64,000 nt of DNA from the NCBI GenBank assembly GCA_913776195.1, contig CAJYMH010000010.1, positions 1 to 64,000 on the forward strand, written 5' to 3'. Each line of letters begins with the position of its first letter. Position 1 is the stretch's first letter. The notes beneath the pieces were generated by a model, which saw only the letters and a program-made list of their open reading frames with translations, made no database searches and was not told the DNA's origin. Shown in pieces: positions 1 to 64,000 of this stretch. The position numbers were made by a program, and so were the translations under genes. This stretch comes from an uncultured Caulobacter sp. GTDB taxonomy: Bacteria; Pseudomonadota; Alphaproteobacteria; Caulobacterales; Caulobacteraceae.

Positions 1-511
1 CACGGCCGATCAGCCCGTGCTGCATCGCCTGCGCCGCGACATCCTCTATGTGCCGCCGTCCATGCGCGCCGCCGATCTGCTGCTGCGCATGCAGACCAGC
101 CGGATTCACATGGCGGTTGTCATCGACGAGTTCGGCGGCGCCGACGGCCTGGTGACCATGGAAGATCTGGTCGAGGCGGTGGTCGGCGATATCGCCGACG
201 AGCATGATGAGGCCCAGACCTCGGGCGTTATCCAACGCCCCGGCGGCGTGTTCGAGGCCGACGCCCGCGCGGCGCTGGAAGACCTCGAGGCCGCCATGGG
301 CGTGGAGGATCTGGCGCCGGCGGATCTGGAAGAAGACATCGACACCGTCGCCGGCCTGGTCACCGCCATCGCCGGCCGCGTTCCGCAGCGGGGCGAAGTC
401 ATCGTCCACCCGGGCGGCTTCGATCTGGAGATCACAGACGCCGATCCCCGGCGGGTCAAGCGTGTCCGCATCCGCCCCGCCGAGCGGGTAGCCGAGTCCG
501 CCGCAGGATGA
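1..511 (+). CDS. CorC/HlyC-type CBS-domain protein, 3' part only
   Basis: The gene enters from outside the window; only its last 170 or so codons are present, read in the frame beginning at base 2. The visible part holds the end of the second CBS domain (FGGADGLVTMEDLVEAVVGDI) and then the C-terminal CorC_HlyC domain, ending in a basic tail. Members of this family (CorC, YbeX, hemolysin-like) are linked to divalent-cation homeostasis and often sit just before lnt, as here. The stop overlaps the lnt start by 4 bp (ATGA), so the two are probably cotranscribed and translationally coupled. The listed ATG at 17 is internal, not the true start. Confidence 0.9.
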   Translation, partial: TADQPVLHRLRRDILYVPPSMRAADLLLRMQTSRIHMAVVIDEFGGADGLVTMEDLVEAVVGDIADEHDEAQTSGVIQRPGGVFEADARAALEDLEAAMGVEDLAPADLEEDIDTVAGLVTAIAGRVPQRGEVIVHPGGFDLEITDADPRRVKRVRIRPAERVAESAAG

Positions 512-2115
512 TCCGCCGCGTCCAGGCTAAGGTCGCGCCGCGCGTGCGACAGGCTTGGCGCGCGCCATGGCTGGCGGCGAGCCTTTCCCTGGGGGCCGGC
601 CTGGCCGCCGCCCTCGCCCATCCGCCCTTCGGCGTTCTGCCCGGCCTGCTCGGCTACGCGATCCTGCTGCGAAACATCGACGGCGCCGACCAGAGCGCGC
701 CGCTGTCTTCCGCCTTTCTGCGAGGTTGGCTGGCCGGGCTGGCCTATTTCGGTCTGAGCATCTGGTGGGTGGCCGAGGCCTTCTTGGTCAATCCCGCGCA
801 GGCCTGGATGGCGCCTTTCGCTCCGACCCTTCTGGCGGCGGGCCTTGGGCTGTTCTGGGGTCTGGCCGCCCTTATCTATCGCCGCTTCGCCCCGCCCGGC
901 GCGCGGCGTGTTCTAGTGTTCGCCGGCGTGTTCGCGGCGCTCGAATGGCTTCGCGGCCACGTCCTGACCGGCTTTCCGTGGAATCTGCCCGGCCAGAGCT
1001 GGGAGGCCGGCTCCTATCCGTCCCAGGCCGCGGCCCTGTTCGGCGCCTATGGGCTGACCTGGGTCACCCTAGCCTTGGCGGCCAGTTTCGCCGTCGCTTT
1101 CGAAGGTCGTCGCGGGCGCATCGCGACGGGGGTCGGTCTGACCGCGCTCCTGGCGCTTTACGGCTGGGGCGGCTGGCGGGTTCGTCACGCAACTCCGACC
1201 GCACCCGAAGCGCCGATGATCCGGATCGTCCAGGCGGATGTGCGCCAGGCGGTGAAATATGACGCCGACGTCTTTGCGGACATCGTTGAGCGCCACGTGC
1301 GCCTCACCCGGCAACCCGCGGCCCGGCGGCCTGACGTGATCGTCTGGCCGGAAGGCGCTATTCCGGACGCCGCAGACTCCTATCTCGCGCACGGGACCTG
1401 GACGCGGGCGGCCATCGAGGCGGCGCTGAAGCCGGGTCAGGGGCTGATCCTGGGCGCCTATCGGATCGACGGCTCTGTGGAAAAGCCGATCTATTACAAC
1501 AGCCTTATCGCCCTGCGCCGAACAGCGACGCTGGAAGTGACAGGGATCTATGACAAGCACCGCCTGACGCCTTTCGGCGAATACCTCCCTTTAGAGAGCT
1601 GGGCCGACCGCCTGGGCCTCAAGCAGATGGTGCAGGTCGGCGACGGCTTCACGCCAGGTCCGACGCCTCGGCCGCTTGAGCCCGCGGGACTTTTCCGCAT
1701 CCAGCCGCTGATTTGCTACGAAAGCCTGTTTCCTGGTTTCACCCAGGCTGGCGATGACGCGACACGGCCCCGGGCGATCGTCAACATCTCTAACGACGCC
1801 TGGTTCGGGGTGACGTCCGGACCCCTGCAGCACCTGAATCTCGCAAGCTACCGGGCGATCGAGACCGGCACGCCGATGATCCGCGCCACGCCCACCGGCG
1901 TCTCGGCCATGATCGACGCCTATGGTCGAATCGTGCCCGGCGCACGGCTCGATCTGGGGCAATCTGGCGTCATAGATGCCGCATTGCCGGCGTTGGCGCC
2001 GAAAACTGTATACGGTCGGCTTGGCGACGGACCATTTGCCGCTATGCTCCTATTCTCTTTGGGGGCAGGACTGCGTCGCCGAAAGGCTCAGGCCTTGAAA
2101 AGCAAAGTTATTTGA
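508..2115 (+). CDS. lnt: Apolipoprotein N-acyltransferase
   Basis: Lnt adds the third acyl chain to the N-terminal cysteine of lipoproteins in the inner membrane, the last step of lipoprotein maturation before Lol sorting. The 535-residue length is normal for the family. The N-terminal ~230 residues are a series of hydrophobic segments and the C-terminal half is a periplasmic nitrilase-like (CN_hydrolase) domain. The catalytic triad can be read as Glu in VWPEGAIP, Lys in YDKHRLTPFGEY and Cys in LICYESLFPG. It overlaps the upstream CorC gene by 4 bp. Its product acts upstream of LolA, also encoded in this window. Confidence 0.95.
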   Translation: MIRRVQAKVAPRVRQAWRAPWLAASLSLGAGLAAALAHPPFGVLPGLLGYAILLRNIDGADQSAPLSSAFLRGWLAGLAYFGLSIWWVAEAFLVNPAQAWMAPFAPTLLAAGLGLFWGLAALIYRRFAPPGARRVLVFAGVFAALEWLRGHVLTGFPWNLPGQSWEAGSYPSQAAALFGAYGLTWVTLALAASFAVAFEGRRGRIATGVGLTALLALYGWGGWRVRHATPTAPEAPMIRIVQADVRQAVKYDADVFADIVERHVRLTRQPAARRPDVIVWPEGAIPDAADSYLAHGTWTRAAIEAALKPGQGLILGAYRIDGSVEKPIYYNSLIALRRTATLEVTGIYDKHRLTPFGEYLPLESWADRLGLKQMVQVGDGFTPGPTPRPLEPAGLFRIQPLICYESLFPGFTQAGDDATRPRAIVNISNDAWFGVTSGPLQHLNLASYRAIETGTPMIRATPTGVSAMIDAYGRIVPGARLDLGQSGVIDAALPALAPKTVYGRLGDGPFAAMLLFSLGAGLRRRKAQALKSKVI

Positions 2116-2156
2116 GCGCATACCCTCGCAACGATAGTCGGTCAGTCAGGGTGGGA

Positions 2157-2594
2157 ATGGACGAGAATAGCGACGTAGAACGGTCGCCAAATCCCATCGA
2201 CGTCCACGTCGGTGCGAGGATCAGGTTGCGGCGCCGTTCGCTGGGCATCAGCCAAGAGCGGCTCGCCGAAGACCTTGGCCTGACTTTTCAGCAGGTTCAG
2301 AAGTATGAGCGCGGCGCCAACCGGGTCAGCGCCTCCAAGCTCTACGAGATCGCCAGAAGCCTTCAGATCTCCGTGACCTTCTTCTTCGACGATCTAGCCG
2401 ACCCCAGCGAAGGGCGCAGCGCCGGTTTCGCCGAGGACACGGCCAATCCCTTCGCCAACAGCTTCCTGATGACCCCCGAGGGCCTGGAGCTGGCGGAGCT
2501 GTTCCCGAAAATTCGCCGCCCGCGCGTGCGCCGGCGAATTCTGGAGCTTGTCCGCTCCATGGCGGACGAAGAGGAAGATGAACTCCTCGCCTGA
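2157..2594 (+). CDS. XRE-family helix-turn-helix regulator
   Basis: A 145-residue protein with one Cro/C1-type HTH near its N terminus (about residues 15-70: RIRLRRRSLGISQERLAEDLG, then FQQVQKYERG) and a C-terminal tail with IRRPRVRRRILELVRS. This resembles a family of small transcription factors common in Caulobacterales and Rhizobiales. I chose the ATG at 2157 because the track start at 2112 is a TTG inside the lnt stop and adds 15 residues lacking family character. The TTG overlap would be compatible with coupling to lnt, so it stays possible. The gene lies directly upstream of metK; whether it controls metK is not shown by the sequence. Confidence 0.85.
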   Translation: MDENSDVERSPNPIDVHVGARIRLRRRSLGISQERLAEDLGLTFQQVQKYERGANRVSASKLYEIARSLQISVTFFFDDLADPSEGRSAGFAEDTANPFANSFLMTPEGLELAELFPKIRRPRVRRRILELVRSMADEEEDELLA

Positions 2595-2609
2595 CGCCTT
2601 GCGCGGGAC

Positions 2610-2625
2610 ATAAAGTTATCTTTAT
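2610..2625. promoter_or_regulatory. ATAAAG-N4-CTTTAT palindrome, candidate operator of metK
   Basis: A perfect inverted repeat (ATAAAG TTAT CTTTAT) in the 82-bp gap between the XRE gene and metK, in an AT-rich patch unlike the surrounding G+C-rich DNA. It resembles the short AT-rich palindromes bound by ArsR-type regulators of methionine and SAM genes in Proteobacteria, but the regulator is not identified. The XRE protein encoded just upstream is an alternative ligand. Confidence 0.5.
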
Positions 2626-2630
2626 AGGTT

Positions 2631-2662
2631 CGGGATTATCACTGCGGGGTTCCGCGATCCCG
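2631..2662 (+). promoter_or_regulatory. Nested hairpin in the metK leader
   Basis: An outer stem CGGGAT/ATCCCG encloses an inner GCGG-GGTT-CCGC hairpin and ends 4 bases before the TCTGGAGG ribosome-binding site of metK. It could influence translation initiation. It does not match the SAM riboswitch classes as I remember them, so I call it only a structured leader. Confidence 0.4.
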
Positions 2663-2676
2663 TCTGGAGGCGTCTC

Positions 2677-3900
2677 TTGGCCCGTTCATCCTATATCTTC
2701 ACCAGCGAAAGCGTTTCTGAAGGCCACCCGGATAAGGTCGCCGACCGGATCAGCGACACCGTGGTGGACGCCTTCCTGACAGCCGACCCCGAGGCGCGCG
2801 TCGCCTGCGAAACCCTGGTGACCACCAACCGCATCGTCCTGGCGGGCGAAGTTCGCGCCGGCAAGCCAGGCGGCGACAAGGCCGCCAACAAGGCTCTTAC
2901 CAAAGACATCATCAAGTCCCTGGAGCCCAAGGTTCGGGCCGCTATCAAGGATATCGGCTACGAGCAGAAGGGCTTTCACTGGGAGAAGGCCAAGTACGCC
3001 TGCTATCTGCATGGTCAGTCGGCGCACATCGCCCAAGGCGTGGACTCCACCGACAAGAAGGACGAGGGCGCTGGCGACCAGGGCATCATGTTCGGCTACG
3101 CCAGCACCGAGACCCCGGAGCTGATGCCGGCCACCCTGCAGTACAGCCACAACATCCTGCGTCGCCTGGCCGAGCTGCGACACAGCGGCGAACTGCATGA
3201 GCTGGAGCCTGACGCCAAGAGCCAGGTGACCCTGGAATACGACGGCGACGGCAAGCCGGTCCGTGTTGTCTCCATCGTCGTGTCGCACCAGCACAAGAAG
3301 AAGATCGACGGCAAGACCGCCACCAGCAAGCGCGTGCTCGACCTGATCAAGCCGCACATCCTGCCGGTCTTCCCGGAAGGCCTGATCACCAAGAAGACCC
3401 AGTGGCTGGTGAACCCCACAGGCCGCTTCGAGATCGGCGGCCCGGACGGCGACGCCGGCATCACTGGCCGCAAGATCATCGTCGACACCTACGGCGGCGC
3501 GGCTCCGCACGGCGGCGGCGCGTTCTCGGGCAAGGATCCGACCAAGGTCGATCGCTCGGCCGCCTATGCCTGCCGCTATTTGGCCAAGAACGTCGTGGCC
3601 GCTGGCCTCGCCGACCGCTGCACCATCCAGATCGCCTACGCCATCGGTGTGGCGCGTCCGGTCTCGTTCCACGTGGACCTGCACGGCACCGGCAAGGTCG
3701 ATCCGGCCGAGCTGGAGCGCGTCCTGCCCGAGCTGATCGGCGGCGCGACTCCGCGCTCGATCCGCGAGCACCTGGGCCTCAACAAGCCGATCTACGCCCG
3801 CACCGCCGCCTACGGCCACTTCGGCCGCACGCCGGACAAGGACGGGGGCTTCTCCTGGGAGAAGACCGATCTTGTCGATGAGCTGAAGCGCCTGGCTTAA
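2677..3900 (+). CDS. metK: S-adenosylmethionine synthetase
   Basis: MetK forms S-adenosylmethionine from methionine and ATP in the cytoplasm; SAM feeds methylases such as TrmB and RsmG encoded in this window. The 407-residue product shows both family signatures, [12 protein letters not shown] and [16 protein letters not shown], plus [11 protein letters not shown] near the N terminus. The start is a TTG at 2677, supported by CTGGAGG 7 bases upstream and by the N-terminal sequence that begins the family domain. The gene faces the TIGR02588 gene and their stop codons share a TTAA tetranucleotide. A palindrome and a hairpin lie just upstream. Confidence 0.97.
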
Positions 3901-4295
3901 GGCTCCACGAAACCTTCCGCGCGCAGGTTCATCCGGCCGGCGCGCGGATCGCCCTTGAAGAACAGTCCGCCCTTCGCGCTCGAGCGGCCGGGGACGTCGT
4001 CGATCACGGCGTGAGCCTCTTCGCCGTTGGCCAGGGCGCCGACGACCTGCACCTGGGCGGCGGTCTCACCTCCCTCGTTGCGCACCTCGAACAGCACACG
4101 CCAGCCGCCAGTCGTCTGGGCGACCTCAAGCGGCTCGACGACCAGAACCGGCGGCTCATGCTGACGACGGGCGTCGACGAGCACCAACGCCAGCAGGGTA
4201 ATGGCCATCAGTCCGCCCAGGACAGCGGCGACCCACTCCAGGACCGGAACCCGAGCCGAGGTTGGCGGCGCCTTCTTCCTCGCACGCGTGGCCAT
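3897..4295 (-). CDS. TIGR02588-like small membrane protein
   Basis: A 132-residue protein with a basic N terminus (ATRARKK), one membrane segment around residues 17-40 ([23 protein letters not shown]) and a soluble domain rich in beta-strand-like sequence that ends with [10 protein letters not shown]. Size and arrangement match the TIGR02588 family of unknown function, which typically occurs next to TIGR02587 membrane proteins, as here. I placed the start at the ATG at 4295, one base into the upstream stop (TGATG), because the longer ORF is low-complexity and out of character. Function is unknown; the soluble part may lie in the periplasm. Confidence 0.8.
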
Positions 4296-5128
4296 CAGAG
4301 CACCAACCTCGCCGCCGCCGCCCCGATCGAGGCAGGCAGACCCAGAACAATGGCCATGCGCGCGGCCATCGCGGCGTCCACGCCATCCAGCCTTTCGAAA
4401 AACCAAAGGACGCCGAGGCTGGTCGCCAGGGCCACGCCGTAGCCCGCCAATGTGTAGTGCAGGAAGGTCGCCACGTGACCCGCGCCCTCGGCTCGCTCGT
4501 GCTGGCCGCGCAGAGCCAGTGCGTAGACCAGCAGGTGCAAAGCGACCATCGAGCCTATGGCCAGCAGCACCGTGTGGGCGGCGGTCATCTTCTGCGCGAT
4601 GATCAACATCTCCTGGGTGGGGGCGACGTTGAACCCGAAGAACAGCGCGCCCGCCCCCATCAGGAACAGCTCGCCCACATAGCCCGCCTCACGTTTTCGC
4701 CTGTCGTCGCCCTCATCCGGCGCCGCCAGCTGGTTGGCCGCCACCACCGCGCCCATACCGGCCGGCACCGCGCAGACGGCCACCACCCCCGCGATCTCGC
4801 CCACCGTCATGTCGCGAGTGACGACGCCAAACAAAATGACCGCCGTCAGGGTGACCAAGCAACCGACACCAAAGGCCGCCAAGGCGTCCAGGGCGTCGTC
4901 CGCCAGCCCCGTGGTCCGCTCGAAACCGGAGTAATATGAAACGCCGGTGATCAGCCCCAGGGCGACGAGTATCATCAGCGCCAGACGCTCACGGTCCATA
5001 TAGAGCCCGAAGCGCCACATCTCCTCGGTCATGAACAGCGGCAAGCTGAACAGCAACGCCCCGCCCGCGGCCCGCGCCAGGGCCTGGGCGTATTTGATCT
5101 CGGCGGCGATCGTCTTGCTCAGCATCGG
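4295..5128 (-). CDS. TIGR02587/DUF2391-like integral membrane protein
   Basis: A polytopic membrane protein of about 277 residues with roughly seven hydrophobic segments and little soluble sequence. It begins with ARAAGGALLFSLPLFMTEEMW, a pattern I recognise from the TIGR02587 family of unknown function. Start chosen at 5128 (MLSKTIAAE), which leaves about 14 residues before the first membrane segment as in relatives; the track start at 5161 adds 11 residues. It is the first gene of a two-gene unit with the TIGR02588 protein and diverges from trmB. Function unknown; the fixed pairing suggests the two proteins act together at the membrane. Confidence 0.8.
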   Translation of the reverse strand, partial: PMLSKTIAAEIKYAQALARAAGGALLFSLPLFMTEEMWRFGLYMDRERLALMILVALGLITGVSYYSGFERTTGLADDALDALAAFGVGCLVTLTAVILFGVVTRDMTVGEIAGVVAVCAVPAGMGAVVAANQLAAPDEGDDRRKREAGYVGELFLMGAGALFFGFNVAPTQEMLIIAQKMTAAHTVLLAIGSMVALHLLVYALALRGQHERAEGAGHVATFLHYTLAGYGVALATSLGVLWFFERLDGVDAAMAARMAIVLGLPASIGAAAARLVL

Positions 5129-5196
5129 CCGACTAACGCGCACGGCGACGCTTGGTGGCATGGCGGCGAGCCGGGAAAGGCGTTAAAGGGCGCGCC

Positions 5197-5880
5197 ATGC
5201 CCATCGCCCAGCAGCCTCACGGCCACCTTCGCTCGTTCGGACGCATCCAGGCGCGCCCTCTGAAGCCGCGTCAGGCCGCCCTGTTCGACACGCTCCTGCC
5301 GTCCATCGCCGTGCCGGAAGGCGCCTTTGACCCGCGCGCCCTGGCGCCGGAAGCCAAGGCGGTCTGGCTGGAGATCGGGTTCGGCGGCGGCGAACACATG
5401 GCCGGTCAGGCCGCCCGCAACCCCGATGCTCTGGTGATCGGGGCCGAACCCTTCGTGAACGGGGTGGGCAGCGCCCTGCGCCATGTCGAGGAGCAGGGGC
5501 TGAAGAACGTCCGCCTGCACCACGGCGACGTCCGCGACATTATCGCGGGCCTGCCCGATCAGAGCCTGGACCGGGTCTTCATCATGTTCCCGGACCCCTG
5601 GCAGAAGGCGCGTCATCACAAGCGCCGCCTGATCCAGGACGACTTTCTGGCCGAGCTGGCGCGGGTGATGAAGCCGGGCGCGCGCCTGCGCTTCGCCACC
5701 GACTGGGCGAATTACGCGGACTGGGCTCTGGAGAAAATCCTGGCCAGTGATCTGTTCGCCTGGCCGGTGGAGCGGGCGGACGACTGGCGCATCGCGCCCG
5801 CCGACCACCTCACCACGCGGTACGAGGAAAAGAAGCTGGGCGACTGCGCGCCCGTCTTCCTCGATTTCGTCAGGGCCTGA
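5197..5880 (+). CDS. trmB: tRNA (guanine-N7-)-methyltransferase
   Basis: TrmB methylates N7 of G46 in the variable loop of tRNAs using SAM. The 227-residue protein has the SAM-binding signature LEIGFGGGEH and the family motifs FPDPWQKARHHKRRL and FATDW near the C terminus. I chose the ATG at 5197, preceded by AAAGGG, over the track start at 5152, whose added 15 residues have no family match. It lies close to metK, the source of its cofactor, and converges with ppa, with only 21 bp between stop codons and no obvious terminator hairpin. Confidence 0.95.
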   Translation: MPIAQQPHGHLRSFGRIQARPLKPRQAALFDTLLPSIAVPEGAFDPRALAPEAKAVWLEIGFGGGEHMAGQAARNPDALVIGAEPFVNGVGSALRHVEEQGLKNVRLHHGDVRDIIAGLPDQSLDRVFIMFPDPWQKARHHKRRLIQDDFLAELARVMKPGARLRFATDWANYADWALEKILASDLFAWPVERADDWRIAPADHLTTRYEEKKLGDCAPVFLDFVRA

Positions 5881-5901
5881 TCGGCCCGGACGCCTTAGTT
5901 C

Positions 5902-6477
5902 TTAGTGCTCGCCAGCCTTTTCGAGAGCCGGATACGCCTTGGCCGGCTCGGCGGCGTTGAAGGCGTCGATCGACTTGCGGATCAGCTCGGCGGCCTCCTC
6001 GACGTCGCCCCAACCGCTGATCGTGACCGACTTGCCCTTTTCCAGGTCCTTGTAGTGCTGGAAGAAGTGGGCGATCTGCTCGATCAGGATGGTGGGCAGC
6101 TCGTTCCACGAGTTCACGCCGGTGTAGAACGGGTGCAGTTTGTCAACCGGCACGGCCAGAAGCTTTTCGTCGCCGCCGGCTTCGTCGGTCATCTTCAGCA
6201 CGCCGATCGGACGGCAGCGGATCACCGCGCCGGGCACCACCGGAGTCTGGCTGACCACCATGATATCCATCGGGTCACCGTCATCGGCCAGGGTGTGCGG
6301 GATGAACCCGTAATTGGCCGGGTAGTACATGGCGGTATGCAGGAAGCGGTCCACGAAGATCGCGCCGGAATCCTTGTCGAGCTCGTACTTCACCGGCTCG
6401 CCGCCTTGCGGGATTTCGATCACCGCATACAGGTCATAGGGCGGGTTCTTGCCGGTGGGGATCTTGGAGAGGTCCAT
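5902..6477 (-). CDS. ppa: Inorganic pyrophosphatase
   Basis: A soluble family I pyrophosphatase that hydrolyses PPi to phosphate and so drives DNA, RNA and aminoacyl-tRNA synthesis. The 191-residue length is slightly above the common bacterial 175. The signature DGDPMDIMV with its metal-binding aspartates is intact, as are the N-terminal IEIPQGG and the [10 protein letters not shown] region. ATG start at 6477. It stands alone on the minus strand between trmB and the MoeB/ThiF gene and has an 89-bp gap from the latter for its own promoter. Confidence 0.96.
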
Positions 6478-6566
6478 GGTTGCGGCCGTCCATCACGAAA
6501 AATTCAGTAAAGCGGCGCCCCCTATGGACCGTAACGCGTCTGGGGAAAAGATAGGTGCGACGCTTT

Positions 6567-7307
6567 TTACGCTGCGCCGCACACTGTGCATGCCGGATCG
6601 GCGCCCACCCGCACCGTCCGGGACACGCCTGAAAGGCCGTCATAGATCAACAGCCTGTCCTGCAAGGGCTCGCCAGCGCGGGTGATCACCTTGACCGCCT
6701 CCAGCGCCATCATCGATCCGATAACGCCCGCCAAGGCGCCGACCACGCCTACCGCGCTGCAGGTCTCGGCGTCAGGCGGAATGTCCGGCACCAAGCACTG
6801 GTAGCAGGGGCGGCCTGAGAAAATCCCGACCTGGCCGCTCCATCGGCCGATCGCGCCGGTGACCAGGGTTTTGCCCTTTGCCACGCAGGCGGCGTTGACG
6901 CAGAAGCGGACGCTGAAATCGTCGGTGCCGTCGAGGATCAGGTCGTAGTCGGCGACCAAGGCCTCCGCGTTCTTGGCGGTCAGGGCGTGGGGCAGAGGGT
7001 CGACAGCTACGTTCGGATTGAGCGCCAGCAGGTGTTCGGCGGCGGCGATCACCTTCTCCCGGCCCACATCCGCCGCCGAATAGATCACTTGGCGCTGCAG
7101 GTTCGACAACGAGACCGTGTCGGCGTCCGCCAGGCCGATGGTCCCCACTCCCGCCGCGGCCAGATAGAGCGAGGCCGGCGCGCCCAGCCCGCCGGCGCCG
7201 ACCACCAGGACGCGTGCGCCCTTCAACGCCTGTTGCCCCTGGCCGCCGATTTCACGAAGAACCAGATGGCGGGCGTACCGCTCAACTTCCTCGGTCGAAA
7301 AGCCCAT
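6567..7307 (-). CDS. HesA/MoeB/ThiF-family E1-like adenylyltransferase
   Basis: A 246-residue protein of the ubiquitin-activating E1-like superfamily that adenylates the C terminus of a sulfur-carrier protein such as MoaD or ThiS. Seen are [17 protein letters not shown] at the N terminus, the nucleotide-binding [19 protein letters not shown], the acidic [10 protein letters not shown] and paired cysteines (CYQCL; CTVC) that would hold zinc. The start at 7307 was chosen by homology; the track ORF begins 110 residues earlier in antisense of hslV. Whether it serves molybdopterin or thiamine cannot be settled here because no moa or thi partner is adjacent. It diverges from hslV with 40 bp between starts. 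Confidence 0.9.
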
Positions 7308-7347
7308 GTGCTTGACCTCTTCGGCTGCGCTCGCCACATCGGACGGC

Positions 7348-7899
7348 ATGAAAGCCGACGCTTCTACATTCCCCGACTGGCACGGCACTACAATCCTGGC
7401 TGTTCGCAAGGACGGCCGGACCGTGATCGCCGGCGACGGACAGGTGTCCATGGGCCAGACCGTGGTCAAGGGCAACGCCCGCAAGGTCCGCACCCTGGCG
7501 GGCGGCAAGGTCATCGCGGGCTTCGCGGGCGCCACCGCCGACGCCTTCACCCTGATCGAACGGCTGGAGACAAAGCTGGAGGCCCATCCCGGCCAGCTGG
7601 CTCGAGCCTGCGTCGAACTGGCCAAGGACTGGCGCACCGACCGCTACCTGCGCAAGCTGGAGGCGATGCTGCTCGTGGCCGACGCCGAGGCGATCTACAC
7701 AGTCACCGGCGTGGGAGACGTGCTGGAGCCGGATCTGGGCGTGGCCGCCATAGGCTCCGGCGGAAACTACGCCCTGGCCGCCGCCCGCGCCCTGATCGAC
7801 CAGCCGCTGTCGGCGGAGGAGATCGCCCGTAAAGCCATGGGTATCGCCGCCGAGATTTGCGTCTACACCAACGGTTGCCTCACCGTGGAGACTCTTTAA
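7348..7899 (+). CDS. hslV: ATP-dependent protease subunit HslV
   Basis: HslV is the proteasome-like peptidase of the HslUV (ClpYQ) complex; HslU unfolds and feeds substrates. The 183-residue protein has the N-terminal-nucleophile motif [20 protein letters not shown]. The catalytic Thr therefore follows a short N-terminal extension, not just Met, so a propeptide must be removed; this is known from other alphaproteobacterial HslV proteins. ATG at 7348 was chosen over the track start at 7306. The usual partner hslU lies 0.9 kb downstream, separated by one inserted gene. Confidence 0.96.
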
Positions 7900-7942
7900 G
7901 GCCTTACAAGGAATTCACGTAACGCCGGGTTCTGAAAGGGCT

Positions 7943-8806
7943 ATGAACTCCGAATCCTTATTTCGGACGTACCCCATGCACCGCGCTCTTTTTCTCGCCG
8001 TCTCCGTTCTTGCGGCTCCCATGCTGGCTCAGGCCGCTGATCCCGCCGAAGTCATCGCGGCCGAGCGCGCCTTCGCCGCCGACGGCTTCGCCAACGGCGT
8101 GAAGGCCTCGTTCCTGCGCCATATGACGGACGACGCCCTGATGTTCGTTCCAGGCCCCGTCAACGCCAAGGCCTTTTTCGAAAAGCAGACCGGCGCCAAC
8201 GAGCCCCAGATCAAGTGGTGGCCAATCTTCGCCGGCATCGCCCGCAGCGGCGACTTGGGCTTCACCACCGGTCCGGCGGAATACGACGGCAAACGCGGCG
8301 GCCACTATTTCACCGTCTGGGCCAAGCAGCCCGACGGCGGCTGGAAGTGGGTCTATGACGGCGGCCCTCGCGCCACTTCCGTCGGCCAGCCGGGACCCGA
8401 GAGCGAGCCGGTCACCTTGCCCGTCGCCACGGGCGGAGCGGGTTCGTCGCAAAAGGCTTTCGCCGAGGTTCAGGCGGCCGAAGCCGCCTTGGCCAAGGCC
8501 GCCCTGACTGATTCCAAGGCCGCCTTCCTGGCCGTGCTGGCCAACGAGGCCCGGCTGACCAGCTCCAAGGCCCCCCTTCCGGCCACGCCCGATGCGGTCG
8601 CCACCGAATTGGACACGCGCGCCAAGGTCATCACCTTCACCGCCAAGGGGGGGGCGGCCTCCAAGGCCGGTGATCTGGCCTGGACCTGGGGCGACGCTGA
8701 TTGGGCCGCGACCGATGGCAAGCCGGCAAAGGGACACTATGTTCGGATCTGGCAGACCCGGCCGGAAGGCTGGCGTCTGGTTTATGATCAGATCCTACCG
8801 GCTTGA
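7943..8806 (+). CDS. Exported NTF2-like (SnoaL/DUF4440-type) protein
   Basis: A protein of up to 287 residues with an N-terminal signal peptide ([17 protein letters not shown], then cleavage before ADPAE). The ATG at 7976 gives a more typical signal peptide; the ATG at 7943 adds 11 residues. Two NTF2-like halves can be discerned, each with a helix ([27 protein letters not shown]) followed by strands ending in [20 protein letters not shown] and [18 protein letters not shown], so it looks like an internal duplication. Its stop overlaps the hslU start by one base (TGATG), which places it in an hslV-x-hslU operon. Its role is unknown; export makes a direct part in cytoplasmic HslUV unlikely. Confidence 0.8.
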
Positions 8807-10101
8807 TGACAGAATTTTCTCCTCGCGAAATCGTCTCTGAACTCGACCGCTACATTGTCGGTCATACCGACGCCAAGAAGGCCGTGGCGGTCGCCCTTCG
8901 CAACCGCTGGCGGCGTCGGCGCCTGCCGGACGACCTGCGCGACGAGGTCACGCCCAAGAACATCCTGATGATCGGCCCCACGGGCGTGGGCAAGACCGAG
9001 ATCGCCCGCCGTCTGGCGCGCCTGGCCCAGGCCCCGTTCCTGAAGGTCGAGGCCACAAAGTTCACTGAGGTCGGCTATGTGGGCCGCGACGTGGACCAGA
9101 TCATGCGCGATCTGGTGGAGAGCGCCCTGATCATGGTGCGCGACAAGCGCCGCGCCAGCGTCCGCGCCAGCGCCGAGCGGGCGGCCGAGGAGCGCATCCT
9201 CGACGCCCTGACCGGCCCCGGCTCCATCGCCGCCCGCGAAAGCTTCCGCAAGAAGTTGCGCGACGGCGACCTGAACGACACCGAGGTGGAGATCCAGCTG
9301 GCCGACACCGGCGGCCCCAGCATGGACATTCCCGGGCAGCCGGGCGGCATCGGCGTGCTGAACCTGTCCGACATGATGAAGGCGTTCGGCGGCGGGCGGA
9401 TGAAAACGGTCAAGATGACCGTCGCCGCAGCCCACGCCCCCCTGATCGCCGAGGAAAGCGACAAGCTGCTGGATCAGGAGGCCCTGACCCGCGAGGCGGT
9501 GGAGCTGGCCGAGAACAACGGCATCGTCTTCCTGGACGAGATCGACAAGGTGGCCAGCCGCTCCGACCGGGCCGGCGCCGACGTGTCCCGCGAAGGGGTG
9601 CAGCGCGACCTGCTGCCCCTGATCGAGGGCACCACCGTGGCCACCAAGCACGGTCCGGTGAAGACCGACCACGTGCTGTTCATCGCTTCCGGCGCCTTCC
9701 ACGTGGCCAAGCCCTCCGATCTTCTGCCCGAACTGCAGGGCCGCCTGCCGATCCGGGTGGAGCTAAAGGCCCTGACCCGGGACGACTTCCGCCGCATCCT
9801 GACCGAGCCGGAAGCCAACCTGATCCGTCAGCACCAGGCCTTGATGGCGACCGAGGGCGTCGAGCTGACCTTCACCGAGGGGGCTGTCGACGCCCTGGCC
9901 GACGCCGCCGTGGCGGTGAACGGCTCGGTGGAGAACATCGGCGCCCGCCGCCTGCAGACCGTGCTGGAGAGGGTGACCGAGGAGATCAGCTTCACCGCTG
10001 GGGACGGCTCGCCCGCCCAGGTGAACATCGACGAGGCCTATGTCCGCGACCGGATCGGCGCCCTGGCCCAGAACGCCGACCTGAGCCGCTACATCCTCTA
10101 G
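8806..10101 (+). CDS. hslU: ATP-dependent protease ATPase subunit HslU
   Basis: HslU is the AAA+ unfoldase that docks on HslV. The 431-residue protein begins [19 protein letters not shown], followed by Walker [10 protein letters not shown], the I domain, Walker [10 protein letters not shown] and the sensor-2 region ([13 protein letters not shown]), and it ends in LSRYIL, the C-terminal tail that inserts into HslV. ATG at 8806 overlaps the upstream stop by one base. HslU stops 2 bp before the stop codon of the convergent alkyltransferase gene. Confidence 0.97.
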
Positions 10102-10103
10102 CG

Positions 10104-10994
10104 CTAGGCGGCCTTGGCGGCGGCCACGGCTTCCGAGCCCAGGATCGCCGCCTTGCGGGCCAGGCCCCAGTGATAGCCGGTCAGCCGGCCGTCCTTGGCG
10201 ATGGCCCGATGGCAGGGGATCAGCAGCGCCAGGGGGTTGGCCCCGATGGCCGCGCCCGTGGCCTGGAACGCCCGGGGCTTGCCGGCCCAGGCGGCCACCT
10301 GGCCGTAGGTGGCGGTCTCGCCCGCCGGTATGCGCAGCAGGGCCTTCCAGACCTGAACGTGGAACGGCGGACCGATCAGCACCATCGGCAGGGGGCTGTC
10401 GCCGCCCGCGAAAGCGTGCAGGGCCATAGCGGCGGCGGCCTGATCGTCACGCACCCAGTGCGCGGCCGGGAAGCGGCGGTGCATGTCGGCGAAGGCCGCC
10501 TCCTCCCCATTCTCCTCGGCGAAGCCCAGGCCGGCCAGGCCGCGCGGGGTCATGGCGAACAGGGCCTTGCCGAAGGGGGTCGGGGCCCAGCCCCAGGTCA
10601 GGTCCAGCCCCTCGCCCCGACGACGCGCCTCGCCCGGCGTAACCGCCTCGTGGGCGATGAACAGGTCGTGCAGACGCGACGGGCCGGACAGGCCGGCGTC
10701 GAAGGCGGCGTCCAGAACGCTGGCGCCCGCGTCGAGAGACCTTCGGGCCTGGGCATGGGCGATGGCGGCCATGAAGGTCTTGGGGCTGACCCCGGCCCAG
10801 CGGGTGAAGGTGCGCTGGAAGTGGAACGGCGAAAGGCCGATGGCCTCGGCGGCGTCCTCCAGCGAGGGCCGGTCCAGCCAGCGCTCCGCCAGCCAGTCGA
10901 GGGCCCGGGCCATGCGGGCATAGTCCTGCGACTGGGTCTCGAGCCGCTCCAGCGGGCTGAGGAGGGTCGCGGCGATTTCGGAGTCGAGGGGCAT
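10104..10994 (-). CDS. AraC-type HTH / methylated-DNA-protein cysteine methyltransferase fusion (Ada-like)
   Basis: A 296-residue protein joining an AraC-type double HTH (about residues 20-115, with HFQRTFTRWAGVSPKTF) to an O6-alkylguanine-DNA alkyltransferase domain with the active-site motif IPCHRAI. It repairs O6-methylguanine by transferring the methyl group to its own cysteine. The Ada N-terminal metal-binding phosphotriester domain is missing, so it cannot be switched on in the classic Ada way by a methylated N-terminal cysteine. Start at 10994 follows AAGGAGA at good spacing; an alternative ATG is 21 bases upstream. It converges with hslU. Confidence 0.92.
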   Translation of the reverse strand: MPLDSEIAATLLSPLERLETQSQDYARMARALDWLAERWLDRPSLEDAAEAIGLSPFHFQRTFTRWAGVSPKTFMAAIAHAQARRSLDAGASVLDAAFDAGLSGPSRLHDLFIAHEAVTPGEARRRGEGLDLTWGWAPTPFGKALFAMTPRGLAGLGFAEENGEEAAFADMHRRFPAAHWVRDDQAAAAMALHAFAGGDSPLPMVLIGPPFHVQVWKALLRIPAGETATYGQVAAWAGKPRAFQATGAAIGANPLALLIPCHRAIAKDGRLTGYHWGLARKAAILGSEAVAAAKAA

Positions 10995-11058
10995 GGCGGT
11001 CTCCTTGTTCGCCATCAGACTAGGCCTCTGGAAAGGGCGAATCCGCCCGGTTCTTGCG

Positions 11059-11538
11059 TCATGCGCGATACCGCTCCGCCCGCGCGCGGCGGATAGCCCC
11101 CTCCAGAGCCTCGGCGAAGGCGGTCCGCTCCTCCGGGCTGAGGGCGCGAGCCACGGTGAGGGCCTTGTTCGACAGGCGGATGCGCACGCGGCGTTCGTGC
11201 TCTCCCGCCTTTTCGACCACCACGCGGGTGAAGGCGGTGGGCGAGGACCAGATGCGGCGGCGGCGACCCGGGCTTTCGCGCAGGACCACCACCTGTTCGG
11301 CCGAGACCTGGACCCGTTCAGCGCGTTCCGAGGCGCGGAAGCTGAGCCTGAACGCCCACCAGATCGCCAGCACGTCGAGGCCGAGGAAGATTGGAACCGG
11401 CCAGGCCCCGATGACAAACAGGAAGACCCCGAAGAGGACATTGGCGGCGACCACGAAGCCGAGCAGCACCTTGAACCCGCCCGGCGATAGCGAGCGGTTC
11501 TGGGTGATCACGGCGTCCATGTAGAGCGTCGGGGCCAT
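11059..11538 (-). CDS. DUF2244-family membrane protein
   Basis: A protein of about 159 residues with two adjacent membrane segments near the N terminus (VLLGFVVAANVLFGVFLFVIG and WPVPIFLGLDVLAIWWAF) and a cytoplasmic C-terminal domain resembling a PH-like fold (VQVSAEQVVVLRE, VRIRLSNKALTVA). This matches DUF2244, a family of unknown function widespread in Alphaproteobacteria. Starts at 11538 and 11520 are both possible. It diverges from nth, 57 bp away, so the two share a promoter region. Confidence 0.8.
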   Translation of the reverse strand: MAPTLYMDAVITQNRSLSPGGFKVLLGFVVAANVLFGVFLFVIGAWPVPIFLGLDVLAIWWAFRLSFRASERAERVQVSAEQVVVLRESPGRRRRIWSSPTAFTRVVVEKAGEHERRVRIRLSNKALTVARALSPEERTAFAEALEGAIRRARAERYRA

Positions 11539-11595
11539 CGCCCCACCATGGCGCCTCTTTTCGCCGGGGCGAAGGCGCGGCATGGTCCGCCCCGC

Positions 11596-12300
11596 ATGAA
11601 AGCGCCCGCCTCCAAGACCGCCAAGAAACCTTCGCCCAAGCCCAAAAGGCGCGTGTCTCCCGTAGAAAGGGCGCGGATCGACGAAATCTTCACCCGCTTC
11701 GAGGGCTTCGAAGAGCATCCCAAGACCGAGCTTCGCTTCCATAGTCCCTACACCTTGGTGGTCGCCGTCGCCCTGTCGGCCCAGGCCACGGACGTTTCGG
11801 TGAACAAGGCGACCGACAAGCTGTTCGCCGTCGCCGACACGCCGGATAAGATGCTGGCGCTGGGCGAGGAGGGCCTGACCCCCTACATCGCCTCAATCGG
11901 CCTGTACCGGACCAAGGCCAAGAACGTCATCGCCCTGTCCCGCATCATCCTGGAGCAGCACGGCGGCGAGACGCCCCTGAACCGCGAGGCGCTGCAGGCG
12001 CTGCCGGGCGTCGGACGCAAGACCGCCAGCGTGGTGCTGAACGAGCTGGGCGTCGAGCCGGCCATCGCCGTGGATACCCATGTCTTCCGCGTCGCCCACC
12101 GCCTGAAGCTGTCCAGGGGCAAGACCCCAGACCAAGTGGAGCAGGACCTGTTCGCCATCGTGCCGGAACCATGGCTGACCCGGGCGCACCACTGGCTGAT
12201 CCTGCACGGGCGCTATGTGTGCATCGCCCGCAAGCCGAGGTGCCGCAACTGTATCATCGCCGACCTGTGCCCGTCGCGGGACCTGTTCATCGAGGCGTGA
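11596..12300 (+). CDS. nth: Endonuclease III
   Basis: A DNA glycosylase/AP lyase for oxidised pyrimidines in base-excision repair. The 234-residue protein contains the helix-hairpin-helix LPGVGRKTASV with the catalytic Lys, the catalytic Asp in AVDTHVFRV and the C-terminal 4Fe-4S cluster motif C-X6-C-X2-C-X5-C (CIARKPRCRNC then IADLC). A basic N-terminal extension of ~20 residues precedes the domain. I chose the ATG at 11596; the track start 48 bases upstream adds sequence that looks like untranslated leader. A 345-bp non-coding gap follows. Confidence 0.95.
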   Translation: MKAPASKTAKKPSPKPKRRVSPVERARIDEIFTRFEGFEEHPKTELRFHSPYTLVVAVALSAQATDVSVNKATDKLFAVADTPDKMLALGEEGLTPYIASIGLYRTKAKNVIALSRIILEQHGGETPLNREALQALPGVGRKTASVVLNELGVEPAIAVDTHVFRVAHRLKLSRGKTPDQVEQDLFAIVPEPWLTRAHHWLILHGRYVCIARKPRCRNCIIADLCPSRDLFIEA

Positions 12301-12645
12301 TTGTCTCCGGAGTATCGGTTTGGGTTCTCGGTCTCCTAATCACTTCCGCTCATCGCGGCGAAGGCCGCGACCCAGATTCATCCAGAGCCTCAGCAGGGTT
12401 TTACCTGGACCCCGGCCTTCGCCGGGGTGAGCGGATGAGACGTCGAAGAACCATAATCCAGCTCCGGCGAGTGGGGAGAAGTTCGCGACCGAAAGCCGCG
12501 TCCAAATGTCCCCATATCTCCGCGAAGGGGTCGAGAGTCGCGGGAGTATCGGTCTCCAGAGTCTCCACTCCCGCGCACGAAGTTTGCCAGCCGCGCCCTA
12601 TTTCGCTAATCGGCGGGGTCAATTCCTTCCGAAAGCCCTCCCCAC
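12301..12645. other. 345-bp intergenic region without a recognisable gene
   Basis: No convincing ORF lies here; the small minus-strand frames read through a REP-like hairpin and contain the TPAKAGVQ peptide typical of spurious translations of such repeats. An 11-mer GGAGTATCGGT occurs twice (12309-12319 and 12543-12553), and the second copy sits beside two GTCTCC units. The rest shows no pattern I recognise. A promoter for the PfkB-kinase gene should lie in its last part. Confidence 0.7.
12406..12433. repeat. REP-like palindromic element
   Basis: TGGA followed by a perfect hairpin CCCCGGC-CTTC-GCCGGGG (12410-12427) and TGAGCG. This form, a proline-rich-looking TGGA(C)CCCGGCCTTCGCCGGGGTGA unit, is a dispersed intergenic repeat of many Alphaproteobacteria. 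It is the only copy I saw in the window. It could act as a transcription attenuator behind nth. Confidence 0.7.
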
Positions 12646-13635
12646 ATGACCGCCCGCTATGACGTCGCCGCCATCGGCAACGCCCTCGTCGACGTGATCG
12701 CCCCGTCGGACGACGCCTTCCTCGCCGCCGAGAAGCTGGTGAAGGGCTCGATGCAGCTGGTGGACCAGGACTACGCCGTGGCCCTGTACGGCCGCATGGC
12801 GTCGGGCATGGAGACCTCGGGCGGTTCGGGCGGCAACACCATCGCGGGCGTGGCCAGCCTGGGCGGCAAGGCCGTGTATCTGGGCAAGGTGGCCGACGAC
12901 CAGCTGGGCGACATCTTCGCCCACGACATCAAGGCCATCGGCGTCGACTACGCCGTGCCGCGCCTGACAGGCGGGGCCGCCACCGGCCGCTGCATGATCA
13001 ATGTCACCCCGGACGGCCAGCGCACCATGTGCACCTTCCTGGGCGCGTCCAACCAGCTGACGGCCGACGATGTGGACCCGGCGATCATCGAGGCGTCGCA
13101 GATCGTCTATCTGGAAGGCTATCTGTTCGACCCGTCGGAGGCCCGGGTCGCCTTCGCCAAGGCCGCCGGCCTGGCTCACGGCGCGGGCCGCCAGATCGCC
13201 TTCACGCTTTCCGACAGCTTCGTGGTGGATCGCCACTATGAGGCCCTGCGCGGCTTCGTGGAGACCCAGGTGGACATCGTGTTCGCCAACGAGGCGGAAC
13301 TGCTGTCCCTGTACCGCACCGACGACTTCGACGCCGCCGCCAAGCAGCTGGCCGCCAGCGTGAAGATCGCCGCCGTCACCCGCAGCGAAAAGGGTTCGGT
13401 GGTGCTCGCCGGCGAGGCGCGTCACGAGATCCCGGCCGAGGCCGTGGAGAAAATCGTGGACACGACCGGCGCGGGCGACCAATACGCAGCCGGGTTCCTC
13501 TACGGCCTCGCCAAGGGCAAGCCGCTGGTCGACTGCGGCCGGCTGGGCTCCATGGCGGCGGCCGAGGTGATCTCGCACTACGGCCCCCGTCCGCTGGTCT
13601 CGCTCGCCGAGCTGGCGGCGGCCAAGGGCCTGTAA
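12646..13635 (+). CDS. PfkB-family carbohydrate/nucleoside kinase
   Basis: A 329-residue ribokinase-fold kinase. The N-terminal GNALVDVI, glycine-rich [17 protein letters not shown] and C-terminal PfkB signature [17 protein letters not shown] with the catalytic Asp are intact. Alphaproteobacterial relatives are often labelled adenosine kinase or sugar kinase; the substrate cannot be read from sequence. It precedes hisB by 19 bp and may be cotranscribed with the histidine genes, although no kinase step is needed in histidine synthesis. Confidence 0.88.
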
Positions 13636-13654
13636 GACAGGAACGGAACGAGCA

Positions 13655-14245
13655 ATGGCGCGCACGGCCGAAGTGGTCCGCGAGACCAAGGAGACGCAGA
13701 TCCGCGTCTCGATCGATCTCGACGGGACCGGCAAATCGACCATCTCCACCGGCGTGGGCTTCTATGACCACATGCTGGAGAGCTTCGCGCGCCATGGCGG
13801 GTTCGACATGACGGTCGAAACCAAGGGCGACCTGCACATCGACATGCACCACACGGTCGAGGACACCGGCATCGTGCTGGGCCAGGCTGTGAACAAGGCG
13901 CTGGACGGGTTCAAGGGCATCCGCCGGTTCGGCCACGCCTACATCCCGATGGACGAGACCCTGACGCGTTGCGCCATCGACCTGTCCAACCGTCCGTACC
14001 TGATCTGGAAGGTGGACTTCACCCGCCCCAAGGTCGGCGAGATGGACACCGAGCTGTTCAAGGAATTCCACCACGCCTTCGCCATGAACTGCGGCGCCTG
14101 CGTGCATCTGGAGACCCTGTACGGCGACAACACCCACCATATCGCCGAGAGCGGGTTCAAGGCCCTGGCCCGGGCGCTGCGTCAGGCGGTCGAGATCGAC
14201 CCCAAGACCGGCGGCCTTGCCCCCTCCACTAAGGGCGTGCTGTAA
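13655..14245 (+). CDS. hisB: Imidazoleglycerol-phosphate dehydratase
   Basis: HisB removes water from imidazole glycerol phosphate to give imidazole acetol phosphate, the sixth step of histidine synthesis. At 196 residues it is the monofunctional dehydratase, without the phosphatase domain found in enterobacterial HisB. Metal-binding motifs are visible as [11 protein letters not shown] and, near the end, DNTHHIAES. It is the first gene of hisB-hisH-hisA-hisF-hisE, all on the plus strand with tiny gaps or overlaps. Confidence 0.97.
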
Positions 14246-14255
14246 GGTTCATCCC

Positions 14256-14897
14256 ATGCAGAGCGTCGCCCTGATCGACTATGGGTCGGGCAATCTGCGC
14301 TCGGCCGAACGGGCTCTGGTCGAGGCCGCGCGTCGCCGCGGGCTTTCCGCGGAGGTCCGCGTCACCGCCGACCCAGATCTGATCGCCAAGGCCGATCGGG
14401 TGTTCCTGCCCGGCGTCGGGGCCTTCGCCTCCTGCCGCGAGGGGCTGGACGCCGCCGGCGTGGTCGAAGCCATGAACGAAGCGGTGAAGGTCCGGGGCGC
14501 TCCCTTCCTGGGCATCTGCGTGGGGATGCAGCTGCTGGCCACGCGCGGGCTGGAATTCCGCGTCACGCCTGGCCTGGACTGGATTTCGGGCGAGGTGAAG
14601 AAGCTGGAGCCTTCCGATCCCGCCCTGACCATCCCGCACATGGGCTGGAACGCGGTGGAGCGCGTGCGCGAGCATCCCCTGTTCGCCGGCGTCCCGGTCG
14701 ATGCGCCCATGTACTACGCTAACAGTTTCGCCCTGAACGCCGCCGATCCGGCCGACGTGATCGCCTATAGCGACCACGGGGGGCGCTTCACGGCCGCGGT
14801 CGCGCGCGGCAATGTGGCCGGCGCCCAGTTTCACCCGGAAAAGTCCCAGGACTCCGGTCTTTCCTTCCTCGCCAACTTTCTGGAATGGCGCCCATGA
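14256..14897 (+). CDS. hisH: Imidazole glycerol phosphate synthase, glutaminase subunit
   Basis: HisH releases ammonia from glutamine and channels it to HisF. The 213-residue class I amidotransferase shows the nucleophile Cys in FLGICVGMQLL and the His/Glu pair in AQFHPEKSQ. I chose the ATG at 14256 (MQSVALIDYGSGN), which matches the family start; the track ORF begins 13 codons earlier inside the end of hisB. Its last codons overlap hisA by 4 bp (ATGA), suggesting translational coupling. Confidence 0.96.
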   Translation: MQSVALIDYGSGNLRSAERALVEAARRRGLSAEVRVTADPDLIAKADRVFLPGVGAFASCREGLDAAGVVEAMNEAVKVRGAPFLGICVGMQLLATRGLEFRVTPGLDWISGEVKKLEPSDPALTIPHMGWNAVERVREHPLFAGVPVDAPMYYANSFALNAADPADVIAYSDHGGRFTAAVARGNVAGAQFHPEKSQDSGLSFLANFLEWRP

Positions 14898-15616
14898 TCC
14901 TCTATCCCGCCATCGACCTGAAGGACGGCCAGTGCGTACGCCTGCTGCACGGCGACATGGACAAGGCCACGGTGTTCAACACCTCCGCCGCCGACCAGGC
15001 CGAGCGTTTCGCCCGTGACGGCTTCTCCTGGCTGCACGTGGTCGATCTGAACGGCGCCATCGAGGGCCAGTCGGTGAACACCAAGGCGGTGGAGGAGATT
15101 CTCAACGCCGTGTCGATCCCGGTGCAGCTGGGCGGCGGTGTGCGCACCCTGGAAGGCGTCGAGACCTGGATCGAGGCCGGGGTCAGCCGCGTGATCCTGG
15201 GCACGGTGGCGGTGAACAACCCCGAGCTGGTCAAGAAGGCCGCCCGCCTGTGGCCCGAGCAGATCGCCGTGGCCGTGGACGTGCGCGACGGCAAGGTGGC
15301 GGTGGACGGCTGGACAGCCCTGTCGGACATCAGCGCCGTGGACCTGTCCAAGCGGTTCGAGGACGCCGGGGTCGCCGCGCTGATCGTCACCGACATCTCC
15401 CGCGACGGCGCCCTGACCGGCGTCAATGTCGAGGGCGTGGGCGAGGTGGCGGACGCCGTCTCGGTCCCCGTCATCGCCAGCGGCGGCGTCGCCTCGGTGG
15501 ACGACATCGTCAATCTGAAGGCCCGGCCGGGCGCACCCATCGCCGGCGCGATCCTGGGCCGGTCGCTCTATGCCGGGACCATCCGGCCGGCCGACGCCAT
15601 CCGGGCCGCCGGCTGA
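14894..15616 (+). CDS. hisA: Phosphoribosylformimino-5-aminoimidazole carboxamide ribotide isomerase
   Basis: HisA catalyses the Amadori rearrangement of ProFAR to PRFAR, the substrate of HisHF. The 240-residue TIM barrel begins [12 protein letters not shown] with the catalytic Asp, and has the second catalytic Asp in VTDISRDG as well as phosphate-binding loops QLGGGVR and ASGGVAS. The start is the ATG at 14894 overlapping the hisH stop; the upstream in-frame codon used in the track is less likely. The stop shares one base with the hisF ATG. Confidence 0.97.
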
Positions 15617-16383
15617 TGCTGACCCGCCGCGTCATTCCCTGCCTGGACGTCAAGGACGGCCGCGTGGTGAAGGGCGTCAACTTTGTGGCCCTGCGCGACG
15701 CTGGCGATCCGGTGGAGCAGGCGGCCGCCTATGACGCCGCCGGGGCGGATGAGCTGATGTTCCTGGACATCACCGCCAGCCACGAGGGGCGCGGTCTGAT
15801 CCTGGACGTGATCGCGCGCACCGCAGACGCTTGTTTCATGCCGCTGTCGGTGGGCGGCGGGGTGCGGGCGGTGGAGGACATGCGCCGCCTTCTGCTGGCC
15901 GGGGCGGACAAGGTGGCGGTCAACACCGCCGCGGTGGAGAACCCTGACCTGATCGCCGCCGGGGCCGACGCCTTTGGCGCGCAATGCGTGGTGGTGGCCG
16001 TGGACGCCAAGGCGCGCGAGGACGGATCGGGCTGGAACGTCTGGACTTACGGCGGGCGCAAGGACACGGGGCTGGACGTGGTCGAATACGCCGCCCGGGC
16101 GGTGGAGAAGGGCGCGGGCGAAATCCTGCTGACCTCCATGGACCGCGACGGGGCCAAGACCGGCTACGACATTCCCTTGCTGAAGGCGGTGGGCGGCGCG
16201 GTGAGCGTGCCGGTGATCGCCAGCGGCGGGGCTGGAACAACCGACCACCTGATCGCGGCCGCGCGCGACGGGGGGGCCGACGCCGTGCTGGCCGCCAGCA
16301 TCTTCCACTTCGGCGAGATCACCGTGCGGGAGGCGAAGGCCGCCATGGCCGCGGCCGGTCTGCCCATGCGTCTGGAGGCTTGA
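15616..16383 (+). CDS. hisF: Imidazole glycerol phosphate synthase, cyclase subunit
   Basis: HisF condenses PRFAR with ammonia from HisH to form imidazole glycerol phosphate and AICAR. The 255-residue TIM barrel starts [20 protein letters not shown], with the catalytic Asp in that motif and the second in [12 protein letters not shown]. The ATG at 15616 shares its A with the hisA stop (TGATG). The track ORF extends 122 codons further upstream within hisA and is not the true start. Confidence 0.97.
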
Positions 16384-16385
16384 CC

Positions 16386-16709
16386 ATGACCGAGCTGTTC
16401 AAGGTCCTCGAAGCGCTGGCCGCCACCGTTGAATCCCGCAAGGGCGGCGACGTCTCGGCCTCCTACACCGCCAAGCTGGTGGCCGATCCGGCCCTGGCTG
16501 CCAAGAAGCTGGGCGAGGAAGCGACCGAGACGGTGATCGCGGCGGTTCAGGGCGATCTGGACGCCCTGGCCGGTGAGAGCGCCGACTTGCTCTATCACTG
16601 GCTGGCGCTGGCGGCGGCGGCGGGTCTGGACCTGGACGCGGTGGCCGAGAAGCTGAAGGCGCGGCAGGGGCGGTCCGGCCTGGCCGAGAAGGCCTCCCGC
16701 GGGGCCTAG
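16386..16709 (+). CDS. hisE: Phosphoribosyl-ATP pyrophosphatase
   Basis: HisE hydrolyses phosphoribosyl-ATP to phosphoribosyl-AMP, the second step of the pathway. The 107-residue all-alpha protein has the MazG-like metal-binding region KKLGEEATETVIAA and ESADLLYHWL. It is separate from HisI, which is not in this window. ATG at 16386, two bases after the hisF stop. The stop overlaps that of the convergent smr gene in a CTAG tetranucleotide, leaving no room for a terminator between them. Confidence 0.95.
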   Translation: MTELFKVLEALAATVESRKGGDVSASYTAKLVADPALAAKKLGEEATETVIAAVQGDLDALAGESADLLYHWLALAAAAGLDLDAVAEKLKARQGRSGLAEKASRGA

Positions 16710-17386
16710 GTTCTTTTCTTGAGGGCCACGTAAAGCGCGCCCTCCCCGCCGTGATGACGATCGGCCTGGGAGACCCCGGCCACGATATCCGAAAGATGCG
16801 GCGCGCCCAACCATTCGGGAACGTAGCGGCGCAGGACGCCGGTTCCTGTCTTGCCCTTGCCGGTGATGACCAGGACGGAGCGATAGCCCTCGTCCGCCGC
16901 GCGGCGCAGAAAGGCTTCCAGGGTGGGGCGGGCGCGGTCCTGGTCCAGGCCGTGCAGGTCGAGCCGAGCCTCCAGCGGGTCGCGTTCGCGGCTGATGCGG
17001 CGCTTTCGGCCCGGCTCGATGGGGTCGTAGCCGCTGCGCGTGGCGCGCTTGGGCGTCTGCAGGGCCTTCAGGTCCTCGGCCGCCAGCAGCAGGGGGGCGG
17101 CGGCGGTCGCCGTTTTCGCCATGGGCTTGGGGGCGGCCTTGGCCTTGGGCGCAGCGCGGTCGGGACGGATCGACCGGGCCAGAGCGGTCCAGGCCGGATC
17201 CTCGGGGACGTGGAAGTCCGCCTCAGGCTTTGGTTCAGGCAAGGGCGCGCGCTTGCCGAACATGGTCTTCTTCAGGGTCTTGGCCGTGACCTTGCTGATA
17301 CGGGCGTCGTCGGGCGCCCTGCCCTTCACGGTTTCGGCGACGAAATCCCACAGCCGCCGCTCTTCCGGCTTCAGCGGCCGTTTCAT
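16706..17386 (-). CDS. Smr-domain protein
   Basis: A 226-residue protein with a disordered, basic, Ala/Pro-rich first 130 residues and a C-terminal Smr domain as found in MutS2: LDLHGL at the start, ITGKGKTGTGVLR in the middle and ALYVAL at the end. Smr domains are nicking endonucleases or RNA-binding modules. The family member without MutS parts is often adjacent to mltA and a tim44-like gene in Alphaproteobacteria, which is the layout here. It starts 4 bp after the mltA stop. Substrate unknown. Confidence 0.88.
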   Translation of the reverse strand: MKRPLKPEERRLWDFVAETVKGRAPDDARISKVTAKTLKKTMFGKRAPLPEPKPEADFHVPEDPAWTALARSIRPDRAAPKAKAAPKPMAKTATAAAPLLLAAEDLKALQTPKRATRSGYDPIEPGRKRRISRERDPLEARLDLHGLDQDRARPTLEAFLRRAADEGYRSVLVITGKGKTGTGVLRRYVPEWLGAPHLSDIVAGVSQADRHHGGEGALYVALKKRT

Positions 17387-17390
17387 GGTT

Positions 17391-18533
17391 TCAGTCTCTC
17401 GGCACGAGGCGATAGAGGCGCAGGGCGTGGCGCACGCGCCCGGCCTCCAGCCCCGCCGCCGGGCCGGAGCCCATATAGAGGTCGGCCCGCACCGCGCCCT
17501 TGATCGCCCCGCCGGTGTCCAGCGCGGCCACCAGGCGGCGGTAGGCGGGGAATGCGCCGTTCAGCTTCGGCGCGTCGGCGTCGATCCAGTAGAGGCCGCC
17601 ATAGCTGTGCTGCGACGGATCGACGGCGATGGCCCGGCCCGGCGGCAGGGGGATATTGGCCGCCCCGCGCGGCTCGGACCCGTCGTCGGGCTTCAGGTGA
17701 AAGAAGACGTAGCGGCGGTTCAGCTGCATGACCGCGTCCGCCTCCGGGCCCCGATGTTCGGCCAGCCAGGTCCGGATCTTTTCGGCGGAGGTGTCGCTGT
17801 CGGCCAGCAGGCCCTGCTCACGCATGGGCTTGGCGACGCCGAGGAAGGGTTGGCCGTTGTGGCCGGAATAGAGGGCCTTGAACCGCTTGCCGTCTGGCAA
17901 GACCAGGACGCCGGAGCCCTGGATCTGCAGGAAGAACAGGTCCTCCGGCCTCATCCAGGCCAGGGGCTTGTCGGTCTCCACCGCCTCGATGGCGGCGCGG
18001 TCGGGATAGGCGGCCGCCTTGCCGCCGGTCACCCGGGCCGGAACAGGGCCGTCGCCCAGGTCGATCATCTCAAGGTCCGCCGGCTTGGCGCGCACGGGGG
18101 CCGTGAATTCATCGCGCCGGGAGAAGCGGGCTTCGTAGACCGGCGCGAAATAGGCGGTCAGCACGCCCTCTTCTCCCAGGGCGCGGGCGACGAAGTGGCT
18201 CTCAAGCCAGGCCCTGGCCTCGGCCGGTTTCATGTCGCCGGCGTGGCGGGCCTTGCGGCAGACCTCGGCGAGGGCGGCGTCCTTGCTCGACTGGCAGCCG
18301 GTCTTCACCGCCTCCAAGGCGGCGCGGTGGTCTTCCTGCGCCCAGCCGGGCAGGTCGGGGAGTCCATAGACCAGCGGCCGGGGCGTCGGGCGCTCCGGCG
18401 GCTGTTCGGCAGGTTGTCCCGGAACCGGCGGCGCTCCCGGCGTCTCCACCGGCGGCGGGACGCGGGTGGCGCAGGCCGCCAGGATCAGCGCCGCGAAGGC
18501 CGCGACGCCGGGATGGAAGGCCGTGCGGCGCAT
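17391..18533 (-). CDS. mltA: Membrane-bound lytic murein transglycosylase A
   Basis: MltA cleaves peptidoglycan glycan strands to 1,6-anhydromuropeptides at the outer membrane. The 380-residue protein has a lipoprotein signal (AALILAACATR) with the lipobox cysteine, a Pro-rich linker, then the MltA domain (YFAPVYEARFSRR, DLFFLQIQGSGVL) and the C-terminal 3D domain with its aspartates (IDADAP, VAALDTGGAIKGAVRADLYMG). I chose the ATG at 18533, which overlaps the stop of the tim44-like gene (TGATG); the track start lies 25 codons upstream inside that gene. Confidence 0.94.
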   Translation of the reverse strand: MRRTAFHPGVAAFAALILAACATRVPPPVETPGAPPVPGQPAEQPPERPTPRPLVYGLPDLPGWAQEDHRAALEAVKTGCQSSKDAALAEVCRKARHAGDMKPAEARAWLESHFVARALGEEGVLTAYFAPVYEARFSRRDEFTAPVRAKPADLEMIDLGDGPVPARVTGGKAAAYPDRAAIEAVETDKPLAWMRPEDLFFLQIQGSGVLVLPDGKRFKALYSGHNGQPFLGVAKPMREQGLLADSDTSAEKIRTWLAEHRGPEADAVMQLNRRYVFFHLKPDDGSEPRGAANIPLPPGRAIAVDPSQHSYGGLYWIDADAPKLNGAFPAYRRLVAALDTGGAIKGAVRADLYMGSGPAAGLEAGRVRHALRLYRLVPRD

Positions 18534-19147
18534 CACGCCGCCGCGGCGTCGACGTTCACCAGGATCCAGTTGGGGTCGCGGCTCTTCAGGTCGCGTTCGA
18601 AGGTCCACAGCTCGGCGGTGCGGCGATCATCCACGGCTTCGCCTTCCGGGCCCTTGGTGCGGCTGCGGAACTCGGCAAGGAAACGGACCACCACGCGGGC
18701 CATGTCGTCCTGCACGGCGGCGCTTTCGAAATCGGCGCGGGGCGGATGCAGGAATTCCACCGTTTCGGTGCGGTTTTCAGCCTCGCGCGCGGTGATGACG
18801 CCTTCGAAACCCTCCATGACCTGCGGCGACAGCAAGGGCCGCAAGGTTTCACGGTCGCCGGCGGCGAAGCCCCGCACCACCATTTCATAGGCCTGGCGGG
18901 CGCCGTGCAGGAAACGGCTGACGTCGAAGGCCGGGTCGCGGGCGCGCAGGGCGGCCAGACCGTCCGCCGAAGCGAAATCGGCGCCTTCGGGCCTGGGCGC
19001 GTCCACGATCACCGGACCCCGCGGGGTTTCGGCCGGAGCGGGCGTGTCCTCGGGCTGGCGGCCCACGCGGCGGCCGAGCACCGAATAGAGCTGATAAAGC
19101 ACCACGGCGGCGAGGACGGCGAAGATGATCAGTTCGAGCGCTTGCAA
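18533..19147 (-). CDS. Tim44-like domain protein, membrane anchored
   Basis: About 204 residues: one N-terminal membrane segment (LELIIFAVLAAVVLYQLYSVLG) followed by GRRVG, a Pro/Ala linker and a C-terminal Tim44-like domain (FLHGARQAYEMVVRGFAAGD, LSPQVMEGFEGVI, LWTFERDLKSRDPNWILVNV). Mitochondrial Tim44 tethers the import motor; bacterial homologues such as TimA have less clear roles. No ATG begins the frame: the track start at 19183 and the one chosen at 19147 are both TTG codons. It heads the operon tim44-like-mltA-smr and diverges from secB. Confidence 0.82.
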   Translation of the reverse strand: MQALELIIFAVLAAVVLYQLYSVLGRRVGRQPEDTPAPAETPRGPVIVDAPRPEGADFASADGLAALRARDPAFDVSRFLHGARQAYEMVVRGFAAGDRETLRPLLSPQVMEGFEGVITAREAENRTETVEFLHPPRADFESAAVQDDMARVVVRFLAEFRSRTKGPEGEAVDDRRTAELWTFERDLKSRDPNWILVNVDAAAA

Positions 19148-19319
19148 AGGAGGACCGACTTCAATGGAACAGGTGGAATGCAATATAGGCGCGACAGGCG
19201 GCCGCGTCAGGCCCGGCGTTGCACCGGGGGCGCCCTCATGTTAGCAGCCCGGCTCTCAACCTCGATTTCCAGGCCGTGAGGCGACTGTCGCCCGGCCGAT
19301 CATCCTGACGGATTTTCCA

Positions 19320-19811
19320 ATGACCGACACCACTTCCGGCGCTCCGGAGACCCCCGTTGCCGCTGAAGGCGAACAAATCGGCGTTCGCGTGATCGCCCAG
19401 TTCATCCGTGACCTGTCGTTCGAAAACCCGGGCGCGCCGGAATCCCTGCGCGGCGGCAATCAGCCTGAAATCGATATGGGCGTCGAAATGAACGCCCGCG
19501 GCCGCACCGACGGCCTTTTCGAAGTGGATCTGAAGCTGTCGGCCCGCGCCACGCGCGGTTCGGAAGCGGTCTTCCACGTCGAGGTGGTCTATGGCGGCCT
19601 GTTCCAGGTCACCGGCGTCACCGAGGACGACCTTGAGCCGGTCCTGCTGATCGAATGCCCGCGTTTCCTGTTCCCCTTCGCCCGCCGCGTCATCGCGGAC
19701 GTGACCAGCGAAGGCGGCTTCCCGCCCTTCCTCATCGATCCGATCGACTTCGGCGGCGTCTACGCCCAGCGCAAGGCGCAGGCCGGCGGCGTCCAGGTCG
19801 GCAACGCCTGA
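19320..19811 (+). CDS. secB: Protein-export chaperone SecB
   Basis: SecB is the tetrameric cytoplasmic chaperone that holds preproteins unfolded and hands them to SecA. The 163-residue protein has a short variable N terminus and then the conserved [20 protein letters not shown], the central [10 protein letters not shown] strand and [30 protein letters not shown] at 19320. It ends just before a strong hairpin (19843-19868). It diverges from the Tim44-like gene and faces the HU gene. Confidence 0.96.
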
Positions 19812-19842
19812 TCCCATCCGCATCAGCGGGCTGAAATGAGAG

Positions 19843-19868
19843 CGGCGGCTGGATTGCTCCAGCCGCCG
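19843..19868. terminator. Hairpin terminator between secB and the HU gene
   Basis: Perfect 11-bp stem CGGCGGCTGGA/TCCAGCCGCCG with a TTGC loop, followed on the plus strand by TTCCTTT. It lies between the convergent secB and HU genes and could stop both, though the T-run is better for secB. Confidence 0.8.
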
Positions 19869-19898
19869 TTCCTTTAGCTCGATCCTAGCGGACGAAGC

Positions 19899-20177
19899 TT
19901 ATTTCTTCGCGACGGCGTCCTTCAGGGTCTTGGACGGACGGAAGCGAACGGCCTTGGTGGCGGCGATCTTGATGGTTTCGCCGGTGGCCGGGTTACGGCC
20001 TTCGCGAGCGGCGCGGTCGGCCACATCGAAGATGCCCAGGCCCGACAGACGGACGTCTTCGCCCTTCACCAGGGTGGCCTGGATGGTCGACAGGAACGCG
20101 TCGAGGACGCGGCCGGCTTCGGCTTGCGAAACGCCGGCTTCCTTGGCGGCCGCGGCGATCAGTTCGGATTGGTTCAC
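19899..20177 (-). CDS. HU-family DNA-binding protein
   Basis: A 92-residue histone-like protein. It has the HU layout: NQSELIAAAAKEAGVSQAEAG helices, GLGIFDVADRAAREGRNPATGETIKI arm with the conserved RNPATG, and a Lys-rich end. HU bends and compacts DNA and helps initiation at oriC, which lies 4 kb away. The start is a GTG at 20177 with AAGGAGA seven bases upstream; the track ORF begins 15 codons earlier without support. Four alphaproteobacterial paralogues are common, so I give no gene symbol. Confidence 0.95.
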   Translation of the reverse strand: MNQSELIAAAAKEAGVSQAEAGRVLDAFLSTIQATLVKGEDVRLSGLGIFDVADRAAREGRNPATGETIKIAATKAVRFRPSKTLKDAVAKK

Positions 20178-20247
20178 GTCAAATCTCCTTGGTTGAACCG
20201 GGATTTCCCTCACGCCGCCCACGCGGCGTGGCGAGATGGGGTTGCGG

Positions 20248-20946
20248 CTATAGTCCGACCTTCAGCCAGACAGCCTTGTCCTTGAGGGTCGCCGCCACGA
20301 ATTGCGCGTGGGCGGCGCGTTCCGCATCGGTGGAGCGGGGCGCCAGCGGCCGGGGCCGCGCGCCATAACCGCCGGCCATCGCCGCGGACACCGCCAGGGC
20401 GGCGGTCGAGTGGGTGAGGTCCAGGGCGCGCTCCTTGCCGCCCCGCAGCTCGAGATAGACCTCGGCCAGCAGATGGGCGTCGATCAAGGCCCCGTGCTTG
20501 TCGCGGCTTTCGAGCGAGATCTTGAAGCGTTTGCACAGCGCGTCGAGCGAATTGTACATGCCCGGGAAGCGCTTCTTGGCCAGGGCCAGGGTGTCGACCC
20601 AGCGCTCCTCATGCATCACGACGCGGCCGCAGCGCTCCATTTCGTAATTGACGAAATTGCGGTCGAAGGCGGCGTTGTGGGCGACGATGACGGAGTCGCC
20701 GACGAATTCGGCGAAACGGTCGGCGATGTCCGCGAACTTCGGTTTGCCCTTCAGGAAGGCGCCGGACAGGCCGTGAACCTTCTCGGCCTCGGCCGGCATG
20801 TCGCGTTCGGGATCGACATATTCGTGGAAGGAACGGCCGGTCGGAATGAAGTCGATGACCTCGATGCAGCCGATTTCAACCAGGCGGTCGCCCTTGTGCG
20901 GGTCGAAGCCGGTGGTCTCGGTGTCGAGGATGATCTCACGCGCCAT
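20248..20946 (-). CDS. dnaQ: DNA polymerase III epsilon subunit
   Basis: The 3'-5' proofreading exonuclease of the replicase. The 232-residue protein shows Exo I (ILDTETTGFDP), Exo II (HNAAFDRNFVN) and Exo III-epsilon (HGALIDAHLLAEVY) motifs with their catalytic acids and His, plus a C-terminal tail for polymerase binding. Start at 20946 (MAREIILDTETTG) by family match; the track ORF begins 50 codons earlier within coaE. It is the last gene of ppsR-maf-aroE-coaE-dnaQ, an origin-proximal order shared with Caulobacter. Confidence 0.96.
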   Translation of the reverse strand: MAREIILDTETTGFDPHKGDRLVEIGCIEVIDFIPTGRSFHEYVDPERDMPAEAEKVHGLSGAFLKGKPKFADIADRFAEFVGDSVIVAHNAAFDRNFVNYEMERCGRVVMHEERWVDTLALAKKRFPGMYNSLDALCKRFKISLESRDKHGALIDAHLLAEVYLELRGGKERALDLTHSTAALAVSAAMAGGYGARPRPLAPRSTDAERAAHAQFVAATLKDKAVWLKVGL

Positions 20947-20977
20947 GTCGATTCCATGCCGATGTTCGCTGGCGGCT

Positions 20978-21580
20978 TCAAGCTGAACGAGGCTGAAACC
21001 GCACGCTGGCAAGGATTTTTCGCACTTCAGCCCGGGCGAAATCATGTCCTTGGGCCGTATCCACCACAAAATCCGCCCTTTGTCGCTTTTCAGCATCCGG
21101 CAACTGGCGGTCGAGAATGGCTTCCAGCTTCGCCTCGGTCATGTCCGGACGGGCCAGAACGCGCGCTCGCTGGACCTCCGGCGGGGCGGAAACCACCACA
21201 ACCTTGTCCACCTTGGCCTCGCCACCGGTTTCGTAGAGCAGCGGGATGTCGAGCAGCACCACATCGGCGCCCGCGGCCTTGGCCTTTTCGAAAAAGGCGG
21301 CGCGCGTCTGGGCGACCAGAGGATGGACGATCGCCTCCAATCTTCGCAGGGCTTCGGGATTGCCGACGACCTGGGCGCTGAGGGCCGCGCGGTCGATGGC
21401 TCCGTCCCGGACCACGCCGGGAAACGCCTGGCCCACCGGCCCGACCGCAGCGCCGCCCTGGGCGTAGAGGCGATGAACCTCCGCGTCGGCGTCATAGACC
21501 GGCACGCCCTCGGCGGCGAACATCGCCGCCGTGGTCGATTTTCCCATCCCGATGGAGCCGGTAAGGCCAAGCAGGATCAT
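20978..21580 (-). CDS. coaE: Dephospho-CoA kinase
   Basis: CoaE phosphorylates the 3'-OH of dephospho-CoA, the last step of coenzyme A synthesis. The 200-residue P-loop kinase starts [18 protein letters not shown] and has [21 protein letters not shown] and [14 protein letters not shown] lid residues. ATG at 21580 overlaps the aroE stop by 4 bp (ATGA), so the genes are likely coupled. dnaQ follows 31 bp downstream. Confidence 0.95.
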
Positions 21581-22419
21581 TGGCCCAGGGTCTTCAGGGC
21601 CAGGGCGCGAATGTCCACCGAAGCGGGGGGCGTGTAGCCGAACACCGCCTCAAAGGTCGGGATCGCTTGGCGGATCAGCATCTCCAGCCCGTCCACCGTA
21701 CGGCGGCCGCTGGCCGCCGCGCGCTCCAGGAATTCGGTGCGCAGGGGCTTATAGACCATGTCCATGACCACGGCCGAGGCGGGCGCGGCGTCGAGCGGCA
21801 CGTCAGGACCGGCCCCGCCGCCGAGACCTAGCGAGGTTGCGTTGATCACGACAGCGGCGTCGGCCAGGACGGCCGGCGCCTCGTCCCAGGCGTGCGCCGT
21901 GCTGCCGGGGCCCATGTCGGCGGCGATCTCCTGGGCGCGGGACAGGGTGCGATTAATGATGCGGACGGTCGGGGCGCCGGCTTCCAACAGCGCTGCGGCT
22001 GCGCCCCGGGCCCCGCCGCCGGCGCCCAGCAGCACAGCTGGGCCGGTATCCGCATCATAGCCCGCCTGGGCCTTGAGGGCGCCGATCAGACCGGCGCCGT
22101 CGGTGTTGTCGGCGAAGATCGTTCCATCAGGACGAAACAGCAGCAGGTTCGAGGCTCCCGCCCGCCGCGCCACGGCCGAGGCGTCATCGGCCATGGCCAG
22201 GGCCCGTTCCTTAAAGGGAATCGTGACGTTGAGGCTGCGGACGACACCGCCGCGCAAGCCGTCGATGAAGGCCTCGAAGCGGTCCTCGGCCGGGGCGAAG
22301 GGCACATAGGCGGCGTTGATCCCGTCCGCCTGGATCCACGCGTTATAGAGCACAGGGCTGAGGGAATGGGTGATGGGCTGGCCGCAAATGCCCGCAACCA
22401 GGGCGGCTCCGGTGATCAC
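21577..22419 (-). CDS. aroE: Shikimate dehydrogenase
   Basis: AroE reduces 3-dehydroshikimate with NADPH on the way to aromatic amino acids. The 280-residue protein has the substrate motif [24 protein letters not shown] with the catalytic Lys, and the Rossmann motif [31 protein letters not shown] and [10 protein letters not shown] close the sequence. ATG at 22419. Both its ends overlap neighbours by 4 bp (maf upstream, coaE downstream). Confidence 0.95.
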
Positions 22420-23024
22420 GTGTCGAGAACCTTGTGTAGGCGCAGGAAGTCCAGCAGCCCCATCAGGGGCAGGCCGAGGATGGTGAAATAGTCGCCGTCG
22501 ATCTTGTCGAACAGCTGAACGCCTTCGGTCTCCAGCATGTAGCAGCCGACGGAGCCGAGGATCGCCTCGCCCTGACGCTCCAGATAGCCGTCGAGCCAGG
22601 CGTCGCTGAAGTCGCGCATCCGCAGAGTGGCGGTGACCACCTCGCGCCAGATCGGTTGGCTGTCGCGAGCCACCACCAGGCCGGAATGCAGCTTGTGGCT
22701 CTTGCCGCGCAGGCTCCTCAGCCGTTCGCGCGCCTCGAACATCGTGCTGGCCTTGTCATACAGCCGGCCGTCCAGGTCGAGGGTCTGGTCGGCGCCGATC
22801 ACCAGGCCGGCACGCCTGGTCGAGACCTTGACCGCCTTCAGCTCGGCCAGGGCGTCGGCGATTTCGCGCGGCGTCGCCTTTTCAGCCAGCAGGGACGCCT
22901 TGGCGGCGTCCTCGTCGACGCCGGCGCCAACGGCCTCGAAAGGCACGCCGGCGCTGGTCAGCAGCTGGGTTCGGGCGGCGCTCTTGGACGCCAGGGTCAC
23001 CAAGGGGCGATCAACGGCGGTCAT
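22416..23024 (-). CDS. maf: Maf-family nucleoside triphosphate pyrophosphatase
   Basis: Maf proteins hydrolyse non-canonical or modified nucleotides; the YceF type acts on 7-methyl-GTP. The 202-residue protein has the N-terminal [19 protein letters not shown] with the S-x-R loop, [12 protein letters not shown] with the catalytic Asp, and the late [13 protein letters not shown] chose the ATG at 23024, one base after the ppsR stop; the track start at 23054 lies inside ppsR. Overlaps aroE by 4 bp. Confidence 0.92.
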
Positions 23025-23025
23025 C

Positions 23026-23916
23026 TCAGATCTCCACCTGGCCCCGGCCGCCATGCAGCAGGTTCATGATCGCCGCGGCCGTCTCCTCGATGGAACGACG
23101 GGTCACGTCGATCACCGGCCAGCCCATGCGTTCGAACAGGCGGCGAGCCTGGATGATCTCGTGGCGCACGGCCTCGACATCCACATAGTCGCTGGCCCGG
23201 TCCTCGCGCAGGGACAACAGGCGGTTGCGGCGGATCTGGATCAGCCGGTCCGGCGATGCGGTGAGGCCGACGATCAGCTTGCCCTTCACATTGAACAGCT
23301 TTTCCGGCGGGGCCTGGCCCGGGACCAGGGGCACATTGGCGGCGCGGATGCCGCGGTGGGCCAGATAGATCGAGGTCGGGGTCTTGGATGTGCGGGAGAC
23401 GCCCACCAGGACGACGTCGGCCTGTTCCAGATCCTGGCCGCCGGCCCCATCATCATTGGCGATGGCGTAGTTCAGGGCCTCGATCCGGTCGAAATAGTCG
23501 TTGTCGAGGGCGTGCTGCGCCCCGACGCGGGTGGAGATCTTGGCGCCCAGATAGCGCGACATGGCCGAGACCACGGGGTCCAAGGCGGCGATGCAGGGCA
23601 TTTCCAGCCGCCGGCAGCCATCCTCCAGCGCCGCGCGCAGGCCGGCGTCGACGATGGTGTGCATGACGACGCCCGGGGCGCCGGCGATTTCGTCCAGGGC
23701 CCGCTCCAGCTGCCGGTTCGAGCGGATCAGGGCATAGATGTGCTCGATCGGCAAGACGTCGTTGAACCGGGCGCAGACCGCGCGCGCCATGGCGTTGAGC
23801 GTCTCGCCGGTGGAATCCGACACCAGATGGATATGGAAGTAGGTCGAGACCCGAGGCCTTTCGGCCCGTTCCTCGTCTCCACCCTGTGGATGCGCCGTTA
23901 ATGGTTGCTTAACCAA
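23026..23916 (-). CDS. ppsR: Pyruvate,phosphate dikinase regulatory protein (DUF299)
   Basis: This bifunctional kinase/pyrophosphorylase inactivates pyruvate phosphate dikinase by ADP-dependent threonine phosphorylation and reactivates it. The 296-residue protein has the family start FHIHLVSDSTGET and the P-loop GVSRTSKTPTSIYLA. No ATG or GTG lies in frame before FHIHLVSD, so I accept the TTG at 23916, with AGAGAGAC upstream. A homologue (RP001 type) flanks the Caulobacter origin opposite hemE, as here. A perfect CtrA box covers its first codons, which would tie its transcription to origin control. Confidence 0.92.
   Translation of the reverse strand: MVKQPLTAHPQGGDEERAERPRVSTYFHIHLVSDSTGETLNAMARAVCARFNDVLPIEHIYALIRSNRQLERALDEIAGAPGVVMHTIVDAGLRAALEDGCRRLEMPCIAALDPVVSAMSRYLGAKISTRVGAQHALDNDYFDRIEALNYAIANDDGAGGQDLEQADVVLVGVSRTSKTPTSIYLAHRGIRAANVPLVPGQAPPEKLFNVKGKLIVGLTASPDRLIQIRRNRLLSLREDRASDYVDVEAVRHEIIQARRLFERMGWPVIDVTRRSIEETAAAIMNLLHGGRGQVEI
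23898..23912. promoter_or_regulatory. CtrA box 1 (over the ppsR start)
   Basis: TTAA-TGGTTGC-TTAA, a perfect TTAA-N7-TTAA site for the cell-cycle regulator CtrA. It overlaps codons 2-7 of ppsR, where bound CtrA could block both initiation and ppsR transcription. Confidence 0.85.
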
Positions 23917-24110
23917 AGTTCGTCTCTCTGGGGATCAGCGGGCAGAAAACCGCGCGTCGCAGTCTTTGCCAAGCGCGCCGGTTGAGAACCACCCCTCTTG
24001 CTGTCTTGTAAATCCCCAGGACGAGGCCGTCTTCGGCTGCTTTGGCGCGTCTTCATGGACCCACCTGGGGAAAGTAGCGGACGATCCCCGCGCCCGCGCA
24101 CGGGTTCGGA

Positions 24111-24125
24111 TTAAGGTTTCCTTAA
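24111..24125. promoter_or_regulatory. CtrA box 2 in oriC
   Basis: TTAA-GGTTTCC-TTAA, a perfect CtrA site 22 bases before the pair of degenerate DnaA boxes at 24147-24164. CtrA binding here could compete with DnaA. Confidence 0.87.
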
Positions 24126-24146
24126 GGATTTGGGCGGTTTGGCGAC

Positions 24147-24164
24147 TTGTCCACGCTCTCCACA
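24147..24164 (+). promoter_or_regulatory. Tandem degenerate DnaA boxes in oriC
   Basis: TTGTCCACG directly followed by CTCTCCACA. Each has two differences from TTATCCACA, and together they keep the TCCAC core on the same strand at 9-bp spacing. Low-affinity boxes are usual at the Caulobacter origin. Confidence 0.6.
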
Positions 24165-24275
24165 GCCTGGGTTGTCGGCTGTGAGCAGGACTGGGCGCAT
24201 GATCGTATGAAGGACGGGACAAGGGCGCGCCCGAGACGCTTTTCCCCATCATCCACGTGGCCAGCACCATCATCC

Positions 24276-24310
24276 ATTCTTCCTTAAAATCTTATTAAGA
24301 TAAGAAAGGA
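24276..24310. promoter_or_regulatory. AT-rich segment of oriC, candidate unwinding element
   Basis: CATTCTTCCTTAAAATCTTATTAAGATAAGAAAGG is far richer in A+T than its surroundings and is followed by a purine tract. It encloses CtrA box 3. It is the best candidate for the DNA-unwinding element. Confidence 0.6.
24284..24298. promoter_or_regulatory. CtrA box 3 in oriC
   Basis: TTAA-AATCTTA-TTAA, a perfect CtrA site inside the AT-rich segment and 94 bases before the hemE start. It could control both unwinding and hemE transcription. Confidence 0.87.
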
Positions 24311-24391
24311 GGGAAGGGACGGACCCGGATCGGGCCTCGCGTCGAGCCTTCGGGCTTGAGCCTTCGAGCGGGACCCGGTTTAAGGCGGAGC

Positions 24392-25432
24392 ATGACCGAC
24401 CAGGCCCCGAAGACCCCGACTCCGAAGTTCCTCTCCGTGCTCGCCGGCCAGAGAGCCGAGCGACCGCCCGTGTGGTTCATGCGTCAGGCGGGACGGTATC
24501 TGCCGGAGTATCGGGCTCTTCGCGCCACGACGCCGGACTTCATCAGCTTCTGCCTGGATTCCGAGAAGGCCGCCGAAGCGACCCTGCAGCCCATGCGGCG
24601 GTTTCCGTTCGACGCCTCCATCGTCTTCGCGGACATCCTTCTGATCCCCCGAGCTCTGGGGCAGGACGTATGGTTCGAGGCAGGCGAGGGTCCCAAGCTT
24701 GGGGAACTGCCCAGCCTGGACGTAATCGAAGGCAAGGTGGACGACGCGGCCGAAGCCCTCAGGGCGGTCGGGGACACCCTTTCCATCGTCCGGGCGGCCC
24801 TGGAGCCTGAGCGGGCCCTTATCGGCTTCGCCGGGGCTCCCTGGACCGTGGCGACCTATATGATCGAGGGAGGCTCCTCGGATCGGTCCAAAGCCCGAAC
24901 CTTCGCCTATGAGCAGCCGGAGGCCATGGAGCGCCTGTTGAACGCCCTGGCGGACAGCACGGCCCTCTATCTGGCCATGCAAGCGCGAGCTGGCGCCCAG
25001 GCCCTGAAGATCTTCGAGAGCTGGGCGGAAGGCCTGCCCGAGGACCTGTTCGAGAAACTGGTCATCCGCCCGCACCAGCGGATCATCGCGCGCCTTCGGG
25101 CCGAAGGGATCGACACGCCGGTGATCGGCTTCCCGCGCGGCTCGGCCGCCTATGCCGAGCGCTATGCGATGAAGGTGGACGTGCAGGGCGTGGCGCTGGA
25201 CACCGCCTGTCCGGCGCTGATCGGCCAGAGGGTCCAGGCCGTCAAGCCGATCCAGGGGGCGCTTGATCCGCTGCTGTTGCGGGCCGGCGGCGAGGCGCTG
25301 GACATCCGGGTGGAGCAGCTGCTCGAGCAGTGGGGCGGGGGTCCGTACATCTTCAACCTCGGCCATGGCATTTTGCAGGACACCCCGATCGCGCATGTGG
25401 AGCGGGTTCTAGCGCGGGTCACGGGTAAATGA
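24392..25432 (+). CDS. hemE: Uroporphyrinogen decarboxylase
   Basis: HemE decarboxylates uroporphyrinogen III to coproporphyrinogen III. The 346-residue protein has PPVWFMRQAGRYLPEYR, the FADILLIP region, GFAGAPWTVATYMIEG and a late IFNLGHGILQDTP. I chose the ATG at 24392 after AAGGCGGAG; the track start is an upstream TTG at 24356 in the origin gap. It flanks oriC as in Caulobacter and heads hemE-hemH-hemJ. Transcription through or near the origin may link haem synthesis to CtrA. Confidence 0.97.
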   Translation: MTDQAPKTPTPKFLSVLAGQRAERPPVWFMRQAGRYLPEYRALRATTPDFISFCLDSEKAAEATLQPMRRFPFDASIVFADILLIPRALGQDVWFEAGEGPKLGELPSLDVIEGKVDDAAEALRAVGDTLSIVRAALEPERALIGFAGAPWTVATYMIEGGSSDRSKARTFAYEQPEAMERLLNALADSTALYLAMQARAGAQALKIFESWAEGLPEDLFEKLVIRPHQRIIARLRAEGIDTPVIGFPRGSAAYAERYAMKVDVQGVALDTACPALIGQRVQAVKPIQGALDPLLLRAGGEALDIRVEQLLEQWGGGPYIFNLGHGILQDTPIAHVERVLARVTGK

Positions 25433-26448
25433 GCCGCAAGGTCGCTGTCGTCCTGATGAACCTGGGCGGCCCGGATGGGCCCAAGGCCGTCCAGCCGTTT
25501 CTGTTCAACCTGTTCCGGGATCCGGCGATCATCGGCCTGCCGGCAATCGCGCGCTATCCGCTGGCGGCGCTGATCTCCACGACGCGACGAAAGGAAGCGA
25601 CCGCCAATTACGCCGTCATGGGCGGGGGCTCCCCTCTCCTGCCCGAGACCCAGGCGCAGGCCGACGCGCTGGAGGCGGTCCTGAAGACGCGGGGGGTGGA
25701 CGCGAAATGCTTCATCGCCATGCGCTACTGGCGACCGTTCACCGACAAGACCGCCCGCGACGTGGCCGCCTGGGGCCCGGATGAGGTGGTGCTTCTGCCG
25801 CTCTATCCGCAGTTCTCCACGACAACGACGGATTCCTCGCTGAAGGCTTGGGAAAAAGCCTATCGCGGGCCGGGCGTGGTGCGGACGGTGTGCTGCTATC
25901 CGACGCTGGACGGCCTGGTTGAGGCGCATGCCCGCAAGATCCAGGCGGCCTACGCCACGGCTGGGCGGCCGGCCAAGGTGCGGTTGCTGTTCTCCGCCCA
26001 CGGGCTGCCGCAGAAGGTGATCGACGCCGGCGATCCCTATGAACGGCAGATCGAGGCCACCGCCGCCGCGGTCGCGGCTCGCCTTGGCGATGGGTGGGAC
26101 TGGAAGGTTTGTTATCAGAGCCGGGTGGGACCGCTGAAATGGCTTGGCCCATCCACGCCCGAGGCCATCGAAGAATCCGTCGGCGAAGGCCTGGGGGTCG
26201 TGATCTGTCCAATCGCCTTCGTCTCCGAGCACGTGGAGACCCTGGTGGAGCTGGACCACGAGTACGCGGAGCTCGCCAAGGACCTTGGCGCCTCCGCCTA
26301 TGTCCGCGTTCCAGCCCTGAGCCTGGAGCCCGCCTTCATCGAGGGGCTGGCCGAGCTGGCCCTAGGCGCCCTGTCCGGGAGTTCGAGGGGCTGGACCTGT
26401 GGGCCCAACCAGTCGAAATGCCTGCAAAGATGCAAGGGAGCGGCTTGA
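25429..26448 (+). CDS. hemH: Ferrochelatase, probably iron-sulfur type
   Basis: HemH inserts ferrous iron into protoporphyrin IX. The 339-residue protein starts KVAVVLMNLGGPD, has the catalytic His in LFSAHGLPQ and the acidic SEHVETLVELDHEY. The C terminus carries Cys324, Cys331 and Cys335 (WTCGPNQSKCLQRC), and Cys155/Cys156 lie in the middle. This fits the four ligands of the [2Fe-2S] cluster reported for the C. crescentus enzyme. ATG overlaps the hemE stop by 4 bp. hemJ starts one base after the stop. Confidence 0.96.
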   Translation: MSRKVAVVLMNLGGPDGPKAVQPFLFNLFRDPAIIGLPAIARYPLAALISTTRRKEATANYAVMGGGSPLLPETQAQADALEAVLKTRGVDAKCFIAMRYWRPFTDKTARDVAAWGPDEVVLLPLYPQFSTTTTDSSLKAWEKAYRGPGVVRTVCCYPTLDGLVEAHARKIQAAYATAGRPAKVRLLFSAHGLPQKVIDAGDPYERQIEATAAAVAARLGDGWDWKVCYQSRVGPLKWLGPSTPEAIEESVGEGLGVVICPIAFVSEHVETLVELDHEYAELAKDLGASAYVRVPALSLEPAFIEGLAELALGALSGSSRGWTCGPNQSKCLQRCKGAA

Positions 26449-26449
26449 G

Positions 26450-26911
26450 ATGACGTGGCTGGCGGAACGCTATGACCTGTTGCGCGGCCTGCATATCCTG
26501 GCGGTGATCGCCTGGATGGCGGGCCTGCTCTATCTGCCGCGCCTCTACGCCTATCACACCAAGGCGACGGCTGGCGGCGAGACGGACATCACCTTCCGCA
26601 CCATGGAATCCAAGCTGCTGCGGATCATCATGAACCCGGCGATGATTCTGGCCTGGATCTTCGGGATTTGCCTGATCGCCGCCGACACCCGCATCCGCGG
26701 CGCCGAGTTCCTGGGCCAGCCGTGGATGATCGCCAAGCTGGCGGGGGTCCTTTTCCTGACCGGCTGGCATCACTATCTGGCCAAGGCGCGCAAGGCGTTC
26801 GCCGAGGGCCGCAACCAGCGCAGCGAGAAATTCTGGCGCGCCACCAACGAGCTGCCCTTCCTCGCCGCCATCGTCATGGTCATCGCCGTGACGACGGAGT
26901 TCGGCCGCTAG
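26450..26911 (+). CDS. hemJ: Protoporphyrinogen oxidase HemJ
   Basis: HemJ oxidises protoporphyrinogen IX to protoporphyrin IX, the substrate of HemH. The 153-residue membrane protein has about four membrane segments and the family motifs LRGLHILAVIAWMAGLLYLPRLYAYH and KLAGVLFLTGWHHY with conserved His residues. It was earlier called a CopD-like TIGR00701 protein. I chose the ATG at 26450; the track start 51 bases upstream reads the end of hemH in another frame. Its place after hemH strongly supports the haem role. Confidence 0.92.
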   Translation: MTWLAERYDLLRGLHILAVIAWMAGLLYLPRLYAYHTKATAGGETDITFRTMESKLLRIIMNPAMILAWIFGICLIAADTRIRGAEFLGQPWMIAKLAGVLFLTGWHHYLAKARKAFAEGRNQRSEKFWRATNELPFLAAIVMVIAVTTEFGR

Positions 26912-27166
26912 ACCGATCCGTGACCGCGCGCCGCGCTTGACCGGCGCGGGGCATTATGGTTCCCCTGCTGGCAAGCATGGGGCGGACGCTTCGTGTTCCC
27001 GCCTCTTTCCGGGTCGTGCGCGGTCCTCGCGCCCCTTAATGGCCCGGCTCCCAGACTTCGCGCGGTTTCGCGCACTCCAATTCGCCGGCCGAAGTCCTTT
27101 CGATCCCGGCGTTCAGACAAGACCCAAGGCCCGCCGCGCGCGAGTCCGCATACCATTGAGTACGCC
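26912..27166 (+). other. Leader region of rho (255 bp), no gene seen
   Basis: No convincing ORF is present, although the rho frame stays open far upstream of its start. A TTGACC at 26937 could be a -35 element, but I found no good -10 at the expected distance. A long untranslated leader would fit rho autoregulation, which is known in other bacteria. Confidence 0.5.
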
Positions 27167-28576
27167 ATGCAAGACGAAAATACCCCCGAGACCGAAATGC
27201 CCGAGATCGTCGAGGCCGTAGAGCCCGCGGTCGAGGACGCGGCTCTCGACACCGATGCGGACGAAGGCGACGACAACGCCGAGATCATCGCGGCCATCGC
27301 CGAGTTGGGCATCACCCGCATGTCGCTTCAGGAGCTGAAGGAGAAATCCCCGGCCGACCTAGTGGCGCTGGCCGAGCGTCTCGAGATCGAGAACGCCAGC
27401 TCCATGCGCAAGCAGGACATGATGTTCGGCATCCTGAAGACCCTCGCCGAGGAAGGCGTGGAGATCTTCGGCTCCGGCACCATGGAAGTGCTGCAGGACG
27501 GCTTCGGCTTCCTGCGCAGCCCCGAAGCCAATTACCTGCCCGGCCCGGACGACATCTATGTCTCGCCTTCGCAGATCCGCAAATTCGGCCTGCGCACCGG
27601 CGACAGCATCGAAGGCGCCATCCGCGCTCCGCGTGAGGGCGAACGTTATTTCGCCCTGACCAGCGTGCTGAAGGTCAATTTCGAGAACCCCGACAACGTC
27701 CGCCACAAGGTGGCCTTCGACAACCTGACGCCGCTTTATCCGGATGAGCGCCTCAACATGGAGATGCCCGATCCGACCCTTAAGGATCGTTCGGGCCGGG
27801 TGATCGACATCGTCGCTCCCCTGGGCAAGGGCCAGCGCTGCCTGATCGTCGCCCCGCCGCGCGTGGGTAAGACGGTGATGCTGCAGAACATCGCCAAGTC
27901 GATCGAGACCAATCATCCCGAGTGCTACCTGATCGTTCTTCTGATCGACGAGCGCCCGGAAGAAGTCACCGACATGCAGCGCACCGTGAAGGGCGAGGTC
28001 ATCGCCTCGACCTTCGACGAGCCAGCGACGCGCCACGTGCAAGTTGCTGAAATGGTTATCGAAAAGGCCAAGCGCCTAGTCGAACACAAGCGCGACGTCG
28101 TGATCCTGCTGGACTCTGTGACCCGTCTGGGCCGCGCGTACAACACGGTCGTACCGTCGTCGGGCAAGGTCCTGACCGGCGGTGTGGACGCCAACGCCCT
28201 GCAGCGCCCCAAGCGCTTCTTCGGCGCGGCGCGGAACGTCGAGGAGGGCGGCTCGCTGTCCATCATCGCCACCGCCTTGATCGATACCGGGAGCCGCATG
28301 GACGAAGTGATCTTCGAAGAGTTCAAGGGCACCGGTAACTCGGAAATCGTTCTTGACCGCAAAGTTGCTGACAAGCGCATCTTCCCGGCCATCGACGTGC
28401 TTAAGTCGGGCACCCGCAAGGAAGAGCTCATCACCCCGAAGGATCAGCTGCAGAAGACCTATGTCCTGCGCCGCATCCTCAACCCGATGGGCGCGTCCGA
28501 CGCTATCGAGTTCCTGCTCGACAAGCTGCGTCAGTCCAAGACCAACGGCGACTTCTTCCAATCCATGAACACCTGA
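27167..28576 (+). CDS. rho: Transcription termination factor Rho
   Basis: Rho is the hexameric RNA helicase that ends transcription at unstructured C-rich RNA. The 469-residue product has a very acidic N-terminal extension of ~45 residues ([15 protein letters not shown]), the Rho N domain, the cold-shock RNA-binding domain with [13 protein letters not shown], Walker A APPRVGKT, the Q loop ([24 protein letters not shown]) and the C-terminal [15 protein letters not shown] at 27167; the track ORF runs 58 codons further upstream. Its position after the hem genes beside the origin is conserved in Alphaproteobacteria. Confidence 0.96.
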
Positions 28577-28613
28577 TCTAGCCTCCGTTTCGAAAAGAAA
28601 CGGGGAGCGGATC

Positions 28614-29240
28614 ATGATCGCGATCTATGGCGGGGGCCGCACGCGGTCCCTGCGCGTCGCCTGGATGGCGGAGGAGATGGGGCTGGACTACGAGATCCGC
28701 CCCGTCAGCCTGATGGAGACGAAATCCGACCCGTCGTTCAAGGCTCTGAACCCGGCTGGCTTCCTGCCCGTGATGCAGGACGGCGACGTGACCATGATCG
28801 AGTCCGTCGCCATGATGGAATACCTCGCTGTTCGCTATGGGCCGACGCCGCTGGTCCCCGCGACCGACGATCCCACGTGGGTTCGCTACAAGCAGTTCCT
28901 GCATTTTGGAGAGAGCTCGGTCGCCGCGGTCTTGAACATCGCGGTGGGGTCTAAGTTCGCCGCACCGCGCGAGCATCGCGATAACTGGGGCGCGGCCCTG
29001 GCCGTGGACTTGGCCATGAACCGCAGCTGCATGCTGGTCAATCAGCTTAAAAGCACGGAGTTCATCGCGGGGGATGTCTTCACCGCGGCGGATATCTCGG
29101 TCGCCTATCCCTTCCTGCTGGCCAAGTTCGTCGGCTTTCAGGAGCGGGTCGATCCTGTGATCCAGGATTATGTGGCGAGGCTGAAGGCGCGCCCGGCTTT
29201 CGAACGCGCCCTCGCCCGCAGTAACGAAAAAGCCGCCTAG
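28614..29240 (+). CDS. Glutathione S-transferase family protein
   Basis: A 208-residue protein with an N-terminal thioredoxin-fold domain (IAIYGGGRTRSLRVAWMAEEMGLDYE, then LNPAGFLPVMQDGD and IESVAMMEYLA for glutathione binding) and an all-helical C-terminal domain (AGDVFTAADISVAYPFLLAKF). Substrate unknown. ATG at 28614 after GGGGAGCGG. Its stop overlaps that of the convergent dienelactone hydrolase gene in CTAG. Confidence 0.9.
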   Translation: MIAIYGGGRTRSLRVAWMAEEMGLDYEIRPVSLMETKSDPSFKALNPAGFLPVMQDGDVTMIESVAMMEYLAVRYGPTPLVPATDDPTWVRYKQFLHFGESSVAAVLNIAVGSKFAAPREHRDNWGAALAVDLAMNRSCMLVNQLKSTEFIAGDVFTAADISVAYPFLLAKFVGFQERVDPVIQDYVARLKARPAFERALARSNEKAA

Positions 29241-29935
29241 GCCAAGTTGGCTTCGAAGAAAGCCAGGGTCCGGCCGTCGGCCTTGGCCGCGTCGGCGGCG
29301 TCGAAATGCTCACCCCCCTTGCGGGCGAACGCGTGGTCGCGGCCGGGGTAGGTGTGGATCTCCACCTTGGCGTTTTCCTTTAGGGCGGAGACGATTTTTT
29401 CCTGAGCCGCCGGCGGCACGAACTGATCAGCCTCGGCGATGTGCATCAGGAGCGGGTTCTTGATGCCGGCGCCCTCGCCGGTGAGGTTCTCGATTCCCAC
29501 CCCGTAGTAGGAAACCGAAGCATCCACGTCGGTCCGGGCGGCAGTGAGGTAGGCGAGCTTACCGCCGAGGCAGAATCCGACGGCCCCGACCCTCCCCGTG
29601 GAACCGGCGTCCTGTCGGATGAAGTCGATGGTCGCCTGGATGTCGGTGACGCCCTTGTCGGTGTCGAAGGCGTTCATCAGGGCGAAGGCCTTCTTCCACT
29701 CAGCCTCGGATTTGTCTGTGATGTCGACGCCCGGCTCGATCCGCCAGAACAAATCGGGGCAGATGGCCAGGTAGCCGGCGGCGGCTAGGTCATCGGCGAC
29801 CCCGCGCATCACGGCGTTGACGCCGAAGATCTCCTGGATGACCACCACGGCGGGGGCCTTGGTGCCTGACGGACGGGCCACATAGGCGGAGAATTCCCCA
29901 TCGGGGGTGGCGATCTTCACGGTCTCTGAGGCCAT
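29237..29935 (-). CDS. Dienelactone hydrolase family protein
   Basis: A 232-residue alpha/beta-hydrolase with the dienelactone-hydrolase features: VVVIQEIFGVNAVMRG, nucleophile Cys in GAVGFCLGGKLAY, the acid and the His in YPGRDHAFARKGG. Classical DLH opens dienelactone in chlorocatechol breakdown, but most genomic paralogues have unknown substrates and none of the pathway genes is near. I chose the ATG at 29935; the track start adds 19 residues in the divergent promoter zone. It diverges from the DUF6489-like gene. Confidence 0.9.
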   Translation of the reverse strand: MASETVKIATPDGEFSAYVARPSGTKAPAVVVIQEIFGVNAVMRGVADDLAAAGYLAICPDLFWRIEPGVDITDKSEAEWKKAFALMNAFDTDKGVTDIQATIDFIRQDAGSTGRVGAVGFCLGGKLAYLTAARTDVDASVSYYGVGIENLTGEGAGIKNPLLMHIAEADQFVPPAAQEKIVSALKENAKVEIHTYPGRDHAFARKGGEHFDAADAAKADGRTLAFFEANLA

Positions 29936-30016
29936 GGGGTCTAGTCTCCTGTCTGTGGTTTGAATCGGGCGCATGGTAAGTCCATGCCACATAGGGTTTG
30001 TGAAGACGGAGCTGGC

Positions 30017-30271
30017 ATGAAGGTCAAGGTGGAAGTGGAATGCACGCCGGAAGAGGCCCGCGCCTTTCTGGGTCTGCCGGACGTGACCCCGCTGAACGCG
30101 GCCCTGGTCGCCGAGATGCAGGCGCGCATGGAATCAAACATGGCCATGCTGGCGCCCGATGAGCTGATGAAGAACTGGATGGCCTTCGGCGTCGGGGCGC
30201 AGGACCAGTTCCGTAAGCTGATGACCGCAGCGACCGGCGCGGCCTTCTCCGGGACCACGCCCAAGGAATGA
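30017..30271 (+). CDS. DUF6489-like small protein
   Basis: An 84-residue, Met-rich protein: strands [22 protein letters not shown], then helices [28 protein letters not shown] and [13 protein letters not shown]. It resembles a small family of unknown function in Alphaproteobacteria (DUF6489, from memory). The ATG at 30017 follows GGAGCTGG; the track start is 57 bases upstream. Its stop overlaps the mnmE start by 4 bp, so the two are likely coupled. Amphipathic helices resembling phasin segments are visible, but no function is assigned. Confidence 0.78.
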
Positions 30272-31593
30272 GGGACTCGATTTTCGCCCTCGCCACCGCG
30301 CCTGGCAGGGCGGCGGTCGCGGTCGTCCGCCTGTCAGGGTCTCACGTGGGCGAGGCGGTCGTTCGTCTCGCGGGTCCCCTGCCCCCGGCTCGGCTGGCGA
30401 CACTTCGTTGGCTCCGGTCGGAGGATGGTGGGACGATCGACCAGGCGCTGGTCCTTTGGTTTGAGGGGCCCAGCAGCTACACGGGCGAGGACAGCGCTGA
30501 ACTTCATTTGCATGGCGGCCGGGCGGTGGTCGAGCAGGTGATGTCCCGCTTGGTCGAACTGGGTCTGCGGATGGCGGAGCCCGGCGAGTTCACCCGGCGC
30601 GCTTTCGAGAACGGAAAGCTCGACCTGGCGCAGGCCGAGGCGGTCGCTGATCTGGTGGACGCAGAGACGGCCAGCCAGGCGAAACAGGCGCTGGATCAGC
30701 TCGGCGGCGCTCTAAGCAAGCGCTACGACTTATGGCGAGAGACACTTTTGGAGGCTCTCGCCCTGCTGGAAGCCGCCGTGGATTTCCCTGACGAGGATCT
30801 GCCTGAAGACGTCGCGGCCCGCGCTTATCCGGCTATGCAGGCGTTGCTCGTGGAACTTGACCGCGCCCTGGTGGATGCTGATCGGGGGCGGCGCGTTCGC
30901 GATGGCTATCGCATCGCCCTGATCGGGGCGCCGAACGCCGGCAAGAGCAGTTTGCTGAATGCGCTGGCGGAGCGCGATGCGGCGATCGTGACGGCCACGC
31001 CCGGCACCACGCGTGACGTGATCGAGACGCCGCTGATCCTGGCCGGGTACAAGGTGCTTTTGGCCGATACGGCCGGAGTTCGTGAGACGATCGACGAAAT
31101 CGAGGAAGAAGGGGTGCGCCGCGCGCGCCGTTGGGCGGAGGATGCTGATCTACGTCTATGGGTCGTAGACAGCCGATCCGCCGACGACGCTTGGCGGCAG
31201 GTTGAAGACCTCGTCCGCGAAGGCGACATCCTCGTACTAAACAAGAGCGATTTGCCGGGTGAGCGGGTCGATGTAGAGTTCGGCGGCGAGCGCGTCGAGT
31301 GTTCCACGTGGAACATCGACGACATGGACAAGCTTCGGGATCGGCTCCAAGCCAGACTTGTTGAGTCGTTAAGCGGGGCGGACTTCCCAGCCGCCACCCG
31401 CCTTAGGCACATGGAAAGTCTGGCGGCAGCGCGTGGATGCCTCGGCCGCGCCCTTTCGACAGATCCAGAGCTAATAGAGGTTATGGCCGAAGAGGTCCGG
31501 TTGGCCGCGCGCGCCCTTTCCCGGATCACGGGGCGGATCGATCCCGAGCAAGTACTGGGCAAGGTGTTCAGCAGCTTTTGCATCGGCAAATGA
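30268..31593 (+). CDS. mnmE: tRNA modification GTPase MnmE
   Basis: MnmE with MnmG makes the 5-(carboxymethyl)aminomethyl group on wobble U34 of several tRNAs. The 441-residue protein has the N-terminal tetrahydrofolate domain, a G domain with [19 protein letters not shown] and LNKSDLPG, and the C-terminal CIGK tail essential for activity. A perfect 16-bp parS palindrome (31300-31315) lies inside the reading frame and encodes Cys345-Ser-Thr-Trp-Asn in the late G domain. ATG overlaps the previous stop; mnmG follows after a parS-bearing gap. Confidence 0.96.
31300..31315. promoter_or_regulatory. parS: parS site 1, inside mnmE
   Basis: TGTTCCACGTGGAACA, a perfect palindrome matching the bacterial parS consensus TGTTTCACGTGAAACA except for the compensated C/G pair. 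ParB, encoded 4 kb away, should bind here. Confidence 0.92.
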
Positions 31594-31609
31594 TGTTCCA
31601 CGTGGAACA
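31594..31609. promoter_or_regulatory. parS: parS site 2, directly after mnmE
   Basis: Same 16-bp palindrome as site 1, starting at the base after the mnmE stop codon. Confidence 0.93.
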
Positions 31610-31618
31610 AGATGCAGC

Positions 31619-31627
31619 TTATCCACA
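31619..31627 (+). promoter_or_regulatory. Consensus DnaA box between parS sites
   Basis: TTATCCACA, the exact high-affinity DnaA box, in the 34-bp gap between parS sites 2 and 3 and 116 bases before the mnmG start. I saw no other exact copy when reading the window, including oriC. Confidence 0.85.
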
Positions 31628-31643
31628 GGCCTGTCCCCACCTC

Positions 31644-31659
31644 TGTTCCACGTGGAACA
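31644..31659. promoter_or_regulatory. parS: parS site 3, upstream of mnmG
   Basis: Third identical copy of the palindrome, 50 bp from site 2 start to start. It lies in the probable mnmG promoter region, so ParB could affect transcription of the mnmG-rsmG-parAB genes. Confidence 0.93.
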
Positions 31660-31742
31660 GTTCGTCGCCTCGACGCTGAGCGGGCCAAGCCCTATATTGT
31701 CTTCACGCCCACGCAATTGGGCGGGCCTCAGATCGCATCGTC

Positions 31743-33611
31743 ATGACCACCCCCCTCCCCGCTTCGTGGGACGTCATTGTTATTGGCGGCGGACACGCCG
31801 GTTGCGAAGCCGCGGCTGCGTCGGCGCGAACGGGTGCGCGTACGCTTCTTCTGACCCACAAGCTCGAAACCATCGGGGAGATGTCCTGTAACCCGGCCAT
31901 CGGCGGTCTGGGCAAGGGTCATCTGGTGCGGGAGATCGACGCCCTTGACGGCTTGATGGGCCGCCTGGCCGACGTGGCCGGCATCCAGTTTCGGATGCTC
32001 AACGCCTCCAAGGGCCCGGCTGTGCGCGGCCCGCGCTCCCAAATCGATCGCCGTCTCTATCGTGAGGCGATGCAGGCCGCCCTCACCGCCCAGCCCAATC
32101 TGGATATCATCGGCGAAGCCGCCGAGGATCTGATCGTCGAGGATGGCAAGGTCGCCGGCGCGATCGGCGCCATGGGAGAACGCTATCTTGCTCCACGTGT
32201 GGTGCTGACCACGGGGACGTTCCTCAAGGGGATCATCCACCTGGGTGAGAAGCGCATTCCGGCTGGGCGCGTGGGCGATCAGCCCGCCATTGGCCTGTCG
32301 GATCGTCTCTATGGGCTTGGCCTTTCCATGGGCCGCCTGAAGACCGGAACCCCCGCACGCCTCGACGGAAGGACCATCGCCTGGGATCGGTTAGAGATGC
32401 AGGCGGCGGACGAAAAGCCCGTCCCCTTCTCCTTCCTCACCGACAAGATCGAGGTCCCCCAAATCCAGTGCGGCGTGACCTGGACCACGGAAGAGACCCA
32501 CAAGATCATCGCCGACCGGCTAACGGAGTCGGCGGTTTACGGGGGCCGGATCGAGGGGCGTGGCCCACGCTACTGCCCCTCCATCGAAGACAAGGTGGTC
32601 CGTTTCGCAGACAAGACCGCCCACCAGATTTTTCTGGAGCCTGAAGGCTTGGACGACCACACCGTCTATCCGAACGGGGTCTCTACGTCGGTCTCCGAAG
32701 AGACCCAACTGCTGTTCTTGCGGACCATCCCTGGCCTCGAGAACGTCGAGGTCATCCGCTACGGCTACGCGATCGAGTACGACTATGTGGATCCGCGCGA
32801 GCTCTATCCGACCCTGGAGAGCAAGGCCCTGACGGGGCTCTATCTGGCCGGCCAGATCAACGGAACGACCGGTTACGAAGAAGCTGGCGCCCAGGGTCTG
32901 ATCGCAGGCTTGAACGCGGCCCGTGCCGCCGCGGGCCGCGAGCCCGTCACCTTCGCGCGGGACGAGGCCTATATCGGCGTGATGATCGACGACCTCGTCA
33001 CACGTGGGGTCACTGAGCCGTATCGTATGTTCACCAGTCGGGCGGAGTTCCGTCTGACCCTGCGCGCCGACAATGCTGACCAGCGCCTCACCGGGCGTGG
33101 TGTCGAGCTGGGCGTGGTGGGTCCTGAGCGCGCTGCGGCCTGGGCCGCCAAGTCGGCGGAGCTGGCGCATGCCCGCCAGCGGGCCAGGGAGTTGACCTTC
33201 ACCCCCGCCGAGGCGCAGCGCGCCGGCTTCAAGGTGGGTCAGGACGGACAGCGCCGAGGTCTGATCCAGATGCTGGCCTATCCGGACATCAGCTTCGACG
33301 ACTTGGCCGGCGCGTGGCCGGAAATCGCCGAATGGTCGCCGGCCGTTCGAGAGCAGATCGAGATCGACGCGGCTTACGCGGGTTATCTGGATCGTCAGCT
33401 CGCCGACGTGGAGGCGTTCCGCCGGGATGAGAACCTGACCCTGCCGGCGGACCTGGACTACGCGCTTATCGGCGGCCTCTCCAATGAGGTGCGTGAGAAG
33501 TTGGCCCGCGTGCGTCCCCTCACCCTGGGCCAGGCGGCCCGTATCGAAGGCGTCACCCCCGGCGCGCTTACCGCATTGCTCGCCCATGTCCGTCGCGTCC
33601 GAGCAGCTTGA
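31743..33611 (+). CDS. mnmG: tRNA uridine-5-carboxymethylaminomethyl(34) synthesis enzyme MnmG
   Basis: MnmG (GidA) is the FAD-dependent partner of MnmE. The 622-residue protein has the FAD-binding [20 protein letters not shown], the family motifs [20 protein letters not shown] and [13 protein letters not shown], and the second signature [23 protein letters not shown] at 31743. It leads mnmG-rsmG-parA-parB, whose frames overlap. A DnaA box and two parS sites lie upstream, so initiation and segregation factors may modulate it. Confidence 0.97.
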
Positions 33612-34251
33612 TCCCCTTCAGATCGGGGTGACCGACGCCGCCAGCTTTCAGGCGACGACGGGCGCCAGCGACCGGGCGATGGAGGACCTCCGTCGCTTCC
33701 GGGAGATGCTGACCGACTGGAACGAGAAGATGAACCTCGTCGGGCCCGCCAGCCTGCCGAACTTCTGGAATCGTCACGCGTGGGACAGCGCCCAATTGCT
33801 GACCTATGCGCCCGACGCGCGCATCTGGGCCGACCTGGGAGCCGGCGCCGGCCTGCCGGGCGTGGTGTTGGCGATCCTGCTTAAAGACACCGAGGGCGGT
33901 CAAATCCACCTCGTGGAGAGCATGACCAAGCGCTGCCGCTTCTTGACGGAAGTGGTCTCCGAACTCGACCTGCCGGCTCAGATTCATAACGCCCGGGCCG
34001 AAGATCTGTCGTTGAAAGTGGATATCGTCACAGCGCGGGCCTGTGCTCCGCTCGACCGCCTTCTCGGGTATGCCCGGCCCTACTTCAAACGAGGCGCAAC
34101 CGCCTTGTTTCTAAAGGGTCAAGATGTTGTGTCCGAGTTGACCCACGCCTCTAAATATTGGAAATTTAACTCCGATCTGAAGCCCAGTCTCAGCGACCCG
34201 CGAGGCTTTGTTCTTCAGGTGAAAGGCCTCTCCAGTGCACGCTCAGTCTGA
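33586..34251 (+). CDS. rsmG: 16S rRNA (guanine(527)-N7)-methyltransferase
   Basis: RsmG (GidB) methylates G527 of 16S rRNA; its loss gives low-level streptomycin resistance. The 221-residue protein has [18 protein letters not shown], the SAM-binding [15 protein letters not shown] and [11 protein letters not shown] chose the ATG at 33586, which overlaps mnmG by 26 bp; the track ORF starts earlier. Its 3' end overlaps the GTG start of parA by 17 bp, so the four genes mnmG to parB form one tight unit. Confidence 0.95.
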
Positions 34252-35050
34252 CCCGGCCCTACGCATTCTCGCCATCGCCAACCAGAAGGGCGGCGTCGGT
34301 AAGACCACGACCGCCATCAACCTGGGCACCGCCCTGGCCGCCGTCGGCGAGCGGGTCCTGCTGATCGACGCCGATCCGCAGGGCAACGCCTCCACGGGCC
34401 TAGGCGTGCCGCGCCACCAGCGCAAGACGACCCTGTACGATGTGTTGATGGGCGACTCCCCGGCCGGCGAAGCCGCGGTGAAGACCAGCCTGCCCGGCCT
34501 CGACCTGATCCCGGCCGATCCTGACCTATCAGGGGTTGAGCTGGAGCTCGGTCAGGCGGCTCGCCGGTCCTACAGGTTGCGTGACGCGCTGGAAGTCCTC
34601 CGCCGCGCGGGCAATTACACCTATGTGCTCATCGACTGCCCGCCGTCGCTGAACCTGTTGACGGTGAACGCCATGACGGCCGCCGATGCGGTGTTCGTGC
34701 CCCTGCAGTGCGAGTTCTTCGCCCTGGAGGGCCTGACGCAGCTGATGCGGACCATCGAGCTGGTGCGCGGCAGTCTGAATCCCAAACTGGAGATCCAGGG
34801 CGTGGTCCTGACCATGTTCGATCGCCGCAACAGCCTGTCGGAACAGGTGGCGTCAGACGTACGCGCCCATTTCGGCGACAAGGTCTATGACACCGTGATC
34901 CCTCGCAACGTGCGGGTGTCCGAGGCGCCGTCCTTCGGCAAGCCGGTTTTGATCTACGATCTGAAGTGCGCGGGCAGCCAGGCCTACCTGAAGCTGGCGC
35001 GTGAAGTTGTCAGCCGCGAACGGGCCCGTCAGGCCCAGGTCGCGGCCTAG
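34235..35050 (+). CDS. parA: Chromosome-partitioning ATPase ParA
   Basis: ParA forms a dynamic ATP-dependent gradient on the nucleoid and moves ParB-parS complexes poleward. The 271-residue protein has the deviant Walker A KGGVGKTTT, VLLIDADPQGNAS, Walker B YVLIDCPPS and the DNA-binding C-terminal region. Start is a GTG at 34235 within rsmG, with AAAGG upstream. parB begins 21 bp after the stop. parS sites lie 2.6-3 kb upstream and oriC about 10 kb away. Confidence 0.97.
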   Translation: MHAQSDPALRILAIANQKGGVGKTTTAINLGTALAAVGERVLLIDADPQGNASTGLGVPRHQRKTTLYDVLMGDSPAGEAAVKTSLPGLDLIPADPDLSGVELELGQAARRSYRLRDALEVLRRAGNYTYVLIDCPPSLNLLTVNAMTAADAVFVPLQCEFFALEGLTQLMRTIELVRGSLNPKLEIQGVVLTMFDRRNSLSEQVASDVRAHFGDKVYDTVIPRNVRVSEAPSFGKPVLIYDLKCAGSQAYLKLAREVVSRERARQAQVAA

Positions 35051-35071
35051 TTAAGAACTCAAGGGCTTAAG

Positions 35072-35998
35072 ATGGTTGGGGAAACGACGATGGTCGAAGG
35101 GCGTCGGGGTCTGGGTCGCGGTCTGTCCGCCCTGCTGGGCGAGGCGGAATCCGCCAGCGCCGCGTCGGCCGCCGGCACGCCTGGCGGCCCCAACGAGGTG
35201 TCGATCGAACTGATCCGCCGCAACGCCGACCAGCCGCGCCGGGTCTTTTCCGAGGAGCTGCTGGAAGAGCTTTCCGCCTCGATCAAGGAAAAAGGCGTAC
35301 TGCAGCCGATCCTGGTCCGTCCGGCCCCTGGCGCCGAAGGTGAATACCAGATCGTCGCCGGCGAACGCCGCTGGCGCGCCGCTCAACGCGCCGGCCTGCG
35401 CTCCATGCCGGTGCTGGTGCGTGAGCTTGACGACCTTCAGGTGCTGGAGATCGGCATCGTCGAGAACGTCCAGCGCGCCGACCTGAACGCCGTCGAAGAG
35501 GCGCAGTCCTACCGCGCCCTGATGGAGAAGTTCGGCCGTACTCAGGAAGACGTGGCCCATGTGGTCGGCAAGAGCCGCAGCCATGTGGCCAATATCCTGC
35601 GCCTGCTGACCCTGCCGGAAGAGGTCCAGAACCTGCTTTCGGAAGGCCTGATCACCGCGGGCCACGCCAAGGCCATCGCTTCCGCCGAGGATCCGGCCGC
35701 CCTGGCGCGTCTGGTCATCGAAAAGGGGCTGTCGGTCCGCGAAACCGAAGCTCTGGCCAAGCGCGGCGGCGACCTGGCGGCGGAAGGCAAGCCCGTCGCT
35801 CCGGCCATGCCGCGCGCGCCGCGCGTGAAGGACGCCGACACCCAGGCTCTTGAGGCCGACCTGTCGGATGTGCTCGGCCTGGACGTGGTGATCGATGATC
35901 GCGGCGGCGTGGGCGAGCTTCGCGTGCGCTACGCCACCCTGGAGCAGCTCGACGACCTGTGCCGTCGCCTGACGCACGGCGCGCCGGTCGAGGGCTAA
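35072..35998 (+). CDS. parB: Chromosome-partitioning protein ParB
   Basis: ParB is a CTP-dependent clamp that loads at parS and spreads to form the segregation complex. The 308-residue protein has an N-terminal ParA-activating stretch (GRRGLGRGLSALLGE), the CTPase motifs including GERRWRAAQRAGL and ENVQRADLN, the HTH (QEDVAHVVGKSRSHVANILRLL) and a C-terminal dimerisation domain. ATG at 35072; one at 35090 is also possible. The stop overlaps that of convergent holA by 3 bases. Three parS sites in this window are the expected targets. Confidence 0.97.
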   Translation: MVGETTMVEGRRGLGRGLSALLGEAESASAASAAGTPGGPNEVSIELIRRNADQPRRVFSEELLEELSASIKEKGVLQPILVRPAPGAEGEYQIVAGERRWRAAQRAGLRSMPVLVRELDDLQVLEIGIVENVQRADLNAVEEAQSYRALMEKFGRTQEDVAHVVGKSRSHVANILRLLTLPEEVQNLLSEGLITAGHAKAIASAEDPAALARLVIEKGLSVRETEALAKRGGDLAAEGKPVAPAMPRAPRVKDADTQALEADLSDVLGLDVVIDDRGGVGELRVRYATLEQLDDLCRRLTHGAPVEG

Positions 35999-37047
35999 AG
36001 CCCCAATCGCCTGGCCCGGCCCGCAATCATCAGGGCGAGCCGTTCTGCGATGAGATAATCCGGAGAGCCGGCCTGCTTGCACAGCCGGTCGGCCTCCAGA
36101 ACTTCCGGCTGGATGGCGTCCAGGTCCTCCAGCGTCCAGGCGCGGGCCTGGCGCAGGAATTCCCGCTCCTGCTTCCAGAAGACGCCGGACGCCTTGGCCG
36201 CTTCCTGCAGCCCGACGCCGTTCTTGGCCAGGGTGTTGACCCGCCGAAGCTTGGCCAGGTGCATGCTCATGGCCCGAACGGCCGCGGGACCGGTCTCGCC
36301 CTCGGCCGCTGCGCGCCGCAAGCCCGACTGAGCGGCGGCCAACTTGGCTCCAAACGCGTCAGAGGCCGCGTCGAACAGCGAGGCGTCGGCCTCCACGCCC
36401 AGAAAATCCTGCAGATCGGCCGCCGTGGCGACGAAACCGCTACCCGGCTTCAGATACAGCGCCAGGCGTTCGATCTCCTGTCGGGCCACGCCGCGCTCCT
36501 TCGGCATGCGGCTGACGAAGATATCCAGGGCTTCGCTGTTGAGGCTGACCTTGTCGGCGTTGAGCGTTTCGCGCACCAGACGGGCGATATCGCCGGGTTC
36601 ATCCTCGTAACAGGGGATGACCGCGCAGCCGGCGACCTTTTCGGCGGCCTTCCTGAGGGCGGAATCCCGACCCAAGGCCCCGGCCTCGATCAGGAAGAAG
36701 GCGTCCGGATTGAATTTCCCGTCGGCGTGCGGGACCACGGCTTCCGCCGCCGCCTTGTCGGCGCTGACCTTGCCGTCGCTGAGGCGCAGGCGGACCAGGC
36801 GTCGGCCGCCCATCATGGATATGGCCGACAGCTCGCCTTCCAGCTTTCCCCCCTCCCCGTCCAGATCGCCATCGGTCAGCAGGGCGACGTCGAACGGATC
36901 GTCGAGATTGGGGCTGATCTTCTTGGCCAGCTGGTCGGCGCGGTCGCGGACCACGCCCCGATCGCGGCCATAGATCACCGCGGCGCGCACGCCGGGCGTC
37001 GGTTCCTTCAGGAAACGCTCGATATCAGGCCGCTTTGAAAGGATCAT
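35995..37047 (-). CDS. holA: DNA polymerase III delta subunit
   Basis: HolA opens the beta clamp as part of the clamp loader. The 350-residue protein has the degenerate P-loop-like YGRDRGVVRDRA, the clamp-binding and AAA+ regions (FFLIEAGALGRDSALRKAAEK, MPKERGVARQEIERLALY), and the C-terminal collar domain (SMHLAKLRRVN). ATG at 37047, 15 bases after the lptE stop. It is the last gene of a probable DUF3576-leuS-lptE-holA operon and converges with parB. Confidence 0.93.
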   Translation of the reverse strand: MILSKRPDIERFLKEPTPGVRAAVIYGRDRGVVRDRADQLAKKISPNLDDPFDVALLTDGDLDGEGGKLEGELSAISMMGGRRLVRLRLSDGKVSADKAAAEAVVPHADGKFNPDAFFLIEAGALGRDSALRKAAEKVAGCAVIPCYEDEPGDIARLVRETLNADKVSLNSEALDIFVSRMPKERGVARQEIERLALYLKPGSGFVATAADLQDFLGVEADASLFDAASDAFGAKLAAAQSGLRRAAAEGETGPAAVRAMSMHLAKLRRVNTLAKNGVGLQEAAKASGVFWKQEREFLRQARAWTLEDLDAIQPEVLEADRLCKQAGSPDYLIAERLALMIAGRARRLGL

Positions 37048-37062
37048 CGGCCGGTCAGCCGC

Positions 37063-37554
37063 CTAGCCCGACTGGCGGGCGAGCCAGGAAGCCAGGTCGA
37101 TCTGGATCTTGCGGGCCACCTCGGCGGCGGCGCGGTCCTGACCGTCCTGCTGTGCGGCGATGCCGGCATAAGGCTGGTCGGCGGAATCATAGGAGACCGT
37201 CGCCTGAGCCACGCCGGTGCGGATGACGCCGCCGGAAGCTTTCTCCACCAACTTGTAGTTGGCCGTCAGGCGCAGTTCGTAGCGGTTGGCGACGTTGTCG
37301 ACGCGGACGCCGCGCGGATAGCGAGCTTCATCGATGGTCAATTCCAGCCGATAGGCCGCCGGAACCGACAGGTCGCGGGCCATGGCGTCGTCCAGATGCT
37401 CGCGCAGCAGATAGGCCGAGCGGCCGTCCGGCACGACCACATCGATCGACGCCAGGGTCGGAGAGACGCCCGGCGTGGCGTAAAGCGGCGTGAATCCGCA
37501 GGCCGAAAGACCCAGGGAGACGAAAACCACAGCGGCGGCGACAAGTTTGCGCAT
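37063..37554 (-). CDS. lptE: LPS-assembly lipoprotein LptE
   Basis: LptE plugs the LptD barrel that inserts lipopolysaccharide into the outer leaflet. The 163-residue protein has a lipoprotein signal (VVFVSLGLSAC) and the family opening CGFTPLYATPG, then a mixed alpha/beta domain. Its location between leuS and holA is the standard context of lptE across Proteobacteria. Start shares a base with the leuS stop (TGATG). Lnt, encoded in this window, acylates such lipoproteins. Confidence 0.94.
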   Translation of the reverse strand: MRKLVAAAVVFVSLGLSACGFTPLYATPGVSPTLASIDVVVPDGRSAYLLREHLDDAMARDLSVPAAYRLELTIDEARYPRGVRVDNVANRYELRLTANYKLVEKASGGVIRTGVAQATVSYDSADQPYAGIAAQQDGQDRAAAEVARKIQIDLASWLARQSG

Positions 37555-40133
37555 CAGCCGACCACGATGTTGACGATACGATCCTGCACCACGATCACCT
37601 TGCGGACTGTCACACCCTCAAGGTGGGGCAGTATGCCGGCGTCTTCCAGCGCAATCTTCTTCACGTCCTCATCGGGCGTGCCGGCCTTGATGCGGATCTC
37701 CCCACGGCGCTTGCCGTTGATCTGCACCGGCAGGACCCGTTCGTCATCAGCCGCCAGGGCGGCGTCGGCGACGGGCCAGGGGGCGTCGACCACCATCCCC
37801 TGCCCGCCGATGCGGACCCAGCATTCTTCGGCCAGGTGAGGAACGAACGGGGCGACCAGGCGGGCCAGGATCGACAGGGCTTCCTTGCGCGCCGCCAGGA
37901 CGGCGTCGGAAGCGCCCTCGGCCGGAGCGGCCTTCAAGGTGTTGAGGAACTCGTACAGCTTGGCCACGCCGCTGTTGAAGCGGAAGCCCTCGATAGCGCT
38001 GGTGACCGCGCCGATCAGCTGGTGAGCCGCCTTCAGCAGCGCCAGGGCGGCCGGATCGTCGCCGACCGGGCCGAAGTCACCTTCAGGCTGGCTGTCGAAC
38101 TCGTTCCACAGACGGTGGGTGAAGCGCCAGGCGCCTTCGACCCCGCTGTTGGTCCACTGCACATCCCGCTCGGGCGGGCTGTCCGACATGACGAACAGGC
38201 GCGCGGCGTCCACGCCATAGGCGTCGAAGATATCCTCCGGCGCCACGACGTTCTTCTTGGACTTGGACATCTTCTCAATGTCGCCGATGACCACGGGCGC
38301 GCCGGTGGAGACTTGGACGGCCGATCGCGTGGCGCCCATGCCGCTGACCTCAACGTCCACAGGCTCCAGCCAGGCGCCGGAGGCGTCCTTGTAGGTCTCG
38401 TGGGTCACCATGCCCTGGGTGAACAGGCCGGCGAACGGCTCCTCCACCGACAGCAGGCCCTCGTCCTTCAGCGCCTTGGTGATGAAGCGGGCGTAGAGCA
38501 GGTGCAGGACCGCGTGCTCGACGCCGCCGATATACTGGTCGACAGGCAGCCAGCGGTCGGCGGCCGCCTTGTTGACCGGCGCTTCCGCAGTCGGATCCGC
38601 GAAACGGGCGAAGTACCAGGAGCTGTCCACGAAGGTGTCCAGTGTATCGGTCTCGCGTTCGGCCTTGCCGCCGCAGGTCGGGCAATCGACGTGGCGCCAG
38701 GTCGGGTGGCGCAGCAGCGGATTGCCGGGCTTGTCGAAGGCCACGTCGTCCGGCAGGCGGACAGGCAGCTGGTCATCGGGAACCGGAACCACGCCGCACT
38801 TTTCGCAATGGATGACCGGGATCGGGCATCCCCAGTAGCGCTGGCGGGAAACCCCCCAGTCGCGAAGGCGATAGACGGTGGCGCCCTGCCCCCGGTTCTG
38901 ACCCTCGATCACCTCGATGGCCTTGGCCTTGGCGGACTCGATGTCCAGGCCGTCCAGGAACTGCGAATTGAAGATCGAGCCCGGGCCCACATAGGCTTCG
39001 GTCCCGACGTCGAAGGTCTTGGGATCCTCGTTCGCGGGCAGCACGACCGGTCGGACCGACAGGTCATACTTGCGGGCGAAGTCCAGATCGCGCTGGTCAT
39101 GGGCCGGGCAGCCGAAGATGGCGCCCGTGCCGTAGTCCATCAGGATGAAGTTGGCGATCCAGACGGGCAGCTTCCATTCCGGATCGAGCGGGTGGGCCAC
39201 GGTCAGGCCGGTATCCAGGCCCAGCTTCTCGGCGCCTTCGATATCGGCCTCCGACGTGCCGCCACGACGGCATTCGGCGATGAAGGCGGCGACCTTGGGG
39301 TCAGCGGCCAGCTGCTCGGCCAGGGGGTGGTCGGGCGCGATGCCGACGAAGCTGGCGCCGAACAGCGTGTCCGGGCGGGTGGTGTAGACTTCCAGGCCGC
39401 TTTCAAAGCCCTTGGGGGCCTCGCCGGCGAAATCGAAGCTGAACCGCAGGCCCTTGGACTTGCCGATCCAGTTCTCCTGCATGATGCGGACCTTCTCGGG
39501 CCAGCGATCAAGCGTCTTCAGGCCGTCGATCAGGCGGTCGGCATAGTCGGTGATGCGCAGGAACCACTGGGTCAGCTTGCGCTTCTCGACCAAGGCGCCG
39601 GAGCGCCAGCCGCGGCCGTCGATGACCTGTTCGTTCGCCAGGACGGTCATATCGACCGGGTCCCAATTGACGACGCCTTCCTTGCGATAGACCAGGCCCC
39701 GCTTCAGCAGCTTCTGGAACCAGCGCTGCTGTTGCCCATAATATTCGGGGTCGCAGGTGGCGAATTCGCGCGACCAGTCGATGCTGAGGCCCAGGGCCTT
39801 CAGCTGCTCGCGCATGGCGGCGATGTTGTCGTAGGTCCAGCCCTTGGGGTGAACGCCGCGCTCCATGGCGGCGTTCTCGGCCGGCATGCCGAAGGCGTCC
39901 CAGCCCATCGGGTGTAGAACGTCGAAGCCCTGAGCCCGCTTATAGCGCGCCACCACATCGCCCATGGCGTAGTTGCGCACATGGCCCATGTGGATACGGC
40001 CCGACGGGTACGGGAACATCTCAAGCACGTAGTATTTCGGCTTGGAGGCGTCCTCACGCGTACGGAAAACGTCGGCGTCCGCCCAGGCGGAGCGCCACTT
40101 GGGCTCGGTTTCTTTCGGGTTGTAACGGGCCAT
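37554..40133 (-). CDS. leuS: Leucyl-tRNA synthetase
   Basis: A class I aminoacyl-tRNA synthetase. The 859-residue protein has the HIGH motif as HMGH in [16 protein letters not shown], the KMSKS loop in [11 protein letters not shown], zinc-type cysteines ([21 protein letters not shown]) and a complete editing domain with a [15 protein letters not shown] motif. C-terminal residues include [14 protein letters not shown] at 40133; 25 bp separate it from the DUF3576 lipoprotein gene. Confidence 0.97.
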
Positions 40134-40158
40134 CAGGCTTTAGATAGGGGCTGACGGA

Positions 40159-40653
40159 TCAGCCGTTGAGGTTGGACAGGCGCAATTGGCGCGCACGGGT
40201 CAGGATGGCGTTCTCCAGATCCGTTTCGGTCTGGGCCGAGGCCGGGGCGTCAGCCCAGGCGCCCGACGCATCGCGGGTCTGCTTGAACACCGTGACGTTC
40301 AGGCCGTCGGCGCGAAGTCGCGTGTCGAGGATGTAGACGGTCGTCTTGAAGCGCTCGTTCGGGGCCTCCGGCGCCGAGTACCAGTCAGTGATGATCACGC
40401 CGCCGTATGGATCGGCGGAGGCCAGGGGCATGAAGTTCAGGGCGTCCAGCGAGGCGCGCCACAGATAGCCGTTGACGCCGATCTGCGTCTGGGCCGGGCC
40501 AGAGGAGCCGCGGCCGAACGGCCAGAGGCCGCCGCGCTTCTCACCATAGACCTCGGGGCCCTTGCCGCCGCCACAGGCTGAAACCAGGGTCAGGCTGGCG
40601 ATCACGACGCCGAGCGCGGCGCCGCGCTTCAAAGACCCACGCTCAAGACGCAT
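40159..40653 (-). CDS. DUF3576 lipoprotein
   Basis: A 164-residue protein with a lipoprotein signal peptide (GVVIASLTLVSACGGG) and a conserved domain starting near QIGVNGYLWRASLDAL and containing ADPYGGVIITDWYS. This matches DUF3576, a family of alphaproteobacterial lipoproteins typically next to leuS. I chose the ATG at 40653 (MRLERGSLKRGA); the track start is 13 codons upstream. Role unknown; the neighbours LptE and Lnt suggest an envelope job. Divergent from ntrZ over 286 bp. Confidence 0.88.
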   Translation of the reverse strand: MRLERGSLKRGAALGVVIASLTLVSACGGGKGPEVYGEKRGGLWPFGRGSSGPAQTQIGVNGYLWRASLDALNFMPLASADPYGGVIITDWYSAPEAPNERFKTTVYILDTRLRADGLNVTVFKQTRDASGAWADAPASAQTETDLENAILTRARQLRLSNLNG

Positions 40654-40939
40654 ATTCGTCCGCTCCACTCGATATCTCGCCGCGCTATGCAAAGCGCGGG
40701 CAGCGCCGCCCCCGCGACCGGATCGGGTCTATAACACTCCGTGGCCGCCGCCAAACAGGTTTCGCGTTGCGCAAGGGCCACAGGCGACTGCTTGAATCGT
40801 GGTCAGACCACCTTTGGGGGCCGACTCACCGTTGACCCCGTCGTCGTCGCGTCTCAAATGCCAACTATGAGTTCCAAACAAGCGGAGCCCTTTTCGGGTC
40901 CGTGCGTTTGGCGAACCGGGTAGGGACTAACGGGTTGTG
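40654..40939. other. Divergent promoter region, DUF3576 gene / ntrZ
   Basis: 286 bp with no convincing gene. It holds a short perfect inverted repeat TGGTC-A-GACCA (40800-40810), two GANTC sites (GAATC about 40794; GACTC about 40823) that CcrM could methylate, and a CCCTTTTCGGG hairpin close to ntrZ. Confidence 0.45.
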
Positions 40940-41347
40940 ATGACCGCGAAGCGCGTCTTCTTCGCTGCGGCTTCTGCGCTGATCCTAATGGGATCGGCGG
41001 CGGCGGCGCATGCCGATGCGAAGCGTCCGTCTTCCGCTGTGTCTCCCGACGCCTTCACCGTTCGCGGCGATTTCGACGCCAAGGGCGCGCAGGGCTCGCA
41101 ATTCGGCCAGGCCGGCAAGCTGAAGTGGGACGCGAACAAGGGCCGCTGGGGCCTGAAGTTCGACGTCGATCCTTCGCGCGTCCGACCCACGGCCGATGTG
41201 GAAGCCGGCGCCTACTTCAAGGTCACCCCGTCCCTGCGCGTCGGCGGCGCCGTCGGCCTGGGCCAGGTCGACCAGGACAACGCCATGCGCAAGACCCGCG
41301 AAGAGCCGGCCCCGCGCGTGCGTCTCGAGACCGCTCTGAAGTTCTAG
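40940..41347 (+). CDS. ntrZ: NtrZ-like periplasmic protein
   Basis: A 135-residue protein with a signal peptide (RVFFAAASALILMGSAAAAHA) and a small beta-rich domain: AKGAQGSQFGQAGKLKWDANKGRWGLKFDVDP and a final RVRLETALKF. Its size, C-terminal F-terminated strand and location between a leuS-linked lipoprotein gene and thiE/yggS/cenR fit NtrZ of Caulobacter, a periplasmic protein that restrains the histidine kinase NtrY. The kinase NtrY itself is not in this window. ATG at 40940, or the GTG at 40937. It converges with the thiE-like gene in a CTAG overlap. Confidence 0.75.
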   Translation: MTAKRVFFAAASALILMGSAAAAHADAKRPSSAVSPDAFTVRGDFDAKGAQGSQFGQAGKLKWDANKGRWGLKFDVDPSRVRPTADVEAGAYFKVTPSLRVGGAVGLGQVDQDNAMRKTREEPAPRVRLETALKF

Positions 41348-41952
41348 TCGGCTAGAGCGCCGACCGCGGCCAGCCCGGCCGCACCGCTGTTCTTCAAATC
41401 TCCCACCGTATCAGCCGCCACGCCGCCCAAGGCGTAGACGGGAATTCGCGCGGCCTGAACGATAGCTGCGAACCTTTCCGCGCCAAGCGGCGCGCCGGCC
41501 GAAGGGCTTCGGCTGGGAAACACCGGGGAGAAGACGGCGGCGTCTGCTCCTGCTTGCGCCGCCTGTTCAAGCGCCGCCTGCGAATGGGTGGCTGCGGTGA
41601 TGAGCCAGTCAGGACGCCGTTGGCGAAGGTTTCCGGCCTGGTCGATCAGGCGTTCGGGCAAGTGGACGCCGTCCGCCTCAACCGCCGCCGCGAGGTCGGC
41701 GTCAGCGCCGATCAGCAGCTTCATGCCAAGCTCGGACGTCAGCGCCCGCATCTTATCCGCCTGATCGACGGCGTCGGGGGCGCCGAACAGCCGCAGCACC
41801 ACCGCCGATCCGGCCGGCAAACGCCGGGCGATCGCGGCCGGATCGGGCGTGCGCTGCGGATCGGTGAAGAACAGCAGGGGCGGAAGGGGCTTTTTCAGTC
41901 TGGCGGCGCGGTTAAGGTGCGCCGCCGCTTCGGCCAGGATCTGAAGACTCAT
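41344..41952 (-). CDS. ThiE/TenI-like thiamine phosphate synthase family protein
   Basis: A 202-residue TIM-barrel protein of the TMP-synthase/TenI family: LLFFTDPQRTPDP at the first strand, ADLAAAVEADGVHLPE, GADAAVFSPVFPSRS and the phosphate loop PVYALGGVAADTV. The family makes thiamine phosphate, but no thiazole or pyrimidine genes are near, and TenI-type paralogues do other jobs. Start at 41952, six bases from the divergent yggS ATG. Confidence 0.85.
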   Translation of the reverse strand: MSLQILAEAAAHLNRAARLKKPLPPLLFFTDPQRTPDPAAIARRLPAGSAVVLRLFGAPDAVDQADKMRALTSELGMKLLIGADADLAAAVEADGVHLPERLIDQAGNLRQRRPDWLITAATHSQAALEQAAQAGADAAVFSPVFPSRSPSAGAPLGAERFAAIVQAARIPVYALGGVAADTVGDLKNSGAAGLAAVGALAD

Positions 41953-41958
41953 CGAACC

Positions 41959-42609
41959 ATGCCCGCATCCGCTCTCGACGACATCCGCGCCCGCATCGCC
42001 TCCGCCGCCAAGGCGTCCGGCCGTGATCCCGCCGGCGTCGAGCTGGTGGCGGTCTCCAAGACACAGCCCTGGGAAGAGGTTGAGCCGGTCCTGTCGGCCG
42101 GCCAGCGGATTTTTGGCGAGAACCGGGTGCAGGAGGCCATGAGCCGCTGGACCGAGCGCCGCGCCGAGATCGAATTGCGGCTGATCGGTCCTCTACAAAG
42201 CAACAAAACCCGCGAGGCGGTGGATTTTTTCGACGTCATCGAGACCGTGGACCGCGACAAGCTGGCCCGCGCCCTGGCGGACGAAACCCAGCGGGTCGGC
42301 AAGTCGCCGCGTCTTTTCGTGCAGGTGAACACCGGCGAGGAGGAGCAGAAGGCCGGCGTCATCCCGACCGAGGCCGACGCTTTCATCGCCCGCTGTCGCG
42401 GCGAATACGGTCTGACTATCGAAGGGCTGATGTGCATTCCGCCGGCCGACGCGCCGCCGGGGCCGCATTTCGCCCTGTTGCGCAAGATCGCGCAGCGCAA
42501 CGGCCTGTCGAAGCTGTCCATGGGCATGAGCGGCGACTTCGAGACGGCGGTTCGCTTCGGCGCGACCTCGGTCCGCGTCGGGTCGGCCCTGTTCGGCGCG
42601 CGCACCTGA
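41959..42609 (+). CDS. YggS-family pyridoxal-phosphate homeostasis protein
   Basis: A 216-residue PLP-binding protein of the YggS/PROSC family, which buffers PLP and affects amino-acid pools. The PLP Lys lies in LVAVSKTQPWEEV, followed by FGENRVQEA and LIGPLQSNKTREAVDFFDVIETVDR, and the C-terminal SMGMSGDFETAVRFGATSVRVGSALFG phosphate loop. I chose the ATG at 41959; the track ORF begins 135 codons earlier in antisense of the ThiE-like gene. Only six bases part it from the divergent start, so promoters must lie within the opposite coding sequences. Confidence 0.93.
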   Translation: MPASALDDIRARIASAAKASGRDPAGVELVAVSKTQPWEEVEPVLSAGQRIFGENRVQEAMSRWTERRAEIELRLIGPLQSNKTREAVDFFDVIETVDRDKLARALADETQRVGKSPRLFVQVNTGEEEQKAGVIPTEADAFIARCRGEYGLTIEGLMCIPPADAPPGPHFALLRKIAQRNGLSKLSMGMSGDFETAVRFGATSVRVGSALFGART

Positions 42610-42612
42610 GGC

Positions 42613-43134
42613 TCAGTCCCCGACGATGGCGACGGCCGACCCCGGCGTCGCCAGATGCAGCAGGGCCTCGAGATCCGCCCGCGCCAGAGCCACGCAGCCT
42701 TCCGTCGGCTCATAATTCTCCCGCGCCAGGTGCAGGAAGATCGCCGAGCCCAAGCCGGGGATGACGGGATCATCATTGTGCGCCAGCACACCCACCAGGT
42801 CATAGACGTGATCGTCCCGCCACATGCGCTCGGCGCTGGCGGGGTAGGGCAGGGCGACCAGCTGGTTGTAAAGCGGGTCCGCCGGGGCGTCGCACCAGCC
42901 GTCCATCTGGCTGATGGGCTCGACGGGCAAGGCGGTTCCCGGCCCGTGAGGATAGACATCGGGGCGATAGAGGACTTTCCGGATGATCCAGGTCCCCAGG
43001 GGGCTGGCGCCGTCGCCCTCGCGCTTTTCGTCGGCCGGCAGCACGCCGCCCTTGCCCAGGGCGCACCGCACGACGCGCCCGTCCAGCTCGAGACGGCCGT
43101 CGGCATGGGCGGTGAAGATCATCGGATCGCTCAT
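42613..43134 (-). CDS. L,D-transpeptidase (YkuD-fold) family protein
   Basis: A 173-residue YkuD-domain protein. The conserved catalytic motif HLAREN followed by TEGCVALARADL contains the nucleophile Cys, and LGTWIIRKVLYRPD and DPVIPGLGSAIFLHLA match the family. Such enzymes form 3-3 peptidoglycan crosslinks or attach proteins to the wall. There is no signal peptide in the chosen frame (ATG at 43134), so a cytoplasmic form or an unusual export route must be considered. It diverges from cenR by 64 bp, which fits shared envelope control. Confidence 0.87.
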   Translation of the reverse strand: MSDPMIFTAHADGRLELDGRVVRCALGKGGVLPADEKREGDGASPLGTWIIRKVLYRPDVYPHGPGTALPVEPISQMDGWCDAPADPLYNQLVALPYPASAERMWRDDHVYDLVGVLAHNDDPVIPGLGSAIFLHLARENYEPTEGCVALARADLEALLHLATPGSAVAIVGD

Positions 43135-43198
43135 TGAAGCATCATGCCCGCTTGCTGCGACTTGGCGAAGGGGGCCTGACCGGTGCATGTTCACCAAC

Positions 43199-43885
43199 AT
43201 GCCGCAACGCAAGACTCTGCTGCTCATCGACGACGACAACGACCTGCGCGGGGCGTTGGCCGAACAGATTCAGCTCCATGAGGAGTTCGCCGCCGTCCAG
43301 GCAGACAACGCCACCGACGGCGTGCGTCTGGCCAAGGAGGTGCGGCCGGACCTGATCCTGCTCGACGTTGATCTGCCCGACATGGACGGGCGCGAGGCCT
43401 GCCGGCTGATGCGCAAGGGCGGCGTGACCGCTCCGGTGATCATGCTGACCGCCGCCGCCACGGACTCCGATCAGATCCTGGGCCTGGAGTCGGGCGCCAA
43501 CGACTACATCATCAAGCCCTTCCGCTTCGGGGTGCTGCTGGCCCGCATCCGCGCCCAGCTGCGCAGCCACGAACAGTCGGAAGACGCCATGTTCCGGGTC
43601 GGGCCCTATGAATTCCGGCCCTCGACCAAGCTTCTCCTCGACGACAAGGGCAAGAAGATCCGCCTGACGGAGAAGGAGACCAAGATCCTCAAGTACCTCT
43701 ACCGCGCCGGGGGCAAGCCCGTGCCGCGCGACGAGCTGCTGACGGAGGTCTGGGGCTACAACGCCGAGGTCACAACCCACACCCTGGAGACGCACGTCTA
43801 TCGTCTGCGCCAGAAGATCGAGACCGATCCCGGCGCGGCGCGAATTCTGGTGACGGGACCAGGCGGATACCGCCTGCAGCCGTAG
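43199..43885 (+). CDS. cenR: OmpR-family response regulator, CenR-like
   Basis: A 228-residue two-component regulator: receiver domain with DDD acid pocket (LLIDDDND), phospho-Asp in LILLDVDLPDMDG and Lys in NDYIIKPF, then a winged-helix DNA-binding domain (KEVTTHTLETHVYRLRQKIE-like core). In Caulobacter, the essential envelope regulator CenR lies close to parAB and is preceded by ykuD-, yggS-, thiE- and ntrZ-type genes; the same order here is my basis for the name. ATG at 43199; an alternative lies at 43187. Its kinase partner CenK is not in the window. Confidence 0.83.
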   Translation: MPQRKTLLLIDDDNDLRGALAEQIQLHEEFAAVQADNATDGVRLAKEVRPDLILLDVDLPDMDGREACRLMRKGGVTAPVIMLTAAATDSDQILGLESGANDYIIKPFRFGVLLARIRAQLRSHEQSEDAMFRVGPYEFRPSTKLLLDDKGKKIRLTEKETKILKYLYRAGGKPVPRDELLTEVWGYNAEVTTHTLETHVYRLRQKIETDPGAARILVTGPGGYRLQP

Positions 43886-43887
43886 GG

Positions 43888-44694
43888 CTAGAGCTGGAAG
43901 TCGGCGCTGACCGGGGCGTGGTCGCTGGGGCGCTCCCACTCGCGCACGTCGTCATGCACCTTTGAAACCGCCTTGCCGGTGGAGAAGGCGGCCTCGCGCA
44001 GGCCGGGGCTGGCCAGGATGTGGTCCAGACGCAGGCCGCGGTTGGATTTGCGGAAGTCGGCGGCGCGATAGCTCCACCAGGAATAGAGCTTCTGCGGCTC
44101 GGGGATCGCCTCGCGGGGCAGGTCGATGAAGCCGATGGACGCTTTCAGGGCCTCCATGGCCTCCACCTCCACCGGGGTGTGGCTGACGATCCGCGACATC
44201 TGCTTGTGGCTCCAGACATCGTTCTCGCCCGGGGCGACATTGAGATCGCCGGTGAGAATCAGCGGCGCCTTGGGATCGCGGCGCTTCATCTCGGCGGTGA
44301 GCTTTTCGTAGAAATCCAGCTTGTGGTCAAACTTCGCATTGACCGTCCGGTCGGGGATGTCGCCGCCGGCCGGGATGTAGAAGTTCTGGATCTCGACCCC
44401 CGCCACCTTGGCGGACACGCAGCGGGCGTGCCCCTCGCGGCAGACTGACAGGGGCTGGGCGTCCTCGATCGGCAGGCGCGAAGCGATGGCCACCCCGTGC
44501 CAGCCCTTCTGGCCGGCGATCTTCAGGTGCGGAAAGCCGATGGCTTCGAAGGCGGCCCGGGGGAACTCGCCCTCCTGGCACTTGATCTCCTGCATGGCGA
44601 TGACGTCGGGCGCCGCCTCGTCCACGAAGCGCGCCACCTGCTCCATGCGCAGGCGGACGGAGTTGACGTTCCAGGTGACCAGTCGAAGCCGCAT
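43888..44694 (-). CDS. xthA: Exodeoxyribonuclease III
   Basis: An AP endonuclease/3'-exonuclease of base-excision repair. The 268-residue protein has LVTWNVNSVRLR, the metal-binding Glu in VIAMQEIKCQEGEFP, ILTGDLNVAPGENDVW, and the C-terminal LRLDHILASP and PSDHAPVSADF with catalytic Asp and His. ATG at 44694. It converges with cenR, leaving only two bases between stops. A minus-strand terminator for the upstream transcript sits about 40 bases before its start. Confidence 0.95.
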   Translation of the reverse strand: MRLRLVTWNVNSVRLRMEQVARFVDEAAPDVIAMQEIKCQEGEFPRAAFEAIGFPHLKIAGQKGWHGVAIASRLPIEDAQPLSVCREGHARCVSAKVAGVEIQNFYIPAGGDIPDRTVNAKFDHKLDFYEKLTAEMKRRDPKAPLILTGDLNVAPGENDVWSHKQMSRIVSHTPVEVEAMEALKASIGFIDLPREAIPEPQKLYSWWSYRAADFRKSNRGLRLDHILASPGLREAAFSTGKAVSKVHDDVREWERPSDHAPVSADFQL

Positions 44695-44721
44695 GGCGCG
44701 GACCTACGCGGTTTGCGGGCA

Positions 44722-44759
44722 AAAGAAAACGCCTGGACGAAGAGGGCTACGTCCAGGCG
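44722..44759 (-). terminator. Rho-independent terminator on the minus strand
   Basis: Read on the minus strand: CGCCTGGACG-TAGCCCTCTT-CGTCCAGGCG, a perfect 10-bp stem, followed directly by TTTTCTTTT. It would end a transcript coming from lolA (stop at 44925) or from a small RNA gene in the gap, before xthA. Confidence 0.85.
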
Positions 44760-44924
44760 CCAAAGTCGTATCTCTCTCATGCCGCAGCCGGGAGGGGATA
44801 AAGACCGGCACGGTCAGGCGTCACAGAAGTCCGTTGCGACGCCGATAGTGCCAAAATAGCCACGGCAGATACCAAAAGCAATATCTCGCAGTTAGTTTCT
44901 TGATTGTTGTGATTTTGTCACAAA
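44760..44924. other. 165-bp gap between lolA and its terminator
   Basis: No confident gene. AT-richer than its surroundings. It has a 17-bp perfect inverted repeat TTGTGA-TTTTG-TCACAA (44907-44923) directly after the lolA stop. A short minus-strand transcript ending at 44722 is possible. Confidence 0.5.
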
Positions 44925-45569
44925 TTAGGGGCGGCCGTTCCGGCGAGGCCGCGGATCCTTCAAGACAAAGGTGGCTGGCGGGAACGGTCCGGCCGGCGAC
45001 AGCTCGGTCAGACGCAGGCGCGTGGCCGAACCCCGGGCGTCCGTGATCGTCCAGCCGATCAGGCGGGGCGCGTCGGGGTTCGAGAAGTTGAGGGTGATCT
45101 CGCCGCGCGTCTCCTTGCGGGTGTCGGCGGCGGTGATCGAAAAGCCGTCGGCCAACCGTGCGACGCGCACCACGCGCACGCCGCGATCCAGCCGGATCTC
45201 ACGGGCCAGGAACAGCGCCAGGGGCGTGGTCTTCAGCGGGTAGCCGTCAAAGGTCTTCAGCCGGCTGTCCGAGACATAGACATAGGCCCCGTCGGACACC
45301 ACGGTCAGGCCCGACGGCGCGTCATACTCGAAACGCGCCTTGCCCGGACGCTGCAGGTAGATGACGCCCTGGGTGCTGACGCCCCGGCCGTCGGTCTGGA
45401 CGAAGCGGCCCTTGGCGGTGCGCAGCTGGGACAGATAGGCGACCGCCTTTTCGACCAGGGCCTGGTCGGCGGGCGGAAGCGCAGCGGGTGCGGCGGCGAG
45501 GGCCGGGCTGGCGAGCGGCGCCAGGCCGGCTGCGGCGGCGAGCGCCAGCAGGTCGCGGCGGGTATTCAT
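44925..45569 (-). CDS. lolA: Outer-membrane lipoprotein carrier protein LolA
   Basis: LolA shuttles mature lipoproteins across the periplasm from LolCDE to the outer membrane. The 214-residue protein has a Tat-like or Sec signal (NTRRDLLALAAAAGLAPLASPALA) and the LolA fold: ALVEKAVAYLSQLRTAKGRFVQ, IYLQRPGKARFEYDAPSGLTVVSDG, and LIGWTITDARG. The twin-arginine RRDLL makes Tat export plausible. ATG at 45569. A 140-bp gap separates it from ftsK, so they may be transcribed together. Confidence 0.92.
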   Translation of the reverse strand: MNTRRDLLALAAAAGLAPLASPALAAAPAALPPADQALVEKAVAYLSQLRTAKGRFVQTDGRGVSTQGVIYLQRPGKARFEYDAPSGLTVVSDGAYVYVSDSRLKTFDGYPLKTTPLALFLAREIRLDRGVRVVRVARLADGFSITAADTRKETRGEITLNFSNPDAPRLIGWTITDARGSATRLRLTELSPAGPFPPATFVLKDPRPRRNGRP

Positions 45570-45709
45570 GGTTCTGTTCTCCTTGGCGGCGACCCTGCCG
45601 CGCCATTTCGGCGCCAGAAAGGCCGCTGCATGTCAGGTCTGGAACAGGCCGTAACGCGCGAGCCAAGGCGAAGCTTCACAGCGGCTCCGCTTTTCGCGGC
45701 GCGTCGGCT

Positions 45710-48091
45710 CTACAGGGCGGGCGGCGGCGGGGCCAGGATCTCGCGCTTGCCGGCGTGATTGGCGGCGCCGACGACGCCCTCCTTCTCCATCCGCTCCATC
45801 AGCGAGGCGGCGCGGTTGTAGCCGATCTGCAGGCGGCGCTGGATGTAGCTGGTCGAGGCCTTGCGGTCGCGGGTGACCACGGCCACGGCGTGGTCGTAGA
45901 GGTCGTTGGCCCCGCCCTCGCCGGCGAAGGCCCCCTCGATGGCTTCGGCGTCCTCGTCGTCGCCCCCGGCCGTGACCTCTTCAAGATACTGCGGCGTGCC
46001 CTGGGCGCGCAGGAACTTGGCGACTTCCTCGACCTCGTTGTCGCCGACGAACGGCCCGTGCAGGCGGGTGATACGGCCGCCGCCGGCCATGTAGAGCATG
46101 TCGCCCTGGCCCAGCAGCTGCTCGGCGCCCTGTTCGCCCAGAATGGTGCGGGCGTCGATCTTTGAGGTGACCTGGAAGCTGATCCGGGTCGGGAAGTTAG
46201 CCTTGATGGTGCCGGTGATGACGTCCACCGACGGGCGCTGGGTGGCCATGATCAGATGGATGCCGGCGGCGCGGGCCATCTGGGCCAGGCGCTGCACCGC
46301 GCCTTCGATGTCCTTGCCCGCCACCAGCATCAGGTCGGCCACCTCGTCGATGACCACCACCAGATAGGGCATGGGCTCGGGGTTCAGCTTCTCGGTCTCG
46401 TAGATCGGTCGGCCGGTCTCGTCGAAGCCGGTTTGGACGGTGCGTTCGAAGTGCTCGCCCTTGGCCTTGGCCTCATTGGCCTTCTCATTGTAGCCGGCCA
46501 CGTTGCGCACGCCGATCTTGGACATGCGCCGATAGCGGTCCTCCATCTCGCGCACCGTCCATTTGAGCGCGACGATGGCCTTCTTTGGATCGGTCACCAC
46601 CGGCGCCAGCAGGTGCGGGATGCCGTCATAGACGCTGAGCTCCAGCATCTTCGGGTCGATCATGATGAACCGGCACTTGTCCGGCGGCAGGCGGTACAGG
46701 ATCGACAGGATCATGGCGTTGACCCCCACCGACTTGCCCGAACCGGTGGTGCCGGCGATCAGCAGGTGAGGCATCTTGGCCAGGTCGGCGATATAGGGCT
46801 CGCCGCCGATGGTCTCTCCAAGAGCCATGGGCAGGGCCTGACCCGCCTTCTCGTAGTCGCTGCTGGACAGCAGATCGCGCAGATAGACCGTCTCGCGCTT
46901 CTGGTTCGGCAGCTCGATGCCGATGGCGTTGCGGCCAGGCACCACGCTGACGCGGCAGGCGGCGACGCTCATGGAGCGGGCGATGTCGTCCGACAAGGCC
47001 ACGACCCGGGCGCTCTTCACCCCGGCGGCGGGCACCAGTTCGTAGAGGGTGACCACCGGGCCGGGGCGGATCTGGTCGATCTGACCCTTCACGCCGAATT
47101 CGGCCAGCACGCTTTCCAGCAGGCGAGCGTTCTGGCGCAGCGAACCCTCGTCCACAGCCGAGGCGCGGGGTTTCGGCTTGGTCAGCATGGCCAGCTCCGG
47201 CAGCTGGAAGCCGCCGGGCTGGACGAAATCGAAGGTCTTCTGCTTCTCGCGCACCTCGCGGCCGGAATCTTTCGGCGCGGGCTTGGGCTGCTTGATGGAC
47301 AGGGGGCGCTGGTCGACGGGATCGGCGGCGACGACGTCGTCCTCGTCCTCATCGTCGTCCACGGCGATGCTGATCGGGGCGGCCTGGCGGGGCTTGCGTT
47401 CGGGACGCGGCGGGGCGGTGCGCGGAGCGGGAGCGCGGCGCTCCTCGACCTCTTCGTTGCGGCGCTGCATCTGCTCGCCGAACCAGGCGGCGGAGGCGGC
47501 CAGATCCAGACGACGCAGGCCGATGGCGTAACCGACGCCGATCGCGCCCAGCAGGCCGAGCAGCAGTCCGGCGATCAGGGTCGCGCCCGGCAGGCGTGCG
47601 AAGCCCAGAAGTCCGGCCAGTCCGTGCAGGAGGCCGTCGCCCCAGAAACCGCCCAGCCCCTTGGCGAGGGGCCAGCCCGACGGCGGGCTCGGCAGGGCCA
47701 GCAGCCCGCCGAGGGCCAGCAGCCCGAGCACGCCGACCAGGGCGCGGATGCGGGTGGATTTGCGCGACAGGTCCGGCTCCTGGTCGGCGACACGCGCCAG
47801 CCCGAAGATCACCATCATCAGGCCGGCCCCCCAGGCGGCCAGTCCGAGCGACTGCATGAAGATGTCGGCCAGAGTGGCGCCCACGCCGCCCAGGGCGTTT
47901 GCCGGCGCGCCGCCGGTGGCGGCGTTCCAGCTGGGATCGGCGGCGTCATAGGTGGCGACCGCCAGGACCAGGGCCACGCCGGCCGCGGTCACCAGGCCGC
48001 CGCGGAAGCGGGCCGTGAACGGCGCGCTCCAGCCCGCCTTCGCCGCGTCCCAGGCCAGTTCGCTGATCGTGCGTCGCGCAGCCCGCGCCAT
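45710..48091 (-). CDS. ftsK: DNA translocase FtsK
   Basis: FtsK sits at the division septum and pumps chromosome ends toward dif for dimer resolution by XerCD. The 793-residue protein has about four membrane segments in the first 200 residues, a Pro/acidic linker, the RecA-like motor with Walker [17 protein letters not shown] and Walker [16 protein letters not shown], and the C-terminal winged-helix gamma domain ([28 protein letters not shown]) that reads KOPS. I chose the ATG at 48091 after GAGGGG; the track start is a TTG 12 bases upstream. Confidence 0.96.
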
Positions 48092-48212
48092 GTCGCCCCT
48101 CAAGGTCCGGTATTCGTCTCCAGGATGTGTTCTGCCCCCGCGAAGGTTAAGGGGCGTTTACGATGATCGCCCTGTCTGGACTTATCCCCGCCTGAGCGCG
48201 CATATCGGCTCC

Positions 48213-49478
48213 ATGGCTGATCGATATGATGCGGACGTGATCATCGCCGGCGCGGGCATGGCCGGCTCCACCCTGGCCCTGGCGCTGGCCAGCGCGGGGC
48301 TGAGCTCGGTCTTGATTGACCCGCAGCCCTTCGAGGCGCAGCTCGCCCCTACGTTCGACGGCCGTTCCTCCGCCATCGCCTTCGCCTCCTTCCGTCAGTG
48401 GAAGACCATCGGGGTCGGCGAGGCCATGGAGCCGCACGCCCAGCGCATCGAACAGATCCTGGTCACCGACGGCCGCGCCCCAGGTGCGGGCGCGGGGCCG
48501 GCGCACCTGTCCCACTCGGCCTATCTGCGTTTCGACGCCGCAGAGATCGCCGACCGCTGCGACGGCGAGCCGCTCGGCTACATGCTGGAGAACCGCCAGA
48601 CGCGGGTCGCTCTGTCGGCCGCCGTTCTGAAAAACCCGCTGATCCAGGTGATCGCGCCGCAAAGCGTCACCGGTCTTGCTGTCGAGGGCGGCGGCGCGAC
48701 CGTCACCCTGGGAAACGGCCAGGTTCTGCGTGCTCCGCTGGTGGTCGGCGCCGAGGGTCGGGGGTCTGTGATCCGCCGCCAGGCCGGCATCGGCGTGGTG
48801 GGCTGGGGCTATGGCCAGTCGGGCGTGGTGGCGACGGTGAAGCTGGAGCGCCCGCACGAGGGCGTGGCCCACGAATATTTCCTGCCCGGCGGCCCCTTCG
48901 CCATCCTGCCCTTGACCGAGAACCGCGCCAGCCTGGTCTGGACCGAAAAGACCGCGCGGGGCGATGCGCTGAAGGCCTCCGGTCCGGAGGCGCTGCACGC
49001 CTTTCTGAACCGCCGGTTCGGCGATTTCCTGGGTCGGGTGGAGATCGCCGGTCCCACCTTCGTCTATCCGTTGTCCCTGTCCCTGGCCGAGCGGCTGGCG
49101 GCGCCGCGCGTGGCCTTGCTGGGCGACGCCGCCCACGGCATCCACCCCATCGCCGGCCAGGGCCTGAATCTGGGCCTGAAGGACGTCGCCGCCCTGGCCG
49201 AGGTGCTGGTCGAGGCCGTGCGGGCGGGCGAGGACATCGGCTCCTTGGCCGTGCTCGACCGCTACGCCCGCTGGCGGCGGTTCGACAACGCCATGATCGC
49301 CGCCTCGTCGGACGCCTTTGTTCGGCTGTTCTCCAACGACGATCCGCTGCTGCGCTTCGTGCGCGGGGCCGGGATGGCGGTGGTCAACCGCATCGGCCCG
49401 GCCCGCCGCTTCTTCATGCAGGAAGCCGGCGGCGCGGTGGGCGACACCCCCCGCCTGCTGCGCGGCGAAGCGCTCTGA
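48213..49478 (+). CDS. FAD-dependent ubiquinone hydroxylase (UbiH/UbiF/Coq6 family)
   Basis: A flavoprotein monooxygenase of the ubiquinone-biosynthesis hydroxylase family. The 421-residue protein has the Rossmann motif IIAGAGMAGSTLALALASAG, the DG motif VVGAEGRGSVIRRQAGI and the GD motif ALLGDAAHGIHPIAGQGLNLGLKD, typical of UbiH. It hydroxylates the quinone ring, but which carbon cannot be read. I chose the ATG at 48213; the track ORF extends 87 codons upstream through the ftsK promoter. Divergent from ftsK. Confidence 0.9.
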   Translation: MADRYDADVIIAGAGMAGSTLALALASAGLSSVLIDPQPFEAQLAPTFDGRSSAIAFASFRQWKTIGVGEAMEPHAQRIEQILVTDGRAPGAGAGPAHLSHSAYLRFDAAEIADRCDGEPLGYMLENRQTRVALSAAVLKNPLIQVIAPQSVTGLAVEGGGATVTLGNGQVLRAPLVVGAEGRGSVIRRQAGIGVVGWGYGQSGVVATVKLERPHEGVAHEYFLPGGPFAILPLTENRASLVWTEKTARGDALKASGPEALHAFLNRRFGDFLGRVEIAGPTFVYPLSLSLAERLAAPRVALLGDAAHGIHPIAGQGLNLGLKDVAALAEVLVEAVRAGEDIGSLAVLDRYARWRRFDNAMIAASSDAFVRLFSNDDPLLRFVRGAGMAVVNRIGPARRFFMQEAGGAVGDTPRLLRGEAL

Positions 49479-49495
49479 GCACGCCGCTTGACGCG

Positions 49496-50260
49496 GTGGA
49501 CGCCGCCCTCGGCGGGTGGCGGGGCGAAGGGCCCTTCATCCTCGGCCTTTGCGGCGCGCAGGGGTCCGGAAAATCCACGCTCGCCGCAGGCCTCTCGGAT
49601 CGGCTGGCTGCGCGGGGCGTCCGCGCCGAGACCCTTTCGATCGACGATCTCTACCTGTCGCGTGCGGCGCGTCAGCGTCTGGGGGAGTACGTCCACCCGC
49701 TGTTCGTCACCCGGGGCCCGCCGGGCACGCACGATGTCGAGCTGGGTCTTTCGATCCTGCGGGACGTGAAGGCGGGACGGCCGGTGGTTCTGCCGCGCTT
49801 CGACAAGGCGACGGACGATCCGCACCCGGAATCCGTGTGGCGGCGACCGGACGCGCCCTTGGATGTGCTGATCTTCGAAGGCTGGTGCGTCGGCGCCCGC
49901 CCGCAGCCCGAGCATCAGCTGATCGCGCCGATCAACGCGCTCGAGGCCCGCCAGGACCCGCAGGCGACCTGGCGTCGCCACGCCAACGCCGTTCTGGGAG
50001 GCCCGTACGCCGCCGTGTTCGGCCACATCGACCGGCTGGTGATGCTGGCGGCGCCGGGGTTCGAGGTCGTCCAGGACTGGCGGCGCCGGCAGGAAGACGC
50101 CCTTCGGCGCGACGAGCCTGAGGCGGCGAGGGTCATGAACGCGGGCGAGATCGCCGTCTTCATCCAGCACTATGAGCGCCTGACCCGGCACATGCTGGCG
50201 ACCATGCCCGCCTACGCGGACTTGGTTCTGCCGCTGGATGAGGCGCGCGGGCTGCGCTGA
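49496..50260 (+). CDS. P-loop kinase, D-glycerate 3-kinase (GlyK/Tda10)-like
   Basis: About 254 residues with a Walker A GLCGAQGSGKSTLA and a uridine-kinase-like fold: TLSIDDLYLSRAARQRLG, VVLPRFDKATDDPHP and VLIFEGWCVGARPQPE. This fits plant-type glycerate kinase (Tda10/GlyK) rather than uridine kinase. No ATG begins the frame; I take the GTG at 49496, 18 bases after the ubiH stop, and a CTG at 49475 would be an alternative. The track ORF merges it with an unrelated frame of the upstream gene. Converges with the Trm112 gene. Confidence 0.78.
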   Translation: MDAALGGWRGEGPFILGLCGAQGSGKSTLAAGLSDRLAARGVRAETLSIDDLYLSRAARQRLGEYVHPLFVTRGPPGTHDVELGLSILRDVKAGRPVVLPRFDKATDDPHPESVWRRPDAPLDVLIFEGWCVGARPQPEHQLIAPINALEARQDPQATWRRHANAVLGGPYAAVFGHIDRLVMLAAPGFEVVQDWRRRQEDALRRDEPEAARVMNAGEIAVFIQHYERLTRHMLATMPAYADLVLPLDEARGLR

Positions 50261-50263
50261 GCG

Positions 50264-50464
50264 TCAGTCCTCGAGAATGCGGGCTTCCTCAGCCAGCATG
50301 ATCGGCACGCCGTCACGGATCGGATAGGCCAGCTTGGCCTGGCGGCTGACCAGCTCGCCGGCCTTGCGGTCGTAGTCTAGCGGGCCGCGGCTGACCGGGC
50401 AGACCAGAACTTCCAGCAGGCGCGGGTCGATGTCGGCGGCGGGGGTGTCGAAGGGATCGCTCAT
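50264..50464 (-). CDS. Trm112/YcaR-family protein
   Basis: A 66-residue Trm112-like protein: [42 protein letters not shown]. The bacterial members (YcaR, UPF0434) are small accessory proteins; the eukaryotic relative activates methyltransferases. Only one of the four usual zinc cysteines (VCPV) is visible, so zinc binding is doubtful. ATG at 50464, 9 bases after the LON-domain gene, in the ybaK-thioredoxin-LON-Trm112 order. Confidence 0.9.
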
Positions 50465-50473
50465 GACCGCCTT

Positions 50474-51133
50474 CTACTGGATGGCGCTCGGTTCGTCATC
50501 GGGGCCCGCGGCGGCGTCGATCTCGAGCATGGCGATCAGGGCGGTGCGACGGTCTTCGGCGGTGCGGGCCTCCAGCAGCGCCTGCTTTTCCTGGGCGTCG
50601 AAGGGCAGGGCCATGGACAGGCTGTTGACCAGGGCGTCGCAGGGCGCGCTCTCGGCGCTCTCCCAGTCGATCTCCATGCCGCGACGCTCCAGATAGTGCT
50701 TCAGCGCCGCCAGGAACGGCCCGCGATCCAGCTCCAGCCCCACGTCCACGCTGGTCAGGTCGTGCTCGAACGGGGCGTAGTTCGCCTTCACCTGCCGATA
50801 GGGCGTGCGGGACGGCAGCTCCTCGCCCGCCTCGAAGCGGCAGATGCCGGTGAGGGTGATGAGGTACCGGCCGTCGGCGGTCTCGGCGAAGCTGGTCACC
50901 TTGCCCAGGCAGCCGATGGCGGCGAGGCGAGGACGCTCCGGATCGCCGCCGTGGCGGGTCTGGATCATGCCGATGAGCCGCTCGCCGCCCATGGCGTCGT
51001 CCAGCATGTTCAGATAGCGCGGCTCGAAGATGTTCAACGGCAGTTGCCCGCCGGGGAGCAGCAGGGCTCCGTCCAGCGGGAACACCGGGATCACCTGGGG
51101 CAGATCCGCCGCCTTTCGATAGCCGGTGGGCAT
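50474..51133 (-). CDS. LON N-terminal (substrate-binding) domain protein
   Basis: A 219-residue stand-alone LON-N/PUA-like domain with no AAA+ or protease part: IPVFPLDGALLLPGGQLPLNIFEPRYLNMLDDAM and IGCLGKVTSFAETADGRYLITLTGICRF. Its function is unknown; the domain binds substrate peptides in Lon. It follows the thioredoxin-TPR gene by 11 bases and precedes the Trm112 gene by 9, which suggests an operon tied to protein quality control. Confidence 0.9.
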   Translation of the reverse strand: MPTGYRKAADLPQVIPVFPLDGALLLPGGQLPLNIFEPRYLNMLDDAMGGERLIGMIQTRHGGDPERPRLAAIGCLGKVTSFAETADGRYLITLTGICRFEAGEELPSRTPYRQVKANYAPFEHDLTSVDVGLELDRGPFLAALKHYLERRGMEIDWESAESAPCDALVNSLSMALPFDAQEKQALLEARTAEDRRTALIAMLEIDAAAGPDDEPSAIQ

Positions 51134-51144
51134 GCGCCGCTCCT

Positions 51145-52056
51145 TTATGAGAACAGGATCGAGGACAGGCGTCGCCGTCCTTGCTTGGCGACTTCGGACA
51201 TGGGTCCGGCGGCCTCGAAGACGGTGAGCAGCTGCTTGCGCGCCGCTTCGTCGTTCCAGCCGCGATCGCGCTCGATGATGGTCAGCAGGTGATCCGAGGC
51301 GGCGTCAAGACGACCTTGGCCGGCCAGGGCCTTGGCCAGTTCGAACCGAGCCTCATGATCGTCGGCGTCGGCGGCCAGACGCTTTTCGAAGGCGCTGGTC
51401 TCCGACGGGGCGGCGTCGGCCAGGGACAGGGCGGCGCGAACGCTCTCCAGATCCGGATCCTTGGCGTCGGCGGGAGCCATGTCGGCCAGTTCCCGCGCCT
51501 GCTCCACATCGCCGTCAGCCAGGTAGCAGCGGGCGAGGCCGCCGAGGGCCTTAACGTTTTCGGGGTCCAGGGAAAGGGCCTCGGCATAGGCCTGGGCCGC
51601 GCCGCCCATGTCGCCCACCTCGATGGACTCCTTGGCCAGGGCCAGGATCGCATCCACGTCGGAGGGCGCGGCCGGGCCGGCCAGCTTGTCGATGAAGGCC
51701 TTCACCTGGCTGTCGGGCAGGGCGCCCATGAAGCCGTCCACCGGCTGACCGTTCACGAAGGCGTAGACGGTGGGGATCGACTGAACGCGCAGCTGCCCCG
51801 CGAAGCCGGGGTTCTTGTCCACGTCGATCTTGACCAGCTTGACCGCGCCGCCGGCGGCCGCGACGGCCTTCTCCAAGGCCGGGGTCAGCTGGCGGCAGGG
51901 GCCGCACCAGGTCGCCCAGAAATCGACGATCACGGGCTGCGTCTTGGACGCCTCGATGACGTCGGCGACGAAGCTGGCGTCTGAGCCTTCCTTGATCAGG
52001 TCGCTCGCGGCGGGGGTGTTCTTCTCGGGCGCGAGCCCTTCGCCGATCAAGGCCAT
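51145..52056 (-). CDS. Thioredoxin-TPR protein (CnoX-like chaperedoxin)
   Basis: A 303-residue protein with an N-terminal thioredoxin domain (VIVDFWATWCGPCRQLTPALE, SIPTVYAFVNGQPVDGFMG) and a C-terminal TPR-type helical region with repeats such as GGAAQAYAEALSLDPENVKALGGLARCYLADGD. This layout is that of CnoX (YbbN), a holdase that protects substrates from overoxidation and hands them to chaperones. Here the WCGPC motif is complete, unlike E. coli CnoX, which has SCGPC-type variation, so reductase activity is plausible. Start at 52056; the track ORF adds 132 unrelated codons. Confidence 0.9.
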   Translation of the reverse strand: MALIGEGLAPEKNTPAASDLIKEGSDASFVADVIEASKTQPVIVDFWATWCGPCRQLTPALEKAVAAAGGAVKLVKIDVDKNPGFAGQLRVQSIPTVYAFVNGQPVDGFMGALPDSQVKAFIDKLAGPAAPSDVDAILALAKESIEVGDMGGAAQAYAEALSLDPENVKALGGLARCYLADGDVEQARELADMAPADAKDPDLESVRAALSLADAAPSETSAFEKRLAADADDHEARFELAKALAGQGRLDAASDHLLTIIERDRGWNDEAARKQLLTVFEAAGPMSEVAKQGRRRLSSILFS

Positions 52057-52109
52057 GGTCGGAACTCCAAATTCAACGTCGTCTAAGATGGTCGCAAGCG
52101 TCGCCGGCT

Positions 52110-52628
52110 TCAACGCGCGGCGAGCGTCATGGCTTCGAAATCGACGATCAGAGGCTCGATATCCAACGCCGCGAGGAACTTGCGGAAGCCCGCCTGGGAT
52201 ACGGCTGTGGTCGCGTCGTTGCTCAGCGGATGGAAATTCACCGGATCGGCGGCGGCCAGGGCGGCGTCCAGGACAAAGCGGACGCGGCGCGCCTTGTCGT
52301 TGATCAGGCCGAACGCCGTGACCGAGCCGGGCGTGACGCCCAGGGTCTCGACCATCAGCTCTTCCCGCCCAAAGGACAGGCGGCCGGAGCCGATCACCGG
52401 GGGCAGGGCCTTCAGGTCGATCCTGGTCTCGCCCAGGGCCGAGATCAGCCACAGCTGCGCTCGGTGGTCCTTCAGGAACAGGTTCTTGGAGTGGCCGCCG
52501 GGCAGGTGCGCCTTGATCCCGTGACCGTCCTCCACCCGGTGCACCGGCGCGTGCTCATGGGTGACGTGATCCACCCCATGGCGGTCAAAGAAGGCGAACA
52601 GGTCGGCGCGCGTGGCGGGAGCGGTCAT
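52110..52628 (-). CDS. YbaK/ProX-type aminoacyl-tRNA editing protein
   Basis: A 172-residue free-standing editing domain of the INS/YbaK superfamily that deacylates mischarged tRNAs such as Ala-tRNA-Pro. It has the family Lys in [11 protein letters not shown] and the [10 protein letters not shown] and [11 protein letters not shown] segments. ProX is the closest type; substrate is inferred. ATG at 52628, divergent from the DUF6065 gene 70 bases away. It starts the minus-strand operon with the thioredoxin-TPR gene. Confidence 0.88.
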
Positions 52629-52697
52629 ACCGCCTCCCTAGCGCAGGCCAAGGCTCAAGGTTAGAGGTGTTTCCACATCCCAGCTTGAGGACCCTGC

Positions 52698-53441
52698 ATG
52701 CAGCTCGAGTGCTATCCCACCTGCAACCGCCCGCCGGACATCGTGCCGGGGCGCCCGCAACGCGGGTGGATGGAGACGTTCTCGGACCGGCACCCGTACC
52801 GCTGCCTGCCCCTGACCATGGCCAACACCTCCGGGTGGGAGATCCTGTGCCCGGTCGGCTTCACCGCGACCTGGACGGGCGGCAAGCACCAGGACGACAT
52901 CCGCCTGACGCCGGATCATCCGTTTCCGGACTTCACCGACTTCGTGAAGTCCCACTTCAGCCATGGCGTGCTGACCTTCCACCCCGGCTATCTCTTCCGC
53001 AGCCCGCCGGGCTGGTCCATGTGGACCACGGGGGCGCCGAACCACGTGAAGGACGGAATCCAGGCGCTCACCGGCCTGGTGGAGACCGACTGGCTGCCGT
53101 TCCCCTTCACCATGAACTGGATCTTCACTCGCCCCGGCGAGATCCGCTTCGAGAAGGGCGAGCCGTTCTGCTTCATCACCCTGGTGCAGGACAAGCCGCT
53201 GGCCAACGTCCAGCCGGTGACCCGCTCGCTCGCCCGCAATGACGAGCTGCGCGATCAGTATGACGCCTGGAGCCGCCAGCGGGGCGAATTCAACGCCCGC
53301 ATCTTCCGCCGCGAGCCCGAGGCGGTGAAGGAGGCGTGGCAGCGCTACTACTTCAAGGGCGAGCTGCCGGAAGAGCTGGGACCCGGGCCCGCGGACCACG
53401 TCAACAAGCGTCGTCTGAAGGCTCCGAAACTGGGGGCGTGA
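52698..53441 (+). CDS. DUF6065-like protein
   Basis: A 247-residue soluble protein without signal peptide or membrane segment. It resembles a family of unknown function (DUF6065, from memory): NTSGWEILCPVGFTATW, FTDFVKSHFSHGVLTFH, FPFTMNWIFTRPGEIRFEKGEPFCFITL. The aromatic content and FXXXTMNWIFT pattern recall cupin-like or prolyl-hydroxylase-adjacent proteins, but I cannot assign a function. ATG at 52698, preceded by GAGGACC. Followed by tRNA-Gly. Confidence 0.75.
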   Translation: MQLECYPTCNRPPDIVPGRPQRGWMETFSDRHPYRCLPLTMANTSGWEILCPVGFTATWTGGKHQDDIRLTPDHPFPDFTDFVKSHFSHGVLTFHPGYLFRSPPGWSMWTTGAPNHVKDGIQALTGLVETDWLPFPFTMNWIFTRPGEIRFEKGEPFCFITLVQDKPLANVQPVTRSLARNDELRDQYDAWSRQRGEFNARIFRREPEAVKEAWQRYYFKGELPEELGPGPADHVNKRRLKAPKLGA

Positions 53442-53530
53442 TTTTCTTCGACAGGCCGCTTGCAAAGGCTAGAGGCCTCTGCCATAAGCCGGCCTCTCGA
53501 ATTTGGGGACGCGGTTCGCCGCCCCCCGAT

Positions 53531-53605
53531 GCGGGCGTAGCTCAGTGGTAGAGCACAACCTTGCCAAGGTTGGGGTCGAGAGTTCGAATCTCTTCGCCCG
53601 CTCCA
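53531..53605 (+). tRNA. tRNA-Gly (GCC)
   Basis: A complete 75-base cloverleaf: acceptor GCGGGCG pairs with CGCCCGC, D arm GCTCAGTGGTAGAGC, anticodon stem CAACC/GGTTG with loop TTGCCAA (anticodon GCC, reading GGC/GGU), T arm GAGAGTTCGAATCTC and an encoded CCA end after discriminator T. It stands alone between two protein genes. Confidence 0.97.
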
Positions 53606-53630
53606 GTCTCCCGACTGGAACGTCGAGTTG

Positions 53631-53660
53631 AAAAGGGTCCGCTTCGGCGGGCCCTTTTTC
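53631..53660 (+). terminator. Terminator after tRNA-Gly
   Basis: AAAAGGGTCCGC-TTCG-GCGGGCCCTTTTT: an 11-bp stem with one G-U pair, a stable TTCG tetraloop and a T-run, 26 bases after the tRNA. The track ORF at 53628 reads through it and is not genuine in that part. Confidence 0.85.
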
Positions 53661-53723
53661 GTTTCCACCTCAGGAACATCGCGCCCTCGCCGCCCGTTTC
53701 CTCGTCCAGCACAGGAGATGGCC

Positions 53724-54170
53724 ATGACCGATGCGAACGGCGACTGGGAACAGGATCAGGCTGAGGCTTTCGACGAGGACAACATGTCTCTCGACGAACA
53801 GGGCGGGCCTAACGCCGAGTACCGAACCTTCGAGGAGACGCCAGACGTCGAGGACTTGACCCAGGCGGCCGGCGACGCGGACGATGACGACGCGCTGATC
53901 GCCGAGGACCTCGACGACGAGGAGATCATCGAACTGGAGGCGGACGCCGATGACGGTGAGTTCGACGACGCGGCTCTGGAAGACGACCAGAAGCTCGCCG
54001 TCCGCTCCACCATGGGCCTGTCCCGAGGGGCTGACGACGAGGTCGATCTCGCGGCGGCGGGTGATCTGTCAGACGCCGGCGGCGCCCGAGCGTCGCGCTA
54101 TGAATCCTCGCGGCTCGATGACGACGATCTCGAAGATCTCGGCTATTCGAAAGACGGCAAGGCGATATAG
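53724..54170 (+). CDS. Acidic hypothetical protein
   Basis: A 148-residue protein of extreme acidity: runs such as EDLDDEEIIELEADADDGEFDD and few basic residues until the C terminus (DLGYSKDGKAI). No domain is recognised. The ATG at 53724 follows AGGAG by six bases and is better supported than the track start, which lies inside the tRNA terminator. Acidic, probably disordered proteins of this kind can be DNA mimics or nucleoid/ribosome-associated, but nothing in the sequence shows which. Stop is followed by a 121-bp gap. Confidence 0.78.
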   Translation: MTDANGDWEQDQAEAFDEDNMSLDEQGGPNAEYRTFEETPDVEDLTQAAGDADDDDALIAEDLDDEEIIELEADADDGEFDDAALEDDQKLAVRSTMGLSRGADDEVDLAAAGDLSDAGGARASRYESSRLDDDDLEDLGYSKDGKAI

Positions 54171-54291
54171 TTAAAAGCGCGGAAACCTTTGCAGCGCTTG
54201 GGTTTGCGTAAAATAAAACTCGTCGTCGAAACGATTTCTTTGCCAACGGCTGCGCAGGGTGCCCCCTTATTCTTGGGATTAAGGGCGCCGC

Positions 54292-56694
54292 GTGCTCAAA
54301 GTTCTGACGTGCCTCACCACCGAGCATGATTTCCGGCTCGTCGTGGTCGCAGCGGTCGTCTGCTTCTCGGCATGCCTGACGGCGTTCCGGCTGTTTTCGC
54401 GCATCCGTGGCTCCCAGGGAATGGTCCGCGCCGCATGGCTGCTGTTGACCGGCCTGGTGGCGGGCTCCGGCGTCTGGGCCACCCACTTCATCGCCATGCT
54501 CGCCTACCAGCCGGGCCTTCCCACCGGTTACGAGCCGATGGGCACCCTGGCGTCGCTGATGATCGCGGTGGTGTTCATCGGCGGCGGCTTCGCGGTGGGC
54601 GCGGCGCGGCGCGACAGCGACAACCAGGTGGCCGGCGGCGTGCTGATCGGGCTTGGCGTCGCGGCCATGCACTATGAAGGCATGTCGGCCTTCGAAACCC
54701 AGGGCCAGCTGATCTGGGAGCACGCCACCGTCGGGGCGTCGGTCCTGTTCGGCGTCGTCGGCGCCGTGGCCGCTTTACTGGTGGCGGGCCGAGCCCGCAG
54801 CCTGAGCCGCCAGCTTATGGCCGGCAGCCTGTTCGCCACCGGCGTCTGCGCGCTGCATTTCACCGGCATGGCGGCCATCACCATCATCCCCGATCCGGCC
54901 GTTGTTGTTCCGGCCCAGCTGCTGTCGGGCGGGGTCCTGACCTTCGCCGTCACCGGCATCACCGGCATGATCGTGCTGGGCGGACTGGGAGCGGTGGTCA
55001 TCGAATCCCAGACCAACCGCTCGGCCGTGGAGCGTATCCGCCGCCTGGCCAACGCCGCCTATGAAGGCCTCGCAGTGGTCGAGGACGGGCGCCTGAACGA
55101 CGCCAACGCCGCCTTCTGCGAGCTGATCGGCGCCCCGCTGAGCGAAATCCAGGGGCTGCGGGTCGAGGGCGAACTGCTCGTCTTCGACATGGGCGCGGTC
55201 CCCGGCATCGGGCATCGCCGCGAGGCGCTGTTGCGCCCCCGGGACGGTTCGCCCGAGATTCCGGTGGAGGTGTTCGCGCGCCTGCTCGACGACGGCCGCC
55301 GCAATGAGACCAGCGGCCTGACGGTCCTGGCCATCCGCGACCTGCGCGAGCGCCGCTCCGCGGAGGAGAAAATCCGCTATCTGGCCGAGCATGACGGTCT
55401 GACGGGCCTGCCGAACCGTCACGCCCTGCAGACGCGGTTTTCCGCCGCCCTGGATCGGGTGGAGGCTTCTGGCGAGGGCCTGGCGCTGCTGTGCCTGGAC
55501 CTGGACAATTTCAAGGACGCCAACGACCTGCATGGGCACGCCGCAGGCGACGCCCTGCTGGTGGAGGCGGCGCAGCGCCTATCGAGCGTGCTGCCCGCAC
55601 CGTCTTTCGCCGCCCGCCTGGGCGGCGACGAGTTCGTGATCGTGCAGATCGGCGGACGCGATCAGCCGGCGGCCGCCGCCGAACTGGCCGCCCGCGTCCT
55701 GGACGTCATGCGCAAGCCCTTCAGCTATGAGGGCCACGAGTTGTCGCTCGGCGTCAGCATCGGGGTCAGCCTCTGCCCCGACGACGGCCGCACCGCCGCC
55801 GCCCTGATGGCCAACGCCGACATGGCCCTGTATCGGGCCAAGGAGGGCGGCCGCGACCGCTATCGCTTCTTCAAGCGCGAGATGGATGAGACGATCCGCG
55901 AGCGCCGCAATCTGGCGCGCGAGCTGAAGGCCGCCATCCAGGCCGAAGAGCTGATGGTCTACTACCAGCCCCAGGCTCGCACGTCCGACGGCGAGGTCTG
56001 CGGCTTCGAGGCGCTGGTGCGCTGGAACCACCCGATACGGGGCATGATCCCGCCCATCGAGTTCATCCCGATCGCGGAGGAAAGCGGGCTGATCGAGGCG
56101 CTCGGCGCGTTCGTCCTCAACCGAGCCTGCGCCGACGCCATCGCCTGGGAGCGTCCGTTGAATGTGGCGGTGAACCTGTCGCCGCTGCAGCTGAACCAGC
56201 CCGGCCTGTCGGCCATGGTCCACGGGGTGCTGATCAATTCCGGCCTGTCGCCGCAGCGGCTGGAGCTGGAGGTCACCGAAAGCGCCCTGTTCAAGGACTA
56301 CCAGCGCGCCCTCGACAACCTGCGCCAGCTGAAGGCCCTGGGGGTGCGCATCGCCATGGACGACTTCGGCACCGGCTATTCGTCCCTTTCGACCCTGCAG
56401 TCCTTCCCCTTCGACAAGCTCAAGATCGACAAGAGCTTCGTGGAAAGCATCCATCGCCACGATCGGGCCACGGCCATCGTGAAGGCGGTGCTGAGCCTCG
56501 GCCGCAGCCTGGACATCCCGGTGGTCGCCGAGGGCGTGGAGACCGGCGAGCAGCTGGCTTTCCTGCGTGGTGAGAACTGCGCCGAAGTGCAGGGCTACGC
56601 CATCGGCCGTCCGGCGCCGGTGCACACCCTGAGCAACTGGACCAACCCGTTGGCTCGCAAGGCTGCGCCGCGTCGCCGCCGCACCGCCGCCTGA
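54292..56694 (+). CDS. MHYT-PAS-GGDEF-EAL cyclic-di-GMP signalling protein
   Basis: An 800-residue membrane protein. The first ~240 residues form an MHYT sensor with about seven membrane segments and the repeated signature THFIAM, MHYEGM and LHFTGM, which is proposed to bind copper or sense gases such as NO or O2. A PAS-like segment follows (about residues 250-360), then GGDEF (intact, ARLGGDEF near 444) and EAL (EALVRW near 573; DDFGTGYSSL, VVAEGVET). Both catalytic motifs look active. No RxxD inhibitory site precedes GGDEF. Start is a GTG at 54292. Confidence 0.93.
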   Translation: MLKVLTCLTTEHDFRLVVVAAVVCFSACLTAFRLFSRIRGSQGMVRAAWLLLTGLVAGSGVWATHFIAMLAYQPGLPTGYEPMGTLASLMIAVVFIGGGFAVGAARRDSDNQVAGGVLIGLGVAAMHYEGMSAFETQGQLIWEHATVGASVLFGVVGAVAALLVAGRARSLSRQLMAGSLFATGVCALHFTGMAAITIIPDPAVVVPAQLLSGGVLTFAVTGITGMIVLGGLGAVVIESQTNRSAVERIRRLANAAYEGLAVVEDGRLNDANAAFCELIGAPLSEIQGLRVEGELLVFDMGAVPGIGHRREALLRPRDGSPEIPVEVFARLLDDGRRNETSGLTVLAIRDLRERRSAEEKIRYLAEHDGLTGLPNRHALQTRFSAALDRVEASGEGLALLCLDLDNFKDANDLHGHAAGDALLVEAAQRLSSVLPAPSFAARLGGDEFVIVQIGGRDQPAAAAELAARVLDVMRKPFSYEGHELSLGVSIGVSLCPDDGRTAAALMANADMALYRAKEGGRDRYRFFKREMDETIRERRNLARELKAAIQAEELMVYYQPQARTSDGEVCGFEALVRWNHPIRGMIPPIEFIPIAEESGLIEALGAFVLNRACADAIAWERPLNVAVNLSPLQLNQPGLSAMVHGVLINSGLSPQRLELEVTESALFKDYQRALDNLRQLKALGVRIAMDDFGTGYSSLSTLQSFPFDKLKIDKSFVESIHRHDRATAIVKAVLSLGRSLDIPVVAEGVETGEQLAFLRGENCAEVQGYAIGRPAPVHTLSNWTNPLARKAAPRRRRTAA

Positions 56695-56792
56695 GCACGA
56701 TCGGACCAGGCGCGGCCATCAGCCGCTTTCGCGCGCATCCCATCCTGGGTTAGTGTGCTGACGGGACAGGGGTGGCCCACGTGGAGTGAGCT

Positions 56793-58208
56793 ATGCCCGT
56801 TTTCGGACCCGCCAAGTGGGATTCCGCTCAGTACGGTGTCGGCGCGACCGTCACCTGGAGTTTCGCCGAAGGCGCCCTTGGCGGCCTGCCGTCCGGCTAC
56901 ACCAGCATGACGCCGATCGCCGCGGGCTTCCGCGCCTTGGTCCAGGCCGCCTTCGACGCCTGGGAGGCGGTGGCCAACATCGACTTTGTCTGGGTGGCCG
57001 ACGCGTCTAACGTCAATATCCGGATCGGGGACGCGCCGATCGACGGACGGCCCGGCGCGGGGCAGGGGTCCACCCTGGCCACGGCGCAGTTCTGGTATCG
57101 CGGCGGCGAGATGAGCGTCGCCCAGGTCTATTTCGACGTCGACGCCTATGACCGGGGCAACTTCTACAGCACCGCCGTTCATGAGATCGGCCACGCCATC
57201 GGACTGGAGCACACCACGATCCAGAACGCGGTGATGTACCCGCAGATCACCAGCGCCAATCGTGACGGCGTTCTCACTTCGGATGACCTCGCCGGCATCC
57301 AGACGCTCTACGGCGCCAAGGCCGCTTCCGGGGCCAGCGCTACGGTCAGTGTGCTGCAGGCGAGCTTCGAGCATGTGCTGCGGGTGAACCCGGCCACGGC
57401 GCCCGCGACGCTTGTCCTGTCCGATGGCGCAGTCGTTTCCAATCCCATGAAGGCCTTCGCGGATCTGCTGCCCGGCATGGCGGCGCAGATCGACCGCGGC
57501 GCCCTGAGTCTCGCCGACGCCCGCGCCCAGATCGCCGGCTGGGCCGACACGACCACTTCGGTGGCCAATCTTTCCTATGATTTCTTCACCGGCCGCACGC
57601 CCCGCGAAGACGGCCTGGACTTTCTGGTCAACAGCGGCGGGAACGCCAATGACCTGAACGACCCCTACTATGCGCGGTTCAATATGGAGAACCGCTACAT
57701 CAACTTCGCCGTGAACCTGGGAAAGCTGGGGGAGGGGCGAGCCGATTTCGCTGACGACTATGGCGGTCTCAACCTGCGGCAGGCGACGGCGAAGGCCTAT
57801 GGGGAGATATTCGGGATCGGGGCCACCGACGCCAAGGTCTCCGCCCTTCTGACCGGGACCCGCATAGACTACTTCATCAGCTATGGCGGCGACGGTCAGA
57901 ACGGGACCGGGACCAAGGCGGCCATGGTCGGCTGGCTGCTGGCCGAGGCGCAAAAGGCCGACGAGGGTCCCTATGTGACGGCTAACAACCGCTTCCTCAT
58001 CGACCTGGCGCAGGACGGCGTCGCCCAGTTCAATGTTCACCTGCCCGCGGCCTATGGCGCTTCCGCGCTGGTCGAGGGTTCCGGTAATCTGGAGATGCAC
58101 GCCGAATCCTACTGGAGCAATCCGCAGCTTGACCTGGAGCTCGGGAGCCAAGCTGAGCCTTGGGGCGTTGTGCGGAACCAGGCTGTCGAATACGCCGAGC
58201 TGGTCTGA
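56793..58208 (+). CDS. Matrixin-type metalloprotease with RsaA-like surface-anchor domain
   Basis: A 471-residue protein without an N-terminal signal. Residues 1-175 form a matrixin/serralysin-type zinc protease with HEIGHAIGLEH (residues 130-140) and the Met-turn AVMYPQ. Residues ~215-420 resemble the N-terminal LPS-anchor domain of the Caulobacter S-layer protein RsaA: YDFFTGRTPREDGLDFLV, NDLNDPYYARFNMENRYINF, and IDYFISYGG. A C-terminal part of ~50 residues follows. Absence of a signal suggests type I secretion via a C-terminal signal, as for RsaA and serralysins. Start ATG after GGAGTGAG. The RsaA match is from memory. Confidence 0.82.
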   Translation: MPVFGPAKWDSAQYGVGATVTWSFAEGALGGLPSGYTSMTPIAAGFRALVQAAFDAWEAVANIDFVWVADASNVNIRIGDAPIDGRPGAGQGSTLATAQFWYRGGEMSVAQVYFDVDAYDRGNFYSTAVHEIGHAIGLEHTTIQNAVMYPQITSANRDGVLTSDDLAGIQTLYGAKAASGASATVSVLQASFEHVLRVNPATAPATLVLSDGAVVSNPMKAFADLLPGMAAQIDRGALSLADARAQIAGWADTTTSVANLSYDFFTGRTPREDGLDFLVNSGGNANDLNDPYYARFNMENRYINFAVNLGKLGEGRADFADDYGGLNLRQATAKAYGEIFGIGATDAKVSALLTGTRIDYFISYGGDGQNGTGTKAAMVGWLLAEAQKADEGPYVTANNRFLIDLAQDGVAQFNVHLPAAYGASALVEGSGNLEMHAESYWSNPQLDLELGSQAEPWGVVRNQAVEYAELV

Positions 58209-58271
58209 AGCTTCGCCATTGACGGAGCGCGGGTCGGGCCGGACATTCGCCGGCCGTAAATTGGACCCGTC

Positions 58272-59387
58272 ATGGCCGCACAGCCCGTCACCTCGCGTAC
58301 CTCGCTGATCATCATCGCCGCTGTGGCGGTGGGCTTCACGCTCTACTTCCTTCGCGGCATCCTCACGCCGCTCGCCCTGGCGATGTTCCTGGCCGTGATG
58401 ATCGACGGCTTCGCCCGGTTGCTGAAGGACCGCATCCCCGGCTTTCCGGCGCGGGCGGCCATGCCGGCGGCGGTCGTCTTCTCCATCCTATTCCTGGGTC
58501 TGACCCTGTGGTTCGTGGCCGCCAACGCCGCGGGTTTCGTGAACCAGCTGGTCAACTACGGGCCGCGCATCGACGGTCGGATCGCACAAGGGGCGGATTT
58601 CCTGGGCGTCGCCGCCCCGCCGCCCGTGCGCGAACTGATCGGGCGCTTCAATCCGGCCCGCTACATCGGCGCCGTGGCCGGCGGGTTCCAGAACTTCGCC
58701 TCGGACGCGGTGTTCGTGCTGATCTATCTCGGCTTCATCATCGCCTCGCGCCAGGGCTTCCAGCAAAAGGCCAAGGCGCTGTTCCCGGACGAGGCGGAGC
58801 GTCAGGAGGCGGGCAAGACCTTCGACCGCATCCGCAGCGGCGTGGAGCGCTATCTGTGGATTCAGACCGTCACCGGTCTGATGATCGCCTTCGGCTCGTG
58901 GATCGCTATGGCTGCGGTCGGGTTGGACAGCGCCCTGTTCTGGGCCTTCCTGATCTTCCTGGCCTCCTACATCCCCATCGTCGGCGGCGTGATCGGCGTG
59001 GCCCTGCCGCCCGTCTTCGCCCTGGTCCAGTTCGAGACCTGGTGGCAGGCGTTCCTGCTGCTGGGCATCCTGCAGGGGGTGCAGTTCGTGGTCGGCAATG
59101 TGGTCCAGCCGCGCATGCAGGGCGACAGCCTCAACATGGATCCGGTGGTGGTGCTGCTGGCCCTGGCCTTCTGGAGCCTGGTCTGGGGTTTGCCGGGCGC
59201 GTTCCTGTCCACGCCGCTGGCGGTCATGACCATGGTTATCCTGGCGCAGTTCGAAGGCGGGCGGCGCGTCGCGATCCTGCTTTCGGCGGACGGCGACCCC
59301 CTGGGCATGGATGATCGGCCGGTCAAAAGCCCCCGGAAACGGGCCGCCGCCGCCCGGAAAAATTCACCCGCAAAACCTTCTTCCTGA
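58272..59387 (+). CDS. AI-2E/PerM-family transporter
   Basis: A 371-residue polytopic membrane protein of the AI-2 exporter-like family (PerM, YdiK): SLIIIAAVAVGFTLYFLRGILTPLALAM, then PPVRELIGRFNPARYIG and FLIFLASYIPIVGGVIGVALPPVFAL near the end. About eight membrane segments and a basic cytoplasmic tail (KSPRKRAAAARKNS). Family members have been linked to autoinducer export or Na+/H+ antiport; substrate unknown. ATG at 58272. It is separated from the protease gene by 63 bp. Confidence 0.88.
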   Translation: MAAQPVTSRTSLIIIAAVAVGFTLYFLRGILTPLALAMFLAVMIDGFARLLKDRIPGFPARAAMPAAVVFSILFLGLTLWFVAANAAGFVNQLVNYGPRIDGRIAQGADFLGVAAPPPVRELIGRFNPARYIGAVAGGFQNFASDAVFVLIYLGFIIASRQGFQQKAKALFPDEAERQEAGKTFDRIRSGVERYLWIQTVTGLMIAFGSWIAMAAVGLDSALFWAFLIFLASYIPIVGGVIGVALPPVFALVQFETWWQAFLLLGILQGVQFVVGNVVQPRMQGDSLNMDPVVVLLALAFWSLVWGLPGAFLSTPLAVMTMVILAQFEGGRRVAILLSADGDPLGMDDRPVKSPRKRAAAARKNSPAKPSS

Positions 59388-59677
59388 GGGGGCTTTAATC
59401 TCTGTCTGGTCTCCCTATCTAGAGATCATCGGACGATCCCCCAGGTCCGAAACGCGGATCGGCGAAAACCGCCGAAACCGCTCAAGGCGACGCCATTTCC
59501 CCCATGGCGAGCCGTTGCGCCGCCGGATTTCCCCCATCCGGCGGCGCTTTCGCGTTCACAACGTCGCAAATCCCGATTTTTTCCAAATGAGGGGTTGTCT
59601 CCCCTCCCGTGTCGGGGTTGATCCCTTCTGAACGCGGGCAAGCGCGCCCGCGGGAGGAATAAAAACGGGGTTACCCT
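59388..59677 (+). other. Structured 290-bp region upstream of gdhZ
   Basis: No protein gene. Four successive hairpins occur between 59491 and 59652: CGCCAT-TTCCCCC-ATGGCG, GCGCCGCCGGAT-TTCCCCC-ATCCGGCGGCGC, GAGGGG-TTGTCT-CCCCTC and CGCGGGC-AAGCGC-GCCCGCG; the last stops just before the GGAGG of gdhZ. The first two share the same loop. It may encode a small RNA or act as a gdhZ leader. Confidence 0.6.
59517..59550 (+). terminator. Strong hairpin, possible terminator
   Basis: Perfect 12-bp stem GCGCCGCCGGAT/ATCCGGCGGCGC with loop TTCCCCC, followed by TTT. It could end the permease transcript (130 bases after its stop) or a short upstream RNA. Its loop is the same as in the preceding smaller hairpin at 59491-59509. 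Confidence 0.65.
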
Positions 59678-62600
59678 ATGAGCGGCGCAAAAGTCCGCCC
59701 GTCAGTCGCAGCTGACTTCGAATCTGATGCCTTGAAGAAGGCGTTCTCCGCGCAACTTGGCGCGGCGGCGCCCTCCGCCGAGGGTTTCCTGATCCAGGTG
59801 ATCGATGATTGCGCCCCCGACGAACTTGTCGGGATGAGCGAAGGCGATCTCGCCGCCATCCTCGCCGACTTCTGGCGCTTCGCCAGCACGGACGGCCTGA
59901 CCGATCCGGCCATCCGACTGCGCCGCGCCGCCGGCGAAGGCGGCCGCGACCTGGGCTACGACCTGCTGGAGATCGTCCAGCCCGACCGCCCGTTCCTGGT
60001 CGATTCCATCATGGGCGAGATCGCCGATCTCGGCTTCGCCGTCCGCGCCATGTTCCACCCGGTGGCCGAGCTGGCGGGCGTCCGCCGCTCGATGATCCAG
60101 GTGCACCTCGATCCGGTGGGCGAGGACCGCGAAGACGCCCTGGTCGCCGCCATCCACGCCACCTTGGCCGACGTGAAGGCGGCGGTGGAGGATTTCGCCG
60201 GCATGCGCGCCCTGATGCGCCGAACGGTGGAGGAGCTTCGCGCCGCCCCGGCCCCGGAATCAGCCGCCGAGCGTGAAGAGCTGATCGCTTTCCTGTCCTG
60301 GCTCGAGAGCGACCATTTCGTTTTCCTGGGCGCCCGCACCTACGAATATCCGCGCACCGCCGACGGCGGCTATGCGGCTGAAGAGCCGCTGTACCAACCG
60401 GAAGACAGCCTGGGCGTCCTGCGCGACCAGTCGCGCGCCGTCCTGCGGCGCGCCAGCGAGCCGGCCATCCTGTCGGCCCAGTTGCGCAAGCACCTAGAGG
60501 TCGGCGACCCGGTGGTGGTGGCCAAGTCCAACCTGCGCTCGCGCGTCCACCGCCACGCCTATATGGACTATGTGGGGGTCAAGCGTTACGGCGCGGACGG
60601 CAAGCCGTCGGGCGAGATCCGCTTCGTCGGCCTGTTCACCGCCGAGGGCTATGAGGCGCCCGCGCACGAAGTGCCGCTGATCCGCCGCAAGATCGCCGGC
60701 GTCACCCAGCGCGCGGGCTTCGCCCCTGGCAGCCACAACGCCAAGCGTCTTCGCAACATCGTCGAAACCTATCCGCGGGACGAACTGTTCCAGATGGGCG
60801 AGGACGAGCTCCTCGCCATCGCGCTGGGTGTTTTGCACCTTTACGATCGGCCGCGCGTGCGCTTGTTCGCCCGCCGCGACCCGTTCGACCGCTTCGTGTC
60901 GATCTTGCTGTTCGTGCCGCGCGACCGTTACGACTCAGGCGTCCGCGCCCGGGCCGGCGACATTCTGGCCCAGGCCTTCGGGGGTCGGGTCTCGGCCTAC
61001 TATCCCAGCTTTTCCGACGCGCCCCTGGCGCGGGTTCACTACATCATCGGCGTGGCGCCGGGCGAACATCCCAGCCCGGATCTTTCGGCGGTGGAGGCCC
61101 AGATCGCCGAAACCGCCCGCACGTGGGAGGACCGCTTCGAGGCGGCCGCCCGCGACGGCGGCGTGGCTCGCGGGACGGTGGGCGAGACCCTGGCCCGTTA
61201 CGCCAGCGCCTTTTCGCCGGGCTATCGCGACGAGAACGACGCCGCCGAAGCCCTGGCCGACATGGCGGTGATCGAGGACATGTCCGCTGACGAGCCGGTC
61301 CGCATCCGCGCCTTCCGCAAGCCTACCGACACGCCGCTGCAGTTCCGCTTCAAGCTGTACCGCCCGCGCGAGGCGGCCCCGCTGGCCAATGTCCTGCCGA
61401 TCCTTGAGCACATGGGCCTGAAAGCCCTGATCGAGGAAGGCAACAAGGTCACGCCGATCGGCCCCGACGGCGAGGCTCGCCCGGTCTGGGTGCATGAATT
61501 CCTGCTGCAGGACGATCAGGGCGAGCACCTGCTGTTCGCGGACGCCCGCGCCCCGTTCGAGGCGGCCTTCACGGCGGTCTGGACCGGCCAGACCGAAAGC
61601 GACGGGTTCAACCGCCTGGTGCTGGAGCTTGGCATATCCTGGCGCGAGGCGGCCCTGATCCGGGCCTTGGCCAAGTACCGCCAGCAGAGCGGGCTTGATC
61701 CGAGCCAGGCCGTCCAGGAAGAGGCGCTCAGCGCCCACCCCGGCGTCGCCCGCCTGATCCTCGATCTGTTCCGCACCAAGTTCGACCCGGCCCTCGCACC
61801 GGACGCCGAGGCCCGCGAGACCCAGGCCCAGTCGATCATGGCCCAGGTGGTCGAGGCCCTTCAGGCCGTGGCCAGCCTGGATCACGACCGCGTCCTGCGC
61901 CGCCTGGCCCTGCTCGTCGGGGCGGTGAAGCGCACCAACTTCTACCAGCAGGACGCCGACGGCGCGCCCAAGCCCCACATCAGCTTCAAGGTCGCCAGCC
62001 GCGAGCTGGACGACCTGCCGGCGCCCAAGCCCTATCGCGAGATCTTCGTCTGGGCCCCCCATGTGGAGGGCGTCCACCTGCGCTTCGGCCCGGTGGCGCG
62101 CGGCGGCCTGCGCTGGTCCGACCGTCGCGACGACTTCCGCACCGAAGTGCTGGGCCTGGTGAAGGCGCAGCAGGTGAAGAACGCCGTCATCGTGCCGGTG
62201 GGCTCCAAGGGCGGCTTCTATCCCAAGGCCCTGCCGCGCGGGGGGACCCCGGACGAGACCCGCGCCGCGGCCATCGTCGCCTACAAGACCTTCCTGTCCG
62301 GCCTTCTGGACATCACTGACAACCTGGGGGCAGACGGCGAGGTCATCCGCCCGGCCGGCGTCATCGCCCATGACGGGGACGATCCCTATCTGGTCGTCGC
62401 CGCCGACAAGGGTACGGCGACCTTCTCGGACATCGCCAACGGCCTGGCCGACGACTACGGCTTCTGGCTCGGCGACGCCTTCGCCTCGGGCGGGTCGGTG
62501 GGCTACGACCACAAGGTCATGGGCATCACCGCGCGCGGCGCGTGGGAGGCGGTGAAGCGCCATTTCCGCGAGCTGGGCAAGGACATCCAGACCGAGCCCT

Positions 62601-64000
62601 TCACCGTGGTCGGCGTCGGCGACATGAGCGGCGACGTGTTCGGCAACGGCATGCTGCTGTCCAAGGCGACCAAGCTGCTGGCCGCCTTCGATCACCGCCA
62701 CATCTTCCTGGATCCCGATCCGGACCCCGCGACCTCGTGGGCCGAGCGCGACCGGATGTTCAAGCTGCCGCGCTCGTCCTGGGACGACTACGACCGCAGT
62801 AAGATCTCCAAGGGCGGCGGCGTATTCGCCCGTAGCCTGAAGACCATCCCGCTGTCGCCGGAAGTCCAGGCCGCCTTCGACCTGAAGGCCGACGAGGTTT
62901 CGCCGGCCGACCTGATGACCGCCATCCTCAAGAGCCGCGCCGAGCTGCTCTATCTTGGCGGCATCGGCACCTACGTGAAGGCCAAGGGCGAGACCAACGC
63001 CGAGGCCGGGGACAAGGCCAACGACGCCGTGCGCGTCAACGGCGCCGACCTGCGGGTCAAGGTGGTGGGCGAGGGCGCCAATCTGGGCCTGACCCAGGCC
63101 GGCCGCATCGAGTTCGCCCGCAACGGCGGCCGCATCAACACCGACGCCATCGACAACTCCGCCGGGGTCGACAGCTCCGACCACGAGGTCAACATCAAGA
63201 TCCTCACCGGCATGGTCGAGCGGGGCGGCAAGCTGACCCGTCCCGACCGCAACACCTTGCTGGCCTCGATGACCGACGAGGTCGCCAAGCATGTGCTGGT
63301 ACACAATTACGACCAGACCCTGGCCCTGACCCTTGCCCAGCAGGGCGGGGCGGCGGACCTCGACGCCTATCAGCGCTTCATGGCCGATCTGGAGAACCGG
63401 GGCCGCCTGGACCGCAAGGTCGAGGGCCTGCCCGACGCCACGGCGCTGATCGAACGCGGCCAGACTGGGAAGGGCCTGACCCGTCCCGAACTGGCGGTGC
63501 TGCTGGCCTATTCGAAGATCGATCTGTTCGACGAGATGGTGGCCTCCACCGGCCCCGACGACGCCTTCTTCGAGTCGACGCTCGAGGCCTATTTCCCGAA
63601 GGCCATGGGCCAGTACGGCGACGAGATGAAGCGTCACCGTCTGCGGCGCGAGATCATCTCCACGGTCTTGTCCAACGAGATCGTCAACCTGTGCGGCCCG
63701 ACCTTCCCGTTCCGCCTGCGCGGCGCGGCGGGTTGCGACACCCGCGCCATGGTCCTGGCCTTCGAGGCGGCGCGCCGCATCTTCCGCCTGGACGAGGCGT
63801 GGGACGCTATCGCCGCCCAGGACCTGAAAATCCCCGCGGCGGCCCAGACGGCGCTGTTCTCGGAAGTCTCGCTGGTCCTGCGCCGCCAGACCTTCTGGCT
63901 GGCCCGTCGCGCCACGCGCGGCGACGTCACCGTGCAGGGTCTGATCGACGCCTACCGCCCGGCCGCCGACGCCCTGCGCGCCGAAGGCTCGGCCCTGCTG
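59678..64000 (+). CDS. gdhZ: Large NAD-specific glutamate dehydrogenase, 5' part
   Basis: The track lists no ORF here because the frame is open to the window end (1441 codons seen). It encodes the ~180-kDa GDH type: N-terminal ACT-like regulatory segments ([23 protein letters not shown]), then the catalytic domain with [43 protein letters not shown] and the NAD fold [18 protein letters not shown]. It deaminates glutamate to 2-oxoglutarate. In C. crescentus GdhZ also binds FtsZ and links metabolism to division. ATG at 59678 after GGGAGG. Upstream lies a chain of hairpins. Confidence 0.93.
   Translation, partial: [1441 protein letters not shown]

Follow-up and report, generated by a model that had tools for sequence, protein, structure and literature searches.

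Results

Gene and domain layout

Within the window, which is the whole stretch of 64,000 nucleotides analysed here (positions 1–64000 of contig C10, from a 3.27 Mb draft assembly that is 84% complete), an open reading frame at 56793–58208 on the forward strand codes for a protein of 471 aa. In this protein, a matrixin catalytic domain is followed by a domain of the RsaA N-terminal type. The features of the locus are as follows.

54292–56694, + strand: upstream neighbour, MHYT-PAS-GGDEF-EAL protein (Pfam)
56793–58208, + strand: whole gene, matrixin plus RsaA_NTD protein, 471 aa (ORF, Pfam)
56793–57326, + strand: matrixin (M10) catalytic domain, residues 1–178, without propeptide or RTX repeats (PF00413; 1CGE)
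57180–57236, + strand: zinc site HEIGHAIGLEH and Met-turn Met148 (1CGE alignment; invariant with alphaproteobacterial matrixins)
57327–57449, + strand: variable linker, residues 179–219 (alignment of four orthologues)
57450–58091, + strand: anchor like the RsaA N-terminal domain, residues 220–433; Pfam core 57552–58061 (PF19198, 6T72)
57612–57683, + strand: segment aligned with the RsaA 77–100 Ca2+-binding loop at the O-antigen pocket, GLDFLVNSGGNANDLNDPYYARFN (alignment; PMC6978808)
58092–58205, + strand: C-terminal tail, ~40 residues past the anchor, with the end GSQA..WGVVRNQ...AELV kept in orthologues
58272–59387, + strand: downstream neighbour, AI-2E family transporter (Pfam)

The protease part was identified by hmmscan as a matrixin (PF00413, residues 46–174; E 4.2e-21, 75.9 bits against a cut-off of 24), and a phmmer search of the PDB matched it to the catalytic domain of MMP-1 (1CGE, E 1.2e-11). 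The zinc motif (residues 130–140) and Met148 are complete and have MMP-1-like spacing. The cysteine-switch propeptide of secreted animal MMPs is absent from this protein, which contains no Cys; many bacterial M10 members likewise lack such a propeptide. RTX (PF00353) and M10_C (PF08548) gave no Pfam match in the protein.

For the second domain, hmmscan returned RsaA_NTD (PF19198) at residues 254–423 with E 2.7e-63 and a score of 213.5 bits (cut-off 27), spanning profile positions 1–179 of 185. Using phmmer against the PDB, the RsaA N-terminal domain (6T72/7PEO) matched residues 220–433, corresponding to window positions 57450–58091, with E 4.1e-24, and the full RsaA structures (6Z7P, 5N8P) matched with E 3e-21; the RsaA-like domain as sole query gave E 1.5e-24. 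The PF00413, PF19198 and 6T72 matches are far beyond chance, indicating that an earlier note on this DNA correctly read a zinc protease fused to an RsaA-type anchor. All three motif blocks that it quoted are present, and the relation to RsaA that it proposed is confirmed by the profile match. The span that it assigned to the domain (57435–58050) covers most of the anchor but ends before its C-terminal end. AlphaFold2, run with a 5-row alignment, yielded no reliable structure model of the protein (mean pLDDT 34.7).

Orthologues, synteny and selection

In a sample of 75 genomes of the genus Caulobacter, the complete two-domain protein with the same arrangement was found in four, namely the source genome and three relatives: G296 (85% identity), G260 (Caulobacter segnis strain FS, 80–81%) and G286 (77%). 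The nearest named match, which is full-length, was that of C. segnis FS. The flanks of the gene formed ~12–13 kb of unbroken DNA alignment in all orthologue genomes, indicating that synteny is kept. No such protease was found within ~1.5 kb of the AI-2E transporter homologues in eight other Caulobacter genomes.

The dN/dS values against the window were 0.09–0.22 for the matrixin domain, 0.12–0.20 for the anchor, 0.12–0.41 for the linker and 0.33–1.2 for the tail. The low values in the matrixin and anchor domains indicate that both are maintained by purifying selection. Together with one open frame across four genomes and an intact active site, they make it extremely improbable that the gene is an inactive remnant, or that two separate genes were wrongly called as one.

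Export and O-antigen machinery

An RsaD query from a C. vibrioides-like genome (L071) identified orthologues with 71–72% identity in all three relatives; genomes without the anchor family had RsaD relatives at just 38–41%. The RsaD of C. segnis FS scored 771 bits with TIGR01842. The rsa locus of the three relatives codes for RsaD, an HlyD-type adaptor (the RsaE orthologue), a Wzm/Wzt-like polysaccharide exporter, a GDP-mannose dehydratase (gmd) and a protein of 683–694 aa with an N-terminal anchor, which is a candidate S-layer protein. A sugar aminotransferase is encoded at the locus in C. segnis FS and G296, as is a matrixin-PPC-anchor paralogue of the window protein (L082:4525–6135 and L084:17102–18712), which adjoins the candidate S-layer gene. 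A TolC-type protein, just below its cut-off, was observed near the locus in G296. In the source draft assembly, the RsaDEF and O-antigen genes of the rsa locus were not found, and the TIGR01842 search returned only generic ABC transporters under the cut-off. Since this assembly is 84% complete, the missing transporter and sugar genes may reflect an assembly gap.

The window protein has several traits expected of a type I substrate. A Sec-type signal was absent (the maximum 15-residue hydropathy within the first 60 aa was 1.13), the pI is 4.4 and there are zero Cys residues, all of which fit type I export; the exporter was found in the three relatives and not in the source draft.

The earlier note had also proposed that the protein is tethered to O-antigen instead of an S-layer. 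Since the rsa locus, with its gene for an S-layer-like protein that has an N-terminal anchor, is retained in all three relatives, the replacement of the S-layer was dropped. The roles in S-layer turnover or defence that the note suggested are hypothetical. The tether itself is likely: the protease carries an RsaA-type anchor whose conserved residues are kept, as described below, and the protein is therefore most likely tethered to the surface.

Conservation of the anchor

In RsaA, cryo-EM showed that residues 77–100 form a Ca2+-binding loop which O-antigen stabilises, and that the subunits touch one another through Asp30-Lys142 (PMC6978808). Across 94 anchored proteins gathered from four genomes, 26 RsaA positions were at least 95% conserved, including G77, L81, N87, L91, F99, N103, R104, I106, N107 and K193, and the window protein retains the equivalents of all of these. 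It also retains Asp at RsaA positions 79, 90 and 93, and has Asn in place of RsaA Asp83. The equivalents of Asp30 and Lys142 are P227 and E338, so that the contact is absent, and the pair is missing in all but one of the 94 anchors; the alignment is weak near Asp30 in both cases. The lattice-forming C-terminal domain of RsaA-type S-layer proteins is absent from the window protein. The simplest reading of these aligned residues is that the sugar-gripping part would have been kept and the lattice contact lost, in which case the protein would probably be tethered as a unit of its own.

The anchor as a tag on many proteins

RsaA_NTD genes number 17 in the source draft genome and up to 29 in its relatives. 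The domain was found in 24 of the 75 Caulobacter genomes, with 3 to 29 copies each; among 249 genomes sampled from the order and 385 sampled from the class, none outside Caulobacter exceeded the family cut-off. Among the 94 anchored proteins, 78 have the anchor at the C-terminus, followed by a median of 4 residues, which makes the ~40-residue tail of the window protein unusual. The anchor is N-terminal in the other 16, starting 18–61 residues from the N-terminus, and internal in none. The cargo includes matrixin and serralysin proteases, RTX repeats, the bacterial Ig and cadherin domains of adhesin-like proteins, Calx-beta, FG-GAP propellers, right-handed beta helix, dockerin, PPC, class-3 lipase, pectinesterase and a phage-tail-collar domain. 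The RsaA anchor in this lineage is thus a general terminal tag on many different proteins. The set contains 37 Cys in 65,784 residues (0.06%), compared with 0.6% in long window ORFs, and this near absence of Cys fits the type I export of unfolded chains.

Some members of the family were observed individually. In the source genome, three proteins (L021:3515–4756, L021:4901–6265 and L019:3029–4387) have LPGLAGGVGVDL-type glycine-rich repeats ahead of a C-terminal RsaA anchor and share the end AWMA; judging from these repeats, they may resemble surface glycine-zipper proteins. A 247-residue, near-pure RsaA anchor without cargo is encoded at L020:3833–4576, and cargo-less anchor proteins were also observed at L110, L126 and L140 in the relatives, so that they are present in four of four genomes. 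In G286, L087:997–7458 codes for three tandem proteins of 662–671 aa, each anchored at the N-terminus, whose C-terminal ends are almost identical; this array adjoins a methyltransferase-like gene and is possibly an array of S-layer paralogues. Among the anchored proteins of C. segnis FS and G286, a phage tail collar domain (PF07484, E 3e-48), a class-3 lipase domain and a pectinesterase domain were each found in one protein. Two adjacent SapA-like serralysin-anchor proteases, whose anchors fall in different tree clades, are encoded at L015:3249–7423 of the source genome (contig C21). A second anchored gene, coding for 350 aa, is located beyond the window on the same contig as the protease (C10:122109–122615).

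Evolution of the protease and the anchor

In the catalytic-domain tree, the window protein grouped with the paralogue and alphaproteobacterial matrixins, apart from the SapA-type serralysins (100/100). Its catalytic domain showed 35–51% identity to the matrixin group compared with 19–25% to serralysin domains. In the anchor tree, the protein and its orthologues formed one clade (100/100), and the anchors of the paralogue were placed among RTX and FG-GAP proteins. Approximately unbiased (AU) tests, which are weaker here because the groups were named after tree inspection, did not reject a single origin of the matrixin-anchor pairing at 5% (p 0.06) and rejected that of the serralysin-anchor pairing (p 0.0145). 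Therefore, anchor and cargo have probably recombined, at least among the serralysins.

Discussion

Proposed function

We consider it likely that the gene codes for a type-I-secreted, Ca2+/O-antigen-tethered zinc endopeptidase of the cell surface, of which we infer the export route, O-antigen binding, activity and substrate. The protein would be exported unfolded through an RsaDEF-type (type I) secretion system and would fold outside the cell with Ca2+ and Zn2+. The C-terminal RsaA-type domain would grip the LPS O-antigen in a Ca2+-dependent manner, thereby holding the protease on the producing cell, where it would probably be a monomeric member of a large displayed set that shares this tag. 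Most likely, it would cleave proteins at or just below the cell surface, such as S-layer, other anchored or incoming proteins; this role is modelled on SapA, which cuts altered RsaA. Three points weigh against this model. The RsaDEF and O-antigen genes were not found in the source draft, RsaA Asp83 is replaced by Asn, and SapA is said to remain on cells even without the O side chain, so that an anchor at the C-terminus may also attach to a partner other than O-antigen.

Alternatively, the C-terminal RsaA-like domain may serve mainly as a type I export signal, or for export together with docking to the outer membrane or a surface protein, instead of as an O-antigen tether. Because 78 of the 94 anchors end so close to the C-terminus, a type I signal of its own could hardly fit behind them, and the last ~100 residues of SapA are reportedly enough for both secretion and anchoring. 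Moreover, SapA is type I-secreted without a clearly identifiable signal (PMC3034196). However, in 16 of the 94 proteins the domain is N-terminal and cannot serve as a C-terminal signal, some of the most conserved positions lie in the structurally solved Ca2+/O-antigen loop region, and the conserved end of the extra 40-residue tail could carry the signal in the window protein. We regard a mainly export-related role as unlikely.

As for the substrate of a surface-tethered protease, S-layer editing in the strict sense of SapA, in which the protease would lie under the lattice and remove misfolded or altered S-layer protein, is rather doubtful. The two-part architecture is shared with SapA, and in C. 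segnis FS and G296 the candidate S-layer gene has the matrixin-anchor paralogue as a neighbour. Nevertheless, the source genome already has SapA-like serralysin-anchor proteins (L015:3249–5234 and 5576–7423), so the role may be filled; furthermore, the protease domain falls in a different clade, and the gene is unlinked to the rsa locus. A tethered digestive or defensive protease acting on foreign proteins (nutrient peptides, or predator, phage or competitor proteins) is a possibility that we hold tentatively. The lipase, pectinesterase and adhesin-like cargo of the anchored set suggests outward-facing functions, whereas no import, immunity or defence gene was seen linked to the protease, whose neighbours are the GGDEF-EAL protein and the AI-2E transporter, and most of the window genes sampled have housekeeping roles.

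A possible wider tag system

The wider tag system is a more interesting result than the single protease. In one Caulobacter lineage, the anchor may act as a sorting tag, by which 17–29 cargoes would be exported through RsaDEF type I secretion and docked on O-antigen; we judge the case for this to be evenly balanced. If true, this would be a native surface-display system built on LPS, whose role is comparable to that of SLH, LPXTG or type IX C-terminal tags. The S-layer literature searched presents the RsaA N-terminal domain as an anchor for SapA and a single lattice protein; in nature, many enzymes and adhesin-like proteins would carry it as a portable tag. No description of the anchor-family expansion or of the matrixin version was found in that literature, and as most subscription papers lay outside its coverage, novelty is unproven.

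An LPS-based rule of surface display in a Gram-negative bacterium thereby becomes directly testable, and the anchored enzymes described here are candidates for use in existing display systems engineered from RsaA. RsaA 1–250 has been used for anchoring foreign polymers to O-antigen (PMC9492681), and SapA has been deleted from display strains, since it is able to cut modified S-layer proteins (PMC8546985, PMC12896265).

Comparison with known systems

The idea of a protease with an RsaA-type anchor is not new. Its published precedent is SapA, an S-layer-associated protease whose N-terminal half is RTX-protease-like and whose C-terminal half is like the RsaA N-terminus (PMC3034196). SapA of C. 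crescentus/vibrioides (NF051884) and the window protein are alike in having an N-terminal Zn metalloprotease and a C-terminal RsaA-NTD-like half. However, the protease domain of SapA is a serralysin with M10_C/RTX, whereas the window protein has a compact matrixin, no RTX and a 40-residue tail; the two catalytic domains are ~23% identical and belong to separate clades (100/100). With the SapA equivalog NF051884, the window protein scored 215.5 bits, below the cut-off of 1200, and only its anchor part matched (positions 435–627). Its assignment as a SapA orthologue was dropped because of this low score and the different clade of the catalytic domain.

Compared with RsaA (6T72), the anchor is homologous over nearly the full length, most of the Ca2+ loop included, but it is C-terminal, the lattice domain is missing and the Asp30-Lys142 contact is not kept. 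The alphaproteobacterial matrixin-RTX proteins (L028, uncultured Rhodobacteraceae) belong to the same matrixin lineage, with ~35% identity and no evident signal peptide, but have RTX repeats where the window protein has the RsaA anchor. The matrixin-PPC-RsaA_NTD paralogue of C. segnis FS and G296 similarly has a C-terminal anchor and a matrixin that is 50% identical; in contrast to the window protein, it is 536 aa long with a PPC-like middle domain, and its anchor groups elsewhere. The window protein is thus a variant distinct from SapA within a known architecture, in which a matrixin replaces the serralysin, RTX repeats are missing and the tail is its own.

Follow-up and report, generated by a model that had tools for sequence, protein, structure and literature searches.

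Small RNAs (sRNAs) with C-rich loops include NfeR1, which regulates nitrogen metabolism and symbiosis in rhizobia, and sX13, which regulates virulence in Xanthomonas. The ar14/NfeR1 RNAs (RF02344; Smr14C2 in Sinorhizobium) comprise three hairpins with C-rich anti-Shine-Dalgarno (anti-SD) loops on highly variable stems, the last hairpin being a terminator. NfeR1 silences mRNAs through its three anti-SD loops, which act at mRNA starts, takes part in a feedback on NtrBC, and has the alphaproteobacterial sigma-70 promoter CTTAGAC-N17-CTATAT (PMC10746234). The sX13 RNA of Xanthomonas has three stem-loops, with 4C, 4C, and 5C loops, whose targets are G-rich motifs close to the starts of mRNAs and whose action does not depend on Hfq (PMC3771888). 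Within the Caulobacteraceae, GsrN pairs with the G-rich leaders of mRNAs through a C-rich 5′ loop (PMC5869019), and SisA-D, members of the ar8 family, are Caulobacter sRNAs with an anti-SD signature (PMC12559287). The element described here, which lies upstream of gdhZ in a Caulobacter genome, is probably new as a conserved element, although its working type is known, and no name was found for the RNA gene. A literature search found no paper that gives a name to an RNA before gdhZ; the C. crescentus ortholog may already be among the 106 new ncRNAs of PMC4117421, and CCNA_R0098/R0099 would, going by their numbering, fall in the right interval.

The sequence analyzed is a stretch of 64,000 nucleotides (the window) from an uncultured Caulobacter sp. 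The product of gdhZ in Caulobacter coordinates metabolism with cell division. The features of the locus, all on the + strand, are as follows.

58272-59387, +, perM, gene for an AI-2E family (PerM-like) transporter (Pfam PF01594, E 1.5e-36)
59393-59421, +, promoter-like sequence recognized by its conservation in relatives: CTTTAAT (59393-59399), 16 nt, TATCTA (59416-59421), with a predicted start at ~59428
~59428-59553, +, predicted small RNA of ~125 nt with putative ends (covariance model, synteny, alignment)
59429-59450, +, 5′ hairpin TCGGAC-GATCCCCCAG-GTCCGA (hairpin scan, genus-wide alignment)
59459-59475, +, middle hairpin TCGGCG/CGCCGA, with a loop that lacks a C-run (hairpin scan, folds)
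59491-59509, +, hairpin 1, stem CGCCAT/ATGGCG and loop TTCCCCC (hairpin scan, counterparts in relatives)
59517-59547, +, hairpin 2, GCGCCGCCGGAT-TTCCCCC-ATCCGGCGGCGC, terminator-like with a 12-bp stem (hairpin scan, alignment)
59589-59606, +, hairpin 3, GAGGGG-TTGTCT-CCCCTC, in the gdhZ upstream region
59633-59652, +, hairpin 4, CGCGGGC-AAGCGC-GCCCGCG, adjoining the gdhZ ribosome-binding site
59678-64000, +, gdhZ, gene for the large NAD-dependent glutamate dehydrogenase (Pfam Bac_GDH_CD, E 2e-251), which runs off the window

Directly upstream of the transporter gene, positions 56793-58208 (+ strand) encode Peptidase_M10 (matrixin) and RsaA_NTD (S-layer) domains in one protein.

The original prediction placed four hairpins before gdhZ, and hairpins 1-4 were all found where it had located them; the 5′ hairpin, which is a third C-loop hairpin, had been overlooked. 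Hairpins are common in this G+C-rich genome, with 179 perfect hairpins on the + strand of the window, so that chance, base composition, or a repeat at the DNA level within an intergenic region rich in G+C has to be considered as their origin. When both strands of the 64 kb were searched for perfect stems of at least 6 bp enclosing a loop of 5-11 nt that contains CCCCC, only three such hairpins were found; all three are on the + strand and inside 59429-59547, and the minus strand has none. In eight shuffles of the whole window, 0-4 CCCCC-loop hairpins appeared anywhere, and shuffles of the element (n = 2000) never gave more than one. The folding energy of 59480-59680 is -91.1 kcal/mol, as compared with -72.8 ± 4.3 kcal/mol in shuffles (z = -4.2, lower than 200 of 200). 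The confinement of the C5-loop hairpins to the element, together with the synteny, the single copy per genome, and the compensatory changes described below, argues against an origin by chance or as a DNA repeat, which is refuted by conservation and covariation and which we consider scarcely credible.

A DNA search found the element in 30 of 61 genomes, and every match was in the genus of the window (g1). At all 30 loci it occupies the same position, on the same strand: the left neighbor is an AI-2E-type transporter gene in each case and the right neighbor is gdhZ in 29, the remaining contig stopping before gdhZ. In L002 (G013) the gdhZ match is in two pieces with a slightly shifted register at about codon 327, perhaps reflecting a frameshift or an assembly error. 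A covariance model (R1) matched once in each of 43 genomes of the genus, which partly overlap those that supplied sequences to the model; its middle helix is misplaced, and the matches depend on sequence and on the other two stems. The match in the window spans 59425-59558 (E 4.3e-9, with the genome of the window contributing a sequence to the model). The element is also legible upstream of gdhZ in 22 of 26 further genomes of the genus (18 of the 26 without a model match), most of the loci that the model had missed being among the 22, and many of the matches missed by the model can be attributed to one clade that has an extra C-loop hairpin. Among the remaining loci of the 26, the element has been lost in G209 (L046), contig ends cut L068 and L069, and L064 is not assessable.

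Throughout the genus the element comprises, in order, CTATCT, the 5′ C-loop hairpin, a middle stem that varies in place and sequence between relatives, hairpin 1, and hairpin 2. Covariation was taken from a separate in-register structure count and not from model R1. In this count, 96.9% of cells are paired in register as compared with 30-54% when the structure is slid, and two-sided changes occur in 36 cells as compared with 10.4 in shuffles. In the genus-wide alignment, the 5′ stem has compensatory changes in four of its five pairs with 100% of cells paired. The hairpin 2 stem is likewise paired in 100% of cells, varying mainly at its top pair (UA, CG, or AU), and its counterpart in relatives is a terminator-like GCGCCGCCGG-(C-run)-CCGGCGGCGC. 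Hairpin 1 has little covariation of its own; its top pair changes from T-A to A-T in L044, and its counterpart in relatives is CCCGCC-(C-run)-GGCGGG. C-runs occupy the loops throughout the relatives although the stem sequences differ. The covariation of the 5′ stem and the persistence of the C-runs suggest that the stem is maintained by pairing and the loops are maintained as C-runs. On this comparison of sequences, hairpins 1 and 2 are the 3′ half of a conserved, predicted RNA gene at ~59428-59553. We conclude that this interval of the + strand is probably a stand-alone gene for a trans-acting C-rich-loop anti-SD sRNA that shares the plan of ar14/NfeR1 and possibly its ancestry.

Upstream of the first hairpin, nearly all relatives have CCTATCT at a near-fixed spacing, with a CTTRAAC-like -35 sequence. 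The arrangement, similar to CTTRAAC-N16-CTATCT, resembles the NfeR1 promoter; the promoter is weak by consensus, and a scan with the sigma-70 consensus did not detect it. Hairpin 2 of the window is followed by TTTCGCG, a weak T-tract, and the T-tract is poor across the genus. The weak consensus promoter and the poor T-tract count against an sRNA, as does an ar14 score of only 20.8 bits in the window.

Hairpins 3 and 4 have a different distribution. Counterparts of hairpin 3 occur only in the closest relatives (L002, L003, and L044) and are missing from the others; hairpin 4 is confined to the same three, the other relatives having the gdhZ promoter at its position. In 22 of 30 relatives, the stretch separating hairpin 2 from gdhZ contains this promoter, TTGA-N14-GGCTAGGTT or a near form, usually 30 nt upstream of the gdhZ ATG; the clade of the window lacks the exact form. 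The limitation of hairpins 3 and 4 to one lineage, and the use of the interval as the gdhZ promoter in most relatives, suggest that they are part of the gdhZ promoter or leader and not of the RNA. The single chain of four hairpins first proposed is therefore divided into two C-loop hairpins of the RNA and two lineage-specific hairpins of the gdhZ promoter or leader. Conservation in relatives, which had been put forward as a check, was found for the C-loop hairpins in synteny, 5′ stem covariation, and C-runs, and reaches only the closest relatives for hairpins 3 and 4. A role for the GAGGGG arm of hairpin 3 as partner in an alternative fold was also not borne out, the arm being confined to the closest relatives with no conserved alternative fold seen.

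The original prediction had offered a gdhZ leader switch as the other reading. In a cis-acting leader, transcription from the upstream promoter would pass through the C-loop hairpins and hairpin 2 would be a regulated attenuator of gdhZ. Linkage of the element to gdhZ is kept over several families, and read-through is plausible because the T-tract is weak in the genus of the window. In each of six genomes of genus g17, gdhZ begins 20-60 nt past the last hairpin, which leaves no room for a separate promoter, so that the RNA could be a gdhZ leader there. In most of g1, however, the conserved promoter downstream of hairpin 2 would supply gdhZ, no conserved alternative fold was seen, and in some g13 genomes the element stays by perM with other sequence before gdhZ, being 1.2 kb upstream of gdhZ in L120. 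A leader switch is thus not supported in g1 and is possible in g17; as a general account of the element, a cis-acting leader is unlikely. A related alternative is an RNA with two functions, in which termination at hairpin 2 would yield a 5′-UTR-derived sRNA and read-through would yield the gdhZ mRNA, the balance depending on lineage. The compact layout in g17, as compared with the spaced layout and separate promoter in g1, is consistent with such an RNA, but the promoter in g1 makes read-through unnecessary there, and we regard this alternative as quite improbable. Within the preferred interpretation of a separate sRNA gene, the sRNA may double as the gdhZ leader in g17.

Beyond the genus, a divergent version of the element, with a C-run and then a terminator-like hairpin, was found upstream of gdhZ in many other genera of the Caulobacteraceae and in two further families of the order, f2 and f4; it was not seen upstream of gdhZ in the f3 and f5 genomes that were read. 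The counterpart of hairpin 2 has a strong T-tract on the + strand in several genomes, including L095, L100, and L107. In L102, L105, L106, and L107, which come from two other families of the order, the region upstream of gdhZ contains a near-identical GCGTGCGTCCCCCCA followed by a terminator-like hairpin; the C-run in these four has no obvious hairpin loop around it.

At the Rfam gathering thresholds only a tRNA was found in the window, and the similarities to C-rich-loop families there are weak and below threshold: sX13, 26.9 bits; ar7, 25.8 bits; CcsR1, 21.0 bits; and ar14, 20.8 bits. The gathering score of ar14 (58.8) was reached in none of 149 genomes, the best value in Caulobacteraceae being 43.7 bits. 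That value belongs to the counterpart of the element in L095; the counterpart in L082 scores 40.2 bits, and scores across g13 and g20 are 35-44 bits. The perM-linked element is the best genome-wide ar14 match in seven of the eight g13 genomes with an ar14 match that were fetched, and the g20 match also falls on it; in g1, among the ar14 matches listed, the positions lie away from the element. Around the ar14 loci that were fetched from other orders, neither gdhZ nor perM occurs within a distance of 1.5 kb. The element has the ar14 plan of three hairpins, variable stems, and a terminal hairpin, but it is a single copy beside gdhZ and its loops are plain C-runs. The CCUCCUCCC motif that ar14 carries in three hairpins is absent from the window, where the loops are GATCCCCCAG, TTCCCCC, and TTCCCCC; loops of the g13 counterparts, such as CCCCUCCCCUCCCCCC and CCCUCCCCCUCCC (the latter in L120), are nearer to it. 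We do not identify the element as ar14; it would work in the manner of ar14 and may be derived from it. Other ar14-like pairs of hairpins, again below threshold and distant from gdhZ, were observed at about position 1500 in L117 and L121 (g17), L113 (g13), and L123 (g1), and they are possibly further C-rich-loop sRNAs.

The other families are more distant. The sX13 model (RF02232) matches the window over its full length and shares the three C-loop stem-loops, but the family is gammaproteobacterial, the score of 26.9 bits is below the cut-off of 50, and weak matches (25-26.7 bits) occur in only two fetched relatives. With matches so weak and few, the two RNAs probably resemble each other in plan and not through common ancestry. 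CcsR1 (RF02791), ar7 (RF02342), and 6C RNA (RF01066) also have C-rich-loop hairpins; CcsR1 and ar7 have cut-offs of 65.3 and 60 bits, far above their scores in the window, and 6C RNA, which has two hairpins with six-C runs and a cut-off of 47, is not listed for the window and scores 24.1 bits in L095. GsrN differs in that it carries one C-rich loop, is preceded by a sigma-T promoter, and has reported homologs in the neighborhood of general stress response genes; the present element is flanked by perM and gdhZ at every locus, and inspection by eye of the sequence before it revealed no promoter of the sigma-T type. SisA-D have a single-stranded UUUCCUCCCU after a weak hairpin in place of loop C-runs and occupy other loci. 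SisA-D, GsrN, and ChvR were set aside as the identity of the element by their published descriptions. The proposal of a new sRNA whose C-rich loops could pair with Shine-Dalgarno sequences is supported, at the level of sequence, by the synteny, the covarying stems, the conserved C-loops, and the likeness to anti-SD sRNAs of the ar14 type.

For this predicted sRNA we infer transcription, RNA ends, targets, the direction of regulation, and a tie to nitrogen metabolism. Its transcription would begin at a promoter of its own and stop at hairpin 2, and each of its three hairpin loops, with five cytosines, would initiate pairing to the G-rich (GGGGG-like) regions at which translation of several mRNAs begins; such pairing could block ribosome entry or alter message stability. 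GGGGGAA, the complement of the loop UUCCCCC, is scarce within the window, and GGGGGAA-N2-12-ATG occurs 34 times in this genome as compared with eight for the reversed pattern, with a similar excess in three relatives (~3-6-fold genome-wide in G000, G009, G013, and G193). The excess fits a set of targets with G-rich ribosome-binding sites (RBSs) like those of sX13 (PMC3771888); it may also just mirror general Shine-Dalgarno usage because GGGGG pairs with the 16S tail as well. At the start of ntrB, the best-known NfeR1 target, no conserved G-run was found, which counts against the sRNA. The place of the element beside glutamate dehydrogenase makes a link to nitrogen attractive, if unproven.

A broader proposal, which we put forward tentatively and hold to be doubtful, is that an sRNA derived from ar14/NfeR1 has remained linked to gdhZ across the Caulobacterales while its anti-SD motif drifted from CCUCCUCCC to C-runs. 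Where the locus is spaced, such an RNA would act in trans, and where it is compact, the RNA would belong to the gdhZ leader; it would connect glutamate catabolism with the translation of a regulon with G-rich RBSs. More generally, a conserved C-rich-loop sRNA beside gdhZ would provide the model Caulobacter with an easily tested global riboregulator, and it would exemplify how an anti-SD motif drifts over evolution. Conserved genes with GGGGGAA at their starts, noted as leads only, include a transporter, a TonB-type receptor, and an ECF-type sigma factor, recognized by eye, and an NMT1-like protein, recognized by Pfam.
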